A stretch of 42,948 nt of DNA from Bacteroidaceae bacterium (GTDB taxonomy: Bacteria; Bacteroidota; Bacteroidia; Bacteroidales; Bacteroidaceae). The notes under the pieces are model-generated. The model saw only the letters and a list, made by a program, of their open reading frames with translations, ran no database searches and was not told the origin of the DNA. Of this stretch, positions 1 to 42,948 are shown piece after piece. Position 1 is the first letter of the stretch. Each line of letters starts with the position of its first letter. The DNA lies in contig JAFXGX010000084.1 of NCBI GenBank assembly GCA_017536695.1, forward strand, positions 1 to 42,948, read 5' to 3'. The position numbers and the translations under genes were made by a program.

Positions 1-2115
<2,115 letters not shown>

Positions 2116-2125
2116 TATTATATGA

Positions 2126-2166
2126 ACAGACAGGGTGTGCTCTACGGCACACCTGTCTGTTTTTTT
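2126..2166 (+). terminator. Intrinsic terminator after the beta-galactosidase gene
   Basis: A 14-15 bp stem (ACAGACAGGGTGTGC against GCACACCTGTCTGT, one bulged base) with a 6-nt loop is followed by a run of T. It lies 10 bases after the stop codon and separates the glycosidase from the lipoprotein gene at 2201. Confidence 0.9.
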
Positions 2167-2200
2167 GGAAATGTATAACAAGTTCCATAAATAGTGGTTT

Positions 2201-3640
2201 ATGAAAAGAGTAGTTTTGCTTGTTGCAGTTCTGTCTGCAATGATATTGGCTGGTTGTTCGCCTGTTGCGGATAATTATCTGAAGGCGATACCCGATAATC
2301 CTGTTGCAATGCTGAAGGTGAATGTCGGCAATCTTCTTGATGAGTCAGAAATCCTTGAGAATCCTATTGTCAAGCCTTTGATTTCAAGTTCCGCGAACCA
2401 GTTGCCACAGGGCATGGCCGGCCTTTTCAATGAGATTGTGGCAGAGCCCGAAGCCTCGGGTCTTGACTTTGATATGCCTGCTGTGCTTGCAGTTGTAAGT
2501 GCCAAACCGATGAATGTGGTAATTACGCTTCCTGTAGCCGACAAGAGCAGACTTGAGAAAATGCTGCAATGCTTCTCTGATGGCGATGTGGAAATTACAA
2601 CAGAAGGTGGGGTAAGCAGGGTCAATACCTACAGCAACGAGTTCGATGTGGCGTATGATGATACCAAGTTTGTGGTTGCTTTGGCTGAAACAGGTGCCAA
2701 TGTCATGGAATACATGAACCTTCAGACGGGTGCCGTTGATAATGCGGAGTATAAACAGTTCTTCTCGGCGGCTGATGACGCGGCATTGTATGCTTCGGGA
2801 GCGGAATTGTATGACTTTGTTGCCTCGGCTCCTTATTTCATGTATAATGTAAGGCATGCCGATGATATTGAGATTATGAAGGAGATGTCAATTCTCATGA
2901 CCCTCAACTTTGAGAACGGTTATGCTGAGCTGGCACTGGACTGCGATTACCCACAGGAACTCAAGGATAAGTTCGGCAGTTATCTTGCATCATCGACAAA
3001 AGAGCATCTGAAATATATTCCTGAGGATGCGTTCTTTGTCGTTGACTTTGGTATCGATACTGAAACTGCAATCGAGAACATGAGTGATGAGGAGAGAACC
3101 GGGCTTGAGAGCAGCCTTGCGTTGTTGGGGCTGGACGCTTCATCTCTTGCAAGCATGAGCGGAGATATGACATTTGCGGTTTCAAGTGCAGACAACATGC
3201 CTTTGATAATGGCTGTGTTTGATTGCAATGACCCGGCTGTCTTCAACTCGATAACAAGTTTATTGGAGTTTATCTTGCCTCGTAATGGATATAATGTTGC
3301 CCATTTGGATAACAAGATATTCATTCTTCCGTCTCAGATATTCAATATGGTGAAAAGTGGTGCGGGAGTTGTCTCTCTCGATAGTAACGCATTGGATAAT
3401 GCTCTTGTTTCATCGATGGGCAATGCCGCTCTCCTTGATTGCGACAAACTCGTTTCGGCCTTGGGGGATGATTTTGATATGGGCGAATATGGGTCGCTTG
3501 TTTCCTCTTTAGAGAGTGTGAGGCTTGAGGTTGAGTCCCCGACACGGGTGGTTCTTCGTGTAACGACCAAGGATAAGAATACCAATATTCTCAAGATTGT
3601 GCTTGACAAGGCCATTGAACTTTCTTTGCGCATGAGATAA
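2201..3640 (+). CDS. DUF4836-like lipoprotein
   Basis: The 479-residue protein begins with a lipoprotein signal peptide (MKRVVLLVAVLSAMILAGC, lipobox LAGC, Cys19), so it should be lipidated and face the periplasm or cell surface. Directly after it comes the stretch YLKAIPDNPVAMLKVNVGNLL, resembling the start of the Bacteroidota DUF4836 family, whose members have about 500 residues and no assigned function. The body has repeating blocks of the type DAAFFVVDFG and LPLIMAVFDCND, suggesting duplicated alpha/beta subdomains. No catalytic motif was recognised. It is followed after 22 bases by an ABC transporter ATPase, so it may be co-transcribed with the transporter. The family call rests on recall of the N-terminal pattern; the lipoprotein call is firm. 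Confidence 0.75.
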   Translation: MKRVVLLVAVLSAMILAGCSPVADNYLKAIPDNPVAMLKVNVGNLLDESEILENPIVKPLISSSANQLPQGMAGLFNEIVAEPEASGLDFDMPAVLAVVSAKPMNVVITLPVADKSRLEKMLQCFSDGDVEITTEGGVSRVNTYSNEFDVAYDDTKFVVALAETGANVMEYMNLQTGAVDNAEYKQFFSAADDAALYASGAELYDFVASAPYFMYNVRHADDIEIMKEMSILMTLNFENGYAELALDCDYPQELKDKFGSYLASSTKEHLKYIPEDAFFVVDFGIDTETAIENMSDEERTGLESSLALLGLDASSLASMSGDMTFAVSSADNMPLIMAVFDCNDPAVFNSITSLLEFILPRNGYNVAHLDNKIFILPSQIFNMVKSGAGVVSLDSNALDNALVSSMGNAALLDCDKLVSALGDDFDMGEYGSLVSSLESVRLEVESPTRVVLRVTTKDKNTNILKIVLDKAIELSLRMR

Positions 3641-3662
3641 CGGATACAGCTCCTCCATTGCG

Positions 3663-4322
3663 ATGATTGACCGTATTGTTCTCGAAAACGTCAATATGAG
3701 GGCATTACCCGATGCTGTAAACCAGGGAGAGCCTTCTATGTTGTGGAACACCCGCGTGGAGTTCCGTAAGGGAGAATCGTATCTGCTTGAGGCTGCTTCG
3801 GGCCGGGGAAAGAGCTCTCTCTGCTCTTTTCTGTGTGGTTTGCGCAGCGATTACACGGGCAGGATTTCATTCTTCGACAGGGACAACGAATACAGTGCAG
3901 ACGATGAGCGTGCTGCCGTGGCGTTGCGTCAGCGCGGCATTGCGATGATGTTTCAGGAGCATAGGCTTTTCCCTGAACTCTCGGCCGTTGACAATGTGAT
4001 GCTCAAGAGTTGCCTGACCGGCTTTGCCGATGAAGGTGAGGTGCGAGGGATGCTTATGCGTTTGGGGCTTGGCGCCCACCTTGACGTTCCTTGCGGTATG
4101 ATGTCATTCGGTCAGCAGCAGAGAGTGGCTTTTGTGCGTGCGTTGTGTCAGCCGGCCGATTTCTTCCTGCTTGACGAGCCGGTGAGCCACATTGATGAAG
4201 GGAATGCGCTGGTTATGGCAAAGATGCTCACGGAGAGGGTGCAGAGTTATGGGGCGGGTGTAATCGTGACCTCAATAGGGTACAGGCTGCCATATGAGTA
4301 TGACCATATATTAAGGCTATAA
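3663..4322 (+). CDS. ABC transporter ATP-binding protein (LolD/MacB-type, degenerate motifs)
   Basis: This 219-residue protein is a minimal ABC ATPase. Visible motifs are a Walker A variant AASGRGKSS (Lys50; the usual first glycine is Ala), Q-loop MMFQEHRLFPEL (Gln98), signature MSFGQQQR (148-154, in place of LSGGQ), and Walker B FFLLDEP (Asp171, Glu172) with D-loop SHID. The H-loop histidine is missing: the strand reads VIVTSIG where VIVTTHD-like sequence is expected. The gene ends 6 bases before the permease gene at 4329, so the two form an ATPase/permease unit that probably acts at the inner membrane on lipoproteins or another envelope substrate; the substrate is unknown. A distinct signature and absent H-loop suggest a slow or specialised ATPase. 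Confidence 0.87.
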   Translation: MIDRIVLENVNMRALPDAVNQGEPSMLWNTRVEFRKGESYLLEAASGRGKSSLCSFLCGLRSDYTGRISFFDRDNEYSADDERAAVALRQRGIAMMFQEHRLFPELSAVDNVMLKSCLTGFADEGEVRGMLMRLGLGAHLDVPCGMMSFGQQQRVAFVRALCQPADFFLLDEPVSHIDEGNALVMAKMLTERVQSYGAGVIVTSIGYRLPYEYDHILRL

Positions 4323-4328
4323 TAGAAT

Positions 4329-5546
4329 ATGAAATTGCTGTATAGACTGTTACGACGCAACGTAAGCACTCCTCAGCTGATTGGCTTCTCTCTTGTCAAT
4401 CTGCTTGGCGGGCTTGTCGTGCTGCTCGGTATACAGGGGTACCGCGATTTCTGTTCATTCGCCGACGGTGCAGAGAATATTCTCTCTAAAGGTAATGTGG
4501 TCATAACCAAACCGGTCACAGCAGTGCAGACAATAGGCAGCATGCTGGGGCTTAACCGCAATTTCAGTGAAAGGGAGATTGATGAGCTGCGGGCTCTTCC
4601 TGCTGTTTCGGCTGTGGGGGAGTTCGTTGCTGCGCAGTTCGAGGTCAAGGCCTCTTTGTCAATCGGTGGTTCACGGATGTCATCAGAAATATTCCTTGAG
4701 GCTGTTCCCGATGAGTTCATCCTTGGAGAGTATAAGAGTGTCGGTACGGCCATGCATGAGTGGAGTGCAGGGTTGGAGAGCAAGAGAATACCTATTGTGC
4801 TGCCCCGGAACTACATCAATCTGTACAATTTCGGTTTTGCAACGGCAAACGGCATGCCGCAGATAAGCGATGACCTGCTCGGTGCGTTTACCATACGTCT
4901 ATATTTTGATACACCCAAGGGAGTGGTATCCTACGATGCTGTCGTATGTGGCCTCACAAGCAAGATAAATACTATTCTTGTTCCATGGGATTTCATGATG
5001 GCTGTCAACAGTGAGTATGCTCCGGAAAAGGAACCCGAGGTCTCAAGGCTGATACTTTCGACAAATGCAAAAGATGCAGGGGATTCCCTGCTGCAGTATC
5101 TGAACGAGAAAGGGTTCCTAATCGAGGGCGACTCATCGCTTGTGCGTCTGCAGTCATTGGTGTATGGTGTAATATTTGTGGTCATAGGAGTGGGAGCACT
5201 CTTCTCCCTCCTGGCATTCTTGCTGCTTGCCGTAGGCATACAGCTGATTGTGGAAAAAAACAAAGAGACCATACACAACCTTTATTCCATGGGATACCCT
5301 GTGTCGAGGATTGCCTCGGTATATCTTTGTGTAGTGCTCATTGCTGACGGTGTTGTATGGTTGCTTGCAGCGGTTACGGCAACCCTTGTATATCCGATGT
5401 TCGCGCAACTTATGGCTAATGTATCGCCTGACTTTGCTCCTGCATCGATGTCGATTGTATGGATGATGGCAACATTGCTCGCTCTACTGTTCATGATGAT
5501 GCATGGTGCTGTCATTTATATGAATGTAAAGAGAAAATGTAGATAA
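4329..5546 (+). CDS. ABC transporter permease, FtsX/MacB-like
   Basis: The 405-residue protein has one N-terminal membrane segment (around SLVNLLGGLVVLLGI, residues 21-36), a long soluble region of about 220 residues that should lie in the periplasm, and three C-terminal membrane segments (about 280-305, 330-355 and 375-400). This 1+3 topology is that of MacB/FtsX/LolC permeases. The last part contains ETIHNLYSMGYPVSRIASVYL, resembling the cytoplasmic coupling loop of FtsX domains. It starts 6 bases after the ATPase gene and ends 17 bases before rmlB. The partner for export and the cargo cannot be read from sequence. A role in moving lipoproteins or in mechanical signalling across the membrane is inference from the family. 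Confidence 0.87.
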   Translation: MKLLYRLLRRNVSTPQLIGFSLVNLLGGLVVLLGIQGYRDFCSFADGAENILSKGNVVITKPVTAVQTIGSMLGLNRNFSEREIDELRALPAVSAVGEFVAAQFEVKASLSIGGSRMSSEIFLEAVPDEFILGEYKSVGTAMHEWSAGLESKRIPIVLPRNYINLYNFGFATANGMPQISDDLLGAFTIRLYFDTPKGVVSYDAVVCGLTSKINTILVPWDFMMAVNSEYAPEKEPEVSRLILSTNAKDAGDSLLQYLNEKGFLIEGDSSLVRLQSLVYGVIFVVIGVGALFSLLAFLLLAVGIQLIVEKNKETIHNLYSMGYPVSRIASVYLCVVLIADGVVWLLAAVTATLVYPMFAQLMANVSPDFAPASMSIVWMMATLLALLFMMMHGAVIYMNVKRKCR

Positions 5547-5563
5547 ATGTAATTTCAATATAT

Positions 5564-6700
5564 ATGAAACGTAGTATAATTGTTACCGGCGGTGCCGGAT
5601 TTATCGGTTCGCACGTAGTGCGACTGTTTGTGAACAAGTATCCTGAGTATCGCATAATCAATGTCGATAAATTGACCTATGCCGGCAATCTCGCAAACCT
5701 TAAAGATATTGAGGATAAGCCTAACTACACATTCGTGAAGGCTGATATATGCGACTTTGACCTTATGTACAGGCTTATGGTAGAGAACTGTGTAGACGGT
5801 ATCATTCACCTTGCAGCCGAGAGCCATGTCGACCGCTCGATAAAGGACCCCTTCACGTTTGCACGTACGAATGTCATGGGCACACTGTCGCTGTTGCAGG
5901 CTGCGAAACTCTATTGGGAGTCTCTGCCCGAGAAGTATGAGGGCAAGCGCTTCTACCACATATCTACCGATGAGGTGTACGGCGCTCTTGAACTGAGCCA
6001 CCCCGAGGGCATTGAGCCTCCTTTCACTACAACTGCATCATCGGGAGAGCATCATCTTGCCTATGGTACCGATTTCTTCTATGAGACGACAAAGTACAAC
6101 CCCCACAGCCCCTATTCGGCATCAAAGGCCAGCAGCGACCACTTCGTGCGTGCGTTCCACGATACATACGGAATGCCTACAATAGTGACAAACTGCTCCA
6201 ACAACTACGGACCTTACCAGTTTCCCGAGAAACTCATCCCGCTGTTCATAAACAACATCCGTCACAGGAAACCTCTTCCTGTCTATGGCAAGGGAGAGAA
6301 TGTACGCGACTGGCTTTATGTGGTTGACCATGCACGTGCCATTGATGTGATTTTCCATGATGGAAAGATTGCCGACACATACAATATCGGTGGCTTCAAT
6401 GAGTGGAAGAACATCGACATCATCAAGGTCATCATCAAGACTGTCGACCGTCTGCTTGGTAACCCCGAGGGTGCTTCACTTGACCTTATAACATACGTTA
6501 CCGACCGCGCGGGACACGACTTGCGTTATGCAATCGATTCGAGCAAGCTGCAAAGGGAACTTGGATGGGAACCGAGCCTGCAGTTCGAGGAGGGTATTGA
6601 GAAGACCGTGCGTTGGTATCTTGACAATCAGGAGTGGATGGACAACATTACCAGCGGAGAGTATGAGAAGTATTATGACGATATGTATAAAGGCAGATAA
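5564..6700 (+). CDS. rfbB: dTDP-glucose 4,6-dehydratase
   Basis: This 378-residue short-chain dehydrogenase-type enzyme converts dTDP-glucose to dTDP-4-keto-6-deoxyglucose, the second step to dTDP-rhamnose and other deoxysugars for surface polysaccharides. Visible features are the NAD-binding TGGAGFIGSH (8-17), the catalytic STDEVYG (Thr134-Asp136-Glu137 region) and YSASK (Tyr184, Lys188). AAESHVDRS and NNYGPYQFPEKLIP are conserved RmlB blocks. The length exceeds the common 350 residues because of an insert between the DE motif and YxxxK (about 142-178), which I believe is common in Bacteroidota versions. The rmlA, rmlC and rmlD partners are not in the window, so the gene is detached from a full dTDP-rhamnose cluster. 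It follows the ABC permease by 17 bases. Confidence 0.96.
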   Translation: MKRSIIVTGGAGFIGSHVVRLFVNKYPEYRIINVDKLTYAGNLANLKDIEDKPNYTFVKADICDFDLMYRLMVENCVDGIIHLAAESHVDRSIKDPFTFARTNVMGTLSLLQAAKLYWESLPEKYEGKRFYHISTDEVYGALELSHPEGIEPPFTTTASSGEHHLAYGTDFFYETTKYNPHSPYSASKASSDHFVRAFHDTYGMPTIVTNCSNNYGPYQFPEKLIPLFINNIRHRKPLPVYGKGENVRDWLYVVDHARAIDVIFHDGKIADTYNIGGFNEWKNIDIIKVIIKTVDRLLGNPEGASLDLITYVTDRAGHDLRYAIDSSKLQRELGWEPSLQFEEGIEKTVRWYLDNQEWMDNITSGEYEKYYDDMYKGR

Positions 6701-6802
6701 TTGCCGATGACATACTTCTTGTCATATAACCATAAAAACACCTGAGTTCTATATAAATTCAACCAAGTTGCGAATTTGTCATTCTATATTTGCACTGTCA
6801 TT

Positions 6803-6880
6803 GACTCGTTTTGCTTTTCGCAACCCAAACGGCATAACCTACGGCTATGCTACGTTTGACCTGTTGCTGCAAAACTTGTC
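6803..6880 (+). repeat. Nested-hairpin dispersed repeat, copy 1 (REP-like)
   Basis: Three nested stems are visible: outer GTTTTGC 6808-6814 with GCAAAAC 6869-6875; middle GCAAC 6820-6824 with GTTGC 6863-6867; inner CAAACG 6826-6831 with CGTTTG 6853-6858, continuing as GCATA 6832-6836 with TATGC 6846-6850. The inner stem has a TA bulge at 6851-6852 and a 9-nt loop. The same plan, in the opposite orientation, recurs in the array at 36081-36470 with different stem sequences. Confidence 0.75.
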
Positions 6881-6984
6881 GATAACAAAACGTTGTTTTG
6901 TCATTGCCTTTAGCCCCTGCGGGCGGCGACCTACGGTTCCGAGCGAGTGAAACGACGAGGAATCTCAAACAATACGCGGTAACA

Positions 6985-7057
6985 GAGATGTCTCACATAC
7001 GTTCGACATGACAAAACTATGAAAAAGAGAGATCTCCCGTTCGGTTGACATGACAAA
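6985..7057. repeat. Two degenerate copies of a GAGAT...GACATGACAAA repeat
   Basis: Copies at 6985-7015 and 7029-7057 share a GAGATNTC-like head and an identical GACATGACAAA tail, with a variable centre around GTTCG. Such short intergenic units are common as scattered repeats. No coding content was seen. Confidence 0.55.
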
Positions 7058-7098
7058 TACACTTAATTACAGTACCAATTATTATATCGAACTCACGT

Positions 7099-7142
7099 TA
7101 AAAACAGTGTCTCCGGCAAATTTGCCGGAGACACTGTTTTTA
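7099..7142. terminator. Perfect 44-nt palindrome, bidirectional terminator
   Basis: The two 22-nt arms are exact complements with no loop bases, a GC-rich core (GTGTCTCCGGC) and A/T runs at both ends. It lies between the converging rfbB and MBL-fold hydrolase genes, so it can terminate transcription from both sides. Confidence 0.9.
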
Positions 7143-7162
7143 TATCTGTAATGGGTATTTGC

Positions 7163-7801
7163 TTATCTTAGGTACATGTTGTATGCCTTTTCGAAGCCTA
7201 TTGTCGTCTCGCGGTCGTGTCCTGGGTAGACAATGGTCTCCTCGGGCAACGTAAGGAGCTTGTTGCGTATTTCTGTAATGAACCGGTAGTGGTCACTGTC
7301 GGGGAAATCTGTACGGCCGATGCTGCCATGGAAAATGGTATCTCCGCTGAACAGTACATTCTCCTCAGGTATGTAGAAGACAAGGCTGCCTGGGGAGTGT
7401 CCGGGTACCGCAATGACTTTTATGCGGTGGGTGCCGAATGTGACTTCATCGCCTTCGTTCAGTATGCGTCCAAGGGCAGGAATAGTCTCTTCGTACTTTA
7501 CTCCGAACCTTGCGGCACGTTCCTTGACATGTTCGGCCCATGACCAGTCGGCATCGTTGGCCTCGGATTTTATCCCGAATGTCTCCTCAATGAATGCATT
7601 GCCAAGTATGTGGTCAAAATGAAGGTGTGTATTTAGGTGGTGCTTGATTGTGAGGCCGTTGGATGTGATGAATTCCAATATACTTCTTCTCTCTCTTATG
7701 AAGCACGCGGCACAATCAATGAGGAGAGCTTCCTTGCTCTCGTCCCAGATGAGGTAACAGTTTACCTGCACCGGATTAACTACAAATCTTTTCAGTTCCA
7801 T
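7163..7801 (-). CDS. MBL-fold metallo-hydrolase, glyoxalase II-like
   Basis: The 212-residue protein has the metallo-beta-lactamase motif THLHFDH (58-64; His59, His61, Asp63, His64), a second metal-ligand region VPGHSPGS, the bridging aspartate in FSGDTIFHGSIGRTD and the last histidine in YPGHDRETT. This spacing and the short length match the YcbL/glyoxalase II-like group that hydrolyses thioesters such as S-D-lactoylglutathione or related thiols; the true substrate is unknown. It is the third gene of a minus-strand operon and starts 51 bases after the rsmG stop codon. The protein is cytoplasmic, with no signal peptide. Confidence 0.9.
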   Translation of the reverse strand: MELKRFVVNPVQVNCYLIWDESKEALLIDCAACFIRERRSILEFITSNGLTIKHHLNTHLHFDHILGNAFIEETFGIKSEANDADWSWAEHVKERAARFGVKYEETIPALGRILNEGDEVTFGTHRIKVIAVPGHSPGSLVFYIPEENVLFSGDTIFHGSIGRTDFPDSDHYRFITEIRNKLLTLPEETIVYPGHDRETTIGFEKAYNMYLR

Positions 7802-7852
7802 GATGTTTGCTTTTTGTTCTCTTCGGGGCAGGCAAATCTCGCCTCCCTTTAC

Positions 7853-8473
7853 TTAAATCTGAACGTATACGACCTTCTTGTCCTTGAAGTACTCCTCGCC
7901 GAAGTAACTGCTTATGTCAACAATTTCGCAGCAGTTCCTGAAAGCCTGTGTCTCGGCTGTCATGTCACCGCCCTTCAGGCATATTATTCCATTGGGCAGG
8001 GCATTGGACTGCTCCTTTGAGATATTCTTTCGGCATATCTTGACAAGGTCGGGCAACTGCATCACTGCGCGGCTGACGACGAACGAGTATTTATCCTTTA
8101 TCTCCTCGGCGCGGCTGTGGCTCGTGCGCACGTTGGTAAGACCTATTGCCGCTGCAATCTCGCCTGCAACGCGAACCTTCTTGCCGATGCTGTCGACAAG
8201 GTGGAACTGTACCTCGGGGAACATTATGGCAAGCGGGATGCCCGGGAAACCACCACCGCAGCCCATGTCCATTATAGTGGTTCCGGGCTTGAAACTGATG
8301 TACTTGGCAATAGCCAGCGAGTGCAGCACATGATGCTGATAGAGGTTCCCGATATCCTTGCGTGATATTACGTTAATCTTGCTGTTCCAGTCGTAGTAGA
8401 GATCATACAGCGCAGCGAATTGCTCTTTCTGCCTGTCGCTCAGGTTAGGGAAGTATTTCAGTATGGTTTCCAT
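7853..8473 (-). CDS. rsmG: 16S rRNA (guanine-N7) methyltransferase RsmG
   Basis: This 206-residue enzyme should methylate N7 of G527 in 16S rRNA using S-adenosylmethionine. The SAM-binding stretch MDMGCGGGFPGIPLAI (about 68-83) and the following HLVDSIGKKVRV are diagnostic for the GidB/RsmG family. The N-terminal YDLYYDWNSKINVISRKD and HHVLHSL also match. Loss of this gene in other bacteria gives low-level streptomycin resistance. The start codon overlaps the upstream lipoprotein stop by one base (TAATG), which argues for translational coupling in one operon. Length is normal for the family. Confidence 0.96.
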   Translation of the reverse strand: METILKYFPNLSDRQKEQFAALYDLYYDWNSKINVISRKDIGNLYQHHVLHSLAIAKYISFKPGTTIMDMGCGGGFPGIPLAIMFPEVQFHLVDSIGKKVRVAGEIAAAIGLTNVRTSHSRAEEIKDKYSFVVSRAVMQLPDLVKICRKNISKEQSNALPNGIICLKGGDMTAETQAFRNCCEIVDISSYFGEEYFKDKKVVYVQI

Positions 8474-9333
8474 TATTTCAGTATATGTTTCAGTTCTTCG
8501 TATGTGATGTCTACTTCAATTCTGCCCGTAGCGTAAGACGCTATTTCATATGGGTTGTATATGAATGTAATGCAACTGTCATTCAGTACGGCATTCTTTG
8601 ATATGAACAGTTCACCGGTATCGGACTGTAGCCGGTCGAGTTCTGTAATGCCGTTTGCCTTGGAATAGCGTATGAGTCCGGCAGCTATGGCATCCAGGAG
8701 CTCTTCTTCGTACCCCTCTTTCATTATCTCATCCAGTGTGACCTCGTGCCCGTCGGTCGGGTCAAATGTATGCACGGCAGTATAGTAGTAGCCATGTGCG
8801 CCGCCTTCGTACTCATCGTACTCGAGGATGTAGTTATTGTATCCTCTGTACCCCTTTCTGCATACACCTTTCACGTTGTAATGGTGGTTGAGCCAGAATG
8901 GTTCTTCGTTGTTGGCTCTTATGTTGATGTAGTCGGAGCGCAACTCTTCGTATCTTGATACCAATTTGTTCCTGTATATCTCGATGGCGTCGGACAGGTT
9001 GTCACTCTCTACACCAGACATCGCGTATGATATGCTGCTTATGGCTCTTGCTGTCGCTGTGCCGTTGTCAAGTGTCAAGGGCTCGAGCGCAACGTTTATC
9101 TTCATCGATGGGGAGTTGGGCGCGTAGCTGTCAATGGGTATCGTATCGCAGAACCCGATAATCTCCGCAGGAGAAGTTTCTGCAGCAATATCACCGCTTG
9201 CATCGGTGACGTTATCGTTGCCGGGAGTCGCGTTCTTGCTGTTGTCTGCACCTTTGGGATTGCATGAGCATAGCACGGCGGTCAGCAACAGTAAAATTGT
9301 TCCGCACTTTTTCATCATTCGTTTGTTTATCAT
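8473..9333 (-). CDS. DUF3298/DUF4163-like (RsiV-type) lipoprotein
   Basis: I start the protein at the ATG giving MINKRMMKKCG; a TTG four codons upstream (9345) is less likely. The signal peptide has a lipobox-like end VLCSC, so the product should be a periplasmic or outer-membrane lipoprotein of about 286 residues. The N-terminal half (YEELRSDYIN, NEEPFWLNHHYNV) resembles DUF4163. The C-terminal part, with HTFDPTDGHEVTLDEIMKEG and ITFIYNPYEIASYATG, matches the DUF3298 pattern of the RsiV/PdaC group, which in other bacteria binds lysozyme or acts on peptidoglycan. No partner sigma factor is adjacent, so an anti-sigma role is not supported. It is first in the operon with rsmG and the MBL-fold hydrolase. 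Confidence 0.8.
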   Translation of the reverse strand: MINKRMMKKCGTILLLLTAVLCSCNPKGADNSKNATPGNDNVTDASGDIAAETSPAEIIGFCDTIPIDSYAPNSPSMKINVALEPLTLDNGTATARAISSISYAMSGVESDNLSDAIEIYRNKLVSRYEELRSDYINIRANNEEPFWLNHHYNVKGVCRKGYRGYNNYILEYDEYEGGAHGYYYTAVHTFDPTDGHEVTLDEIMKEGYEEELLDAIAAGLIRYSKANGITELDRLQSDTGELFISKNAVLNDSCITFIYNPYEIASYATGRIEVDITYEELKHILK

Positions 9334-9346
9334 ATTACAAGACAAC

Positions 9347-9377
9347 CAAAGGTAGTGCTTTTGAGTATAATCAGCAA
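9347..9377 (-). promoter_or_regulatory. Promoter for the DUF3298-rsmG-MBL operon
   Basis: Read on the minus strand, TACCTTTG (9354-9347) fits the Bacteroidota -7 consensus TAnnTTTG, with a TTG (9377-9375) 20 bases upstream as a weak -33 element. The next base downstream leads almost directly to the start codon at 9333. Confidence 0.5.
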
Positions 9378-9443
9378 GAAAGTGCCTTGTTTTTTAAGAA
9401 TATCTTGGTTGTCCTGTTTTGTTTAACATAAAATTTATAGTTT

Positions 9444-9653
9444 ATGAAAATGTGTAGTCTTATTGCCTTTGCCGGCGGTATTGTCGTCGGGGGTATGGTG
9501 GGCGGAGCCATTGCGTTGATGTTCGCGCCCAAGAAAGGAGAGGAGTTCCGCAAGGATATCATGGACAATATTGCCGAGGCGAAGCATCGCTTTGCCGAGA
9601 GTACGACAGTGTGTCACGAGGGACAGTGCAAGAGAGGTGACTTTGCCGAATAG
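9444..9653 (+). CDS. YtxH domain protein
   Basis: This 69-residue protein has one glycine-rich N-terminal membrane segment (FAGGIVVGGMVGGAIALMFAP) followed by PKKGEEFRKDIMDNIAEAKHRF, the standard YtxH layout (membrane helix, APKKG turn, amphipathic helix). YtxH proteins are linked to envelope stress and are of uncertain molecular role. It overlaps the GTG start of the holin-like gene by one base and heads a cluster with it and a 58-residue basic protein. Transcription is divergent from the DUF3298 operon. Confidence 0.88.
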   Translation: MKMCSLIAFAGGIVVGGMVGGAIALMFAPKKGEEFRKDIMDNIAEAKHRFAESTTVCHEGQCKRGDFAE

Positions 9654-10021
9654 TGTTTCTGCTGATGAAGGAAGAGATTGAGAATCTTGCAGAGGATGTA
9701 CAGGAATATCTTCTCAGGCATGCTGAGAATGTCAAGATGAGGGTTGTTGAGGAGCTCTCGGTCATAATGGGCGACATGCTTGCTTCGCTTGTGATATTCT
9801 TCATGCTGTTTACGGCATTCCTGTTCATCCTTGTCGGTGCTGTGGCGGCGCTGGCACAACTGGTGGGCTTCGTATTTGCAATAATGTTGGCAGGTGCCGT
9901 GATAATGGCTGCTGCGCTGGCTGTATATTTTTTGCGCATAAGAATCTTTGTCGATACGCTAGTGAAACATTTCAGCCGTCTGCTGTCGGTTAGGAAGGAG
10001 GTACGTGATGAACAGGAATGA
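9653..10021 (+). CDS. Phage holin family (holin superfamily III-like) membrane protein
   Basis: Up to 122 residues with two hydrophobic segments (SLVIFFMLFTAFLFILVGAV and FVFAIMLAGAVIMAAALAVYFL) separated by a short turn, preceded by an acidic amphipathic helix (EEIENLAEDVQEYLLRHAENVKMR) and ending in a basic tail. This matches the Phage_holin_3_6 type domain found in cellular genes next to YtxH proteins; it is most likely an envelope protein, not a lysis protein, since no phage genes surround it. The open frame starts with GTG at 9653, but the ATG at 9665 is an equally good start. It overlaps the next small gene by 14 bases. Confidence 0.85.
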   Translation: MFLLMKEEIENLAEDVQEYLLRHAENVKMRVVEELSVIMGDMLASLVIFFMLFTAFLFILVGAVAALAQLVGFVFAIMLAGAVIMAAALAVYFLRIRIFVDTLVKHFSRLLSVRKEVRDEQE

Positions 10022-10184
10022 CTCTCGCGTAACCTCGTTGCGTGAACTCCGTGCCGTAAGGCAGAGAAACTGTGAGCACCTGGCTCTGCTGCGCAAAAGG
10101 ATAATGGGGGAGTATGGTTCCTTGAAGAAGCAACTTTCGATAAGCGGTTATTTACTCAAGAGGCTGTTTGAGCTTTTCAGATAA
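10008..10184 (+). CDS. Small basic protein of the YtxH/holin cluster (58 residues)
   Basis: A 58-codon frame starts with ATG at 10008, inside the end of the holin-like gene, and stops with TAA at 10184. The product (MNRNDSRVTSLRELRAVRQR at the start, LLKRLFELFR at the end) is rich in Arg and Lys, predicted helical, and lacks a membrane segment. GGAGGT lies just upstream of the ATG, which is a strong ribosome-binding-like sequence for a phylum that rarely uses one, though it also encodes part of the overlapped gene. Co-location with YtxH and holin genes suggests a small partner binding nucleic acid or membrane surface; function is unknown. Confidence 0.72.
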   Translation: MNRNDSRVTSLRELRAVRQRNCEHLALLRKRIMGEYGSLKKQLSISGYLLKRLFELFR

Positions 10185-10233
10185 TGGATATATCGGACAT
10201 GTGATGTTTTTGTAAAAATAAAGTGTTGAATAT

Positions 10234-10264
10234 TTTGTTAGCCGATGTTGGCTTGTTATATTTG
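10234..10264 (+). promoter_or_regulatory. Bacteroidota sigma-70 type promoter upstream of rmuC
   Basis: TTTG (10234-10237), exactly 19 bases, then TATATTTG (10257-10264): a perfect fit to TTTG-N19-TAnnTTTG. It ends 20 bases before the rmuC start codon. Confidence 0.8.
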
Positions 10265-10284
10265 CAATAAAATATACACAGGAT

Positions 10285-11616
10285 ATGACAACACTTCTTA
10301 TTGTGACAATATCACTTCTGTTGGCGATGCTTGTAGTGGCGTCGCTCTACTGTATGCGTCTCTATGGCAGGAACGCGGCTTTTGAAAAGGAGAATGTTCT
10401 GCTCGGGGAGCAGCATGCACGTCTTGAGGAGGCTCTTCTCAAGAGCAATGATGAACTGCATACCTTGCATGCATTGCGCGAGGAACAGTTTGCGAGGATA
10501 GCTGTCCTCGAGAGCGAGAACAGCGCGCTCAATGAGCGCATCGAGGCGCAGAAAGAGCAGTTCAAGGCAGCTCTTGACCAGATGCGCCATGAATTCAGGA
10601 ACATGGCCAATGAGGCACTCCAGAAGAACACTGAACAGTTTAACCGACATTCGCAGGAAAGACTCGAGGCAGTGCTGCAACCTTTTGACAAGGACCTGCG
10701 GCTGTTCCGCGAGAAGGTCGAGAACTATTACAGCGAGGAGAGCAGGCAACGTTTCTCGTTGCAGGAGAACATCAAGAGCCTTGTCGAGGCCAACCGTCGA
10801 ATAAGCGATGAGGCAGTAAACCTTACCCGTGCAATAGCAGGAACCAACAACAACAAGTTTCAGGGCGATTGGGGCGAGACTATCCTTGAACAGATACTCG
10901 AGAACTCGGGGCTCATCGAGGGCGAGCAGTGGGAGCATCAGGTTACCCTGCGCGATGAGAAGGGTAGTGCAGCCCTTAACGAAGAGACAAACCGCACTAT
11001 GAAACCCGATGTCATTGTACATTTCCCGGGCAAGCGTGACATAATAATAGACTCCAAAGTGTCGCTCAAGGCATATATGGAGTATCTTGCCGCCGAGGAT
11101 GAAACGGTGCGTGCTGTGCACCTGAAAGAGCATGTTGCGAGTGTGCGCCGTCACATCGATGAACTTGCTGCCAAGCATTACAACAAATACAACAAAAACT
11201 CGCTCGATTATGTAATGCTCTTCATTCCCAACGAACCGTCATACTTTGTTGCCATGGAGGCCGACAATGCCTTGTGGAACTATGCTTACAAGAAAGGCAT
11301 AGTACTCATATCCCCGTCGAACCTAATTTCTACACTCTTTGTGGTAAACTCCCTGTGGACCCGCGAGCGTCAGCAGCGCGACGTGCAGCGCATTGTCGAC
11401 ACGGCGAATGCAATCTATGACAAGTTCGTTAATTTTGTCGATAACTTCGGCAAGATTGAAACTGCACTCGAGAAGGCACAAGAGGCATACGGCGAGGCAT
11501 TCAAGCAGCTGAAAACGGGCAAAGGCAACATAAGCAAACGCCTGGGTGAACTCAAGGAGATGGGTCTGCTGACAACGACAAAACAGCTCCCCGACAGGTT
11601 TGCCGGGGAAGAGTGA
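10285..11616 (+). CDS. rmuC: DNA recombination protein RmuC
   Basis: This 443-residue protein has an N-terminal membrane segment (LIVTISLLLAMLVVASLYCM), a long coiled coil (about residues 28-150, many E/L/A heptads) and the RmuC nuclease-like domain. Diagnostic stretches are NNKFQGDWGETILEQILENSGL, KPDVIVHFPGKRDIIIDSKVSLKAY and MLFIPNEPSYFVAME. The D-IIIDSKVS segment corresponds to a PD-(D/E)XK core. RmuC limits recombination between short inverted repeats in E. coli. It stands alone under its own promoter. Residual 3' sequence to 11796 contains no further gene. Confidence 0.95.
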   Translation: MTTLLIVTISLLLAMLVVASLYCMRLYGRNAAFEKENVLLGEQHARLEEALLKSNDELHTLHALREEQFARIAVLESENSALNERIEAQKEQFKAALDQMRHEFRNMANEALQKNTEQFNRHSQERLEAVLQPFDKDLRLFREKVENYYSEESRQRFSLQENIKSLVEANRRISDEAVNLTRAIAGTNNNKFQGDWGETILEQILENSGLIEGEQWEHQVTLRDEKGSAALNEETNRTMKPDVIVHFPGKRDIIIDSKVSLKAYMEYLAAEDETVRAVHLKEHVASVRRHIDELAAKHYNKYNKNSLDYVMLFIPNEPSYFVAMEADNALWNYAYKKGIVLISPSNLISTLFVVNSLWTRERQQRDVQRIVDTANAIYDKFVNFVDNFGKIETALEKAQEAYGEAFKQLKTGKGNISKRLGELKEMGLLTTTKQLPDRFAGEE

Positions 11617-11698
11617 ACGGTACTGTAAAATAAAACTGCTGAACAAATTTGCGTCAGAATATCGGAAAAGATTTCGCTTAATTACCGGATGCTCAGTG

Positions 11699-11729
11699 TT
11701 GCCCATATAGAAAATAAACATTAGATTTG
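11699..11729 (+). promoter_or_regulatory. Probable promoter of the DUF262 operon
   Basis: TAGATTTG (11722-11729) fits TAnnTTTG and is preceded by TTG (11699-11701) with a 20-base spacer. The start codon of the first DUF262 gene lies 68 bases downstream, leaving a short leader. Confidence 0.55.
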
Positions 11730-11796
11730 CAATAAGTGATATAGCAGTTTACGAAATATCCGAAATCGGCTTCTAATTTAACAGAATAAAACTAAC

Positions 11797-13299
11797 ATGA
11801 GTAATTTGACATTGTCAATAACTTCTATAGGTGATTTGCTTCTTCGCGAAACTATAACCAATGGCGGGGAACCAATCAAGGACGTAAATCTCTGTGTGCC
11901 AATTTATCAACGCCCATACAAGTGGACAGCCCGTAATGCCATACAATTGCTTGATGACATTATTGATGCCAAAAATCGCAATAAGGAAAGATACAGAGTC
12001 GGTACACTTATCCTTCATCAAACAAATAATAGGTATGATATAGTTGATGGTCAGCAACGTGCCATTACATTCTCGCTTCTCCTGAGTGCGTTGGGAGAAA
12101 AGAATATTGCATTCTTGCAACAGGAGATATATGATAATGAGTTCAATAACCATAATATTGCCAATAACTATAATGCGCTTTATCGGAGGGTCGGTTTAAA
12201 GTCGGAAGAAAGTGAACTGGCTGTAGAGCATCAACGGGAGATGGAGCGTCTCAAGGAATACATTGAGAATAGATGTGAGTTGATTGTTGTAATAACACCG
12301 GACATATCGGAAGCATTCCAGTTCTTTGATTCTCAGAATGCACGTGGAAAGGCTCTTTATCCTCATGATTTGTTGAAAGCATACCATCTTCGCGAAATGA
12401 ATGATATTAGTGAGGACGAGACAGAAAAAATTGTAAGGGGTTGGGAACAGGTCTCACAACGTGGTTTAGCTGATTTTTTTGGCAATTACCTATATCGCAT
12501 CAAAGAATGGGTAAATGGTAACAAGGCAACTGTTTTGAATGAACATAATATCCATATTTTCAAAGGTATTACACGTTCTGCGAGAACACCTTATGCACAA
12601 TTCTATAAAAGTGCATATTGCTATGCAGATATGGTTAACTCCTCTGCTATGCCTTTTGTTTCCGGTACTCAGAATGTAAATGCATTTCAGCTGAACACTC
12701 CTGTAATTGCCGGAAAACCATTCTTTGAATATACAAAACACTATTATAACATATTAAAGGATATTCAGAATAACAACAAGTATGAGGGGTTCTATATCAA
12801 TGACAATATTATAGTCAAAACATTGGACCGACATTTCAAAAGAGGAAAAGGTAATAGTATAACGCGCCTCCTGTTCGATACCTCGGTTCTGCTTTACGTT
12901 GATAGATTCTGTCCAGAAGCATATCCGACAAAAGAAGATATGGAACTGTTTGAACAGTTTGTTGTATATGCATTTATTTGGGCATATTCATTGAGAGCTC
13001 AATACACAAACCTCGGTTGGCTTTCTGCACAGAATTACATTATGGGGTTGAGTGATAAGATCAACGCATTCAATATGTATCAGCTGATTTCCAATCAAGA
13101 TACACCAACCTCCTTATTGAGCGCTTTGGCAGACAAACTGAATCCTCTGTCAAATGGTGACATCAAAGATGGCTGGGCGCGGGAATGCTATGAATATAGT
13201 GGCAGTGGCAAAACATTGAAGAGTTTAAGGGATGAGAATGACGGTGTGTATGAAAATTATCTTTATTTCTTTCAAATAAATGGTTTCTATAAAAATTAA
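11797..13299 (+). CDS. DUF262 domain protein (GmrS-like), first gene of defence-type pair
   Basis: The 500-residue protein has the DUF262/ParB-like NTPase signatures: VPIYQRPYKW (34-43), YRVGTLIL (66-73), DIVDGQQRAIT (81-91, DGQQR core) and FDSQNARGKALYPHDLLKAY (177-196). The last corresponds to FxxxNxRGxxLxxxDLLKA of GmrS-type subunits. The remaining C-terminal half is helical and I see no HNH motif. In GmrSD type IV restriction systems the DUF262 part binds and hydrolyses NTP while DUF1524 cuts modified phage DNA. The stop codon overlaps the ATG of the next gene (TAATG), so the two are translated together. The gene is clearly AT-richer than rmuC upstream and the nitroreductase downstream, suggesting horizontal acquisition. 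Confidence 0.88.
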   Translation: MSNLTLSITSIGDLLLRETITNGGEPIKDVNLCVPIYQRPYKWTARNAIQLLDDIIDAKNRNKERYRVGTLILHQTNNRYDIVDGQQRAITFSLLLSALGEKNIAFLQQEIYDNEFNNHNIANNYNALYRRVGLKSEESELAVEHQREMERLKEYIENRCELIVVITPDISEAFQFFDSQNARGKALYPHDLLKAYHLREMNDISEDETEKIVRGWEQVSQRGLADFFGNYLYRIKEWVNGNKATVLNEHNIHIFKGITRSARTPYAQFYKSAYCYADMVNSSAMPFVSGTQNVNAFQLNTPVIAGKPFFEYTKHYYNILKDIQNNNKYEGFYINDNIIVKTLDRHFKRGKGNSITRLLFDTSVLLYVDRFCPEAYPTKEDMELFEQFVVYAFIWAYSLRAQYTNLGWLSAQNYIMGLSDKINAFNMYQLISNQDTPTSLLSALADKLNPLSNGDIKDGWARECYEYSGSGKTLKSLRDENDGVYENYLYFFQINGFYKN

Positions 13300-15341
13300 T
13301 GGCTATGAAAGATTTGAAAACCATATTAGAAGAATGTTCAATTTATGATATATATTTCTCTAATAGAGGGAATTCTATATTATATAAGATACCCATTTAT
13401 CAGCGGAATTATGCCTGGGAACGTGAAGAGATATATGCATTGATAAAAGACGTATATGATTCGTTGGGGAAATCGGTTTATTATATAGGAACTCTTGTCA
13501 CATACAAACGTGAAGAGAATATTTTTGAGGTTATAGATGGTCAACAGCGACTGACAACAATCTATATTATCCTGAAGGCTCTGGGTGTAGAAACGATTCC
13601 AAATCATCTCACTTATTCTGCAAGAAAAGTTTCAGCGGCAACCATAGAAAATATGCCTGAGTTCGGGGAAGAAAACGACATGGGTATTCTCCATGGCTTC
13701 CATTATGCCCAAGAGGCTCTCAATGATATTGTCGGTCACAATAAGGCAGCATTGGCTGCGTTCAAGTTTTATTTCTTGAACAATGTTCATATTGTCCATT
13801 ACCGGGTACCTAATGATGTGGATTTGAATCATTATTTTGAGGTTATGAACTCTCGTGGTGAACAGCTGGAAAAACACGAAATAGTAAAAGCGAAACTCTG
13901 TGCACAGTTAATAGGTGACAATGTCGCAATGGAGAAATTCAGTCGTATATGGGAAGCCTGTAGCGATATGAGTTTTTATATTCAGCAGAAACTTCCTGAT
14001 ATGACAAGTGTTTTCGGTAAAACGATGGATAGTTTCGATATTGAGTCTTTCGACAAGTTCCCAAATTCAAATGAGGGCTCCTCTTCATTATTTGGAAAGA
14101 AAACTATTTCAGAACTTTTGGCCATTCCTGTAAAAAAACTGGAGAAGGTTGATGAATATGATCTGAGCGATCGTTTTCAACCAATAATCGATTTCCCTAA
14201 TTTCCTCTTGATTGTCCTTAAAATTACAAGGGTACGGAACGAAAAATGTGATTTTAATCCTTTGAGTTTTACTCTTGATGATAAAGAACTTATTAAAGAG
14301 TTTGACAAGATTGATCTTACTCCAGAGTTTGTTAAGGACTTTGCATACAATCTCCTTTTGGCTAAGTATTATCTCGATAACTACATGATACATCACACTG
14401 ATGGTGTGGATAGAGCAACCGAGAATCCATGGAAGTTGCAATACTATTTCAGGAAAGGCAATAATGCTGTATATTTTAAAGATTTGTACGATGATAAATC
14501 ATTACAGAACGAAGCGGTTCAATTGTTGTCCATGTTTGAGGTGGCATTCACTCCGAAGCAACGAAAGAACTATTTGTTCTATTGTCTACTCCATTTGTTT
14601 GAAGAATCTGATCTTTACAAATATGTGGAGTTCTTGAGGAACCTTGCTGATAAGTATTTTTTCGATGTATATCTCGATACAGGTAAACTCAATGATATAA
14701 ATCAACCTAAACCGAATAGTTTTGATGAGGCTATTCTTGATTGTACCAAATTGAATATAAAGTTGGAGAATGTGAATAGAGATTTTAATGCGGTTTACCC
14801 GGTCGGCTCATATAATATTCCGCTGTATGTGTTCAACTATACAGACTATAAGCTTTGGAAAAAATATGCTGATGAACTCCGAGGTAACAAAGCTAAGAAG
14901 GGCTCTTATAATCGAAAAGCGTTTTTCGACGCATTAGGTTGCAGTGATTTTGAGTTGGATGCCTTTAATAACTTCTATTTCTCTCGAACAAGAAAAAGTT
15001 TGGAGCATTACTATCCACAGGCCAAAGCTGGGGATAACTGGCCAATTAGTACGCAGGATATAAACTGCTTTGGAAATTTTGCTATGATTGGCTCAGATGC
15101 AAATAGCTCTGGATCTAACTGGAATCCAATTGATAAAAAGAACCGTTATCTTGATACGAAGTCCAATCAGGTGAGCGTAGCTTCTCTAAAATTCCGGATT
15201 ATGTTGCAGATGTGCCAAGATAATTACGATGAAGGAATTAAAAATGATGACCTGAAACGTCCATTTGGCCTGGAATGGAATGTCAGAGATATGCTTCTGC
15301 ATCAAAAGAAAATGTTGGAGATTATAATGAAGGTCCAATAA
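13299..15341 (+). CDS. DUF262-DUF1524 fusion protein (GmrSD-like)
   Basis: The 680-residue protein starts with IPIYQRNYAWEREEI (31-45), YYIGTLV and FEVIDGQQRLTT (77-87), the canonical DUF262 core, and has FEVMNSRGEQLEKHEIVKAKL near residue 185. The C-terminal region holds SLEHYYPQ (His570), then DINCFGNFAMIGSDANSSGS and a following NPIDKKNRYL. This matches the H...GN...N...K layout of DUF1524, a His-Me/HNH-type nuclease. The middle of the protein is a helical linker. It is therefore the likely effector of the pair, with the nuclease activity against phage DNA inferred from GmrSD. It is AT-rich like its partner. The start is fixed by the one-base overlap with the upstream stop. Confidence 0.87.
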   Translation: MAMKDLKTILEECSIYDIYFSNRGNSILYKIPIYQRNYAWEREEIYALIKDVYDSLGKSVYYIGTLVTYKREENIFEVIDGQQRLTTIYIILKALGVETIPNHLTYSARKVSAATIENMPEFGEENDMGILHGFHYAQEALNDIVGHNKAALAAFKFYFLNNVHIVHYRVPNDVDLNHYFEVMNSRGEQLEKHEIVKAKLCAQLIGDNVAMEKFSRIWEACSDMSFYIQQKLPDMTSVFGKTMDSFDIESFDKFPNSNEGSSSLFGKKTISELLAIPVKKLEKVDEYDLSDRFQPIIDFPNFLLIVLKITRVRNEKCDFNPLSFTLDDKELIKEFDKIDLTPEFVKDFAYNLLLAKYYLDNYMIHHTDGVDRATENPWKLQYYFRKGNNAVYFKDLYDDKSLQNEAVQLLSMFEVAFTPKQRKNYLFYCLLHLFEESDLYKYVEFLRNLADKYFFDVYLDTGKLNDINQPKPNSFDEAILDCTKLNIKLENVNRDFNAVYPVGSYNIPLYVFNYTDYKLWKKYADELRGNKAKKGSYNRKAFFDALGCSDFELDAFNNFYFSRTRKSLEHYYPQAKAGDNWPISTQDINCFGNFAMIGSDANSSGSNWNPIDKKNRYLDTKSNQVSVASLKFRIMLQMCQDNYDEGIKNDDLKRPFGLEWNVRDMLLHQKKMLEIIMKVQ

Positions 15342-15597
15342 TTAACTCAAGTCACTACTGTATATTTCGTAAATAACCATTATTCCAGTATGTTCGTAAA
15401 ATTCTGCAAACGGGTGCAAAACGTTTTTTTACATGCGATAAAGCGGGTTGAGTATATCTTATGCGATTTAACAGCTTTTTAAAGCAGCTTCTTGAATGAT
15501 TGCAACTCCTGTGCTTTTTAACAAAAAATAATCCAATTTCTTGGTGTTTTGGTGTGGAAGCTTGTTATATTCGCAGTGTAACTGTAATAATGAAATT

Positions 15598-16284
15598 ATG
15601 AGATATATTAAGAGTATTGTTTGTGGCCTCTCTCTGTTGGCTGCAGTGTCATGTGGTAATGGTGGAGAGCAGGCTGCTTTATGCAGCAACAAGTGTGGTG
15701 CCGAAGCCGGGGAGTGTACGGCAGTCGAGTGCACCTGTGATTGCAGCGAGAAGGCTGAAGGGAATGCTGTGATAGAGAACATCATGTCGCGCCGCAGCAT
15801 ACGCAAGTACAGGGATGAGCCTGTCTCTCGCGAGGTCATGCATGAGATTGCTTTGTGTGGAATAAACGCTCCCAACGGGCAGAACAAGCAGTCGTGGGAG
15901 GTGCGCATCGTGGACAATCCTGAATTCCAGAATGAGATTAAGGCGGTAATGGCTGCTGCGGGAGGCGAGCGTGCTGCGGGCTGTTTCTACAATGCTCCTG
16001 TGTGGGTGTTCATCGCACGTGACAATGGCTATGATTTCTCTACAATCGATTGTGGCCTGCTTGCCGAGAACATGATGCTGTCGGCTCATTCTCTTGGAGT
16101 AGGTTCTGTGTGTCTGGGCAGTCCGGTGCGCTTTATCCTTACAAGCCCCCGGAAAGATAAGGTTCTCTCTAAACTGGGTTTCAGCGAGGGGTATGAGCTC
16201 TGTCTGTGCATTGCATTCGGTTATCCCGATGAGACGCCGGCAGCAAAGCAACGTGATATTAATAAGGTAAAGTTTATTGATTGA
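15598..16284 (+). CDS. Nitroreductase-family lipoprotein with Cys-rich linker
   Basis: I choose the ATG at 15598 (MRYIKSIVCGLSLLAAVSC) because it gives a lipoprotein signal with lipobox AVSC; the longer TTG-initiated frame from 15541 adds residues unlike a signal. After the lipidated Cys comes a short linker with six more cysteines (LCSNKC, GECTAVEC, TCDC). The nitroreductase fold follows from SRRSIRKYRDEPVS, with APNGQNKQSWEVRIVD and SLGVGSVCLGSP as FMN-binding blocks and LCIAFGYPDETP near the end. The enzyme should be an FMN-dependent oxidoreductase anchored on the periplasmic side or the outer membrane, unusual for this family. The next gene starts 4 bases after the stop. Confidence 0.88.
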   Translation: MRYIKSIVCGLSLLAAVSCGNGGEQAALCSNKCGAEAGECTAVECTCDCSEKAEGNAVIENIMSRRSIRKYRDEPVSREVMHEIALCGINAPNGQNKQSWEVRIVDNPEFQNEIKAVMAAAGGERAAGCFYNAPVWVFIARDNGYDFSTIDCGLLAENMMLSAHSLGVGSVCLGSPVRFILTSPRKDKVLSKLGFSEGYELCLCIAFGYPDETPAAKQRDINKVKFID

Positions 16285-16288
16285 TTCT

Positions 16289-16903
16289 ATGAAAGTTCTT
16301 CTTATAAACGGTAGTCCGCGCAAGGCGGGCAATACTTTCCGTGCCTTGACGGAGGTTGCAAATACGCTGGAGTCGTTGGGCGTTGAGAGTGAGATTGTAC
16401 ACATAGGTCCTGTAGCGGTGCAGGGTTGCATAGCCTGCTTCCGTTGCAAAGGGCTTGGGCGTTGCGTATTCAATGACACCCCTTATGTTACCATACGCGA
16501 GAAGATTGAGAGTGCCGATGGTCTAATAGTGGGTTCTCCTGTATATTATGCGGGGCCAAACGGCTCGCTCTGTGCGTTGCTCGACAGGCTTTTCTTTTCG
16601 AGCAAGCAGCATCTGCAGTATAAGCCGGCTGCGGCTGTGGCTGTATGCCGAAGGGGTGGTGCGAGTGCGACATTCGACCGCCTGAACAAATATTTTACAA
16701 TAAGCAACATGCCTGTGGTACCGTCGCAATATTGGAACAGCGTACATGGTCTCATACCTGGTGATGTGGAGCAGGATGCCGAGGGATTGCAGACAATGCG
16801 TACTCTTGCACGCAACATGTCATGGATGCTTAAGGCACTCAATGCCCCAGGCGTGGAGCGCCCCGAAAGGGAGGAACCTGTATCGACAAGTTTTGTACGA
16901 TAG
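16289..16903 (+). CDS. Flavodoxin-fold NAD(P)H-dependent FMN reductase with Cys cluster
   Basis: The ATG at 16289 gives MKVLLINGSPRKAGNTFRAL, the FMN phosphate-binding loop of the NADPH-dependent FMN reductase family; a TTG four codons upstream overlaps the previous gene and is less likely. VQGCIACFRCKGLGRC (about 50-65) is the cysteine motif seen in iron-sulfur flavoproteins and related reductases, and GLIVGSPVYYAGPNGSLCALLDR is the second flavin-contact segment. About 204 residues, cytoplasmic. With the nitroreductase 4 bases upstream it forms a two-gene redox operon; electron transfer between them would have to cross the membrane, so a direct partnership is not certain. Confidence 0.88.
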   Translation: MKVLLINGSPRKAGNTFRALTEVANTLESLGVESEIVHIGPVAVQGCIACFRCKGLGRCVFNDTPYVTIREKIESADGLIVGSPVYYAGPNGSLCALLDRLFFSSKQHLQYKPAAAVAVCRRGGASATFDRLNKYFTISNMPVVPSQYWNSVHGLIPGDVEQDAEGLQTMRTLARNMSWMLKALNAPGVERPEREEPVSTSFVR

Positions 16904-16967
16904 ATTGCGGATTTATGAGGAACTGTCGGGTGGGCTGACCCTGCTCCTGCAACGTAAACTTTATACA

Positions 16968-17017
16968 TTTCTCAAATGACAACGGGCGCCAATTGGCGCC
17001 CGTTGTCATTTGAGAAA
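16968..17017. terminator. Perfect 50-nt palindrome, bidirectional terminator
   Basis: Two exact 25-nt complementary arms centred at 16992/16993 (core GACAACGGGCGCC), with TTT at the left end and AAA at the right end. It separates the converging FMN reductase and GH20 genes. Confidence 0.88.
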
Positions 17018-17023
17018 ATCTTA

Positions 17024-19342
17024 TCAGTTGATTTCCAGCTCATCAACAAAGATGAATGCAGGGTTACCCACACCGGGGTGCCATGCCGGCATGTCACGGT
17101 CGGACAGTGCCTTTACCTTTACGTAGCGTGCCTTGACGGGCTCGAACTCAACCTTGTGACTATATATTCTGTTCTCATCTTCAGCGGTCAGGTCGGGGTA
17201 TGTCTGGTCGAACACTTCGGTAAAATTCTCGCCGTCATCCGAAACGGATACGGTGATGCCCAGTACGTCGAAGACCCAATCGCCCTTGTCAACGCTTGTG
17301 TTGAACTGTACATTGCTTATCTCCTCCTGCTGCTTGAGGTCAATGACTGCCTCAAGGTCGGTAAGGCAGAATCCCAACCAACGGCCTGTGCGGTAGTTGG
17401 GGTTACCTTTGAGACCATCGACAAGTGTGATGTCGCCCTTAAAGGTGTAGTTCCTGTGGATTGGCTGAAGGAGTTTGATGGGCTTTGCAGTGGCCTTGCT
17501 GAATGTAATCTCCTCGCTGAAGAGGCGTGTCTCGCCGCGCTCGCCGATTCCTTTCGCCTTGAGCGTGCAGCTCTCCTTTATTTCGAGCACTCCGTCGCAC
17601 TTAGCCGATGCTGTCGTAGGCTCGCTGCCGTCGAGCGTGTAGTAAACAGGAATGCCGTCGAGTGTAGTCAGGTTGACTGTTATAACGCCTTTCTCGGTGT
17701 CAACGCCGAACTCTTCCTCGATGTCGAGGATGTGCTTCGCGTAGTTATACTGCTTTTTATCATAAAGCTTTAGCAATGGCAGCAGACGCTGCTTGAAGTC
17801 GTTGAAGTCCTTGTTCTCGGGCTTGCACCACTGTACCTCGCAGAGGGCAGCCATACGTGGCAACTCCATATACTCTACATGGCTGTATGTGGGAACATAC
17901 TCGCTCCAGAGGTTTGCCTGGACGCCGATGATGTGTTTCTGAATGTCAATGGAGAGGGTATCGTTGATGGGCTCGAACGAGTATACCTTCTCTACCGGTA
18001 CGAATCCGCCGATAGCCAATGGCTCATTGTCGGTGTACTTGGTCTGGTAGTAGTCGAAATACATGAATGTGGTAGGTGACATTATGCAGTCGTGACCTTG
18101 CTTTGCAGCCTCGATTCCACCCTCTACGCCACGCCATGAATGAACAGTGGCATTTGGTGCGAGACCACCCTCAAGGATTTCATCCCAACCGATAATCTGA
18201 CGTCCCTTGCCGTTGAGGAACTTCTCGGCATGGTTGATTACGAAACTCTGAAGATACATTTCGGCGCTGTGCTTGTCATCGCCCTTTATTCCCAGTGCTT
18301 TTATGCGGGCCTGGCACTTGGGGCACTTCTCCCACTGTGTCTTGGGGCACTCGTCGCCGCCTATGTGTATGTACTCAGACGGGAACACCTCGATGACCTC
18401 GCTCAGCACGTCCTCGATGAACGACAGGGTAGCGTCGTTGCCTGCGCAGAGCACGTTGTCCGATACTCCCCACATTTTCCAAACCTCGTACGGGCCGCCT
18501 GTACAGCCATATTCAGGGTATGCTGCAAGAGCTGCCTGCATGTGGCCGGGAAGGTCAATCTCCGGGATTACCGTTATGTGGCGCTCTGCTGCATACTCAA
18601 CAATCTCGCGGCACTCCTCCTGTGTGTAGAAGAAAGGACCGTAGTGTTTGCCGTCATACTCGGGGCTGTTGCGTCCGATGACGGTCTCATCGCGCTCTGC
18701 AGCGACGGTAGTGAGCTTTGGGTACTTCTTTATCTCGATGCGCCAACCCTGGTCATCGGTCAGGTGCCAGTGGAAACGGTTGAGGTTGTGGAGTGCGAGC
18801 ATGTCGACGAAGCGCTTGATTGAATCGGTGGTAAAGAAGTGACGCGATACGTCAAGGTGTGCGCCACGGTACGAGAAACGTGGGTAGTCGTTGATTGTGA
18901 CTGCCGGTAGGTGTATCTCGCCGCCCTCGACAATGGGGAGTGCCTTGCGCAGCGTCTGCATACCGTAGAATACGCCTGCAGGTGTCGCACCTGTAATCTC
19001 GATGCCGTCGGCTGTCACGTTCATGGCGTAAGCCTCGGCATTGTCGCTGATTTCACCGGTCTTCAGTGTGATTGCGTTCTCGCACTTTACGTCTGTGACA
19101 GTCAGCTCAAGGGCTGTCTTCTCCTTGATGAATTCGGCAAGGAACTCGGCATTACGCTTCATCTCGGCATCTCCCTCGTATACGATGGCTGTGGTGCCGC
19201 TTAATGTGAATCCGTCGGCTTGCACTTCAACAATCTCCTGTGGAAGAGGCACGATACGGTAATCGGCTGTAGGCTGTTGCCTGTCGCTGCATGAGAGCAA
19301 CCCGCAACAGATGAACAGCGCTGCAAATAGTTTCTTTTTCAT
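17024..19342 (-). CDS. Beta-N-acetylhexosaminidase, GH20
   Basis: The ATG at 19342 gives MKKKLFAALFICCGLLSC, a lipoprotein signal peptide; a longer frame to 19417 overlaps the upstream gene and is rejected. The 772-residue enzyme has a GH20 N-terminal beta/alpha domain (about 30-150), then the TIM barrel with YRGAHLDVSRHFF, HWHLTDDQGWRIEI, PEIDLPGHMQAALAAYPE and the catalytic pair in HIGGDE (Asp330-Glu331). C-terminal parts include a chitobiase-like beta domain (GIPVYYTLDGSEPT) and an F5/8-type domain (about 640-772, ending with ARYVKVKAL). It should remove terminal GlcNAc/GalNAc from host glycans or chitooligosaccharides at the cell surface or periplasm. It is 35 bases downstream of the FKBP gene on the same strand. 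Confidence 0.96.
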   Translation of the reverse strand: MKKKLFAALFICCGLLSCSDRQQPTADYRIVPLPQEIVEVQADGFTLSGTTAIVYEGDAEMKRNAEFLAEFIKEKTALELTVTDVKCENAITLKTGEISDNAEAYAMNVTADGIEITGATPAGVFYGMQTLRKALPIVEGGEIHLPAVTINDYPRFSYRGAHLDVSRHFFTTDSIKRFVDMLALHNLNRFHWHLTDDQGWRIEIKKYPKLTTVAAERDETVIGRNSPEYDGKHYGPFFYTQEECREIVEYAAERHITVIPEIDLPGHMQAALAAYPEYGCTGGPYEVWKMWGVSDNVLCAGNDATLSFIEDVLSEVIEVFPSEYIHIGGDECPKTQWEKCPKCQARIKALGIKGDDKHSAEMYLQSFVINHAEKFLNGKGRQIIGWDEILEGGLAPNATVHSWRGVEGGIEAAKQGHDCIMSPTTFMYFDYYQTKYTDNEPLAIGGFVPVEKVYSFEPINDTLSIDIQKHIIGVQANLWSEYVPTYSHVEYMELPRMAALCEVQWCKPENKDFNDFKQRLLPLLKLYDKKQYNYAKHILDIEEEFGVDTEKGVITVNLTTLDGIPVYYTLDGSEPTTASAKCDGVLEIKESCTLKAKGIGERGETRLFSEEITFSKATAKPIKLLQPIHRNYTFKGDITLVDGLKGNPNYRTGRWLGFCLTDLEAVIDLKQQEEISNVQFNTSVDKGDWVFDVLGITVSVSDDGENFTEVFDQTYPDLTAEDENRIYSHKVEFEPVKARYVKVKALSDRDMPAWHPGVGNPAFIFVDELEIN

Positions 19343-19377
19343 AGTCAATATGGTTTGGTTATAATGGTTTGTTATGG

Positions 19378-20349
19378 TTATTTGTTTGTTACACTTATAA
19401 GCTCCACGTCGAAGCATAGAGCCTCATTGGGACCGATTGATTCTCCTGCTCCACGCTCGCCGTAGGCGAGTTCTGCCGGAATCCACAATGTTATCCTGCC
19501 ACCTTTGCCGATGAGCTTCATACCCTCGGTCCAGCCCTTGATTACACGGTTCAACGGGAACTCTATTGGGGAGTCCTTGCTCTCCGGTAACATCTTCCTG
19601 CGCTCCTCGCTCATGTCGGCCCAGCGGTTGCTGTCGAACACCTTGCCCTCTCTTGTGCGGCCTGTGTAGAGCACCTTGACAACATCTTCATCCTTGTTCG
19701 CCTTGATGTTCATGTCGCCGGGGGCTTCGATGCGGTACAACAGACCCGATGCTGTCTTCTGCACGCCTTTCTGCTTGGCAATCTTCGCCAGCCATTTATC
19801 CGACTCTTCCTTGTTCTTCTGTGGAACGACGATTGTATAATAGTTCCTCATGAATGAGTTGGCCTGCTCAAGAGTAAGCATCTCCTTGCCTTCCCTGACA
19901 TCATTTACAGCCTTCATGAACGATTTCTTCTCGACTTCGTATGGTGCTTTTTTCATTGAATATGCAAAGTCTGCCCCGACAAGAACCGAGACAATCTTCT
20001 TCTCTCTTGCATTGAAGACCTGGGCTGTGTCGTTGCCCATCGCTGCAATTACGCGTTGCTGCAACGATTCGTTGAAATACCCTTTGGCAACTTCATTTAT
20101 GTTCTCTGGGCTAATTGTAATGCCTTCGGCCTTTATTGACTTGTCCGAAGCGAACAGCTTGTCAAGAGTTGAAATTATTGCATTGTAGTCAAGCTTCATC
20201 TGAGGAACAATCTCTTCGTGGATTGTATGGCCTATCTGCTGTCCTGTGATGTATGACAGTGTGTCAATCTTCGCTTCAGCTGCAGCGGCTTTCTCTGCCG
20301 AAAAGAGCGCGAAGCAAGCGAGCAATGCTCCAATAAAGGTTTTTCTCAT
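19378..20349 (-). CDS. FKBP-type peptidyl-prolyl cis-trans isomerase, periplasmic (FkpA-like)
   Basis: The 323-residue protein starts with a Sec signal peptide (MRKTFIGALLACFALFSAEKAAAAEA). Residues about 27-190 form the helical dimerisation region of the FkpA/Mip type (with an apparent duplication of the helical block), and the C-terminal FKBP domain contains VKVLYTGRTREGKVFDSN, VIKGWTEGMKLIGKGGR and IPAELAYGERGAGESIGPNEAL, including the usual active-site Tyr, Asp and Trp. It should catalyse proline isomerisation and act as a chaperone for exported proteins. The gene is transcribed with the GH20 gene and is divergent from glyA. A TATTTTTG (-7 type) element lies on the minus strand at 20406-20399. 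Confidence 0.93.
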   Translation of the reverse strand: MRKTFIGALLACFALFSAEKAAAAEAKIDTLSYITGQQIGHTIHEEIVPQMKLDYNAIISTLDKLFASDKSIKAEGITISPENINEVAKGYFNESLQQRVIAAMGNDTAQVFNAREKKIVSVLVGADFAYSMKKAPYEVEKKSFMKAVNDVREGKEMLTLEQANSFMRNYYTIVVPQKNKEESDKWLAKIAKQKGVQKTASGLLYRIEAPGDMNIKANKDEDVVKVLYTGRTREGKVFDSNRWADMSEERRKMLPESKDSPIEFPLNRVIKGWTEGMKLIGKGGRITLWIPAELAYGERGAGESIGPNEALCFDVELISVTNK

Positions 20350-20473
20350 ATTTATTTAATTAGTTGGTTAGTGTTTGTTTGCATAAATTGACAATATACA
20401 AAAATAGATTATTTTTATTTAAATAAAAAACATTTTGCTATCTTCGCATTAAAATAACAAAGATTATAGGATT

Positions 20474-21754
20474 ATGAAACGCGACAGACATATTTTTCAG
20501 CTTATCGAGGCGGAGTATCGCCGCCAGTTGAAAGGTATCGAGCTTATTGCTTCGGAGAACTTCGTCAGCAACGAGGTAATGCAGGCTATGGGTTCGGTGC
20601 TTACGAACAAATATGCCGAGGGGTACCCCGGCAAACGCTATTACGGAGGGTGCGAGGTCGTCGATATTGTAGAGGATATCGCAAGAGAGCGCCTGAAAGA
20701 ACTATACGATGCCGAGTGGGTGAACGTACAGCCACACTCCGGCGCACAGGCCAATGCGGCTGTGTTCCTTGCGGTGCTAAACCCCGGTGACAAGTTTATG
20801 GGACTGAACCTTGCCCATGGTGGGCATCTATCTCATGGTTCGGCAGTAAACACCTCGGGTCTTATATACACTCCCTGCGAGTATAACGTGAATGCCGAAA
20901 CTGGCTGTGTCGACTATGACCAGATGGAGGAGGTGGCTCTGCGCGAACGTCCGAAGATGATTATCGGCGGTGGCTCGGCCTATTCACGAGAGTGGGATTA
21001 CAAGCGCATGCGTGAGATTGCCGACAAGGTGGGTGCGATACTCATGGTGGATATGGCACATCCTGCGGGTCTCATCGCTGCGGGCTTGCTCGACAACCCG
21101 GTGAAGTATGCCCACATTGTAACTTCTACAACCCACAAGACATTGCGCGGTCCGCGTGGCGGTGTAATCATACTGGGCAAGGATTTTCCCAACCCTTGGG
21201 GCAAGACAACTCCAAAGGGAGAGGTCAAGATGATGTCGCAGCTGCTTGATTCGGCTGTCTTTCCCGGTATCCAGGGCGGTCCGTTGGAGCATGTCATTGC
21301 GGCAAAGGCGGTAGCTTTCGGCGAGGCTCTGCAGCCCGAGTTCAAGGAGTATCAGGCACAGGTGAAACTCAATGCAGCTGTTCTGGCCCAGGAGCTTATG
21401 GACCGCGGCTTCGGAATCGTGTCGGGAGGTACTGACAATCACTCGATGTTGGTTGACTTGCGCAGCAAATATCCTGATCTCACAGGTAAGGTTGCCGAAA
21501 AGGCTCTTGTCATGGCCGACATTACTGCCAACAAGAATATGGTGCCTTTTGACAGCCGCAGTGCTTTCCAGACATCGGGTATCCGTCTTGGAACACCGGC
21601 AATAACTACTCGTGGCGTAAAGGAGGATATGATGCCTTTCATTGCCGAGATGATTGAGACTGTGCTGAACGCTCCCGAAGATGAGAAGGTCATTGCTGCG
21701 GTACGTGCCAAAGTGAATGAGACAATGGCGGAGTTCCCGCTGTTCGCATATTGA
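20474..21754 (+). CDS. glyA: Serine hydroxymethyltransferase
   Basis: This 426-residue PLP enzyme interconverts serine and glycine while loading one-carbon units on tetrahydrofolate. Conserved blocks are [11 protein letters not shown] (22-32), [17 protein letters not shown] (45-61), PHSGAQAN (87-94), [10 protein letters not shown] and [13 protein letters not shown] with the PLP lysine at 222. Length is typical. Transcription starts from a gap shared with the divergent FKBP gene; TATCTTCG at 20439-20446 is a plausible -7 element, but no clear -33 partner was found. A hairpin terminator follows. Confidence 0.98.
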
Positions 21755-21776
21755 TTTCCGATAAAGAAAGCCTTAT

Positions 21777-21819
21777 AACAAACCATGAGCGTGTGCCGCG
21801 CACACGCTCATGGTTTGTT
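21777..21819. terminator. Bidirectional terminator between glyA and the barrel protein
   Basis: A 20-bp stem with a 3-nt loop (core CATGAGCGTGTGC) is flanked by A on the left and TTGTTT on the right. It sits between two converging genes. Confidence 0.9.
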
Positions 21820-21841
21820 TATGTAATTGTTTCTCTCTGTC

Positions 21842-22534
21842 TCAGAATATCATTCCCACGGAAAAACTGAGGATGTTGTCCTTGCGCTCGGTCTTGAACT
21901 GTTTCTTTACTTTCGGTGCCTCGATATATTCCGAAGCATCGGTCAGTCCCATGTCATATACAAAATCGAAGAACACGTTGTGTATCTTTATTCCAAGGCC
22001 AATCTCCCAATAATAGGTCTTCTTTTTTAGAATCTCGTTGAGGTCATCATAGGCAAAATGCCTGTACTGCTGGTCATCGAGTGATGTGAACGTGAATTTT
22101 GTCCTTGGACCGGTAAAGACACTCATCCCGTACTTCTCCTGCTTTACAAATTCGTAGCCGAAGAGTATCGGTACCTGCAGACAGTATGTCTTCAGGTCGT
22201 ACTGCGGTATGTTCGGGGTAATCTTCTCTATGCTGCTCTCGCGTGTATCGGTAAAGTCGAAACTGTGGCGGGTAATTCCGAACGCACTCTCTATTTGAAT
22301 GTACAGCCTCCCGCGTGACAAGCGCATGAAAGGCGATACCGTATAACCTATCCTGTTGCTTTGAATTGTGTTCGGGTTGTAGGTGTAGCCTTCAATCCCG
22401 AATGTCGGGTCGTTGTAGGTCACTGCCTGGAATCCGACCTTCAGTCCGGCATTGAATTTCAGCCTCTTGTCGCTCTCCTGTGCACCGAGCAGGCAAGGGA
22501 ACAGCAGCAGTATGCAGATGATGAGCTTGCGCAT
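21842..22534 (-). CDS. Outer-membrane beta-barrel protein (PorT-like)
   Basis: The 230-residue protein begins with a signal peptide (MRKLIICILLLFPCLLGAQ) and continues with alternating hydrophobic strands typical of a small beta-barrel: FNAGLKVGFQAV, GYTVSPFMRLSRGRLYIQIESAFG, YCLQVPILFGYEF and a terminal LSFSVGMIF ending in Phe, as expected for a protein folded by the Bam complex. The architecture fits the outer-membrane protein beta-barrel/PorT family common in Bacteroidota. It is the last gene of the minus-strand pyrBI-flavin reductase run, 24 bases after the reductase. Its cargo or partner is unknown. Confidence 0.83.
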   Translation of the reverse strand: MRKLIICILLLFPCLLGAQESDKRLKFNAGLKVGFQAVTYNDPTFGIEGYTYNPNTIQSNRIGYTVSPFMRLSRGRLYIQIESAFGITRHSFDFTDTRESSIEKITPNIPQYDLKTYCLQVPILFGYEFVKQEKYGMSVFTGPRTKFTFTSLDDQQYRHFAYDDLNEILKKKTYYWEIGLGIKIHNVFFDFVYDMGLTDASEYIEAPKVKKQFKTERKDNILSFSVGMIF

Positions 22535-22558
22535 GTTGAGATATTGTGGCTACTTCTG

Positions 22559-23125
22559 TTATTTGTTCTTCTTCACGCTCCAGCCGAACTTGCCTATGAA
22601 CTCGCCCAGATGAAAATACTTTCCATGCGTGTAAACGAGCGGGTCGGCTTCAGCAAGGTTCCACTCGCCTGTCTCGGGGTTGAGATAGCGGTCATCGGCC
22701 TGTACGTTGACAACCTCGGCAAGGAACATGTCGTGCGAACCGAGCGGGATAATCTGCTTCACACGACACTCGATGCTGAGCGGGGACTCCATGATAATGG
22801 GTGCCTTGACAGCTTTTGACGGGCCGTATGTCAGACCTGTTTCCTTTGCCTTGTCATAGTCGGCTCCCGAACGTACTCCGCACCAGTCGGTGGCACGTGC
22901 CATTTCGGCTGTAGTCAGGTTGATGACAAACTCTCCGCTCTCCTTTATGATAGGGTAAGAGTGTCTCTCGGGGCGCACGGATATGTAGCACATAGCAGGG
23001 TTGGTGCATGTGGTGCCGACCCATGATACGGTGAGCATGTTGTAGTTCTCGGGCGAGTCTCCGCACGTGATGAGCACTGCAGGCAGCGGGTATATCATCG
23101 TGCCCGGTTTCCAGTCAAGTTTCAT
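22559..23125 (-). CDS. Flavin reductase family protein (FMN-binding split barrel)
   Basis: This 188-residue protein has YPLPAVLITCGDSPENYNMLTVSWVGTTCTNPAMCYISVRPERHSYPII at its start. This is the DIM6/NTAB-type flavin reductase fold, in which the T-(x)-W-x-G-x-x-N-P region contacts FMN. FVINLTTAEMARATDWCGVRSG and LFLAEVV-like segments follow. It should reduce free flavin with NAD(P)H or act as a small flavoenzyme in the cytoplasm. It begins 6 bases after pyrI, in the same operon, although no pyrimidine function is evident from sequence. Confidence 0.88.
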   Translation of the reverse strand: MKLDWKPGTMIYPLPAVLITCGDSPENYNMLTVSWVGTTCTNPAMCYISVRPERHSYPIIKESGEFVINLTTAEMARATDWCGVRSGADYDKAKETGLTYGPSKAVKAPIIMESPLSIECRVKQIIPLGSHDMFLAEVVNVQADDRYLNPETGEWNLAEADPLVYTHGKYFHLGEFIGKFGWSVKKNK

Positions 23126-23131
23126 CTGTGG

Positions 23132-23596
23132 TTATAACAATTCGGCGTCATTGATGTTCAGTTCCTTCTCGCAGTAGCGGCACTTGAGCGTACCTTCCTC
23201 ACGGTTCGATACGGTAAAGTGGGTTGCCATAGGCTCGTTGTTGGTGATGCAGTTGAGGTTGTTGCACTTTATGATGTTGTGCAGCTCATCGGGCATCCTC
23301 AATTCGCGTTTCTCGACAACCTTGTAGTCACGTATGGTGTTGAGCACGACATTGGGCGCTACAACGGAAATCTTGCTTACCTCATCATCGCTGAAAAAGC
23401 GGTCGGCAATCTTTATGAGTCCTTTCTTGCCCAGCTTCTTGCTCTCGAGGTTGTATCCTATTGTCACATTGTTGCTCATTGAAGGGATATCCAACAGGTT
23501 TACCACTGCAAATAGCTTGTCGGCGGGAATGTGGTCTATTACTGTGCCGTTGCAGAGCGCCGATACCTGCATGGCATGCTTGTTGTTGTCGTTCAT
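23132..23596 (-). CDS. pyrI: Aspartate carbamoyltransferase regulatory chain
   Basis: The 154-residue protein starts with the allosteric nucleotide-binding domain ([19 protein letters not shown], about 17-35) and ends with the zinc domain. Its four ligands are visible as Cys111 and Cys116 (CNNLNC) and Cys139 and Cys142 (CRYC). It binds CTP or ATP and controls the catalytic trimer encoded by pyrB, whose gene ends 15 bases upstream. Length and motif order are normal. Confidence 0.97.
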
Positions 23597-23610
23597 GGTT
23601 TTCTGACTCT

Positions 23611-24525
23611 TTAGATGTTTATGTCGAGCACGTCACAGATAAGTGCTTCGCGCACGTAAAGTCCGTTCTGTGCCTGCTGGAAATAGTATGCCTTGGGGTT
23701 CTCGTCAACGTCGTGCGCAATCTCGTTCACGCGTGGCAGCGGGTGCAGGATGCGCAGATTCTCCTTTGTGCCTGCGAGCATGGAGTTCGTGAGGCGGTAG
23801 CAGTTCTTTACCTTCTCATACTCCATGAGGTCGCTGAAACGCTCGCGCTGTACGCGGGTCATGTAGATGATGTCGGCACTTGCTATCACATCCTCGCTGA
23901 ACTCGGTAGTCTCGGTAAACGGGATGTTGTTCTCGCGGCAGAATATGCGGTACTCTTCGGGCATGTGAAGCTCCTCGGGGGCGATGAAATGGAATGTCGG
24001 GTTGAAGTGGCGCATCGCGTGCAGCAGGGAGTGGACAGTACGGCCATACTTTAGGTCGCCGACAAGATGTATGTTAAGGCCTTCAAGGGTTCCTTGTGTC
24101 TTCTTGATTGAATAGAGGTCGAGCATTGTCTGTGAAGGGTGCTGGTTGGCACCGTCGCCGGCGTTGATGACAGGCACCGGGGATACCTCGCTCGCATAGC
24201 GTGCGGCACCTTCGAGGCGGTGGCGCATTACAATGACATCGGCGTAGCTAGATACCATCATGATGGTGTCCTTAAGGGTCTCGCCCTTGCTCGCCGAGCT
24301 TGTAGCAGCGTCGCTGAAACCTATGACGCGTGCTCCTAATCGGTTGGCTGCGGTTTCGAAACTTAGTCTGGTACGTGTTGACGGTTCAAAGAACAGTGAA
24401 CCTACAACTCTTCCGTCAAGAATCTTGCTGTTGGGGTTCTTCTCGAATTTCTCGGCGGTCTCCAGAAGCGAGAGAATCTTCTCGCGTGAGAGGTCGTTGA
24501 TTGAAACAAAGCTCTTGCTTTTCAT
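23611..24525 (-). CDS. pyrB: Aspartate carbamoyltransferase catalytic chain
   Basis: This 304-residue enzyme joins carbamoyl phosphate and aspartate in the first committed step of pyrimidine synthesis. [15 protein letters not shown] (about 43-57) is the carbamoyl-phosphate site, and [16 protein letters not shown] and [14 protein letters not shown] are conserved. [11 protein letters not shown] and [36 protein letters not shown] form the aspartate domain. It is the first gene of the operon with pyrI, the flavin reductase and the barrel protein. Confidence 0.98.
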
Positions 24526-24555
24526 CTTTGTAGCTTTTTACTGAATTATTTCTTG

Positions 24556-24587
24556 TAAAGATAGGGGAATTTAGTCGGTCCGGCAAA
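24556..24587 (-). promoter_or_regulatory. Promoter of the pyrB operon
   Basis: On the minus strand TTTG (24587-24584), 20 bases, then TATCTTTA (24563-24556), one mismatch to TAnnTTTG. The pyrB start lies 30 bases downstream. Confidence 0.6.
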
Positions 24588-24748
24588 AAACTTTAGGCAT
24601 ATTTTTCTTTCAAAAGGCATTTTGGAGATGCGCGTGGCTTTTAATTCCGATAGCTTTCCACTTTTTGAAATATTTATATTATTTTTGCAAGACTATTACA
24701 TGATTATTTGTAGAGCAGACACATCATTTGTGGTTTAACCGATAGAAT

Positions 24749-27157
24749 ATGCTGAAAAAGATACTTATAGGCCTTTGGGCTGCATTCATAGCAGGGCTTC
24801 TTGCCGTGTTCTTATATTTCTTTGCCGTGGCAAAGGGATGGGTAGGCTATGTCCCCGACATGAGCGAACTTGCCGACCCTGAGTACAAATTCGCCTCACA
24901 GGTGTTCACATCCGACGGTGTGGCTATGGGTACATGGTCGCTGAGCAAGGAGAACCGTGTCTTCGTCGAGTATGACTCGATATCTCCCGATTTGGTGCGT
25001 GCCCTCATCGCGACCGAGGATGTCCGTTTTGCCAATCATTCGGGTATCGACGCGAAGTCTCTTTTGCGTGCAATCATAAAGACGGGCTTGCTCGGACAGG
25101 GCAGTGCTGGCGGAGGCAGTACCATTACCCAGCAGCTGGCAAAACTCCTGTACACCGAGGTGTCAGGCAGCACGTTGGGCCGTATCACGCAGAAACCTAT
25201 CGAGTGGGTCATTGCGGTGCAACTTGAGCGACAGTTTACAAAAGAGGAGATAATAAGCCTCTACCTTAACAAATATGACTTCGGCAACAATGCCGTCGGT
25301 ATCAAGAGTGCGGCGAATGTATATTTCGGCAAATCGCCGAGCAAACTGAAGGTTGAAGAGGCTGCAACGCTAGTGGGCATGTGCAAGAACTCTTCGTTAT
25401 ATAACCCCAGACGTCGTAACGAGAAGACAAGAGAGCGCCGCAACGTGGTGCTCATGCAGATGGAGAAGGCCGGGTACATCTCAAAAGAGATGAAGGACTC
25501 GCTTTCGGCTCTGCCGCTTGTGCTTGACTATCATCCGGCCGACCACAAGTCGGGTATGGCGACATATTTCCGTGAGTATCTGCGTCTCTACATCAGTGCC
25601 AACAAGCCCGACAAGTCAAAGTATCGTGGCTGGCAGATGCAGAAGTATTACGAGGATTCGCTCAACTGGGAACAGGACCCGCTCTATGGCTGGTGCAACA
25701 AGAACACCAAGGCTGACGGAAGCAACTACAGCATCTACACCGACGGCCTGAAAATCTATACGACCATTGACTCGAGAATGCAGAGGTATCTCGAAGAGGC
25801 GGTGGAGGAACATATGGTAGGCTCGCTGCAGCCACGTTTCTTCAAGGCCAAGAAGGGCAAGAAGACGGCTCCTTTTACCGAGAACCTGAAGACAAGCGAG
25901 GTTGAGGAGATTATGAAGCGTGCCATGAAGCAGAGCGACCGCTACCGCACCATGAAAAAAAGCGGATACAGCGATGAGGAGATTGTAGAGGCTTTCAATA
26001 CTCCAAGAGAGATGAAGGTGTTTACATACGAGGGAATGAAGGATACGGTAATGACCCCGATGGACTCGCTCAAGTACAACAAGTTCTTCCTGCGCACCGG
26101 CGTGGTTTCAATGGACCCGCTGACAGGCGAGGTAAAGGCCTATGTGGGCGGTACCGACTATAACCAGTTCAAGTATGACATGGCTGGTGTGGGACGCCGA
26201 CAGGTGGGCTCTACAATAAAGCCCTTCCTCTATTCGCTGGCAATGGAGCACGGTTTCTCGCCTTGCGACGAGACGCAGAATGTGCGCCAGACGATAATAA
26301 CCGAGAGCGGCCAGCCATGGAGCCCAAGGAACTCGTCGAAACAACGTATCGGCGAGACAGTTACCCTCAAATGGGGATTGCAGACATCGAACAACTGGAT
26401 ATCGGCTTACCTTATGAGCAAACTCAGCCCATACTCTTTGAAGAAACTGATACACCAGTTCGGCCTTCTGAATAAGGATGTGCAACCGGTACCGTCACTC
26501 TGTCTTGGCCCATGCGAGGCCTCAGTGCTTGAGATGGTAGGCGCTTATACCGCATTCGTGGGCAAGGGTATACGCACATCCCCGCTCATGGTTACCCGCA
26601 TTGAGGACAATACAGGCAATGTGGTCGCTACATTCACTGCACGCAAGAGCGAGGTTATAAGCGAGGAGAGTTCCTATAAGATGATTGAGATGTTGCGCGC
26701 GGTAGTGAACGAGGGTACAGGTACCCGCATAAGGCGTGACCACAAAATCCATGCCGATATGGGCGGAAAGACCGGTACCACGAACAATAACGCCGATGGC
26801 TGGTTTATGGGATTCACTCCGTCGCTCGTGACAGGTTGTTGGGTAGGCGGCGAGGAGCGTGACATTCACTTCGACCGTATGGCTGACGGTCAGGGCGCTT
26901 CTATGGCTCTTCCAATCTGGGGCATATATATGAATAAGGTGTATGCCGACAGGAACCTGCCTTACTCTCAGGAAGAGACTTTTGATGTTCCCGAGGATTT
27001 TGACCCATGCAGAAGCCTTCTCCTGCAGAGAGAGGATGAGGATGGCGAGCCGCTTTCCAATAATGGTGTGGTTTCGGGATTTGTGGGTTCGGAGAGCTCT
27101 GTTTCCGATGAGGATGAGGAGAGTGAGGATGATGGCTTTGCCGACTTTTTCAATTGA
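24749..27157 (+). CDS. Penicillin-binding protein 1A, bifunctional transglycosylase/transpeptidase
   Basis: The 802-residue protein has an N-terminal membrane anchor (about 5-28). The GT51 glycosyltransferase domain has ATEDVRFANHSGID (catalytic Glu90) and GGGSTITQQLAK. The transpeptidase domain has active-site STIK (Ser488, Lys491), SNN (Ser547) and KTGTT (Lys674). It polymerises and cross-links peptidoglycan in the periplasm. The C-terminus ends in a long acidic stretch (SDEDEESEDDGF). A TATTTTTG element at 24680-24687 is a likely -7 box. The gene ends 19 bases before kdsB. Confidence 0.96.
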   Translation: MLKKILIGLWAAFIAGLLAVFLYFFAVAKGWVGYVPDMSELADPEYKFASQVFTSDGVAMGTWSLSKENRVFVEYDSISPDLVRALIATEDVRFANHSGIDAKSLLRAIIKTGLLGQGSAGGGSTITQQLAKLLYTEVSGSTLGRITQKPIEWVIAVQLERQFTKEEIISLYLNKYDFGNNAVGIKSAANVYFGKSPSKLKVEEAATLVGMCKNSSLYNPRRRNEKTRERRNVVLMQMEKAGYISKEMKDSLSALPLVLDYHPADHKSGMATYFREYLRLYISANKPDKSKYRGWQMQKYYEDSLNWEQDPLYGWCNKNTKADGSNYSIYTDGLKIYTTIDSRMQRYLEEAVEEHMVGSLQPRFFKAKKGKKTAPFTENLKTSEVEEIMKRAMKQSDRYRTMKKSGYSDEEIVEAFNTPREMKVFTYEGMKDTVMTPMDSLKYNKFFLRTGVVSMDPLTGEVKAYVGGTDYNQFKYDMAGVGRRQVGSTIKPFLYSLAMEHGFSPCDETQNVRQTIITESGQPWSPRNSSKQRIGETVTLKWGLQTSNNWISAYLMSKLSPYSLKKLIHQFGLLNKDVQPVPSLCLGPCEASVLEMVGAYTAFVGKGIRTSPLMVTRIEDNTGNVVATFTARKSEVISEESSYKMIEMLRAVVNEGTGTRIRRDHKIHADMGGKTGTTNNNADGWFMGFTPSLVTGCWVGGEERDIHFDRMADGQGASMALPIWGIYMNKVYADRNLPYSQEETFDVPEDFDPCRSLLLQREDEDGEPLSNNGVVSGFVGSESSVSDEDEESEDDGFADFFN

Positions 27158-27176
27158 TGATTAAAACTATAATGAT

Positions 27177-27944
27177 ATGAAGTTTGTAGGTATTATTCCG
27201 GCACGTTATGCATCGACACGCTTCCCCGGCAAGCCATTGGCCATGCTCGGCGGCAAGCCTGTGATACAGCGTGTGTATGAGCAGGTAAAGGGTTGCTTTG
27301 ATGACCTTTATGTGGCTACAGATGATGAGCGTATCTTCAATGCAGTCAAGGCATTCGGCGGTAATGTCGTAATGACATCCGAGGATTGCAAGAACGGAAC
27401 AGAGCGTTGTCTTGACGCATACAAGCGTCTCGGTCTTGATTGTGATGTTATTGTGAACATACAGGGCGATGAGCCTTTCATCCAGCCCCGTCAGGTAAAT
27501 GCGCTCATTGGGTGCTTTGATGTAGATGGTGTCGATATCGCAACACTTGTGAAGCCCTTTGAGGCTGCCGATGGCCTGGAGCGCCTTGAGTGTCCCAATT
27601 CCCCCAAGGTAGTCTTCGATGAGAGGGGCTTCGCCATCTATTTCAGCCGTTCGGTAGTGCCTTATCTGCGTGGTGTGGAGAAAGAGAGGTGGCTCGATGA
27701 GCACACTTTCTACAAACATCTCGGAATATATGCTTATCGTGCCGATATTCTTGAATCTCTTACACGACTTCCACAGTCTCCTCTTGAAAAGGCAGAGTCT
27801 CTTGAGCAGCTTCGCTGGCTCGAGAACGGCTACAGGATAAAGGTGGGTGTGACCGATATCGAAACTATCGGCATCGACACTCCTGATGACCTTGAGCGTG
27901 CAAAGGAGTTTGCCGCTGCTGTCGGCTTTAACTGGAACGATTGA
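27177..27944 (+). CDS. kdsB: 3-deoxy-manno-octulosonate cytidylyltransferase
   Basis: This 255-residue enzyme activates Kdo to CMP-Kdo for lipid A-core synthesis. Visible are the nucleotide-binding start IIPARYASTRFPGKPLAMLGGKPVIQRV, VATDDERI, TSEDCKNGTERC and VNIQGDEPFI, all characteristic of KdsB. YFSRSVVPY and HLGIYAYRADIL complete the family pattern. Its stop codon overlaps the ATG of the next gene (TGATG), so the two are likely co-translated. Confidence 0.97.
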   Translation: MKFVGIIPARYASTRFPGKPLAMLGGKPVIQRVYEQVKGCFDDLYVATDDERIFNAVKAFGGNVVMTSEDCKNGTERCLDAYKRLGLDCDVIVNIQGDEPFIQPRQVNALIGCFDVDGVDIATLVKPFEAADGLERLECPNSPKVVFDERGFAIYFSRSVVPYLRGVEKERWLDEHTFYKHLGIYAYRADILESLTRLPQSPLEKAESLEQLRWLENGYRIKVGVTDIETIGIDTPDDLERAKEFAAAVGFNWND

Positions 27945-29215
27945 TGCAGCCTCCGAGGATTCAGCCCGTAACGATTGACAATCTGGCATTGCCGCAGGAG
28001 ACGGTAATGCCGAATGGTGTACGCATGTTCCGTCTGGGCGGAGTGTGTAATGGCGTCGTGAGGCTCGATATCCTTTTCAGGGGCGGATACGGTGTGCAAC
28101 ATAAGCCTCTGCAGGCGATGTTCGTGAACCGTATGCTGCGCGAGGGAGCCGGTTCAATGAGCGCCGATGACATATCGACGGAACTCGACTATTATGGAGC
28201 GTGGATTGATGCATATTCATCGCAGGAGTGCAACCACCTGACGCTGTATACAATGTCTAAGCATTTCCGCCCTCTTGTAGCGTTGCTTGAGACAATGGTA
28301 AAGAGTCCGCAGTTCCCATCGGATAATCTCGAGGTAATAAAAAGGAACAACAAGTCACATTTCATGGTGAACAGCAACAAGGTCGATGTCGTATCCCAAC
28401 GTTATTTCGAGAATTCGTTGTGGGGCGACGCTCATAGGTTCGGACGCATGGTTCAGGCAGCTGACTATGATGCCATTACCGTTGATGACCTTCGTGAATA
28501 CCATGCCATGGTGTACAACAGCAGCAATTGCACCATTTTCCTTGCAGGCGAGTCCGATGAGGCTATGATTGATTCGCTGACGGAGATGTTTGGTTCTGCT
28601 CCTTGGGGCATGAGCGGCGCTCTGCCCGAGACATCTGTGCAGCAGCCCGATACAATGTGCGGCTACCGCAAGATTGAGGTCGAGGGCTCGCTCCAGAGCT
28701 CTGTGAAAATGGGATTCATGCTCCCGTCGGCTCCTTCAGCCGACATTTATAAGTTCCGTTTCCTCTCGGTGCTGCTTGGCGGCTATTTCGGCAGCCGGTT
28801 GATGAGTAACGTGCGCGAGGAGAACGGTTATACCTACCACATTGATTCGTGTCTTGACGCATACGGCAAGTTCTATGCCTTCATGATAAGCTCCGAGACG
28901 GACAACAGCTATGTGACTCCCCTGCTCAATGAGGTGCGCAAGGAGTTGTCGCGTCTGGTAAATGAGCCTATTCCCGAGGCCGAGGTGGAACTTGTGCGCA
29001 ACTATATCCTCGGGGAGTTGTGCAGGGAGTATGAGGAGCGTTTTACAAAATCCGAGGCGTTCATAAACGCCTGGCTCTCGGGCGAACCGTTCGGGTCGGT
29101 CAATGATTATATCGAAACGGTAAGGATAGTTACGGCTGCTGAGTTGAGTGAGATTGCACGCCGTTATCTTGCCGATACATCTTTTGTGGAAATTGTGGCA
29201 GGCGATAAAAGCTAA
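27944..29215 (+). CDS. M16 (pitrilysin) family protein lacking the HxxEH zinc motif
   Basis: The ATG at 27944 overlaps the kdsB stop; a TTG one codon upstream is not needed. The 423-residue protein shows the M16 fold: DILFRGGYGVQHKPLQAMFVNRMLREGAGSMSADDIS at the first domain, LYTMSKHFRPLVALLETMV, the inter-domain linker and a second domain with FLSVLLGGYFGSRLMSNVREENGYTYHIDS (R/Y motif that contacts substrate). Where active members have HxxEH the sequence reads QAMFVNRM, so zinc cannot bind as usual. It may be a non-catalytic partner, as the beta subunit is in two-subunit M16 enzymes, but no active partner gene lies next to it. Located in the kdsB operon. Confidence 0.86.
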   Translation: MQPPRIQPVTIDNLALPQETVMPNGVRMFRLGGVCNGVVRLDILFRGGYGVQHKPLQAMFVNRMLREGAGSMSADDISTELDYYGAWIDAYSSQECNHLTLYTMSKHFRPLVALLETMVKSPQFPSDNLEVIKRNNKSHFMVNSNKVDVVSQRYFENSLWGDAHRFGRMVQAADYDAITVDDLREYHAMVYNSSNCTIFLAGESDEAMIDSLTEMFGSAPWGMSGALPETSVQQPDTMCGYRKIEVEGSLQSSVKMGFMLPSAPSADIYKFRFLSVLLGGYFGSRLMSNVREENGYTYHIDSCLDAYGKFYAFMISSETDNSYVTPLLNEVRKELSRLVNEPIPEAEVELVRNYILGELCREYEERFTKSEAFINAWLSGEPFGSVNDYIETVRIVTAAELSEIARRYLADTSFVEIVAGDKS

Positions 29216-29284
29216 AATCTGCCCGCGCAGTGGAGTTAAAGCGAAAAACAGCGCATCGGTTTTTGAAAAATAAATAGTTCATAA

Positions 29285-29315
29285 TTGTAGTTTCTCAACT
29301 TTGTTATTATCTTTG
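29285..29315 (+). promoter_or_regulatory. Promoter of the MORN-repeat gene
   Basis: TTG (29285-29287), 20 bases, then TATCTTTG (29308-29315). The start codon at 29441 leaves a leader of more than 110 bases in which no separate gene was seen. Confidence 0.6.
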
Positions 29316-29440
29316 TATTTGATGCAGAGGGTGTGCACAGCTGCTTGGATGCTTCGCGAATGGCATTTTCCCGTCGAGTGGCCTGGTGGTGTGGCGTGTA
29401 CGTTGTATGAATGGGACTTTTCTCTGCACTATAATGCAGT

Positions 29441-30643
29441 ATGTTCAGAAAGACAATAACGACAATATCAATATTCCTGTTGCTTGGGGCCTCTTCCCAA
29501 GCATATTCACAATCCTTTATAGAGAACGTCAAAGAGGGCTTCTCTTCGCTTTTCAAGGGTAACAGCAATGACACGGTATCATCTGGCAAGGCCAAGGGCA
29601 AGGTCGTTGCCATGACCCTCAAGGACGGTACCGTCTATGTCGGCGAGATGAAGGGCAAGCGCCCTAATGGTCAGGGTAAGGCAATATACAAGAACGGAGA
29701 CATCTATGAGGGCGGTTTTCTCAAGGGACTGCGCAGCGGCATGGGTGAATACCGTTTCAAGAACGGCGAACGCTATGACGGCGAGTTCAAGGAGGGTTTC
29801 CTGCATGGCAGTGGAGTCTATACTTTCTCTGATGGCCGGAAGTATTCGGGCATGTGGGAGAGGGATGCCCAGCATGGCTATGGCCGTATGGATTACCCTA
29901 ACGGCGACTGCTATTCAGGTTCATGGGCCGATGGCGAGCGTTCGGGCTCGGGCAGCTATTTCTATGCAAACGGAGCATCTTATGTAGGCGAGTGGAAGGA
30001 TGACAAACGCAACGGCATGGGCACTTTCATATGGCCCGACAACAGCCGCTATCTCGGCTCATGGGTCAATGGCATGCGCTCGGGAGAGGGTATATACACC
30101 GCTCCCGACAGCACGGAGTATGAAGGCGGATGGATGAACAATCTCTACGAAGGTCATGGAAGAATGGTTTATCCCAATGGTGACACATACGAAGGTGCCT
30201 TCCACATGGGCCAGTGGCATGGACACGGAAAGTACACCTTTGCCGACGGTACATATTATGAGGGTTCTTTCAAGGGTGGCAAACGCAACGGTCATGGAAA
30301 GATGCTGTTCCCTGGCGGGGCGCTCTACGAGGGCGAATGGAAGGATGACCTGCGCCATGGCAGGGGAAAATATATCTGGGGCAACGGTGATGTCTACGAG
30401 GGTGAGTGGAAGGATGACAACATGAACGGCACAGGCATAATACGTCGCAAGAACGGCATCAAATACAAGGGCGGTTTTGTAGACGGTCTGGAGCATGGTG
30501 CGGGAGTGGCCGAGGATAAGGACGGAATCCGTTACGAGGGCACGTTCGAGAATGGTATGCGTCATGGCAAGTTTACCGTAAAGGACAAGAGCGGCAAGGT
30601 ACTGCGCGAGTGCGTATATAATTCAGGAAATACAGAACAATAA
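29441..30643 (+). CDS. Exported protein with 14 MORN repeats
   Basis: The 400-residue protein starts with a signal peptide (MFRKTITTISIFLLLGASSQAYSQ) and, after a short linker, consists almost entirely of MORN repeats. I count 14 consecutive units of 22-23 residues with the pattern Y(E/D/S)G-x-W/F...G-x-G-x-(Y/F)...(N/D)G, from YVGEMKGKRPNGQGKAIYKN through YEGTFENGMRHGKFTVKDKS. MORN repeats form elongated beta-hairpin arrays that bind lipids or other proteins. A periplasmic or surface scaffold near lipid-linked processes is a reasonable inference, but no ligand can be named. The next gene begins 11 bases downstream. Confidence 0.9.
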   Translation: MFRKTITTISIFLLLGASSQAYSQSFIENVKEGFSSLFKGNSNDTVSSGKAKGKVVAMTLKDGTVYVGEMKGKRPNGQGKAIYKNGDIYEGGFLKGLRSGMGEYRFKNGERYDGEFKEGFLHGSGVYTFSDGRKYSGMWERDAQHGYGRMDYPNGDCYSGSWADGERSGSGSYFYANGASYVGEWKDDKRNGMGTFIWPDNSRYLGSWVNGMRSGEGIYTAPDSTEYEGGWMNNLYEGHGRMVYPNGDTYEGAFHMGQWHGHGKYTFADGTYYEGSFKGGKRNGHGKMLFPGGALYEGEWKDDLRHGRGKYIWGNGDVYEGEWKDDNMNGTGIIRRKNGIKYKGGFVDGLEHGAGVAEDKDGIRYEGTFENGMRHGKFTVKDKSGKVLRECVYNSGNTEQ

Positions 30644-30654
30644 AACATACAGCT

Positions 30655-31104
30655 ATGATTTTAGATTCATTGACCAACCTCAGCGCTTACGAGGCGGTGA
30701 ACCCGCACTTCGCAAAGGCTATAGAGTTCATCAAGGGTAATGACCTCAGTAAACTGCCATTGGGCCGCAACGAGATATGCGGTGACCTTGTGTTTGCCAA
30801 TGTCATGGAGGTTCAGCCCAAGAGTAAGGAGGAGGCACGTATTGAGATACACCGCCGTTACATTGACATACAGATTCCTGTCTCGGGCGATGAGGTTATG
30901 GGCTATACCCCTCTTTGTGAGTTGCCCGCTCCCGATTATATCGAGAGTGATGATGCAGCTCTTTATCCCGCAGGTCTTGCAGCAAGAGACTACTTCAATG
31001 TGAAGAACGACCAGTTTGTCATCTTCTTTCCGCAGGACGGCCATGCTCCGGCAATAACTCCTGTACCGGTGAAGAAGGTGGTCGTTAAGGTCGCAGTCGA
31101 ATAA
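30655..31104 (+). CDS. YhcH/YjgK/YiaL family protein
   Basis: This 149-residue protein has ARIEIHRRYIDIQIPVSGDEVMGYTPL (about 61-87) and FVIFFPQDGHAPAITPVPVKKVVVKV near the end, the cupin-like core and HAP motif of the YhcH/YjgK/YiaL family. In E. coli such proteins accompany sialic acid, rhamnose or 2,3-diketogulonate catabolism and probably bind sugars as anomerase-like or isomerase-like enzymes. Here the neighbours are a MORN protein (11 bases upstream) and glgB (90 bases downstream), which do not identify the substrate. Cytoplasmic, no signal peptide. Confidence 0.93.
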   Translation: MILDSLTNLSAYEAVNPHFAKAIEFIKGNDLSKLPLGRNEICGDLVFANVMEVQPKSKEEARIEIHRRYIDIQIPVSGDEVMGYTPLCELPAPDYIESDDAALYPAGLAARDYFNVKNDQFVIFFPQDGHAPAITPVPVKKVVVKVAVE

Positions 31105-31194
31105 CGGCAATCGGAGCCCTTTGGGGCAGTGATACACCAGACGACCGGTATGTAAAATTTTGAAGAACAATAACTAACCTAATACTTTATAACA

Positions 31195-33201
31195 ATGTTG
31201 AAACTCGTTGAACGCGACAGCTATCTGGCTCCTTATAATTTGAGTATAGAAGGACGCCACCGCTATTTTCTCAAGAGAGAGAAGGAGTTGACAAAGAACG
31301 GCCGTCAGACATTGTCTGACTTTGCCACAGGTTATCTCTACTTTGGCCTGCACCGCACATCTACAGGATGGGTGTTCCGTGAGTGGGCTCCTAACGCTAC
31401 AAAGATTGTGCTCATCGGCGACTTTTCCAACTGGGAAGAGCGTCCCGAGTATGAGCTGAAGCAGCTTGCCGGCGGCGTGTGGGAAAGAAGAATGCCCAAG
31501 AAGGCACTTGCTCACGGGCAGCACTACAAGATGAAGGTCTACTGGAAGGGCGGCTGCGGCGAGCGTATTCCGGCATGGGTGCGTCGCGTGGTACAAGATG
31601 AAGCAACCAAGATATTCAGTGCGCAGGTGTGGGCTCCCGAGCAAGAGTACCAGTTCAAGAACAGGAAGTTTGTTCCCAAACGCACCCCGCTGCTCATCTA
31701 TGAGTGCCACATCGGTATGGCTCAGGAAGAGGAGAAAGTTGGAACATACACCGAGTTCCGCGAGAAGATTCTACCCCGTATTGCTGCCGACGGTTACAAC
31801 TGCATACAGATTATGGCCATCCAGGAGCATCCGTATTATGGCAGTTTCGGATACCATGTATCAAGTTTCTTTGCAGCATCTTCACGCTTCGGAACGCCTG
31901 AGGAACTGAAGGAACTCATTGACGCGGCTCATGGTATGGGTATTGCTGTCATCATGGACCTTGTGCACTCTCACGCAGTAAAGAACGAGAACGAGGGTCT
32001 CGGACTGCTTGACGGCGACCCTGCACAGTATTTCTACGGCGATGACAAGCGCCACCACAGCGCATGGGATTCGCTATGTTTCGACTATGGAAAGAACGAG
32101 GTCGTACACTTCCTGCTCTCTAACTGCAAGTACTGGCTCGAAGAGTTCAAGTTCGACGGTTTCCGTTTCGACGGCGTTACTTCAATGATATATTACAGCC
32201 ATGGTTTGGGCGAGGCATTCTGTGGCTATGGCGACTACTATAATGCTGGTCAGAACGGCGATGCTATCTGCTACCTTACATTGGCGAACCGCCTTATCCA
32301 TCAGGTCAACCCCAAGGCCATAACCATTGCCGAGGAGGTTTCGGGTATGCCGGGTCTTGCTGCTCCAATTGAGGACGGCGGTTACGGATTCGACTACCGC
32401 ATGGCAATGAATATTCCCGACTTCTGGATTAAGATAATCAAGGAGCGCAAGGATGAGGACTGGAAGCCGTCGGAAATCTTCTGGGAGCTTACCAACCGCC
32501 GCAAGGACGAGAAGACAATCTCTTATGCCGAGAGTCATGACCAGGCATTGGTGGGTGACAAGACAATCATCTTCCGTCTCATTGACTCCGACATGTATTG
32601 GCACTTCAACCGTGGCGATGAGACATACATGGTATCACGCGGTATTGCGCTGCACAAGATGATACGTCTTATGACACTCTCTACAATCAACGGCGGATAC
32701 CTCAACTTCATGGGTAACGAGTTCGGTCATCCCGAGTGGATTGACTTCCCGCGCGAGGGTAACGGCTGGAGCCACAAATATGCACGCCGTCAGTGGAGTC
32801 TTGTCGATAACCCCAACTATAACTACACGCTGCTGGGCGAGTTCGACAAGGCCATGATTGAGCTCATCGGCGATGTGCGCAACTTCCAGAACCGTCCTGT
32901 TCAGGAGATCTGGCACAACGACGGCGACCAGGTGCTGGCGTTCTCACGTAAGGACCTTATCTTCGTGTTCAACTTCAGCCATAACCGCTCGTTTACCGAT
33001 TATGGTCTGCTCGTTCCCGAGGGCTCTTACTCTATAGTGCTCAATACCGACTCTGAACGTTTCGGCGGCAACGCGCTTGTCGATGAGACACAGACACACT
33101 TTACCCAGTATGACAAGCTGCATGCACGTCGCAAGAAGGGTTGGCTCTTGCTCTACTTGCCGGCCCGCACGGCTCTGGTGCTGAAGAAGAATAAGGAATA
33201 A
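31195..33201 (+). CDS. glgB: 1,4-alpha-glucan branching enzyme, GH13
   Basis: The 668-residue enzyme introduces alpha-1,6 branches in glycogen. It has an N-terminal CBM48-type domain (GWVFREWAPNATKIVLIGDFSNW, 58-80), then the GH13 barrel with AVIMDLVHSHAVKNENEGL, FDGFRFDGVTSM (nucleophile Asp326), ITIAEEVSGMPG (acid/base Glu) and YAESHDQALVGDKT (transition-state His-Asp). The C-terminal beta domain ends with LLYLPARTALVLKKNKE. This resembles the shorter eukaryotic-type GlgB form common in Bacteroidota. The next gene starts 4 bases after the stop. Confidence 0.97.
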   Translation: MLKLVERDSYLAPYNLSIEGRHRYFLKREKELTKNGRQTLSDFATGYLYFGLHRTSTGWVFREWAPNATKIVLIGDFSNWEERPEYELKQLAGGVWERRMPKKALAHGQHYKMKVYWKGGCGERIPAWVRRVVQDEATKIFSAQVWAPEQEYQFKNRKFVPKRTPLLIYECHIGMAQEEEKVGTYTEFREKILPRIAADGYNCIQIMAIQEHPYYGSFGYHVSSFFAASSRFGTPEELKELIDAAHGMGIAVIMDLVHSHAVKNENEGLGLLDGDPAQYFYGDDKRHHSAWDSLCFDYGKNEVVHFLLSNCKYWLEEFKFDGFRFDGVTSMIYYSHGLGEAFCGYGDYYNAGQNGDAICYLTLANRLIHQVNPKAITIAEEVSGMPGLAAPIEDGGYGFDYRMAMNIPDFWIKIIKERKDEDWKPSEIFWELTNRRKDEKTISYAESHDQALVGDKTIIFRLIDSDMYWHFNRGDETYMVSRGIALHKMIRLMTLSTINGGYLNFMGNEFGHPEWIDFPREGNGWSHKYARRQWSLVDNPNYNYTLLGEFDKAMIELIGDVRNFQNRPVQEIWHNDGDQVLAFSRKDLIFVFNFSHNRSFTDYGLLVPEGSYSIVLNTDSERFGGNALVDETQTHFTQYDKLHARRKKGWLLLYLPARTALVLKKNKE

Positions 33202-33205
33202 GCAT

Positions 33206-34354
33206 ATGAGGAATAAAGAGGAAAAACGACTGCAAAGGGTTGTGGCACTATTCTGTGCCACACTCTTTGCTCTGTTCTCCTTTCTCTTTGTAGCAGTCTA
33301 CCAGTCGCCTCTTCTCGAGGTATTGTACGATTATGTGGCGACAGGAAAGCTCGATTACAACGGTTATCTTGTCGCAGCTGTCATCTCTCCGCTGCTGACG
33401 CTTCTTGCATTGTGGCTCAACCGCATCGCCAAGTTCCAGCGCGAGTGGACAGCGATGGCCTATCTGCCGTCGGTATTGCTGCTGGCGTTCATCACGGATA
33501 TCGACCGCTCGTTATATGTCGGCGGCTGGTCCTCAACCTCGTGGATAGTGATATTCTCGGTAGCCATGTTCGTATATGCTGCGCTGGCGTTCGTGCTGCA
33601 GCGTGTACTTTTCGAGAAGATAAAGAACCTGGCAATGAGTACCAACAGGATGATATGGCGCAATCTCATACTTTTTGTCATCATGTTCTGCCTGGCTGGT
33701 ACCCTCTCCAATGGCGAGGAGAACTTCAAGCGCGAGGCGCTTGTAGCCTCACGCTACAAAGGCGGGGATGCCGAAGGCGCTCTTGCTGTCGGTTACAAGT
33801 CGCTCGATGCCTCGCGTGAGCTTACTGCCATGCGTGCGTATATACTGGCTAAGGAGAACAGTCTGGGAGAGCGTCTGTTCGAGTATCCGCAGTTGTACGG
33901 TGCCGAAGGCCTTTTGCCTTTTGCGCAACAGACATCGCCGTTGAGTTCCGACACTGTCGCTACGTTGCTTGGCGATACTATAAAGGAGAATGAGAATACA
34001 CTTGATTACCTCAGGCGTCTGGCACATGCCGATACTCTTGCTGTTGCGGCACGTGACTACTATCTGAGTGCATTGTTGCTCGAGAAAGAGGTCATTGAGT
34101 TCGAGGCGGAGCTTGCAAGGATGTGCGGCAGCTATCGTGCCGATTCGCTTCCAAAGCATTACCGCGAGGCGCTCCTGCTGCTCAAAGAGTTCTCCAGCGA
34201 ATACCAGCTGAATTTAGAGGACAGCGTGCTCAACAGCAAGTTCAGGAGTATGCGCGAGGTCGAAAGCAAGTATGACGACGCGCTCATGCGCAACAACTAT
34301 GTCCGCAAAGCGTTCGGACGCACATACTGGTGGTATTTCCTTTACGGCGGATGA
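33206..34354 (+). CDS. Membrane protein of unknown function (DUF6057-like)
   Basis: The 382-residue protein has four membrane segments in its first half (about 15-33, 50-72, 78-92 and 104-128, with another near 148-165) and a soluble C-terminal half of about 215 residues. This half is rich in Glu, Arg and Leu and has helices resembling tetratricopeptide-like repeats (ALAVGYKSLDASRELTAMRAYILAKENSLGERLFEYPQLYG). The order of transmembrane part, then NGEENFKREALVASRYKGGDAEGAL, resembles proteins I know as DUF6057, but that match is from memory. It lies 4 bases after glgB, so it is probably co-transcribed; no activity can be inferred. Confidence 0.7.
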   Translation: MRNKEEKRLQRVVALFCATLFALFSFLFVAVYQSPLLEVLYDYVATGKLDYNGYLVAAVISPLLTLLALWLNRIAKFQREWTAMAYLPSVLLLAFITDIDRSLYVGGWSSTSWIVIFSVAMFVYAALAFVLQRVLFEKIKNLAMSTNRMIWRNLILFVIMFCLAGTLSNGEENFKREALVASRYKGGDAEGALAVGYKSLDASRELTAMRAYILAKENSLGERLFEYPQLYGAEGLLPFAQQTSPLSSDTVATLLGDTIKENENTLDYLRRLAHADTLAVAARDYYLSALLLEKEVIEFEAELARMCGSYRADSLPKHYREALLLLKEFSSEYQLNLEDSVLNSKFRSMREVESKYDDALMRNNYVRKAFGRTYWWYFLYGG

Positions 34355-34389
34355 TATGAGGCTGACTAAAAAGGCTCTTTTGTTGTTAC

Positions 34390-34449
34390 GCTTGCCCGAA
34401 AAATACTCATTTACGCTTAGTAAACGGCGTTTTTTCGGGCTTCGCAAGC
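34390..34449. terminator. Long nested hairpin after the membrane-protein gene
   Basis: GCTTG 34390-34394 pairs with CAAGC 34445-34449, CCCGAAAAA 34395-34403 with TTTTTCGGG 34431-34439 (a CTTCG bulge lies at 34440-34444), and an apical TTTAC/GTAAA stem at 34410-34424. T-rich sequence follows. It can serve as a terminator for the glgB transcript or be another repeat element. Confidence 0.5.
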
Positions 34450-34596
34450 CTAAAAACAGCTCTTTTTATCCAACCTCCCTACACAGGTGGGTGACCCAAA
34501 AGTGAAATGGGTCACCCACTCATTTTCCCGTTGGAAGATGTCTTCAACTTTGCAGTCGAATATCCTTGCCATTTTCAGTGTGTTTCTTCTGCTTTT
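34450..34596 (-). pseudogene. Relic of an XRE-type HTH regulator (C-terminal end only)
   Basis: The minus-strand frame contains NTLKMARIFDCKVEDIFQRE, which looks like the last helix and tail of a Cro/C1 (XRE) regulator of the small type ending in KLARIFGCKVEDIF. It is preceded by an in-frame stop and has no start or DNA-binding helices, so it is a decayed fragment in the 279-base gap between the membrane protein and the MFS gene. The match is by eye over 20 residues. Confidence 0.4.
34487..34519. repeat. 12-bp perfect hairpin
   Basis: GTGGGTGACCCA (34487-34498) pairs perfectly with TGGGTCACCCAC (34508-34519) around a 9-nt loop. It has no long T run, so it is either a weak terminator or a regulatory or repeat structure. 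Confidence 0.5.
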
Positions 34597-34633
34597 TTCC
34601 TAAATTTGTGTCTGAATATAATATTAAGGTGTT

Positions 34634-35839
34634 ATGAGTGCTGATGACAGGCTTTTCACGCGCAGCTACATATTCATGTGCCTGGCCAATTTCCTTACTG
34701 CGTTTTCATTCTTTCTCCTCGTTCCCACGTTGCCGTTCTATCTTGTTGATACTTTCGGCCTTGAGCCCGACATCGTAGGTCTTGTGCTCTCGTGCTATGT
34801 GGTGGCAGTGCTCTGCATACGACCGTTTGCAGGGTTCATAGCCGACATGTTCCCACGCAAGAAAGTTTATGTGATATCATATATCCTGTTTGCCCTTGCG
34901 TTCGTGGGATACATGTTCGCCTTTACCGATATAATAATGTTCATTATCCTTCGGGTGCTGCATGGCTTTGCCTTCGGTGCGCTCAATACCACAGGAAACA
35001 CGCTTGTCATTGATATCATGCCCTCATCGCGTCGTGGCGAGGGGCTTGGCTATTTCGGTGTCACAAACAATCTGGCAATGGCATTCGGCCCCATGACCGG
35101 CCTGTTCCTCATTGACAGCGGCAACTATGGACAGCTGTTCTTTGCCGCGTTGCTTGTAGCGTGTGTGGGGTTGTTGTTCGCTACGCTGGTCAGAGTAAAG
35201 TGGCGTCAGCCGCTCGAGAATGTAGGCAAGGTCTTTTCAATAGACCGCTTCATACTGCTTGCGGGAATACCCGCGTCGCTTGCCTTCTTCATGCTCGCCA
35301 TCCCTTATGGAATGACATCGAGCTACATTGCCATATACGCCTCCGAGGTAGGCATTGTCAATGGAGTGGGGCTCTTTTTCACTGTTCAGGGTGCGGGTCT
35401 CATAGTGTCGCGTCTGCTGTCGGGAAAGAGAGTCGATAAGGGCTTCATCACGCAGACCATTTCGCTCGGAATTGTCATAGCCTTATTTGGCGTAGTGGGC
35501 GAAGCGATGCTATCGCTTGTATGCGGGTTCAGCATGGACATGGGCTACGTGCTCTATTTTCTCTCGGCATTCCTCATAGGCTACGGTTTTGGAACCATAT
35601 TCCCCGCGTTCAATACTTTGTTCATAAACATGGCGCCCCATTCACGTCGTGCAACGGCAAACGCCACATACCTTACAGGCTGGGATGTGGGTATAGGTGC
35701 CGGAATGCTGCTTGGCGGCACATTGTCGGTAAATGGCTATTCAGGCAGTTTTGCTTTTGGCGCGATACTTGTTTTTGCAGCATTGATATACTTCGTAACC
35801 TTCGTGGCGAAGCATTTCCACAGGCACCGTTTGAGATAG
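34634..35839 (+). CDS. MFS transporter
   Basis: This 401-residue protein has 12 hydrophobic segments and the MFS inter-helix motif GFIADMFPRKKVYVIS (between helices 2 and 3, about 68-83). RGEGLGYFGVTNNLAMAFGPMTG (about 137-159) is the motif C-like region typical of drug/H+ antiporters of the DHA1 type. ANATYLTGWDVGIGAGMLLGG lies in helix 11. It should export a small molecule across the inner membrane; the substrate is unknown. TAAATTTG at 34601-34608 is a likely -7 box, with no convincing -33. Confidence 0.9.
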   Translation: MSADDRLFTRSYIFMCLANFLTAFSFFLLVPTLPFYLVDTFGLEPDIVGLVLSCYVVAVLCIRPFAGFIADMFPRKKVYVISYILFALAFVGYMFAFTDIIMFIILRVLHGFAFGALNTTGNTLVIDIMPSSRRGEGLGYFGVTNNLAMAFGPMTGLFLIDSGNYGQLFFAALLVACVGLLFATLVRVKWRQPLENVGKVFSIDRFILLAGIPASLAFFMLAIPYGMTSSYIAIYASEVGIVNGVGLFFTVQGAGLIVSRLLSGKRVDKGFITQTISLGIVIALFGVVGEAMLSLVCGFSMDMGYVLYFLSAFLIGYGFGTIFPAFNTLFINMAPHSRRATANATYLTGWDVGIGAGMLLGGTLSVNGYSGSFAFGAILVFAALIYFVTFVAKHFHRHRLR

Positions 35840-35945
35840 CAGAAAGTACGTCTCGGGCTCGTTTTACTTTTTCGCAGTTTAGTTGTTTAAGAACAGAGAA
35901 TTATTGAAAAAAAACTCCCAGACATGATAAAAAAGCACTTTTTGT

Positions 35946-35976
35946 TTTGCTTTATAATTTTTTGGGGATATATTTG
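35946..35976 (+). promoter_or_regulatory. Perfect Bacteroidota promoter with no gene downstream
   Basis: TTTG (35946-35949), exactly 19 bases, then TATATTTG (35969-35976). Transcription should start near 35983. No open frame of useful length follows before the terminator at 36041-36076. Confidence 0.75.
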
Positions 35977-35982
35977 CATAGT

Positions 35983-36076
35983 GCTTGAGACAATAGCACA
36001 ATGATAGTATAGTTTTTTCTTAGTTGTTTAGTAAATGTTGGAAGTATCTCTTTGTGAAAAGGGGTACTTCTTTTTT
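35983..36076 (+). ncRNA. Candidate small RNA (about 94 nt)
   Basis: Defined by a consensus promoter at 35946-35976 and an intrinsic terminator at 36041-36076. The only early start codon gives a three-residue peptide (ATG ATA GTA TAG at 36001). I do not recognise it as a known RNA family. Its 3' part is complementary to the head of each unit in the repeat array directly downstream. Confidence 0.5.
36041..36076 (+). terminator. Intrinsic terminator of the candidate small RNA
   Basis: GAAGTATCTC (36041-36050) pairs with GGGGTACTTC (36061-36070), with two G-U pairs, around a 10-nt loop, followed by six T. The 3' arm can alternatively pair with the AAAAGAAGTACCCC of the first repeat unit (36082-36095), giving a longer competing hairpin. 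Confidence 0.7.
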
Positions 36077-36080
36077 GTAA

Positions 36081-36470
36081 GAAAAGAAGTACCCCTTTCG
36101 ATAAAGCACGCCGCGATTGGTCACGCGTAGTACAGGCGTAGCTTGTACCGCGTGGGTCGCGTAAAAGCGTGCTTTGTCAAAATGCCCACGGGTAAGAAAA
36201 GAAGTACCCCTTTAGACGACACTTGCAGCAAAAGGTCAAGCGTAGTGTGGCTGTAAGTCACACCGCTTGGGTTGCGAACAGCAAGCGGAGTCAAAATGGG
36301 TTTTGCAAAAAGAAAAGAAGTACCCCTTTCGATAAAGCACGCCGCGATTGGTCACGCGTAGTACAGGCATAGCTTGTACCGCGTGGGTCGCGAAAAAGCG
36401 TGCTTTGTCAAAATGTCCACGAGTAAGAAAAGAAGTAACCCCTTTCGATAAAGCACGCCGCGATTTCTCC
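36081..36470. repeat. Tandem array of ~115-bp nested-hairpin repeats (3 full units and 1 partial)
   Basis: Units start at 36081, 36196, 36312 and 36427 (periods 115, 116 and 115). Each opens with GAAAAGAAGTA followed by ACCCC-like sequence. Units 1 and 3 are nearly identical, unit 2 differs over most of its length, and unit 4 breaks off near 36465. Unit 1 folds as AAAGCACGC/GCGTGCTTT (36103-36111/36167-36175), CGCGA/TCGCG, CACGCG/CGCGTG and GTACA/TGTAC with a TA bulge and 9-nt loop. Unit 2 has CAAGCG/CGCTTG and GTGTG/CACAC in the same places with the same bulge and loop size. The family is dispersed: see 6803-6880. Confidence 0.85.
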
Positions 36471-36572
36471 CATGCTTTTATGTAGTCGGGATTTGGACTT
36501 GTTTTGTTGATACTGTGGTGAAGTCAATAGAAAGAGTTTGAATCTACCTTTCTACAATTATGCTGTCATTTA

Positions 36573-37667
36573 CTATTTCTTGAACATATCTTTCAGTGAG
36601 TGCAATTGCCAGATTGGGTAGTTCCAGGTCTCGGATTTCGATAATCTGTGAAAACGTATACAGTTCTTTACTTTCCAGAAATAAGCCTTAAGATACTCCA
36701 GTCTTGTTGTTGTAATGCTATGCTCGCCATATTGGCCAAAATTGCCGTAAGTCATAATAATGCGAAAGGCTTTTTTTGCCATATTCTTGTCTCTTTTTGA
36801 GATTTCGCACAATGCATACTCTTTTGGCATACCAAGATAATCTGTCGCAATGGCAGTTACAACCTTGTATGTCTCCAATAGCTGCAGTTCTTTTGCATAC
36901 TTTATAAATAACCCTTTGTCAATGTCTTTCTGGTGTTTGTAAACAAAAAGTATCCAGTCACAGACCTGTCTTAACCCAAGTCCCGAGAATATGATGTGTC
37001 TTAGCATGTGAGACAGTAGTTGCAGGGAATTTGCAAGCGGTGGAAGAACTGCAATATGTATTTCATCTATTGTTGTTTCAGCGCTTGATGTTTTGAGTAT
37101 TGATGAGATTATTTCATTATATCGTTTTTGCAGTCTTTTTGTGTAGAACGTTGCGCACTTCTTGTGTATCTCCAACTTGAAACCCATATATTCTGTTTCG
37201 TAGTCTGCATCATCAGGGTTTCCTTCAATATTATGTCCTCTTGAGGTAAAGTATTCAATTGCTTTGTCAAAATCCTGTGGAGCAAAGTAAATATCAATGT
37301 CCCCACAGATACGATGTTCGGGAATGGGGTAGTTGTGAGCAACACCCTGTCCCTTCAGGAGGTATAAGGTGAGATGTTCTTTTTTTAGCTCTGCATCAAG
37401 GCTTGTCAGAGCATTATTCATTTTCTTGTTCTGCTTCTCAATTATTTTTTGTAAAACAATCCACTGCAAACGTTGATTGGTGTCAGGCTTGTATTCGTTT
37501 GGCAGCATTGCTATTGCGTCTAACATGATGCCGCTTACGGTCTGCTCCTTGGATATTGCATAAATCTCGTTCCATTCCTCATCCGAGATGATATGCTCTA
37601 TTTTAGCCGGAGTATTCCAAATAGCACTTCGCAATAATGCAAAGAATAAATTTTCAAGCCTGTTCAT
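36573..37667 (-). CDS. Nucleotidyltransferase family protein (NTP_transf_5-like)
   Basis: The 364-residue protein contains YLLKGQGVAHNYPIPEHRICGDIDIYF (about 97-123), where GDIDIY supplies the paired acidic residues of a nucleotidyltransferase. MGFKLEIHKKCATFY then matches the LE(I/L)HW region of the uncharacterised nucleotidyltransferase family PF14907. Such genes are common in surface-polysaccharide regions, and here the gene lies 18 bases downstream of a family 2 glycosyltransferase on the same strand. A role in modifying a surface glycan or its carrier is inference; the substrate is unknown. It is the last gene of the pair. Confidence 0.85.
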   Translation of the reverse strand: MNRLENLFFALLRSAIWNTPAKIEHIISDEEWNEIYAISKEQTVSGIMLDAIAMLPNEYKPDTNQRLQWIVLQKIIEKQNKKMNNALTSLDAELKKEHLTLYLLKGQGVAHNYPIPEHRICGDIDIYFAPQDFDKAIEYFTSRGHNIEGNPDDADYETEYMGFKLEIHKKCATFYTKRLQKRYNEIISSILKTSSAETTIDEIHIAVLPPLANSLQLLSHMLRHIIFSGLGLRQVCDWILFVYKHQKDIDKGLFIKYAKELQLLETYKVVTAIATDYLGMPKEYALCEISKRDKNMAKKAFRIIMTYGNFGQYGEHSITTTRLEYLKAYFWKVKNCIRFHRLSKSETWNYPIWQLHSLKDMFKK

Positions 37668-37685
37668 TCTGTGATATTGATGGTA

Positions 37686-38456
37686 TCAATGTTTGAATTT
37701 AGTAGCAATCAATTCATATATCTTGTACGGATATCTAAGACACAAGATAAAGAAGTTAGAGTAGACTCCATTATCCTTCATGGCATGTAGATGGTCTTTC
37801 ATTATCTGCCAACGGCTTCCAAAGTTCTCGGTCGATGCTCCTCCTGTGCGCATAGTTACAAAATCACGCTGTATGTATTTCGTAACAATGCGGTTTACAA
37901 ATATATAACGTAACAGGCATTCGAAGTCTGCTCCAACTTTGTATTTAGTGTTGAATGCCCCATACTTTGTATAAACCTCGCGCTTGCAATAGAATGAGGG
38001 ATGTGCAGGCATAAGTCCAATGCGCATGAGGCTACGTTTGAATATAGCCGATGAGTAGTAGCGTACGCATTTCTCAAGGTTATCACTGTTTACAAAATGT
38101 ATGTCGCCATAGACAGCATCAATGCTCTTGTCCTGCATTGTATTTGCAACTGTTGAAATTATGTCATTCGAGGTAAAGAAATCATCGCTGTTAAGAATAC
38201 CGATGATATCCCCGGTTGCCATTGCAATGCCTTTGTTCATGGCATCGTACAGTCCTTTATCCTTCTCGCTTACATAGCGCATCCTACCGCCGAACTTAGG
38301 CTCATACTCCTTTATTATGTCAACAGTACAATCCTTTGATAACCCGTCGATAACAATATATTCAATATCGTGGTATGATTGTGCAAGAACCGATTCAAAA
38401 GTGTCCCTTACGGTTGCCGCACTATTGTAGGTTGCTGTAATGATGGATATTCTCAT
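37686..38456 (-). CDS. Glycosyltransferase family 2
   Basis: This 256-residue GT-A enzyme begins with ISIITATYNSAATVRDTFESVLAQSYHDIEYIVIDGLSKDCTVDII, the GT2 nucleotide-sugar site, and has DKGLYDAMNKGIAMATGDIIGILNSDDFF with the metal-binding D-x-D equivalent (SDD, about 90-92). MPAHPSFYCKREVYTKYGAFNTKYKVGADFECLLRY completes the acceptor side, as in WcaA/WbbG-type transferases. It probably adds one sugar in surface polysaccharide assembly at the inner-membrane face. It forms a two-gene unit with the nucleotidyltransferase. Confidence 0.93.
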   Translation of the reverse strand: MRISIITATYNSAATVRDTFESVLAQSYHDIEYIVIDGLSKDCTVDIIKEYEPKFGGRMRYVSEKDKGLYDAMNKGIAMATGDIIGILNSDDFFTSNDIISTVANTMQDKSIDAVYGDIHFVNSDNLEKCVRYYSSAIFKRSLMRIGLMPAHPSFYCKREVYTKYGAFNTKYKVGADFECLLRYIFVNRIVTKYIQRDFVTMRTGGASTENFGSRWQIMKDHLHAMKDNGVYSNFFILCLRYPYKIYELIATKFKH

Positions 38457-38595
38457 GTTAATAGTATTACAATAACTATACCAGCCTTATTGCCCCACAA
38501 ATTTAGTGATATTTCCTTATAAAACAAAAATGGGAATGGTCAACTTTATGATGCCTAATAAAATTGTCTGCTTGTGTACGATTATCAGAGAATTA

Positions 38596-39081
38596 TCACA
38601 GAAAGTCCCTCAACTCTTTTCTCAGAATCTCTCTCGAGGTAAATATACGGCTCTTGACAGTTCCTAACGGCAGGTTGAGTATTACTGCAATCTCGTCATA
38701 TTTGTGTCCCGTCACCAGTAGTCTTATCATTTTGTCATATCCGTCGGGCAAGCGGTCAATTGCGTGGTATATGTCGTTCACCTCGCTTTCTGCACTGCAA
38801 GGAGCGTATGTCATCTCCCTGTAGAAACAGCTGTAATCCTCTACCGTCGTTATGTTCTTCTCGTGGTCTGCGTTGTTAAGGAAAGAGTTCCTCATGATTC
38901 TCTTCGCCCAGCTCCTGAATTTCGATATTTCCTTGTATTTCTCCTGCTTTATGAGAATCTTCAGGTTCGTCTCTTGCAGCAGATCCTCGGCCCTGGTGTT
39001 CTCACGTGTCAAAGCTTTTGCATACATGGATAGTTCTGCTTCTATTTCGAGCAGCTTCTCATCAAAGTCTGTCGGTCTCAC
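38596..39081 (-). CDS. RNA polymerase ECF-type sigma factor
   Basis: The frame starts with GTG at 39081 (no upstream ATG fits) and gives 161 residues. Region 2 shows AEDLLQETNLKILIKQEKYKEISKFRSWAKRIMRNSFLN (about 32-70). Region 4 shows LPDGYDKMIRLLVTGHKYDEIAVILNLPLGTVKSRIFTSREILRKEL, an HTH ending that contacts the -35 region. The usual membrane anti-sigma partner is not adjacent, so control of this sigma is unclear. It lies upstream of the glycosyltransferase pair on the same strand, 139 bases away. Confidence 0.93.
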   Translation of the reverse strand: MRPTDFDEKLLEIEAELSMYAKALTRENTRAEDLLQETNLKILIKQEKYKEISKFRSWAKRIMRNSFLNNADHEKNITTVEDYSCFYREMTYAPCSAESEVNDIYHAIDRLPDGYDKMIRLLVTGHKYDEIAVILNLPLGTVKSRIFTSREILRKELRDFL

Positions 39082-39442
39082 TATTCTGCTTTTTATGTAT
39101 AATAAATACTATCACTTGCAATATAACACTAGAAGTGCCCGTTTTGTTCGCAGAACCGTGATTTTTTTAAAAATAATCTGTTTGGGTATCTGGCGGCGTT
39201 AAAATTATGCCATGCAATGATACTATTTGTCGGGATAACGTTTAATGTTTAATGTTTAGCGTTTAGCGTTTAATGTTTGATGTTTAATGATGGGTCAGCT
39301 TGCCCATGACAACAACCACGTACCTGTCATTTCTACCGTAGGGGCGGGGTCAGCCCTCCCATAAGCGACGAGGGATTTTTAAACTCGCGTACTTGTACCG
39401 GGCGCCCCTCTTTACTCTTTGCTCTGTACTCTGTAAAAGGCG
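39082..39442. other. Gene-free spacer with heptamer array and GTAGGGGC repeat
   Basis: Contains no gene. It holds the heptamer array and repeat copy described at 39235-39408, and then about 35 bases with no recognisable feature before the AbiEii stop codon. Confidence 0.7.
39235..39408. repeat. Dispersed repeat copy 1: heptamer array plus GTAGGGGC unit
   Basis: Begins ATAACG, then a TTTAATG/TTTAGCG/TTTGATG 7-bp tandem array (39238-39289), then a shared stretch with TGGGTCAGCTTGCCCATGAC, then GTAGGGGCGGGGTCAGCC (39338-39355), AAGCGACGAGGGA and ACTCGCGTACTTGTA. Positions 39235-39355 match 42731-42844 except for one extra heptamer here; 39336-39408 matches 40929-41000 of copy 3. Confidence 0.8.
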
Positions 39443-40231
39443 TTATTTGATAACCTCATTGAAGAATTCCTTAAAAAGCAGTATCCTGTCCGAATTTTTA
39501 TTATTGAACAGCAGGTGTTCAAAGTCTTTTTTCTTTATGCTCAGATTTGTTGTCTTCAACAAGCAGTCCACAGCAGTCTTCAATTCTTGTGCCGTTCCAA
39601 TCCCTATTCGCTTTTGTAAGAAAACATAGTTAGGCTGAGTTAGTCCTAGCAAGAACATTGCATCATAGAAATCCCGCCCCTTGCTGCGCTTGAGTAATGC
39701 TGAGAGTTTCATTGCGCACAGTACATCATCAGGAGGTACCGGGAGCGGGAAAAAGAATCCGCAGCCTTTTACGTTTACTATTTCAGGAGTGTATTCTATC
39801 TCCTGGTCCTGTGCCTCAATCTTTACAAGGAAACGTTGGTCGCGGTGTCCTGTCAGCCCCAAGTCAAAAAGCAGTCGGGGAAAATATATGTTACGCCTGT
39901 ATGCTGTCAGTTTTTCATTCTCCCTGTCTTTGACAACAGCATCCAGCCCGCTCCTTTGCAGAAATACAAGAATATCGTCGGTCAAAGTCATAAACTCCTC
40001 CTTGCTCATGTTTTTGCAGTCAAAGTCAAGATTTTCGGAGAAACGGTCAATACCTTTTATCAGGCGCAGGTTTGTTCCGCCAATGAAAGCAAGTTTCCTT
40101 GCATACGGCGTGGTCGATATAAAATCAAGAATCATAAACTGAATGTACTCCTTCAGCATGTCCTTGCTGAATTGTGCATTATCCCTGATTTGCTGCGGGA
40201 AGTATCCCCTTATAAAGTTCATATCTATCAT
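39443..40231 (-). CDS. AbiEii/AbiGii-type nucleotidyltransferase toxin
   Basis: The 262-residue protein has AFIGGTNLRLIKGIDRFSENLDFD (about 48-71), the GGT...RxSxDxD signature of AbiEii; the first Asp of the DxD pair is Asn (SENLDFD). KLSALLKRSKGRDFYDAMFLLG (about 172-193) is the conserved downstream block that completes the family. In type IV toxin-antitoxin systems AbiEii transfers a nucleotide to targets and causes phage abortive infection. Its ATG overlaps the antitoxin stop by four bases (ATGA), so the two form one operon and the toxin is second. Confidence 0.92.
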   Translation of the reverse strand: MIDMNFIRGYFPQQIRDNAQFSKDMLKEYIQFMILDFISTTPYARKLAFIGGTNLRLIKGIDRFSENLDFDCKNMSKEEFMTLTDDILVFLQRSGLDAVVKDRENEKLTAYRRNIYFPRLLFDLGLTGHRDQRFLVKIEAQDQEIEYTPEIVNVKGCGFFFPLPVPPDDVLCAMKLSALLKRSKGRDFYDAMFLLGLTQPNYVFLQKRIGIGTAQELKTAVDCLLKTTNLSIKKKDFEHLLFNNKNSDRILLFKEFFNEVIK

Positions 40232-40845
40232 ACCCCGAATATTTTGGTTAATCTTGATACTCTTCTTTCCAATGTCTTGCTTGCGAACATGCCAAGGTAA
40301 TGTTCCATTTTGCTATAATTGAACTCTTCCAGCATGTAAGACTCATCCAGACGCAGTTCTTCCAGTTCCTCAATGCTATCGTAGAATGGATAAAGGTAAA
40401 GCAGGTCCAGAAGTGCCTTCTCGGGAGTTGCCATCATCAGGGTCCTGTTGCCGGCTATTTCGTGTGGTTCGTACCCGAACATCAAGCTACTCTTGATATT
40501 CTTGTAGGAGTATTCTCCAAACCTGTTCCCGAAAAACATTGTTTTCAAGGACGAGACACTTGTTATCTGTACCACCGACTCGGGTATCATCCCGTAGAAC
40601 GATAATGCTGTATGAAGGCTTATATACGAAGGCCTGTAAATCCGGTTGGCTATGTAAAGAGCAAAATCGGGAGTTTTCATGTATTCCGCAAACGCAAAAT
40701 AACCTTGCCGCAGCCTGACAATCCAGCCGCGTTTGCTCCATCTTAACAGGTTGTTTCTGTCAAAACCGGGGTTCCATGCATACACTTGTTGAGTGCTGAA
40801 ACATCCCAAATCGAAGAACTGCTCTTTAAAATCAATGTAGTTCAT
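40228..40845 (-). CDS. AbiEi-type antitoxin / transcriptional regulator
   Basis: The ATG at 40845 (MNYIDFKEQF) is preferred over an upstream CTG at 40872. The 205-residue protein has the AbiEi pattern: a start with FSTQQVYAWNPGFDRNNLLRWSKRGWIVRLRQGYFAF, a winged-helix-like region, then ANRIYRPSYISLHTALSFYGMIPESVVQITSVSSLKT and MMATPEKALLDLLYL. AbiEi proteins repress their own operon and prevent toxin action. It is the first gene of the pair and overlaps AbiEii by four bases. Confidence 0.9.
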   Translation of the reverse strand: MNYIDFKEQFFDLGCFSTQQVYAWNPGFDRNNLLRWSKRGWIVRLRQGYFAFAEYMKTPDFALYIANRIYRPSYISLHTALSFYGMIPESVVQITSVSSLKTMFFGNRFGEYSYKNIKSSLMFGYEPHEIAGNRTLMMATPEKALLDLLYLYPFYDSIEELEELRLDESYMLEEFNYSKMEHYLGMFASKTLERRVSRLTKIFGV

Positions 40846-40928
40846 TGCTTTTTTATTTCCGTAATGCTGCAAAAATAATGCATTATGGAAATAAAACCAA
40901 ATATATCAGCCAATAAATAATTATTGGA

Positions 40929-41017
40929 CCGTAGGGGCGGGGTCAGCCCGCCCAAAAGCGATGAGGGAATTTTAAACTCGCGTACTTGTAGCGGGCGCCC
41001 ACAAGGGGTGCCCCTAC
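40929..41017. repeat. Dispersed repeat copy 3 with inverted ends (MITE-like)
   Basis: Begins at GTAGGGGC (40931-40938) and ends at GCCCCTAC (41010-41017), an 8-bp perfect inverted repeat. The interior (CGGGGTCAGCCCGCCC, AAGCGATGAGGGA, ACTCGCGTACTTGTA) matches copy 1 at 39336-39408. The 87-bp length with inverted ends and no gene is typical of small non-autonomous elements; no target duplication was confirmed. Confidence 0.65.
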
Positions 41018-41040
41018 AGTGCGGTTGCTTTTTCCACTTT

Positions 41041-41069
41041 GACGACACTCACAGCCGTAACCCACGCGG
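41041..41069 (+). repeat. Half copy of the nested-hairpin repeat
   Basis: GACGACACTC opens it like unit 2 of the array, and GTAACCCACGCGG matches the 5' half (middle stem, CC, inner stem) of the family in the orientation of copy 1. The matching 3' half is missing, so it is truncated. Confidence 0.5.
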
Positions 41070-41186
41070 CACGCTTTGTGAATCAGATAGAAATGTGAGA
41101 ACAAGTTTAAATAGTTTAAATTTGATTTTTTTTCTTTTGTTATAATTATTCTTTTAGATTAAAAACTATTAAATAATATTGATAGT

Positions 41187-41217
41187 TTTGATTTTTTCAT
41201 AGTTTTGATTACTTTTG
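41187..41217 (+). promoter_or_regulatory. Promoter of the AAA/DUF4143 gene
   Basis: TTTG (41187-41190), exactly 19 bases, then TACTTTTG (41210-41217). The start codon at 41241 follows 23 bases later, which also rules out the longer frame beginning with TTG at 41205. Confidence 0.75.
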
Positions 41218-41240
41218 AGTGCTGTTATTATTGTTGTGAT

Positions 41241-42608
41241 ATGAAAAGAAAAATTACAGAAAAACTTATTGCTTGGAAGAACAATGCCAATCATAAGCCA
41301 TTGGTTCTTCAAGGTGCTCGACAAGTCGGTAAATCTTATACGCTGGAAGAATTTGGAAAAGAATATTACAACAATTATGTGCGTGTAAGTTTGGACCTTG
41401 TTCCAGATGTGAGAAATTTTCTGAAGGAGAACATCAATCCTTTAGAGATTATTGCATATCTTGAATCTTTGTATAATACCAGAATTGTTCCGTATGAAAC
41501 ACTGATAATCTTAGATGAAATTCAAGATTGCAAGCGTGCGCTTCTTGCCCTGAAATATTTCCAAGAAGAATACCCGCAATATGATATAGTCGCAGCGGGT
41601 AGCCTTTTGGGAGTTGCAGTGAATAGAGGTAAGGATGCAAATGGATATGATTTTGAAGATACTTCTATTGTAAGGAATGAATCTGAAGAAGAATTCTCAT
41701 TCCCGGTTGGAAAGGTTGACGAGTTGACGCTATATCCTATGGATTTCGAAGAGTTTCTTTGGGCAACAGACAACCATGTGTTGGCCTCAAAAATTCGAGA
41801 GCATTATATCAAAGACGAAGCCATGCCGGAATCTGTGCACAAAATGGCTCTCGATTTGTATCAGAAATATCTTGTTGTGGGGGGAATGCCCGAATGTGTC
41901 AAAAAGTTTGTCGATACTTATAGCTACATTGAGTGCCGTGCTGTTCAGCAAGCGATATTGAATGGTTATGATGCAGATATGAGCAAATATGCTACTCCTG
42001 CAACAGCCGTAAAAATTCGTGCATGTTGGAATTCAATACCGGCTCAGTTGGCAAAGGAAAATAAAAAATTTCAATATAAACTAGCCAAGAAAGGTGGCAC
42101 GGCTAAAATTTTTGGCGAAGCTATAAATTGGCTCATCCTGTCCGGAATTGTCTTGAAGTGTCGGTTGGTCAGTCACGGCTATATTCCTTTGGCGGCCTAT
42201 GAGGATGATAGTGATTTCAAGATATACGTATCAGATGTCGGGTTGTTGGGTGCCAAGGCTCAAATGCCTGTTCAGATGTTGCTGAATGCTGTAGACACTG
42301 ACAACACATTCCTCGGTTCTGTGGTGGAAAATTATGTAGGGCAGGCTCTGAAGTCTAATGGGATGGATCTTAGATATTGGAAAAACGACAACACGGCAGA
42401 ACTCGAATTTGTAATTCAAGATGAACTTGATGTCATACCTGTAGAAGTCAAGAAGGGTGCTAGGGTAAAAGCAATAAGTATGAATTCGTTTGTACAAGGA
42501 TACCAAAGCAAGATTGCCTATCGCATCTCCAGTAAAAACTTTGGTGTTGGAAACAATATTAAATCCATTCCATTGTATGCTGTTTTTTGTATTGATTTTA
42601 AGCGATAG
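41241..42608 (+). CDS. AAA ATPase with C-terminal DUF4143 domain
   Basis: The 455-residue protein starts with MKRKITEKLIAWKNN and has Walker A GARQVGKS (25-32) and Walker B LIILDEIQDC (88-97, Asp92-Glu93). A sensor-like IVAAGSLLGVA (about 112-122) follows. The C-terminal DUF4143 part ends with TAELEFVIQDELDVIPVEVKKG (Glu389, Glu402-Val-Lys404), a pattern that resembles a PD-(D/E)XK nuclease core. Proteins of this type are widespread and variable, and some are linked to defence, but the function is unproven. The gene is AT-rich and flanked by repeats (copy 3 upstream, copy 2 downstream), suggesting it entered as part of a mobile or hotspot region. Confidence 0.9.
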   Translation: MKRKITEKLIAWKNNANHKPLVLQGARQVGKSYTLEEFGKEYYNNYVRVSLDLVPDVRNFLKENINPLEIIAYLESLYNTRIVPYETLIILDEIQDCKRALLALKYFQEEYPQYDIVAAGSLLGVAVNRGKDANGYDFEDTSIVRNESEEEFSFPVGKVDELTLYPMDFEEFLWATDNHVLASKIREHYIKDEAMPESVHKMALDLYQKYLVVGGMPECVKKFVDTYSYIECRAVQQAILNGYDADMSKYATPATAVKIRACWNSIPAQLAKENKKFQYKLAKKGGTAKIFGEAINWLILSGIVLKCRLVSHGYIPLAAYEDDSDFKIYVSDVGLLGAKAQMPVQMLLNAVDTDNTFLGSVVENYVGQALKSNGMDLRYWKNDNTAELEFVIQDELDVIPVEVKKGARVKAISMNSFVQGYQSKIAYRISSKNFGVGNNIKSIPLYAVFCIDFKR

Positions 42609-42688
42609 AAATTGTCGCTGAAGGTCTGTGTATTAGTGATGCCGGCCACAGCGCAAAGCATTAAAACTATTGTGTATACTTTTCTCAT
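42609..42688 (-). pseudogene. Relic of an exported-protein gene (signal peptide only)
   Basis: On the minus strand an ATG at 42688 starts MRKVYTIVLMLCAVAGITN, a good signal peptide, followed by a few residues (TQTFSDNFYR). The frame then runs into the 3' end of the AAA/DUF4143 gene on the other strand, where it has no protein-like character and stops at 42518. A TATCTTCG (-7 type) element lies upstream at 42715-42708. I read this as the front of a gene whose remainder was lost. Confidence 0.4.
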
Positions 42689-42730
42689 CTACTTTATGAT
42701 TCTACTGCGAAGATAACACAATTTAGTGGA

Positions 42731-42849
42731 ATAACGTTTAATGTTTAATGTTTAGCGTTTAATGTTTGATGTTTAATGATGGGTCAGCTTGCCCATGACA
42801 ACAACAACGTACCTGTCATTTCTACCGTAGGGGCGGGGTCAGCCCGCCC
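42731..42849. repeat. Dispersed repeat copy 2: heptamer array plus GTAGGGGC unit (truncated)
   Basis: Matches 39235-39355 with one fewer TTTAGCG heptamer, then breaks off after AGCCCGCCC, so the second half of the unit (AAGCGACGAGG onward) is missing. Confidence 0.8.
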
Positions 42850-42948
42850 AATGGAAACAAAACAAATGAAATAACAAAAGGAAAGAAAGACAGAAGGACA
42901 AAAGGACAAAAGAAATTTAATACCTAGTGTACATGGTGAAAATAAATG

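Follow-up and report, generated by a model that had tools for sequence, protein, structure and literature searches.

A dispersed family of nested hairpins with complementary arms and nearly fixed irregularities in one genus of Bacteroidaceae

The hairpins at 36.08-36.47 kb and 6.80-6.88 kb of the window (the whole 42,948-nt stretch of DNA that was analysed) belong to a dispersed family in which the arms remain complementary while their sequences change. Both were found with the sequences given in the original prediction, and the array at 36 kb has a third unit and a truncated fourth in addition. The family has an even chance, in our judgement, of being a non-autonomous, REP-like mobile hairpin of one genus, moved by a putative enzyme and reshaped by recombination at a repeat called X. 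This reading starts from what was observed, namely the structure with its irregularities, the dispersal, the repeats that flank part of the loci, the turnover between relatives and one recombination product.

The array lies on the forward strand. The main nested hairpin of unit 1 occupies positions 36100-36178 (covariance-model match 36095-36186, 106.7 bits, fold z -6.7) and that of unit 2 positions 36215-36292 (match 36210-36300, 101.5 bits, z -3.5). Unit 3, which the prediction had not named, has its hairpin at 36331-36409 (match 36326-36417, 106.5 bits, z -7.0). The truncated unit 4 (36428-36465, +), recognized by a direct repeat and by reading the sequence, comprises no more than a spacer arm and the beginning of the hairpin. 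The main hairpin of the distant copy is on the reverse strand at 6803-6880 (match 6795-6885, 97.0 bits, z -6.6), within a full sub-family 1 element at 6777-6905 (-) that extends from AATGACAAAACAACGTTTTG to the right end GCAAATATAGAATGACA at 6777-6793. For each of units 1, 2 and 3 and the distant copy, none of 200 shuffles folded as well as the sequence itself. The sequence at 41037-41083 (-), in which the covariance model gives no match at E<=1, weakly resembles the hairpin in its right half.

Unit 1 is preceded by a palindrome (36058-36098, +; sequence reading) that is conserved in six species. It consists of X (36058-36074), which is the 3' arm of a terminator-like hairpin, and its counterpart X' (36082-36098), which is found again before unit 2 (36197-36213) and unit 3 (36313-36329). 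The stretch at 36002-36074 (AATGATAGTATAG...), which ends in the terminator-like hairpin and a T run, is likewise kept in six species and is perhaps a small RNA.

Every unit of the family folds into a nested hairpin some 80 nt long and has the arm X' before it, and the extended structure has 33 pairs. Upon comparing the four window copies, the predicted paired changes in the stems were found to be exact at most stem positions; the exceptions, in unit 2 and the distant copy, are columns 11/83 and 12/82 of the outer stem and some further ones, which do not pair. The supposed 9-nt loop is actually an 8-bp stem with a conserved G.T pair, closed by a 3-nt loop. Across the 116 distinct copies that were aligned, the position below the first stem is C.A in 95 and A.A in 19, columns 28/124 are T.G in 114, and columns 42/111 are G.T in 111 of the 112 copies with letters there. 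The dinucleotide bulge, predicted to be a constant TA, is TA throughout the window but varies over the family (TA in 37 copies, CA in 36, AA in 34, other in 9). The alignment also has an unpaired NGG and a conserved TGGG. Constancy of the flanks was borne out: the GTC of GGTC is present in 116 of 116 copies and its first G in 102, and the GGG of TGGG in 114-115 per position. At columns 9/157 of the outer stem a tandem G.A/G.A (48 copies) alternates with A-T/A-T (35 of the 116). The nearly fixed irregularities point to a specific recognition factor.

Two variants of the architecture were seen. In four copies (L070:6530-6667, L033:63-200, L068:5702-5839 and L079:1600-1737) the apical loop is interrupted by about 47 nt of inserted, palindromic sequence, which is a second repeat with the hairpin as its target. 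In G019, a relative of the source genome, an outer-stem hairpin lacking the inner core adjoins a complete unit (L213:7592-8000).

Covariation was measured in an alignment, A5, of copies from the source genome and its relatives with E<=1e-11, a limit that excludes weaker copies (124 rows, 116 distinct, 70 sources). Its structure is that of the model with a 4-bp terminal stem added. As A5 was fitted to the model structure, which biases it towards that structure, and relatedness can mimic covariation, a tree-based null was simulated: 60 alignments were generated on a tree from FastTree, with the number of changes per branch and the rate per column kept at their observed values. Of the 3777 cells of A5, 95.0% pair, compared with 31-46% when the partners are slid. 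Double changes occur at 26 of the 33 pairs (shuffled mean 23.1; 26 was reached in 2 of 500 shuffles), and the covariation score is 0.559 against 0.204 in shuffled alignments, with none of 500 shuffles reaching the observed value. Under the tree-based null, E<0.05 was obtained for 14 of the 33 structure pairs and for one pair outside the structure, columns 9/157. The outermost 4-bp stem is not significant under this null, and its covariation was dropped as a separate finding. The predicted covariation beyond phylogeny therefore holds at 14 pairs, in a dispersed family whose arms are kept complementary.

The 3095 cells at variable pairs, counted without the fixed T.G and G.T wobbles and the terminal stem, comprise 2876 Watson-Crick pairs, 95 G.T, 22 A.C and 102 others. 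The excess of G.T over A.C suggests that the given strand is the folding strand, as RNA or single-stranded DNA. It suits an alternative to which we attach some, though limited, probability: that the hairpin is a structured 3'-UTR RNA, co-transcribed with the upstream gene, whose nuclease-resistant or protein-bound form ends or stabilizes the mRNA and is kept because it is useful to the gene. The nearly fixed T.G and G.T also agree with such an RNA. Against it, only 95 of the 3095 variable-pair cells are G.T, a rarity that leans towards DNA or a concerted process. Rfam 15 gave no match at the gathering threshold over the window, the hairpins and 36002-36074 included, and only sub-threshold matches (15, E<=5) in 35850-36500. 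An RNA role in the 3'-UTR and mobility may both be true.

Further copies in the genome had been predicted, and many were found. The covariance model, built from the four window copies, gave at least 96 matches at E<=1 and 95 at E<=0.001 in the source genome (G000; 2.63 Mb, 109 contigs), many of them in tandem; the number 96 is a lower bound because 150 of 780 first-look candidates were scored. All 37 genomes of the genus have matches, with 1 to 70 copies each when at most 71 candidates were scored per genome. The model found no match in 24 genomes of other families. Among 295 genomes drawn from the order, with 14 candidates scored per genome so that weak or rare copies can be missed, two match, the source genome and G178 of another family; three genomes of other genera of the same family in this sample gave no match. 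G178 has two adjacent copies behind guaA (L325, G178:C52:3461-3661). This gene is also a hairpin site in several genomes of the genus, so that the G178 copies may be an old inheritance or may have been transferred together with it. A degenerate pattern run over the genome collection hit at least 105 stretches. Among the 80 matches listed, 79 are from Bacteroidaceae or Bacteroidales metagenome bins, and those listed bins that have a named sample come from the ruminant hindgut; a match in Salinarimonas looks like chance. Viral contigs had no exact match to one degenerate pattern, which says little about divergent copies. No paper on the present hairpin family was found in a literature search.

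The 89 matches from stretches of the source genome and the window form 61 clusters, 43 single and 18 multiple, none with mixed strands. No cluster lies inside an ORF of at least 150 aa (simple ORFs without annotation), and the copies are thus intergenic. The cluster has the orientation of its 5'-side gene in 39 of 49 cases, and in 18 of these 39 no more than 40 nt separate the stop codon from the start of the cluster; between co-directional genes, 22 of 27 clusters follow the gene orientation (two-sided binomial ~0.0015). This placement favours the 3'-UTR RNA, as does the fact that six species have kept the 36-kb array downstream of one and the same terminator-like hairpin. The other 10 of the 49 clusters, which are opposite to the 5'-side gene and at least 100 nt from it, do not fit such an element.

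Direct repeats, X, flank the hairpins in many loci, which gives arrays the form (X - X' - hairpin)n - X. There are two kinds of X. One is AATGACA, for the most part GAATGACA, and forms the end of a REP-like repeat; the other is the 3' end of a host gene, stop codon included, and leaves the gene whole. In sub-family 1 the order is AATGACA (mostly GAATGACA), AAACAACGTTTTGTTATC, hairpin, AATGACAGTGCAAATATA and GAATGACA. These elements are near-identical, with both ends, and are single-copy at 10 of the 18 loci inspected; they are followed by unrelated sequence on the right and mostly by a REP-like repeat on the left. With no more than one mismatch allowed, 21 right ends are present in the genome; 20 of them immediately follow a hairpin, and the other, at the locus of a RAYT gene, adjoins half a hairpin. 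REP-like repeats with a TGTCATT end are present at about 6899-6967 (-) of the window and in the flanks of many copies. Sub-family 3 copies (L033, L039, L041, L046, L066) are surrounded by runs of the related words GTTTAATGT and GTGTAACGT and by a GGGGCGGGGTCGGCCCGCCC repeat.

The flanks were compared at 48 loci without a second hairpin in the 90-nt flanks, taken from 74 non-redundant loci and 118 usable ones. The mean direct repeat between left and right flank is 12.9 against 7.0 in permuted pairs, and none of 10000 permutations reached it. The repeats exceed the 99th percentile in 14 of the 48 loci, with none standing out in the others, and their length varies from about 7 to 48 nt. Complementarity of X' to the arm just upstream is 7.1 compared with 5.3 permuted (0 of 10000 permutations), and is above the 99th percentile at 12 of the 48 loci. 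Such complementarity would also arise if the hairpins were by-products of replication, with fold-back synthesis and template switching at palindromes making X' and X, correcting the arms and copying hairpins between loci without a dedicated enzyme. The paucity of G.T intermediates at variable pairs, and perfect palindromes at gene ends that have no hairpin, agree with this origin, which we nevertheless consider improbable: correction of the arms should erase the C.A, T.G, G.T and bulge, yet all are kept, and the constant ends at unrelated loci are left unexplained. One of the hairpin-free palindromes, a perfect 27-bp one, lies on a CDS end in G019 (L226:1645-1860), at a site that has a hairpin in G000 (L071:1780-2100).

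The genome of G019 is mostly 94-97% identical to the source genome where the two can be aligned. Of the 61 clusters, 32 have no orthologue in the stretches compared and 16 have too short a flank, leaving 13 comparable sites. The number of hairpins, counted with a fuzzy expression, differs at 10 of these 13 (flank identity 81.6-97.5%). Such changes between close relatives speak against a 3'-UTR element kept for its use to the gene. One difference is a clean presence or absence of 122 bp with GAATGACAAA at both ends. It may be a deletion between direct repeats rather than an insertion; at this site G030 is also without the surrounding REP-like repeats. In G000 the extra unit at L037 is chimeric: its left 60 nt correspond to the end of a different KVLVK-type gene (L125), and its right half to the local hairpin. 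This unit is the product of recombination between loci, which the replication by-product would likewise yield. The 36-kb arrays of the six species contain different subsets of three outer-stem types, with inner cores exchanged.

Behind gdhA (30 rows), a complete hairpin follows the stop codon in G000, G035, G013 and G036, and a remnant is present in G029. In the four genomes with the complete hairpin the last codons of the gene are repeated after it, and in G035 the displaced copy continues into a repeat-rich flank resembling that of G030 and G019, which have no hairpin there. Behind murF (29 rows), a complete unit is found in G000, G030, G035 and G032 and a truncated one in G029 and G004; an additional apparent hit in G025 is spurious. 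In G000, G030 and G035 the murF copies still encode LPDNF(K/R) and then a stop codon, while the second copy of G032 is altered. There are two versions of the end, and G000 has them in the reverse of their order in G035. The 26 of 30 gdhA rows and 25 of 29 murF rows with no complete unit are a further difficulty for an RNA that serves the gene. In genes ending in KVLVK, presumably secretion-signal-like, X' in several cases is complementary to the final codons and the loop contains the stop codon, even where the codons differ.

Among 72 hairpins that follow a CDS, a repeated CDS end was found in 20 of 72 rows at a score of at least 9 and in 17 of 72 at a score of at least 12, as opposed to 5.2% and 0.9% of 1500 cross pairs, although the rows include orthologous loci and are not independent. 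Differences between repeated gene ends fall on codon positions 3, 1 and 2 in 37, 10 and 4 cases, and 31 codon changes are synonymous while 16 are not. Coding selection on both copies is not claimed, because a constrained CDS copy together with a drifting displaced copy predicts a similar bias. An unlikely, more far-reaching reading is that the folded strand of about 80 nt is a new mini-integrative class: a putative enzyme would read the nearly fixed mismatches, X', by its complementarity to the site, would guide the joining to REP tags or to the 3' ends of genes, the gene end would be left on both sides, and gene-end units would be moved between paralogues and species. With the gene end on both sides, the protein would be unchanged.

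The original prediction saw a likeness to REP elements moved by RAYT transposases. The REP-like part stood, as the copies are intergenic, occur in tandem arrays and include near-identical copies with unrelated outer sequence; mobilization by a RAYT did not. Y1_Tnp (PF01797) is present in three of the 37 genomes of the genus (G000, G018 and G029) and gave no match at E<=0.001 in the other 34, the genomes being 55-98% complete. Those without it include G019, G030, G031, G032 and G035, each with 50 to 66 scored hairpin matches. That the family is a REP family moved by the resident RAYT is highly improbable. In its favour, the one RAYT of the source genome has half a sub-family 1 copy beside it, and in the window copies the TA bulge and its neighbours spell GTAG. 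However, the hairpin is in 37 of 37 genomes, TA is the bulge in only 37 of 116 copies, the left half of the element is absent at the RAYT locus, and all three Y1 genes have other palindromes: the RAYTs of G000 and G018 adjoin one family, and the IS200-type gene of G029 adjoins a third. The covariance model gave no match at E<=1, and no complete copy was found, in the 36 kb of sequence surrounding the three genes. RAYT and IS200 proteins were rejected as partners on these grounds. The G000 RAYT, at L229:7851-9614 (G000:C79), has flanking palindromes of its own, and the gene beside it resembles what we take to be a YhcG/DUF1016-type nuclease.

Other candidates for the enzyme were also rejected. 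RVT_1 occurs in 14 of the 37 genomes, and a reverse transcriptase or retron was set aside because G010, G019, G029, G030 and G031, with 43 to 67 scored matches, have none. The search for a gene recurring beside the copies, in which 1061 ORFs from 177 loci were clustered, gave as its top cluster a spurious ORF across the repeat; the remaining clusters look like ordinary host genes, some from orthologous loci. As to an autonomous version with the same ends, the only right end without a full hairpin is that at the RAYT locus, which has no left half.

Several known systems share features with the family. In IS200/IS605 elements a folded strand with a bulge, whose 5' arm pairs with the target, is joined in a specific orientation without duplication. 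The present hairpin is similarly bulged and has an arm 5' of its foot that is able to pair with a target, and its joining would likewise be specific in orientation, but most carriers are without a Y1 enzyme and the flanking repeats are 7 to 48 nt long. That range of lengths also differs from the target duplication of fixed length that, together with terminal inverted repeats, marks a MITE of a DDE transposase. Genomic islands at gene 3' ends, for example guaA, leave the gene end on both sides and the gene whole, with the old end displaced. The hairpins do the same and also use guaA; unlike islands, they are about 100 bp in size, have no known integrase and occupy many target genes in one genome. 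Integron attC sites are imperfect hairpins with extrahelical bases, conserved in shape over sequence, and the family resembles them in all three respects; it differs in that the hairpin ends are GAC/GTC and the array units of about 97-119 nt are too short for cassette ORFs.

The family is filed among the interspersed palindromic repeats and works like a REP family. As described in PMC3733652, REP, BIME and REPIN repeats are GTAG-tagged, have units of 20-40 bp and are moved by RAYT. Like them, the hairpins are high-copy, intergenic, non-autonomous palindromes that form arrays; unlike them, they are about 80 nt long in nested stems, have no conserved GTAG at the variable bulge, have long direct repeats at gene ends, and flank no RAYT in the three genomes with a Y1 gene. 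The CGTC (TGTC) repeats, according to the same paper, have stems of 8-9 bp and loops of 4-5 nt, occur for some families in large clusters, are reported from Bacteroidetes among others, and have no known dedicated transposase. The clusters, the occurrence in Bacteroidetes and the lack of a known dedicated transposase are shared with the hairpins, and sub-family 1 adjoins repeats like the TGTC type and has the same TGTCATT end on the other strand. Relative to that description (PMC3733652), the hairpins have several stems with nearly fixed mismatches and a 3-nt loop, and the terminal CGTC/TGTC tag is limited to sub-family 1; neither sub-families 2 and 3 nor the 36-kb array have it. The family is set apart from the GTAG repeats because the tag and RAYT tests failed, and from the CGTC repeats because the tag and size tests failed.

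In the preferred reading, a mobile hairpin, the enzyme would recognize the folded single strand, more probably as DNA than as RNA, by its fixed distortions and would join it at an X-like site, so that X is left on both sides; it would be a protein other than the resident RAYT or RVT_1 protein. Exchange among the X copies and among hairpins of different loci, by recombination or template switching, would multiply, delete and swap units, and complementarity of the arms would be kept by selection through the enzyme or by hairpin-templated repair. Support for mobility comes from the high copy number with many copies in tandem, the constant ends of sub-family 1 at unrelated loci, the turnover in copy number, the direct repeats, the L037 chimera and the strong covariation combined with nearly fixed irregularities. 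Mobility is weakened because no enzyme was found among Y1, RVT_1 or recurring neighbours, because an RNA element would also account for the strand asymmetry and for the preference for gene 3' ends, and because the clean 122-bp site may be a deletion and the flanking repeats are strong in only 14 of 48 loci.

Short palindromic repeats for which no transposase is known are a standing question, with the CGTC repeats as a published case (PMC3733652). The present family is strong material here, with some hundred copies in a single genome, covariation above a tree-based null, nearly fixed irregularities, and presence or absence differences at named genes of close relatives. The factor sought is expected in the high-copy species and would bind a defined strand of about 80 nt. 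If gene ends are duplicated on insertion, the hairpin would have an unusual, harmless entry into core genes such as gdhA, murF and guaA.
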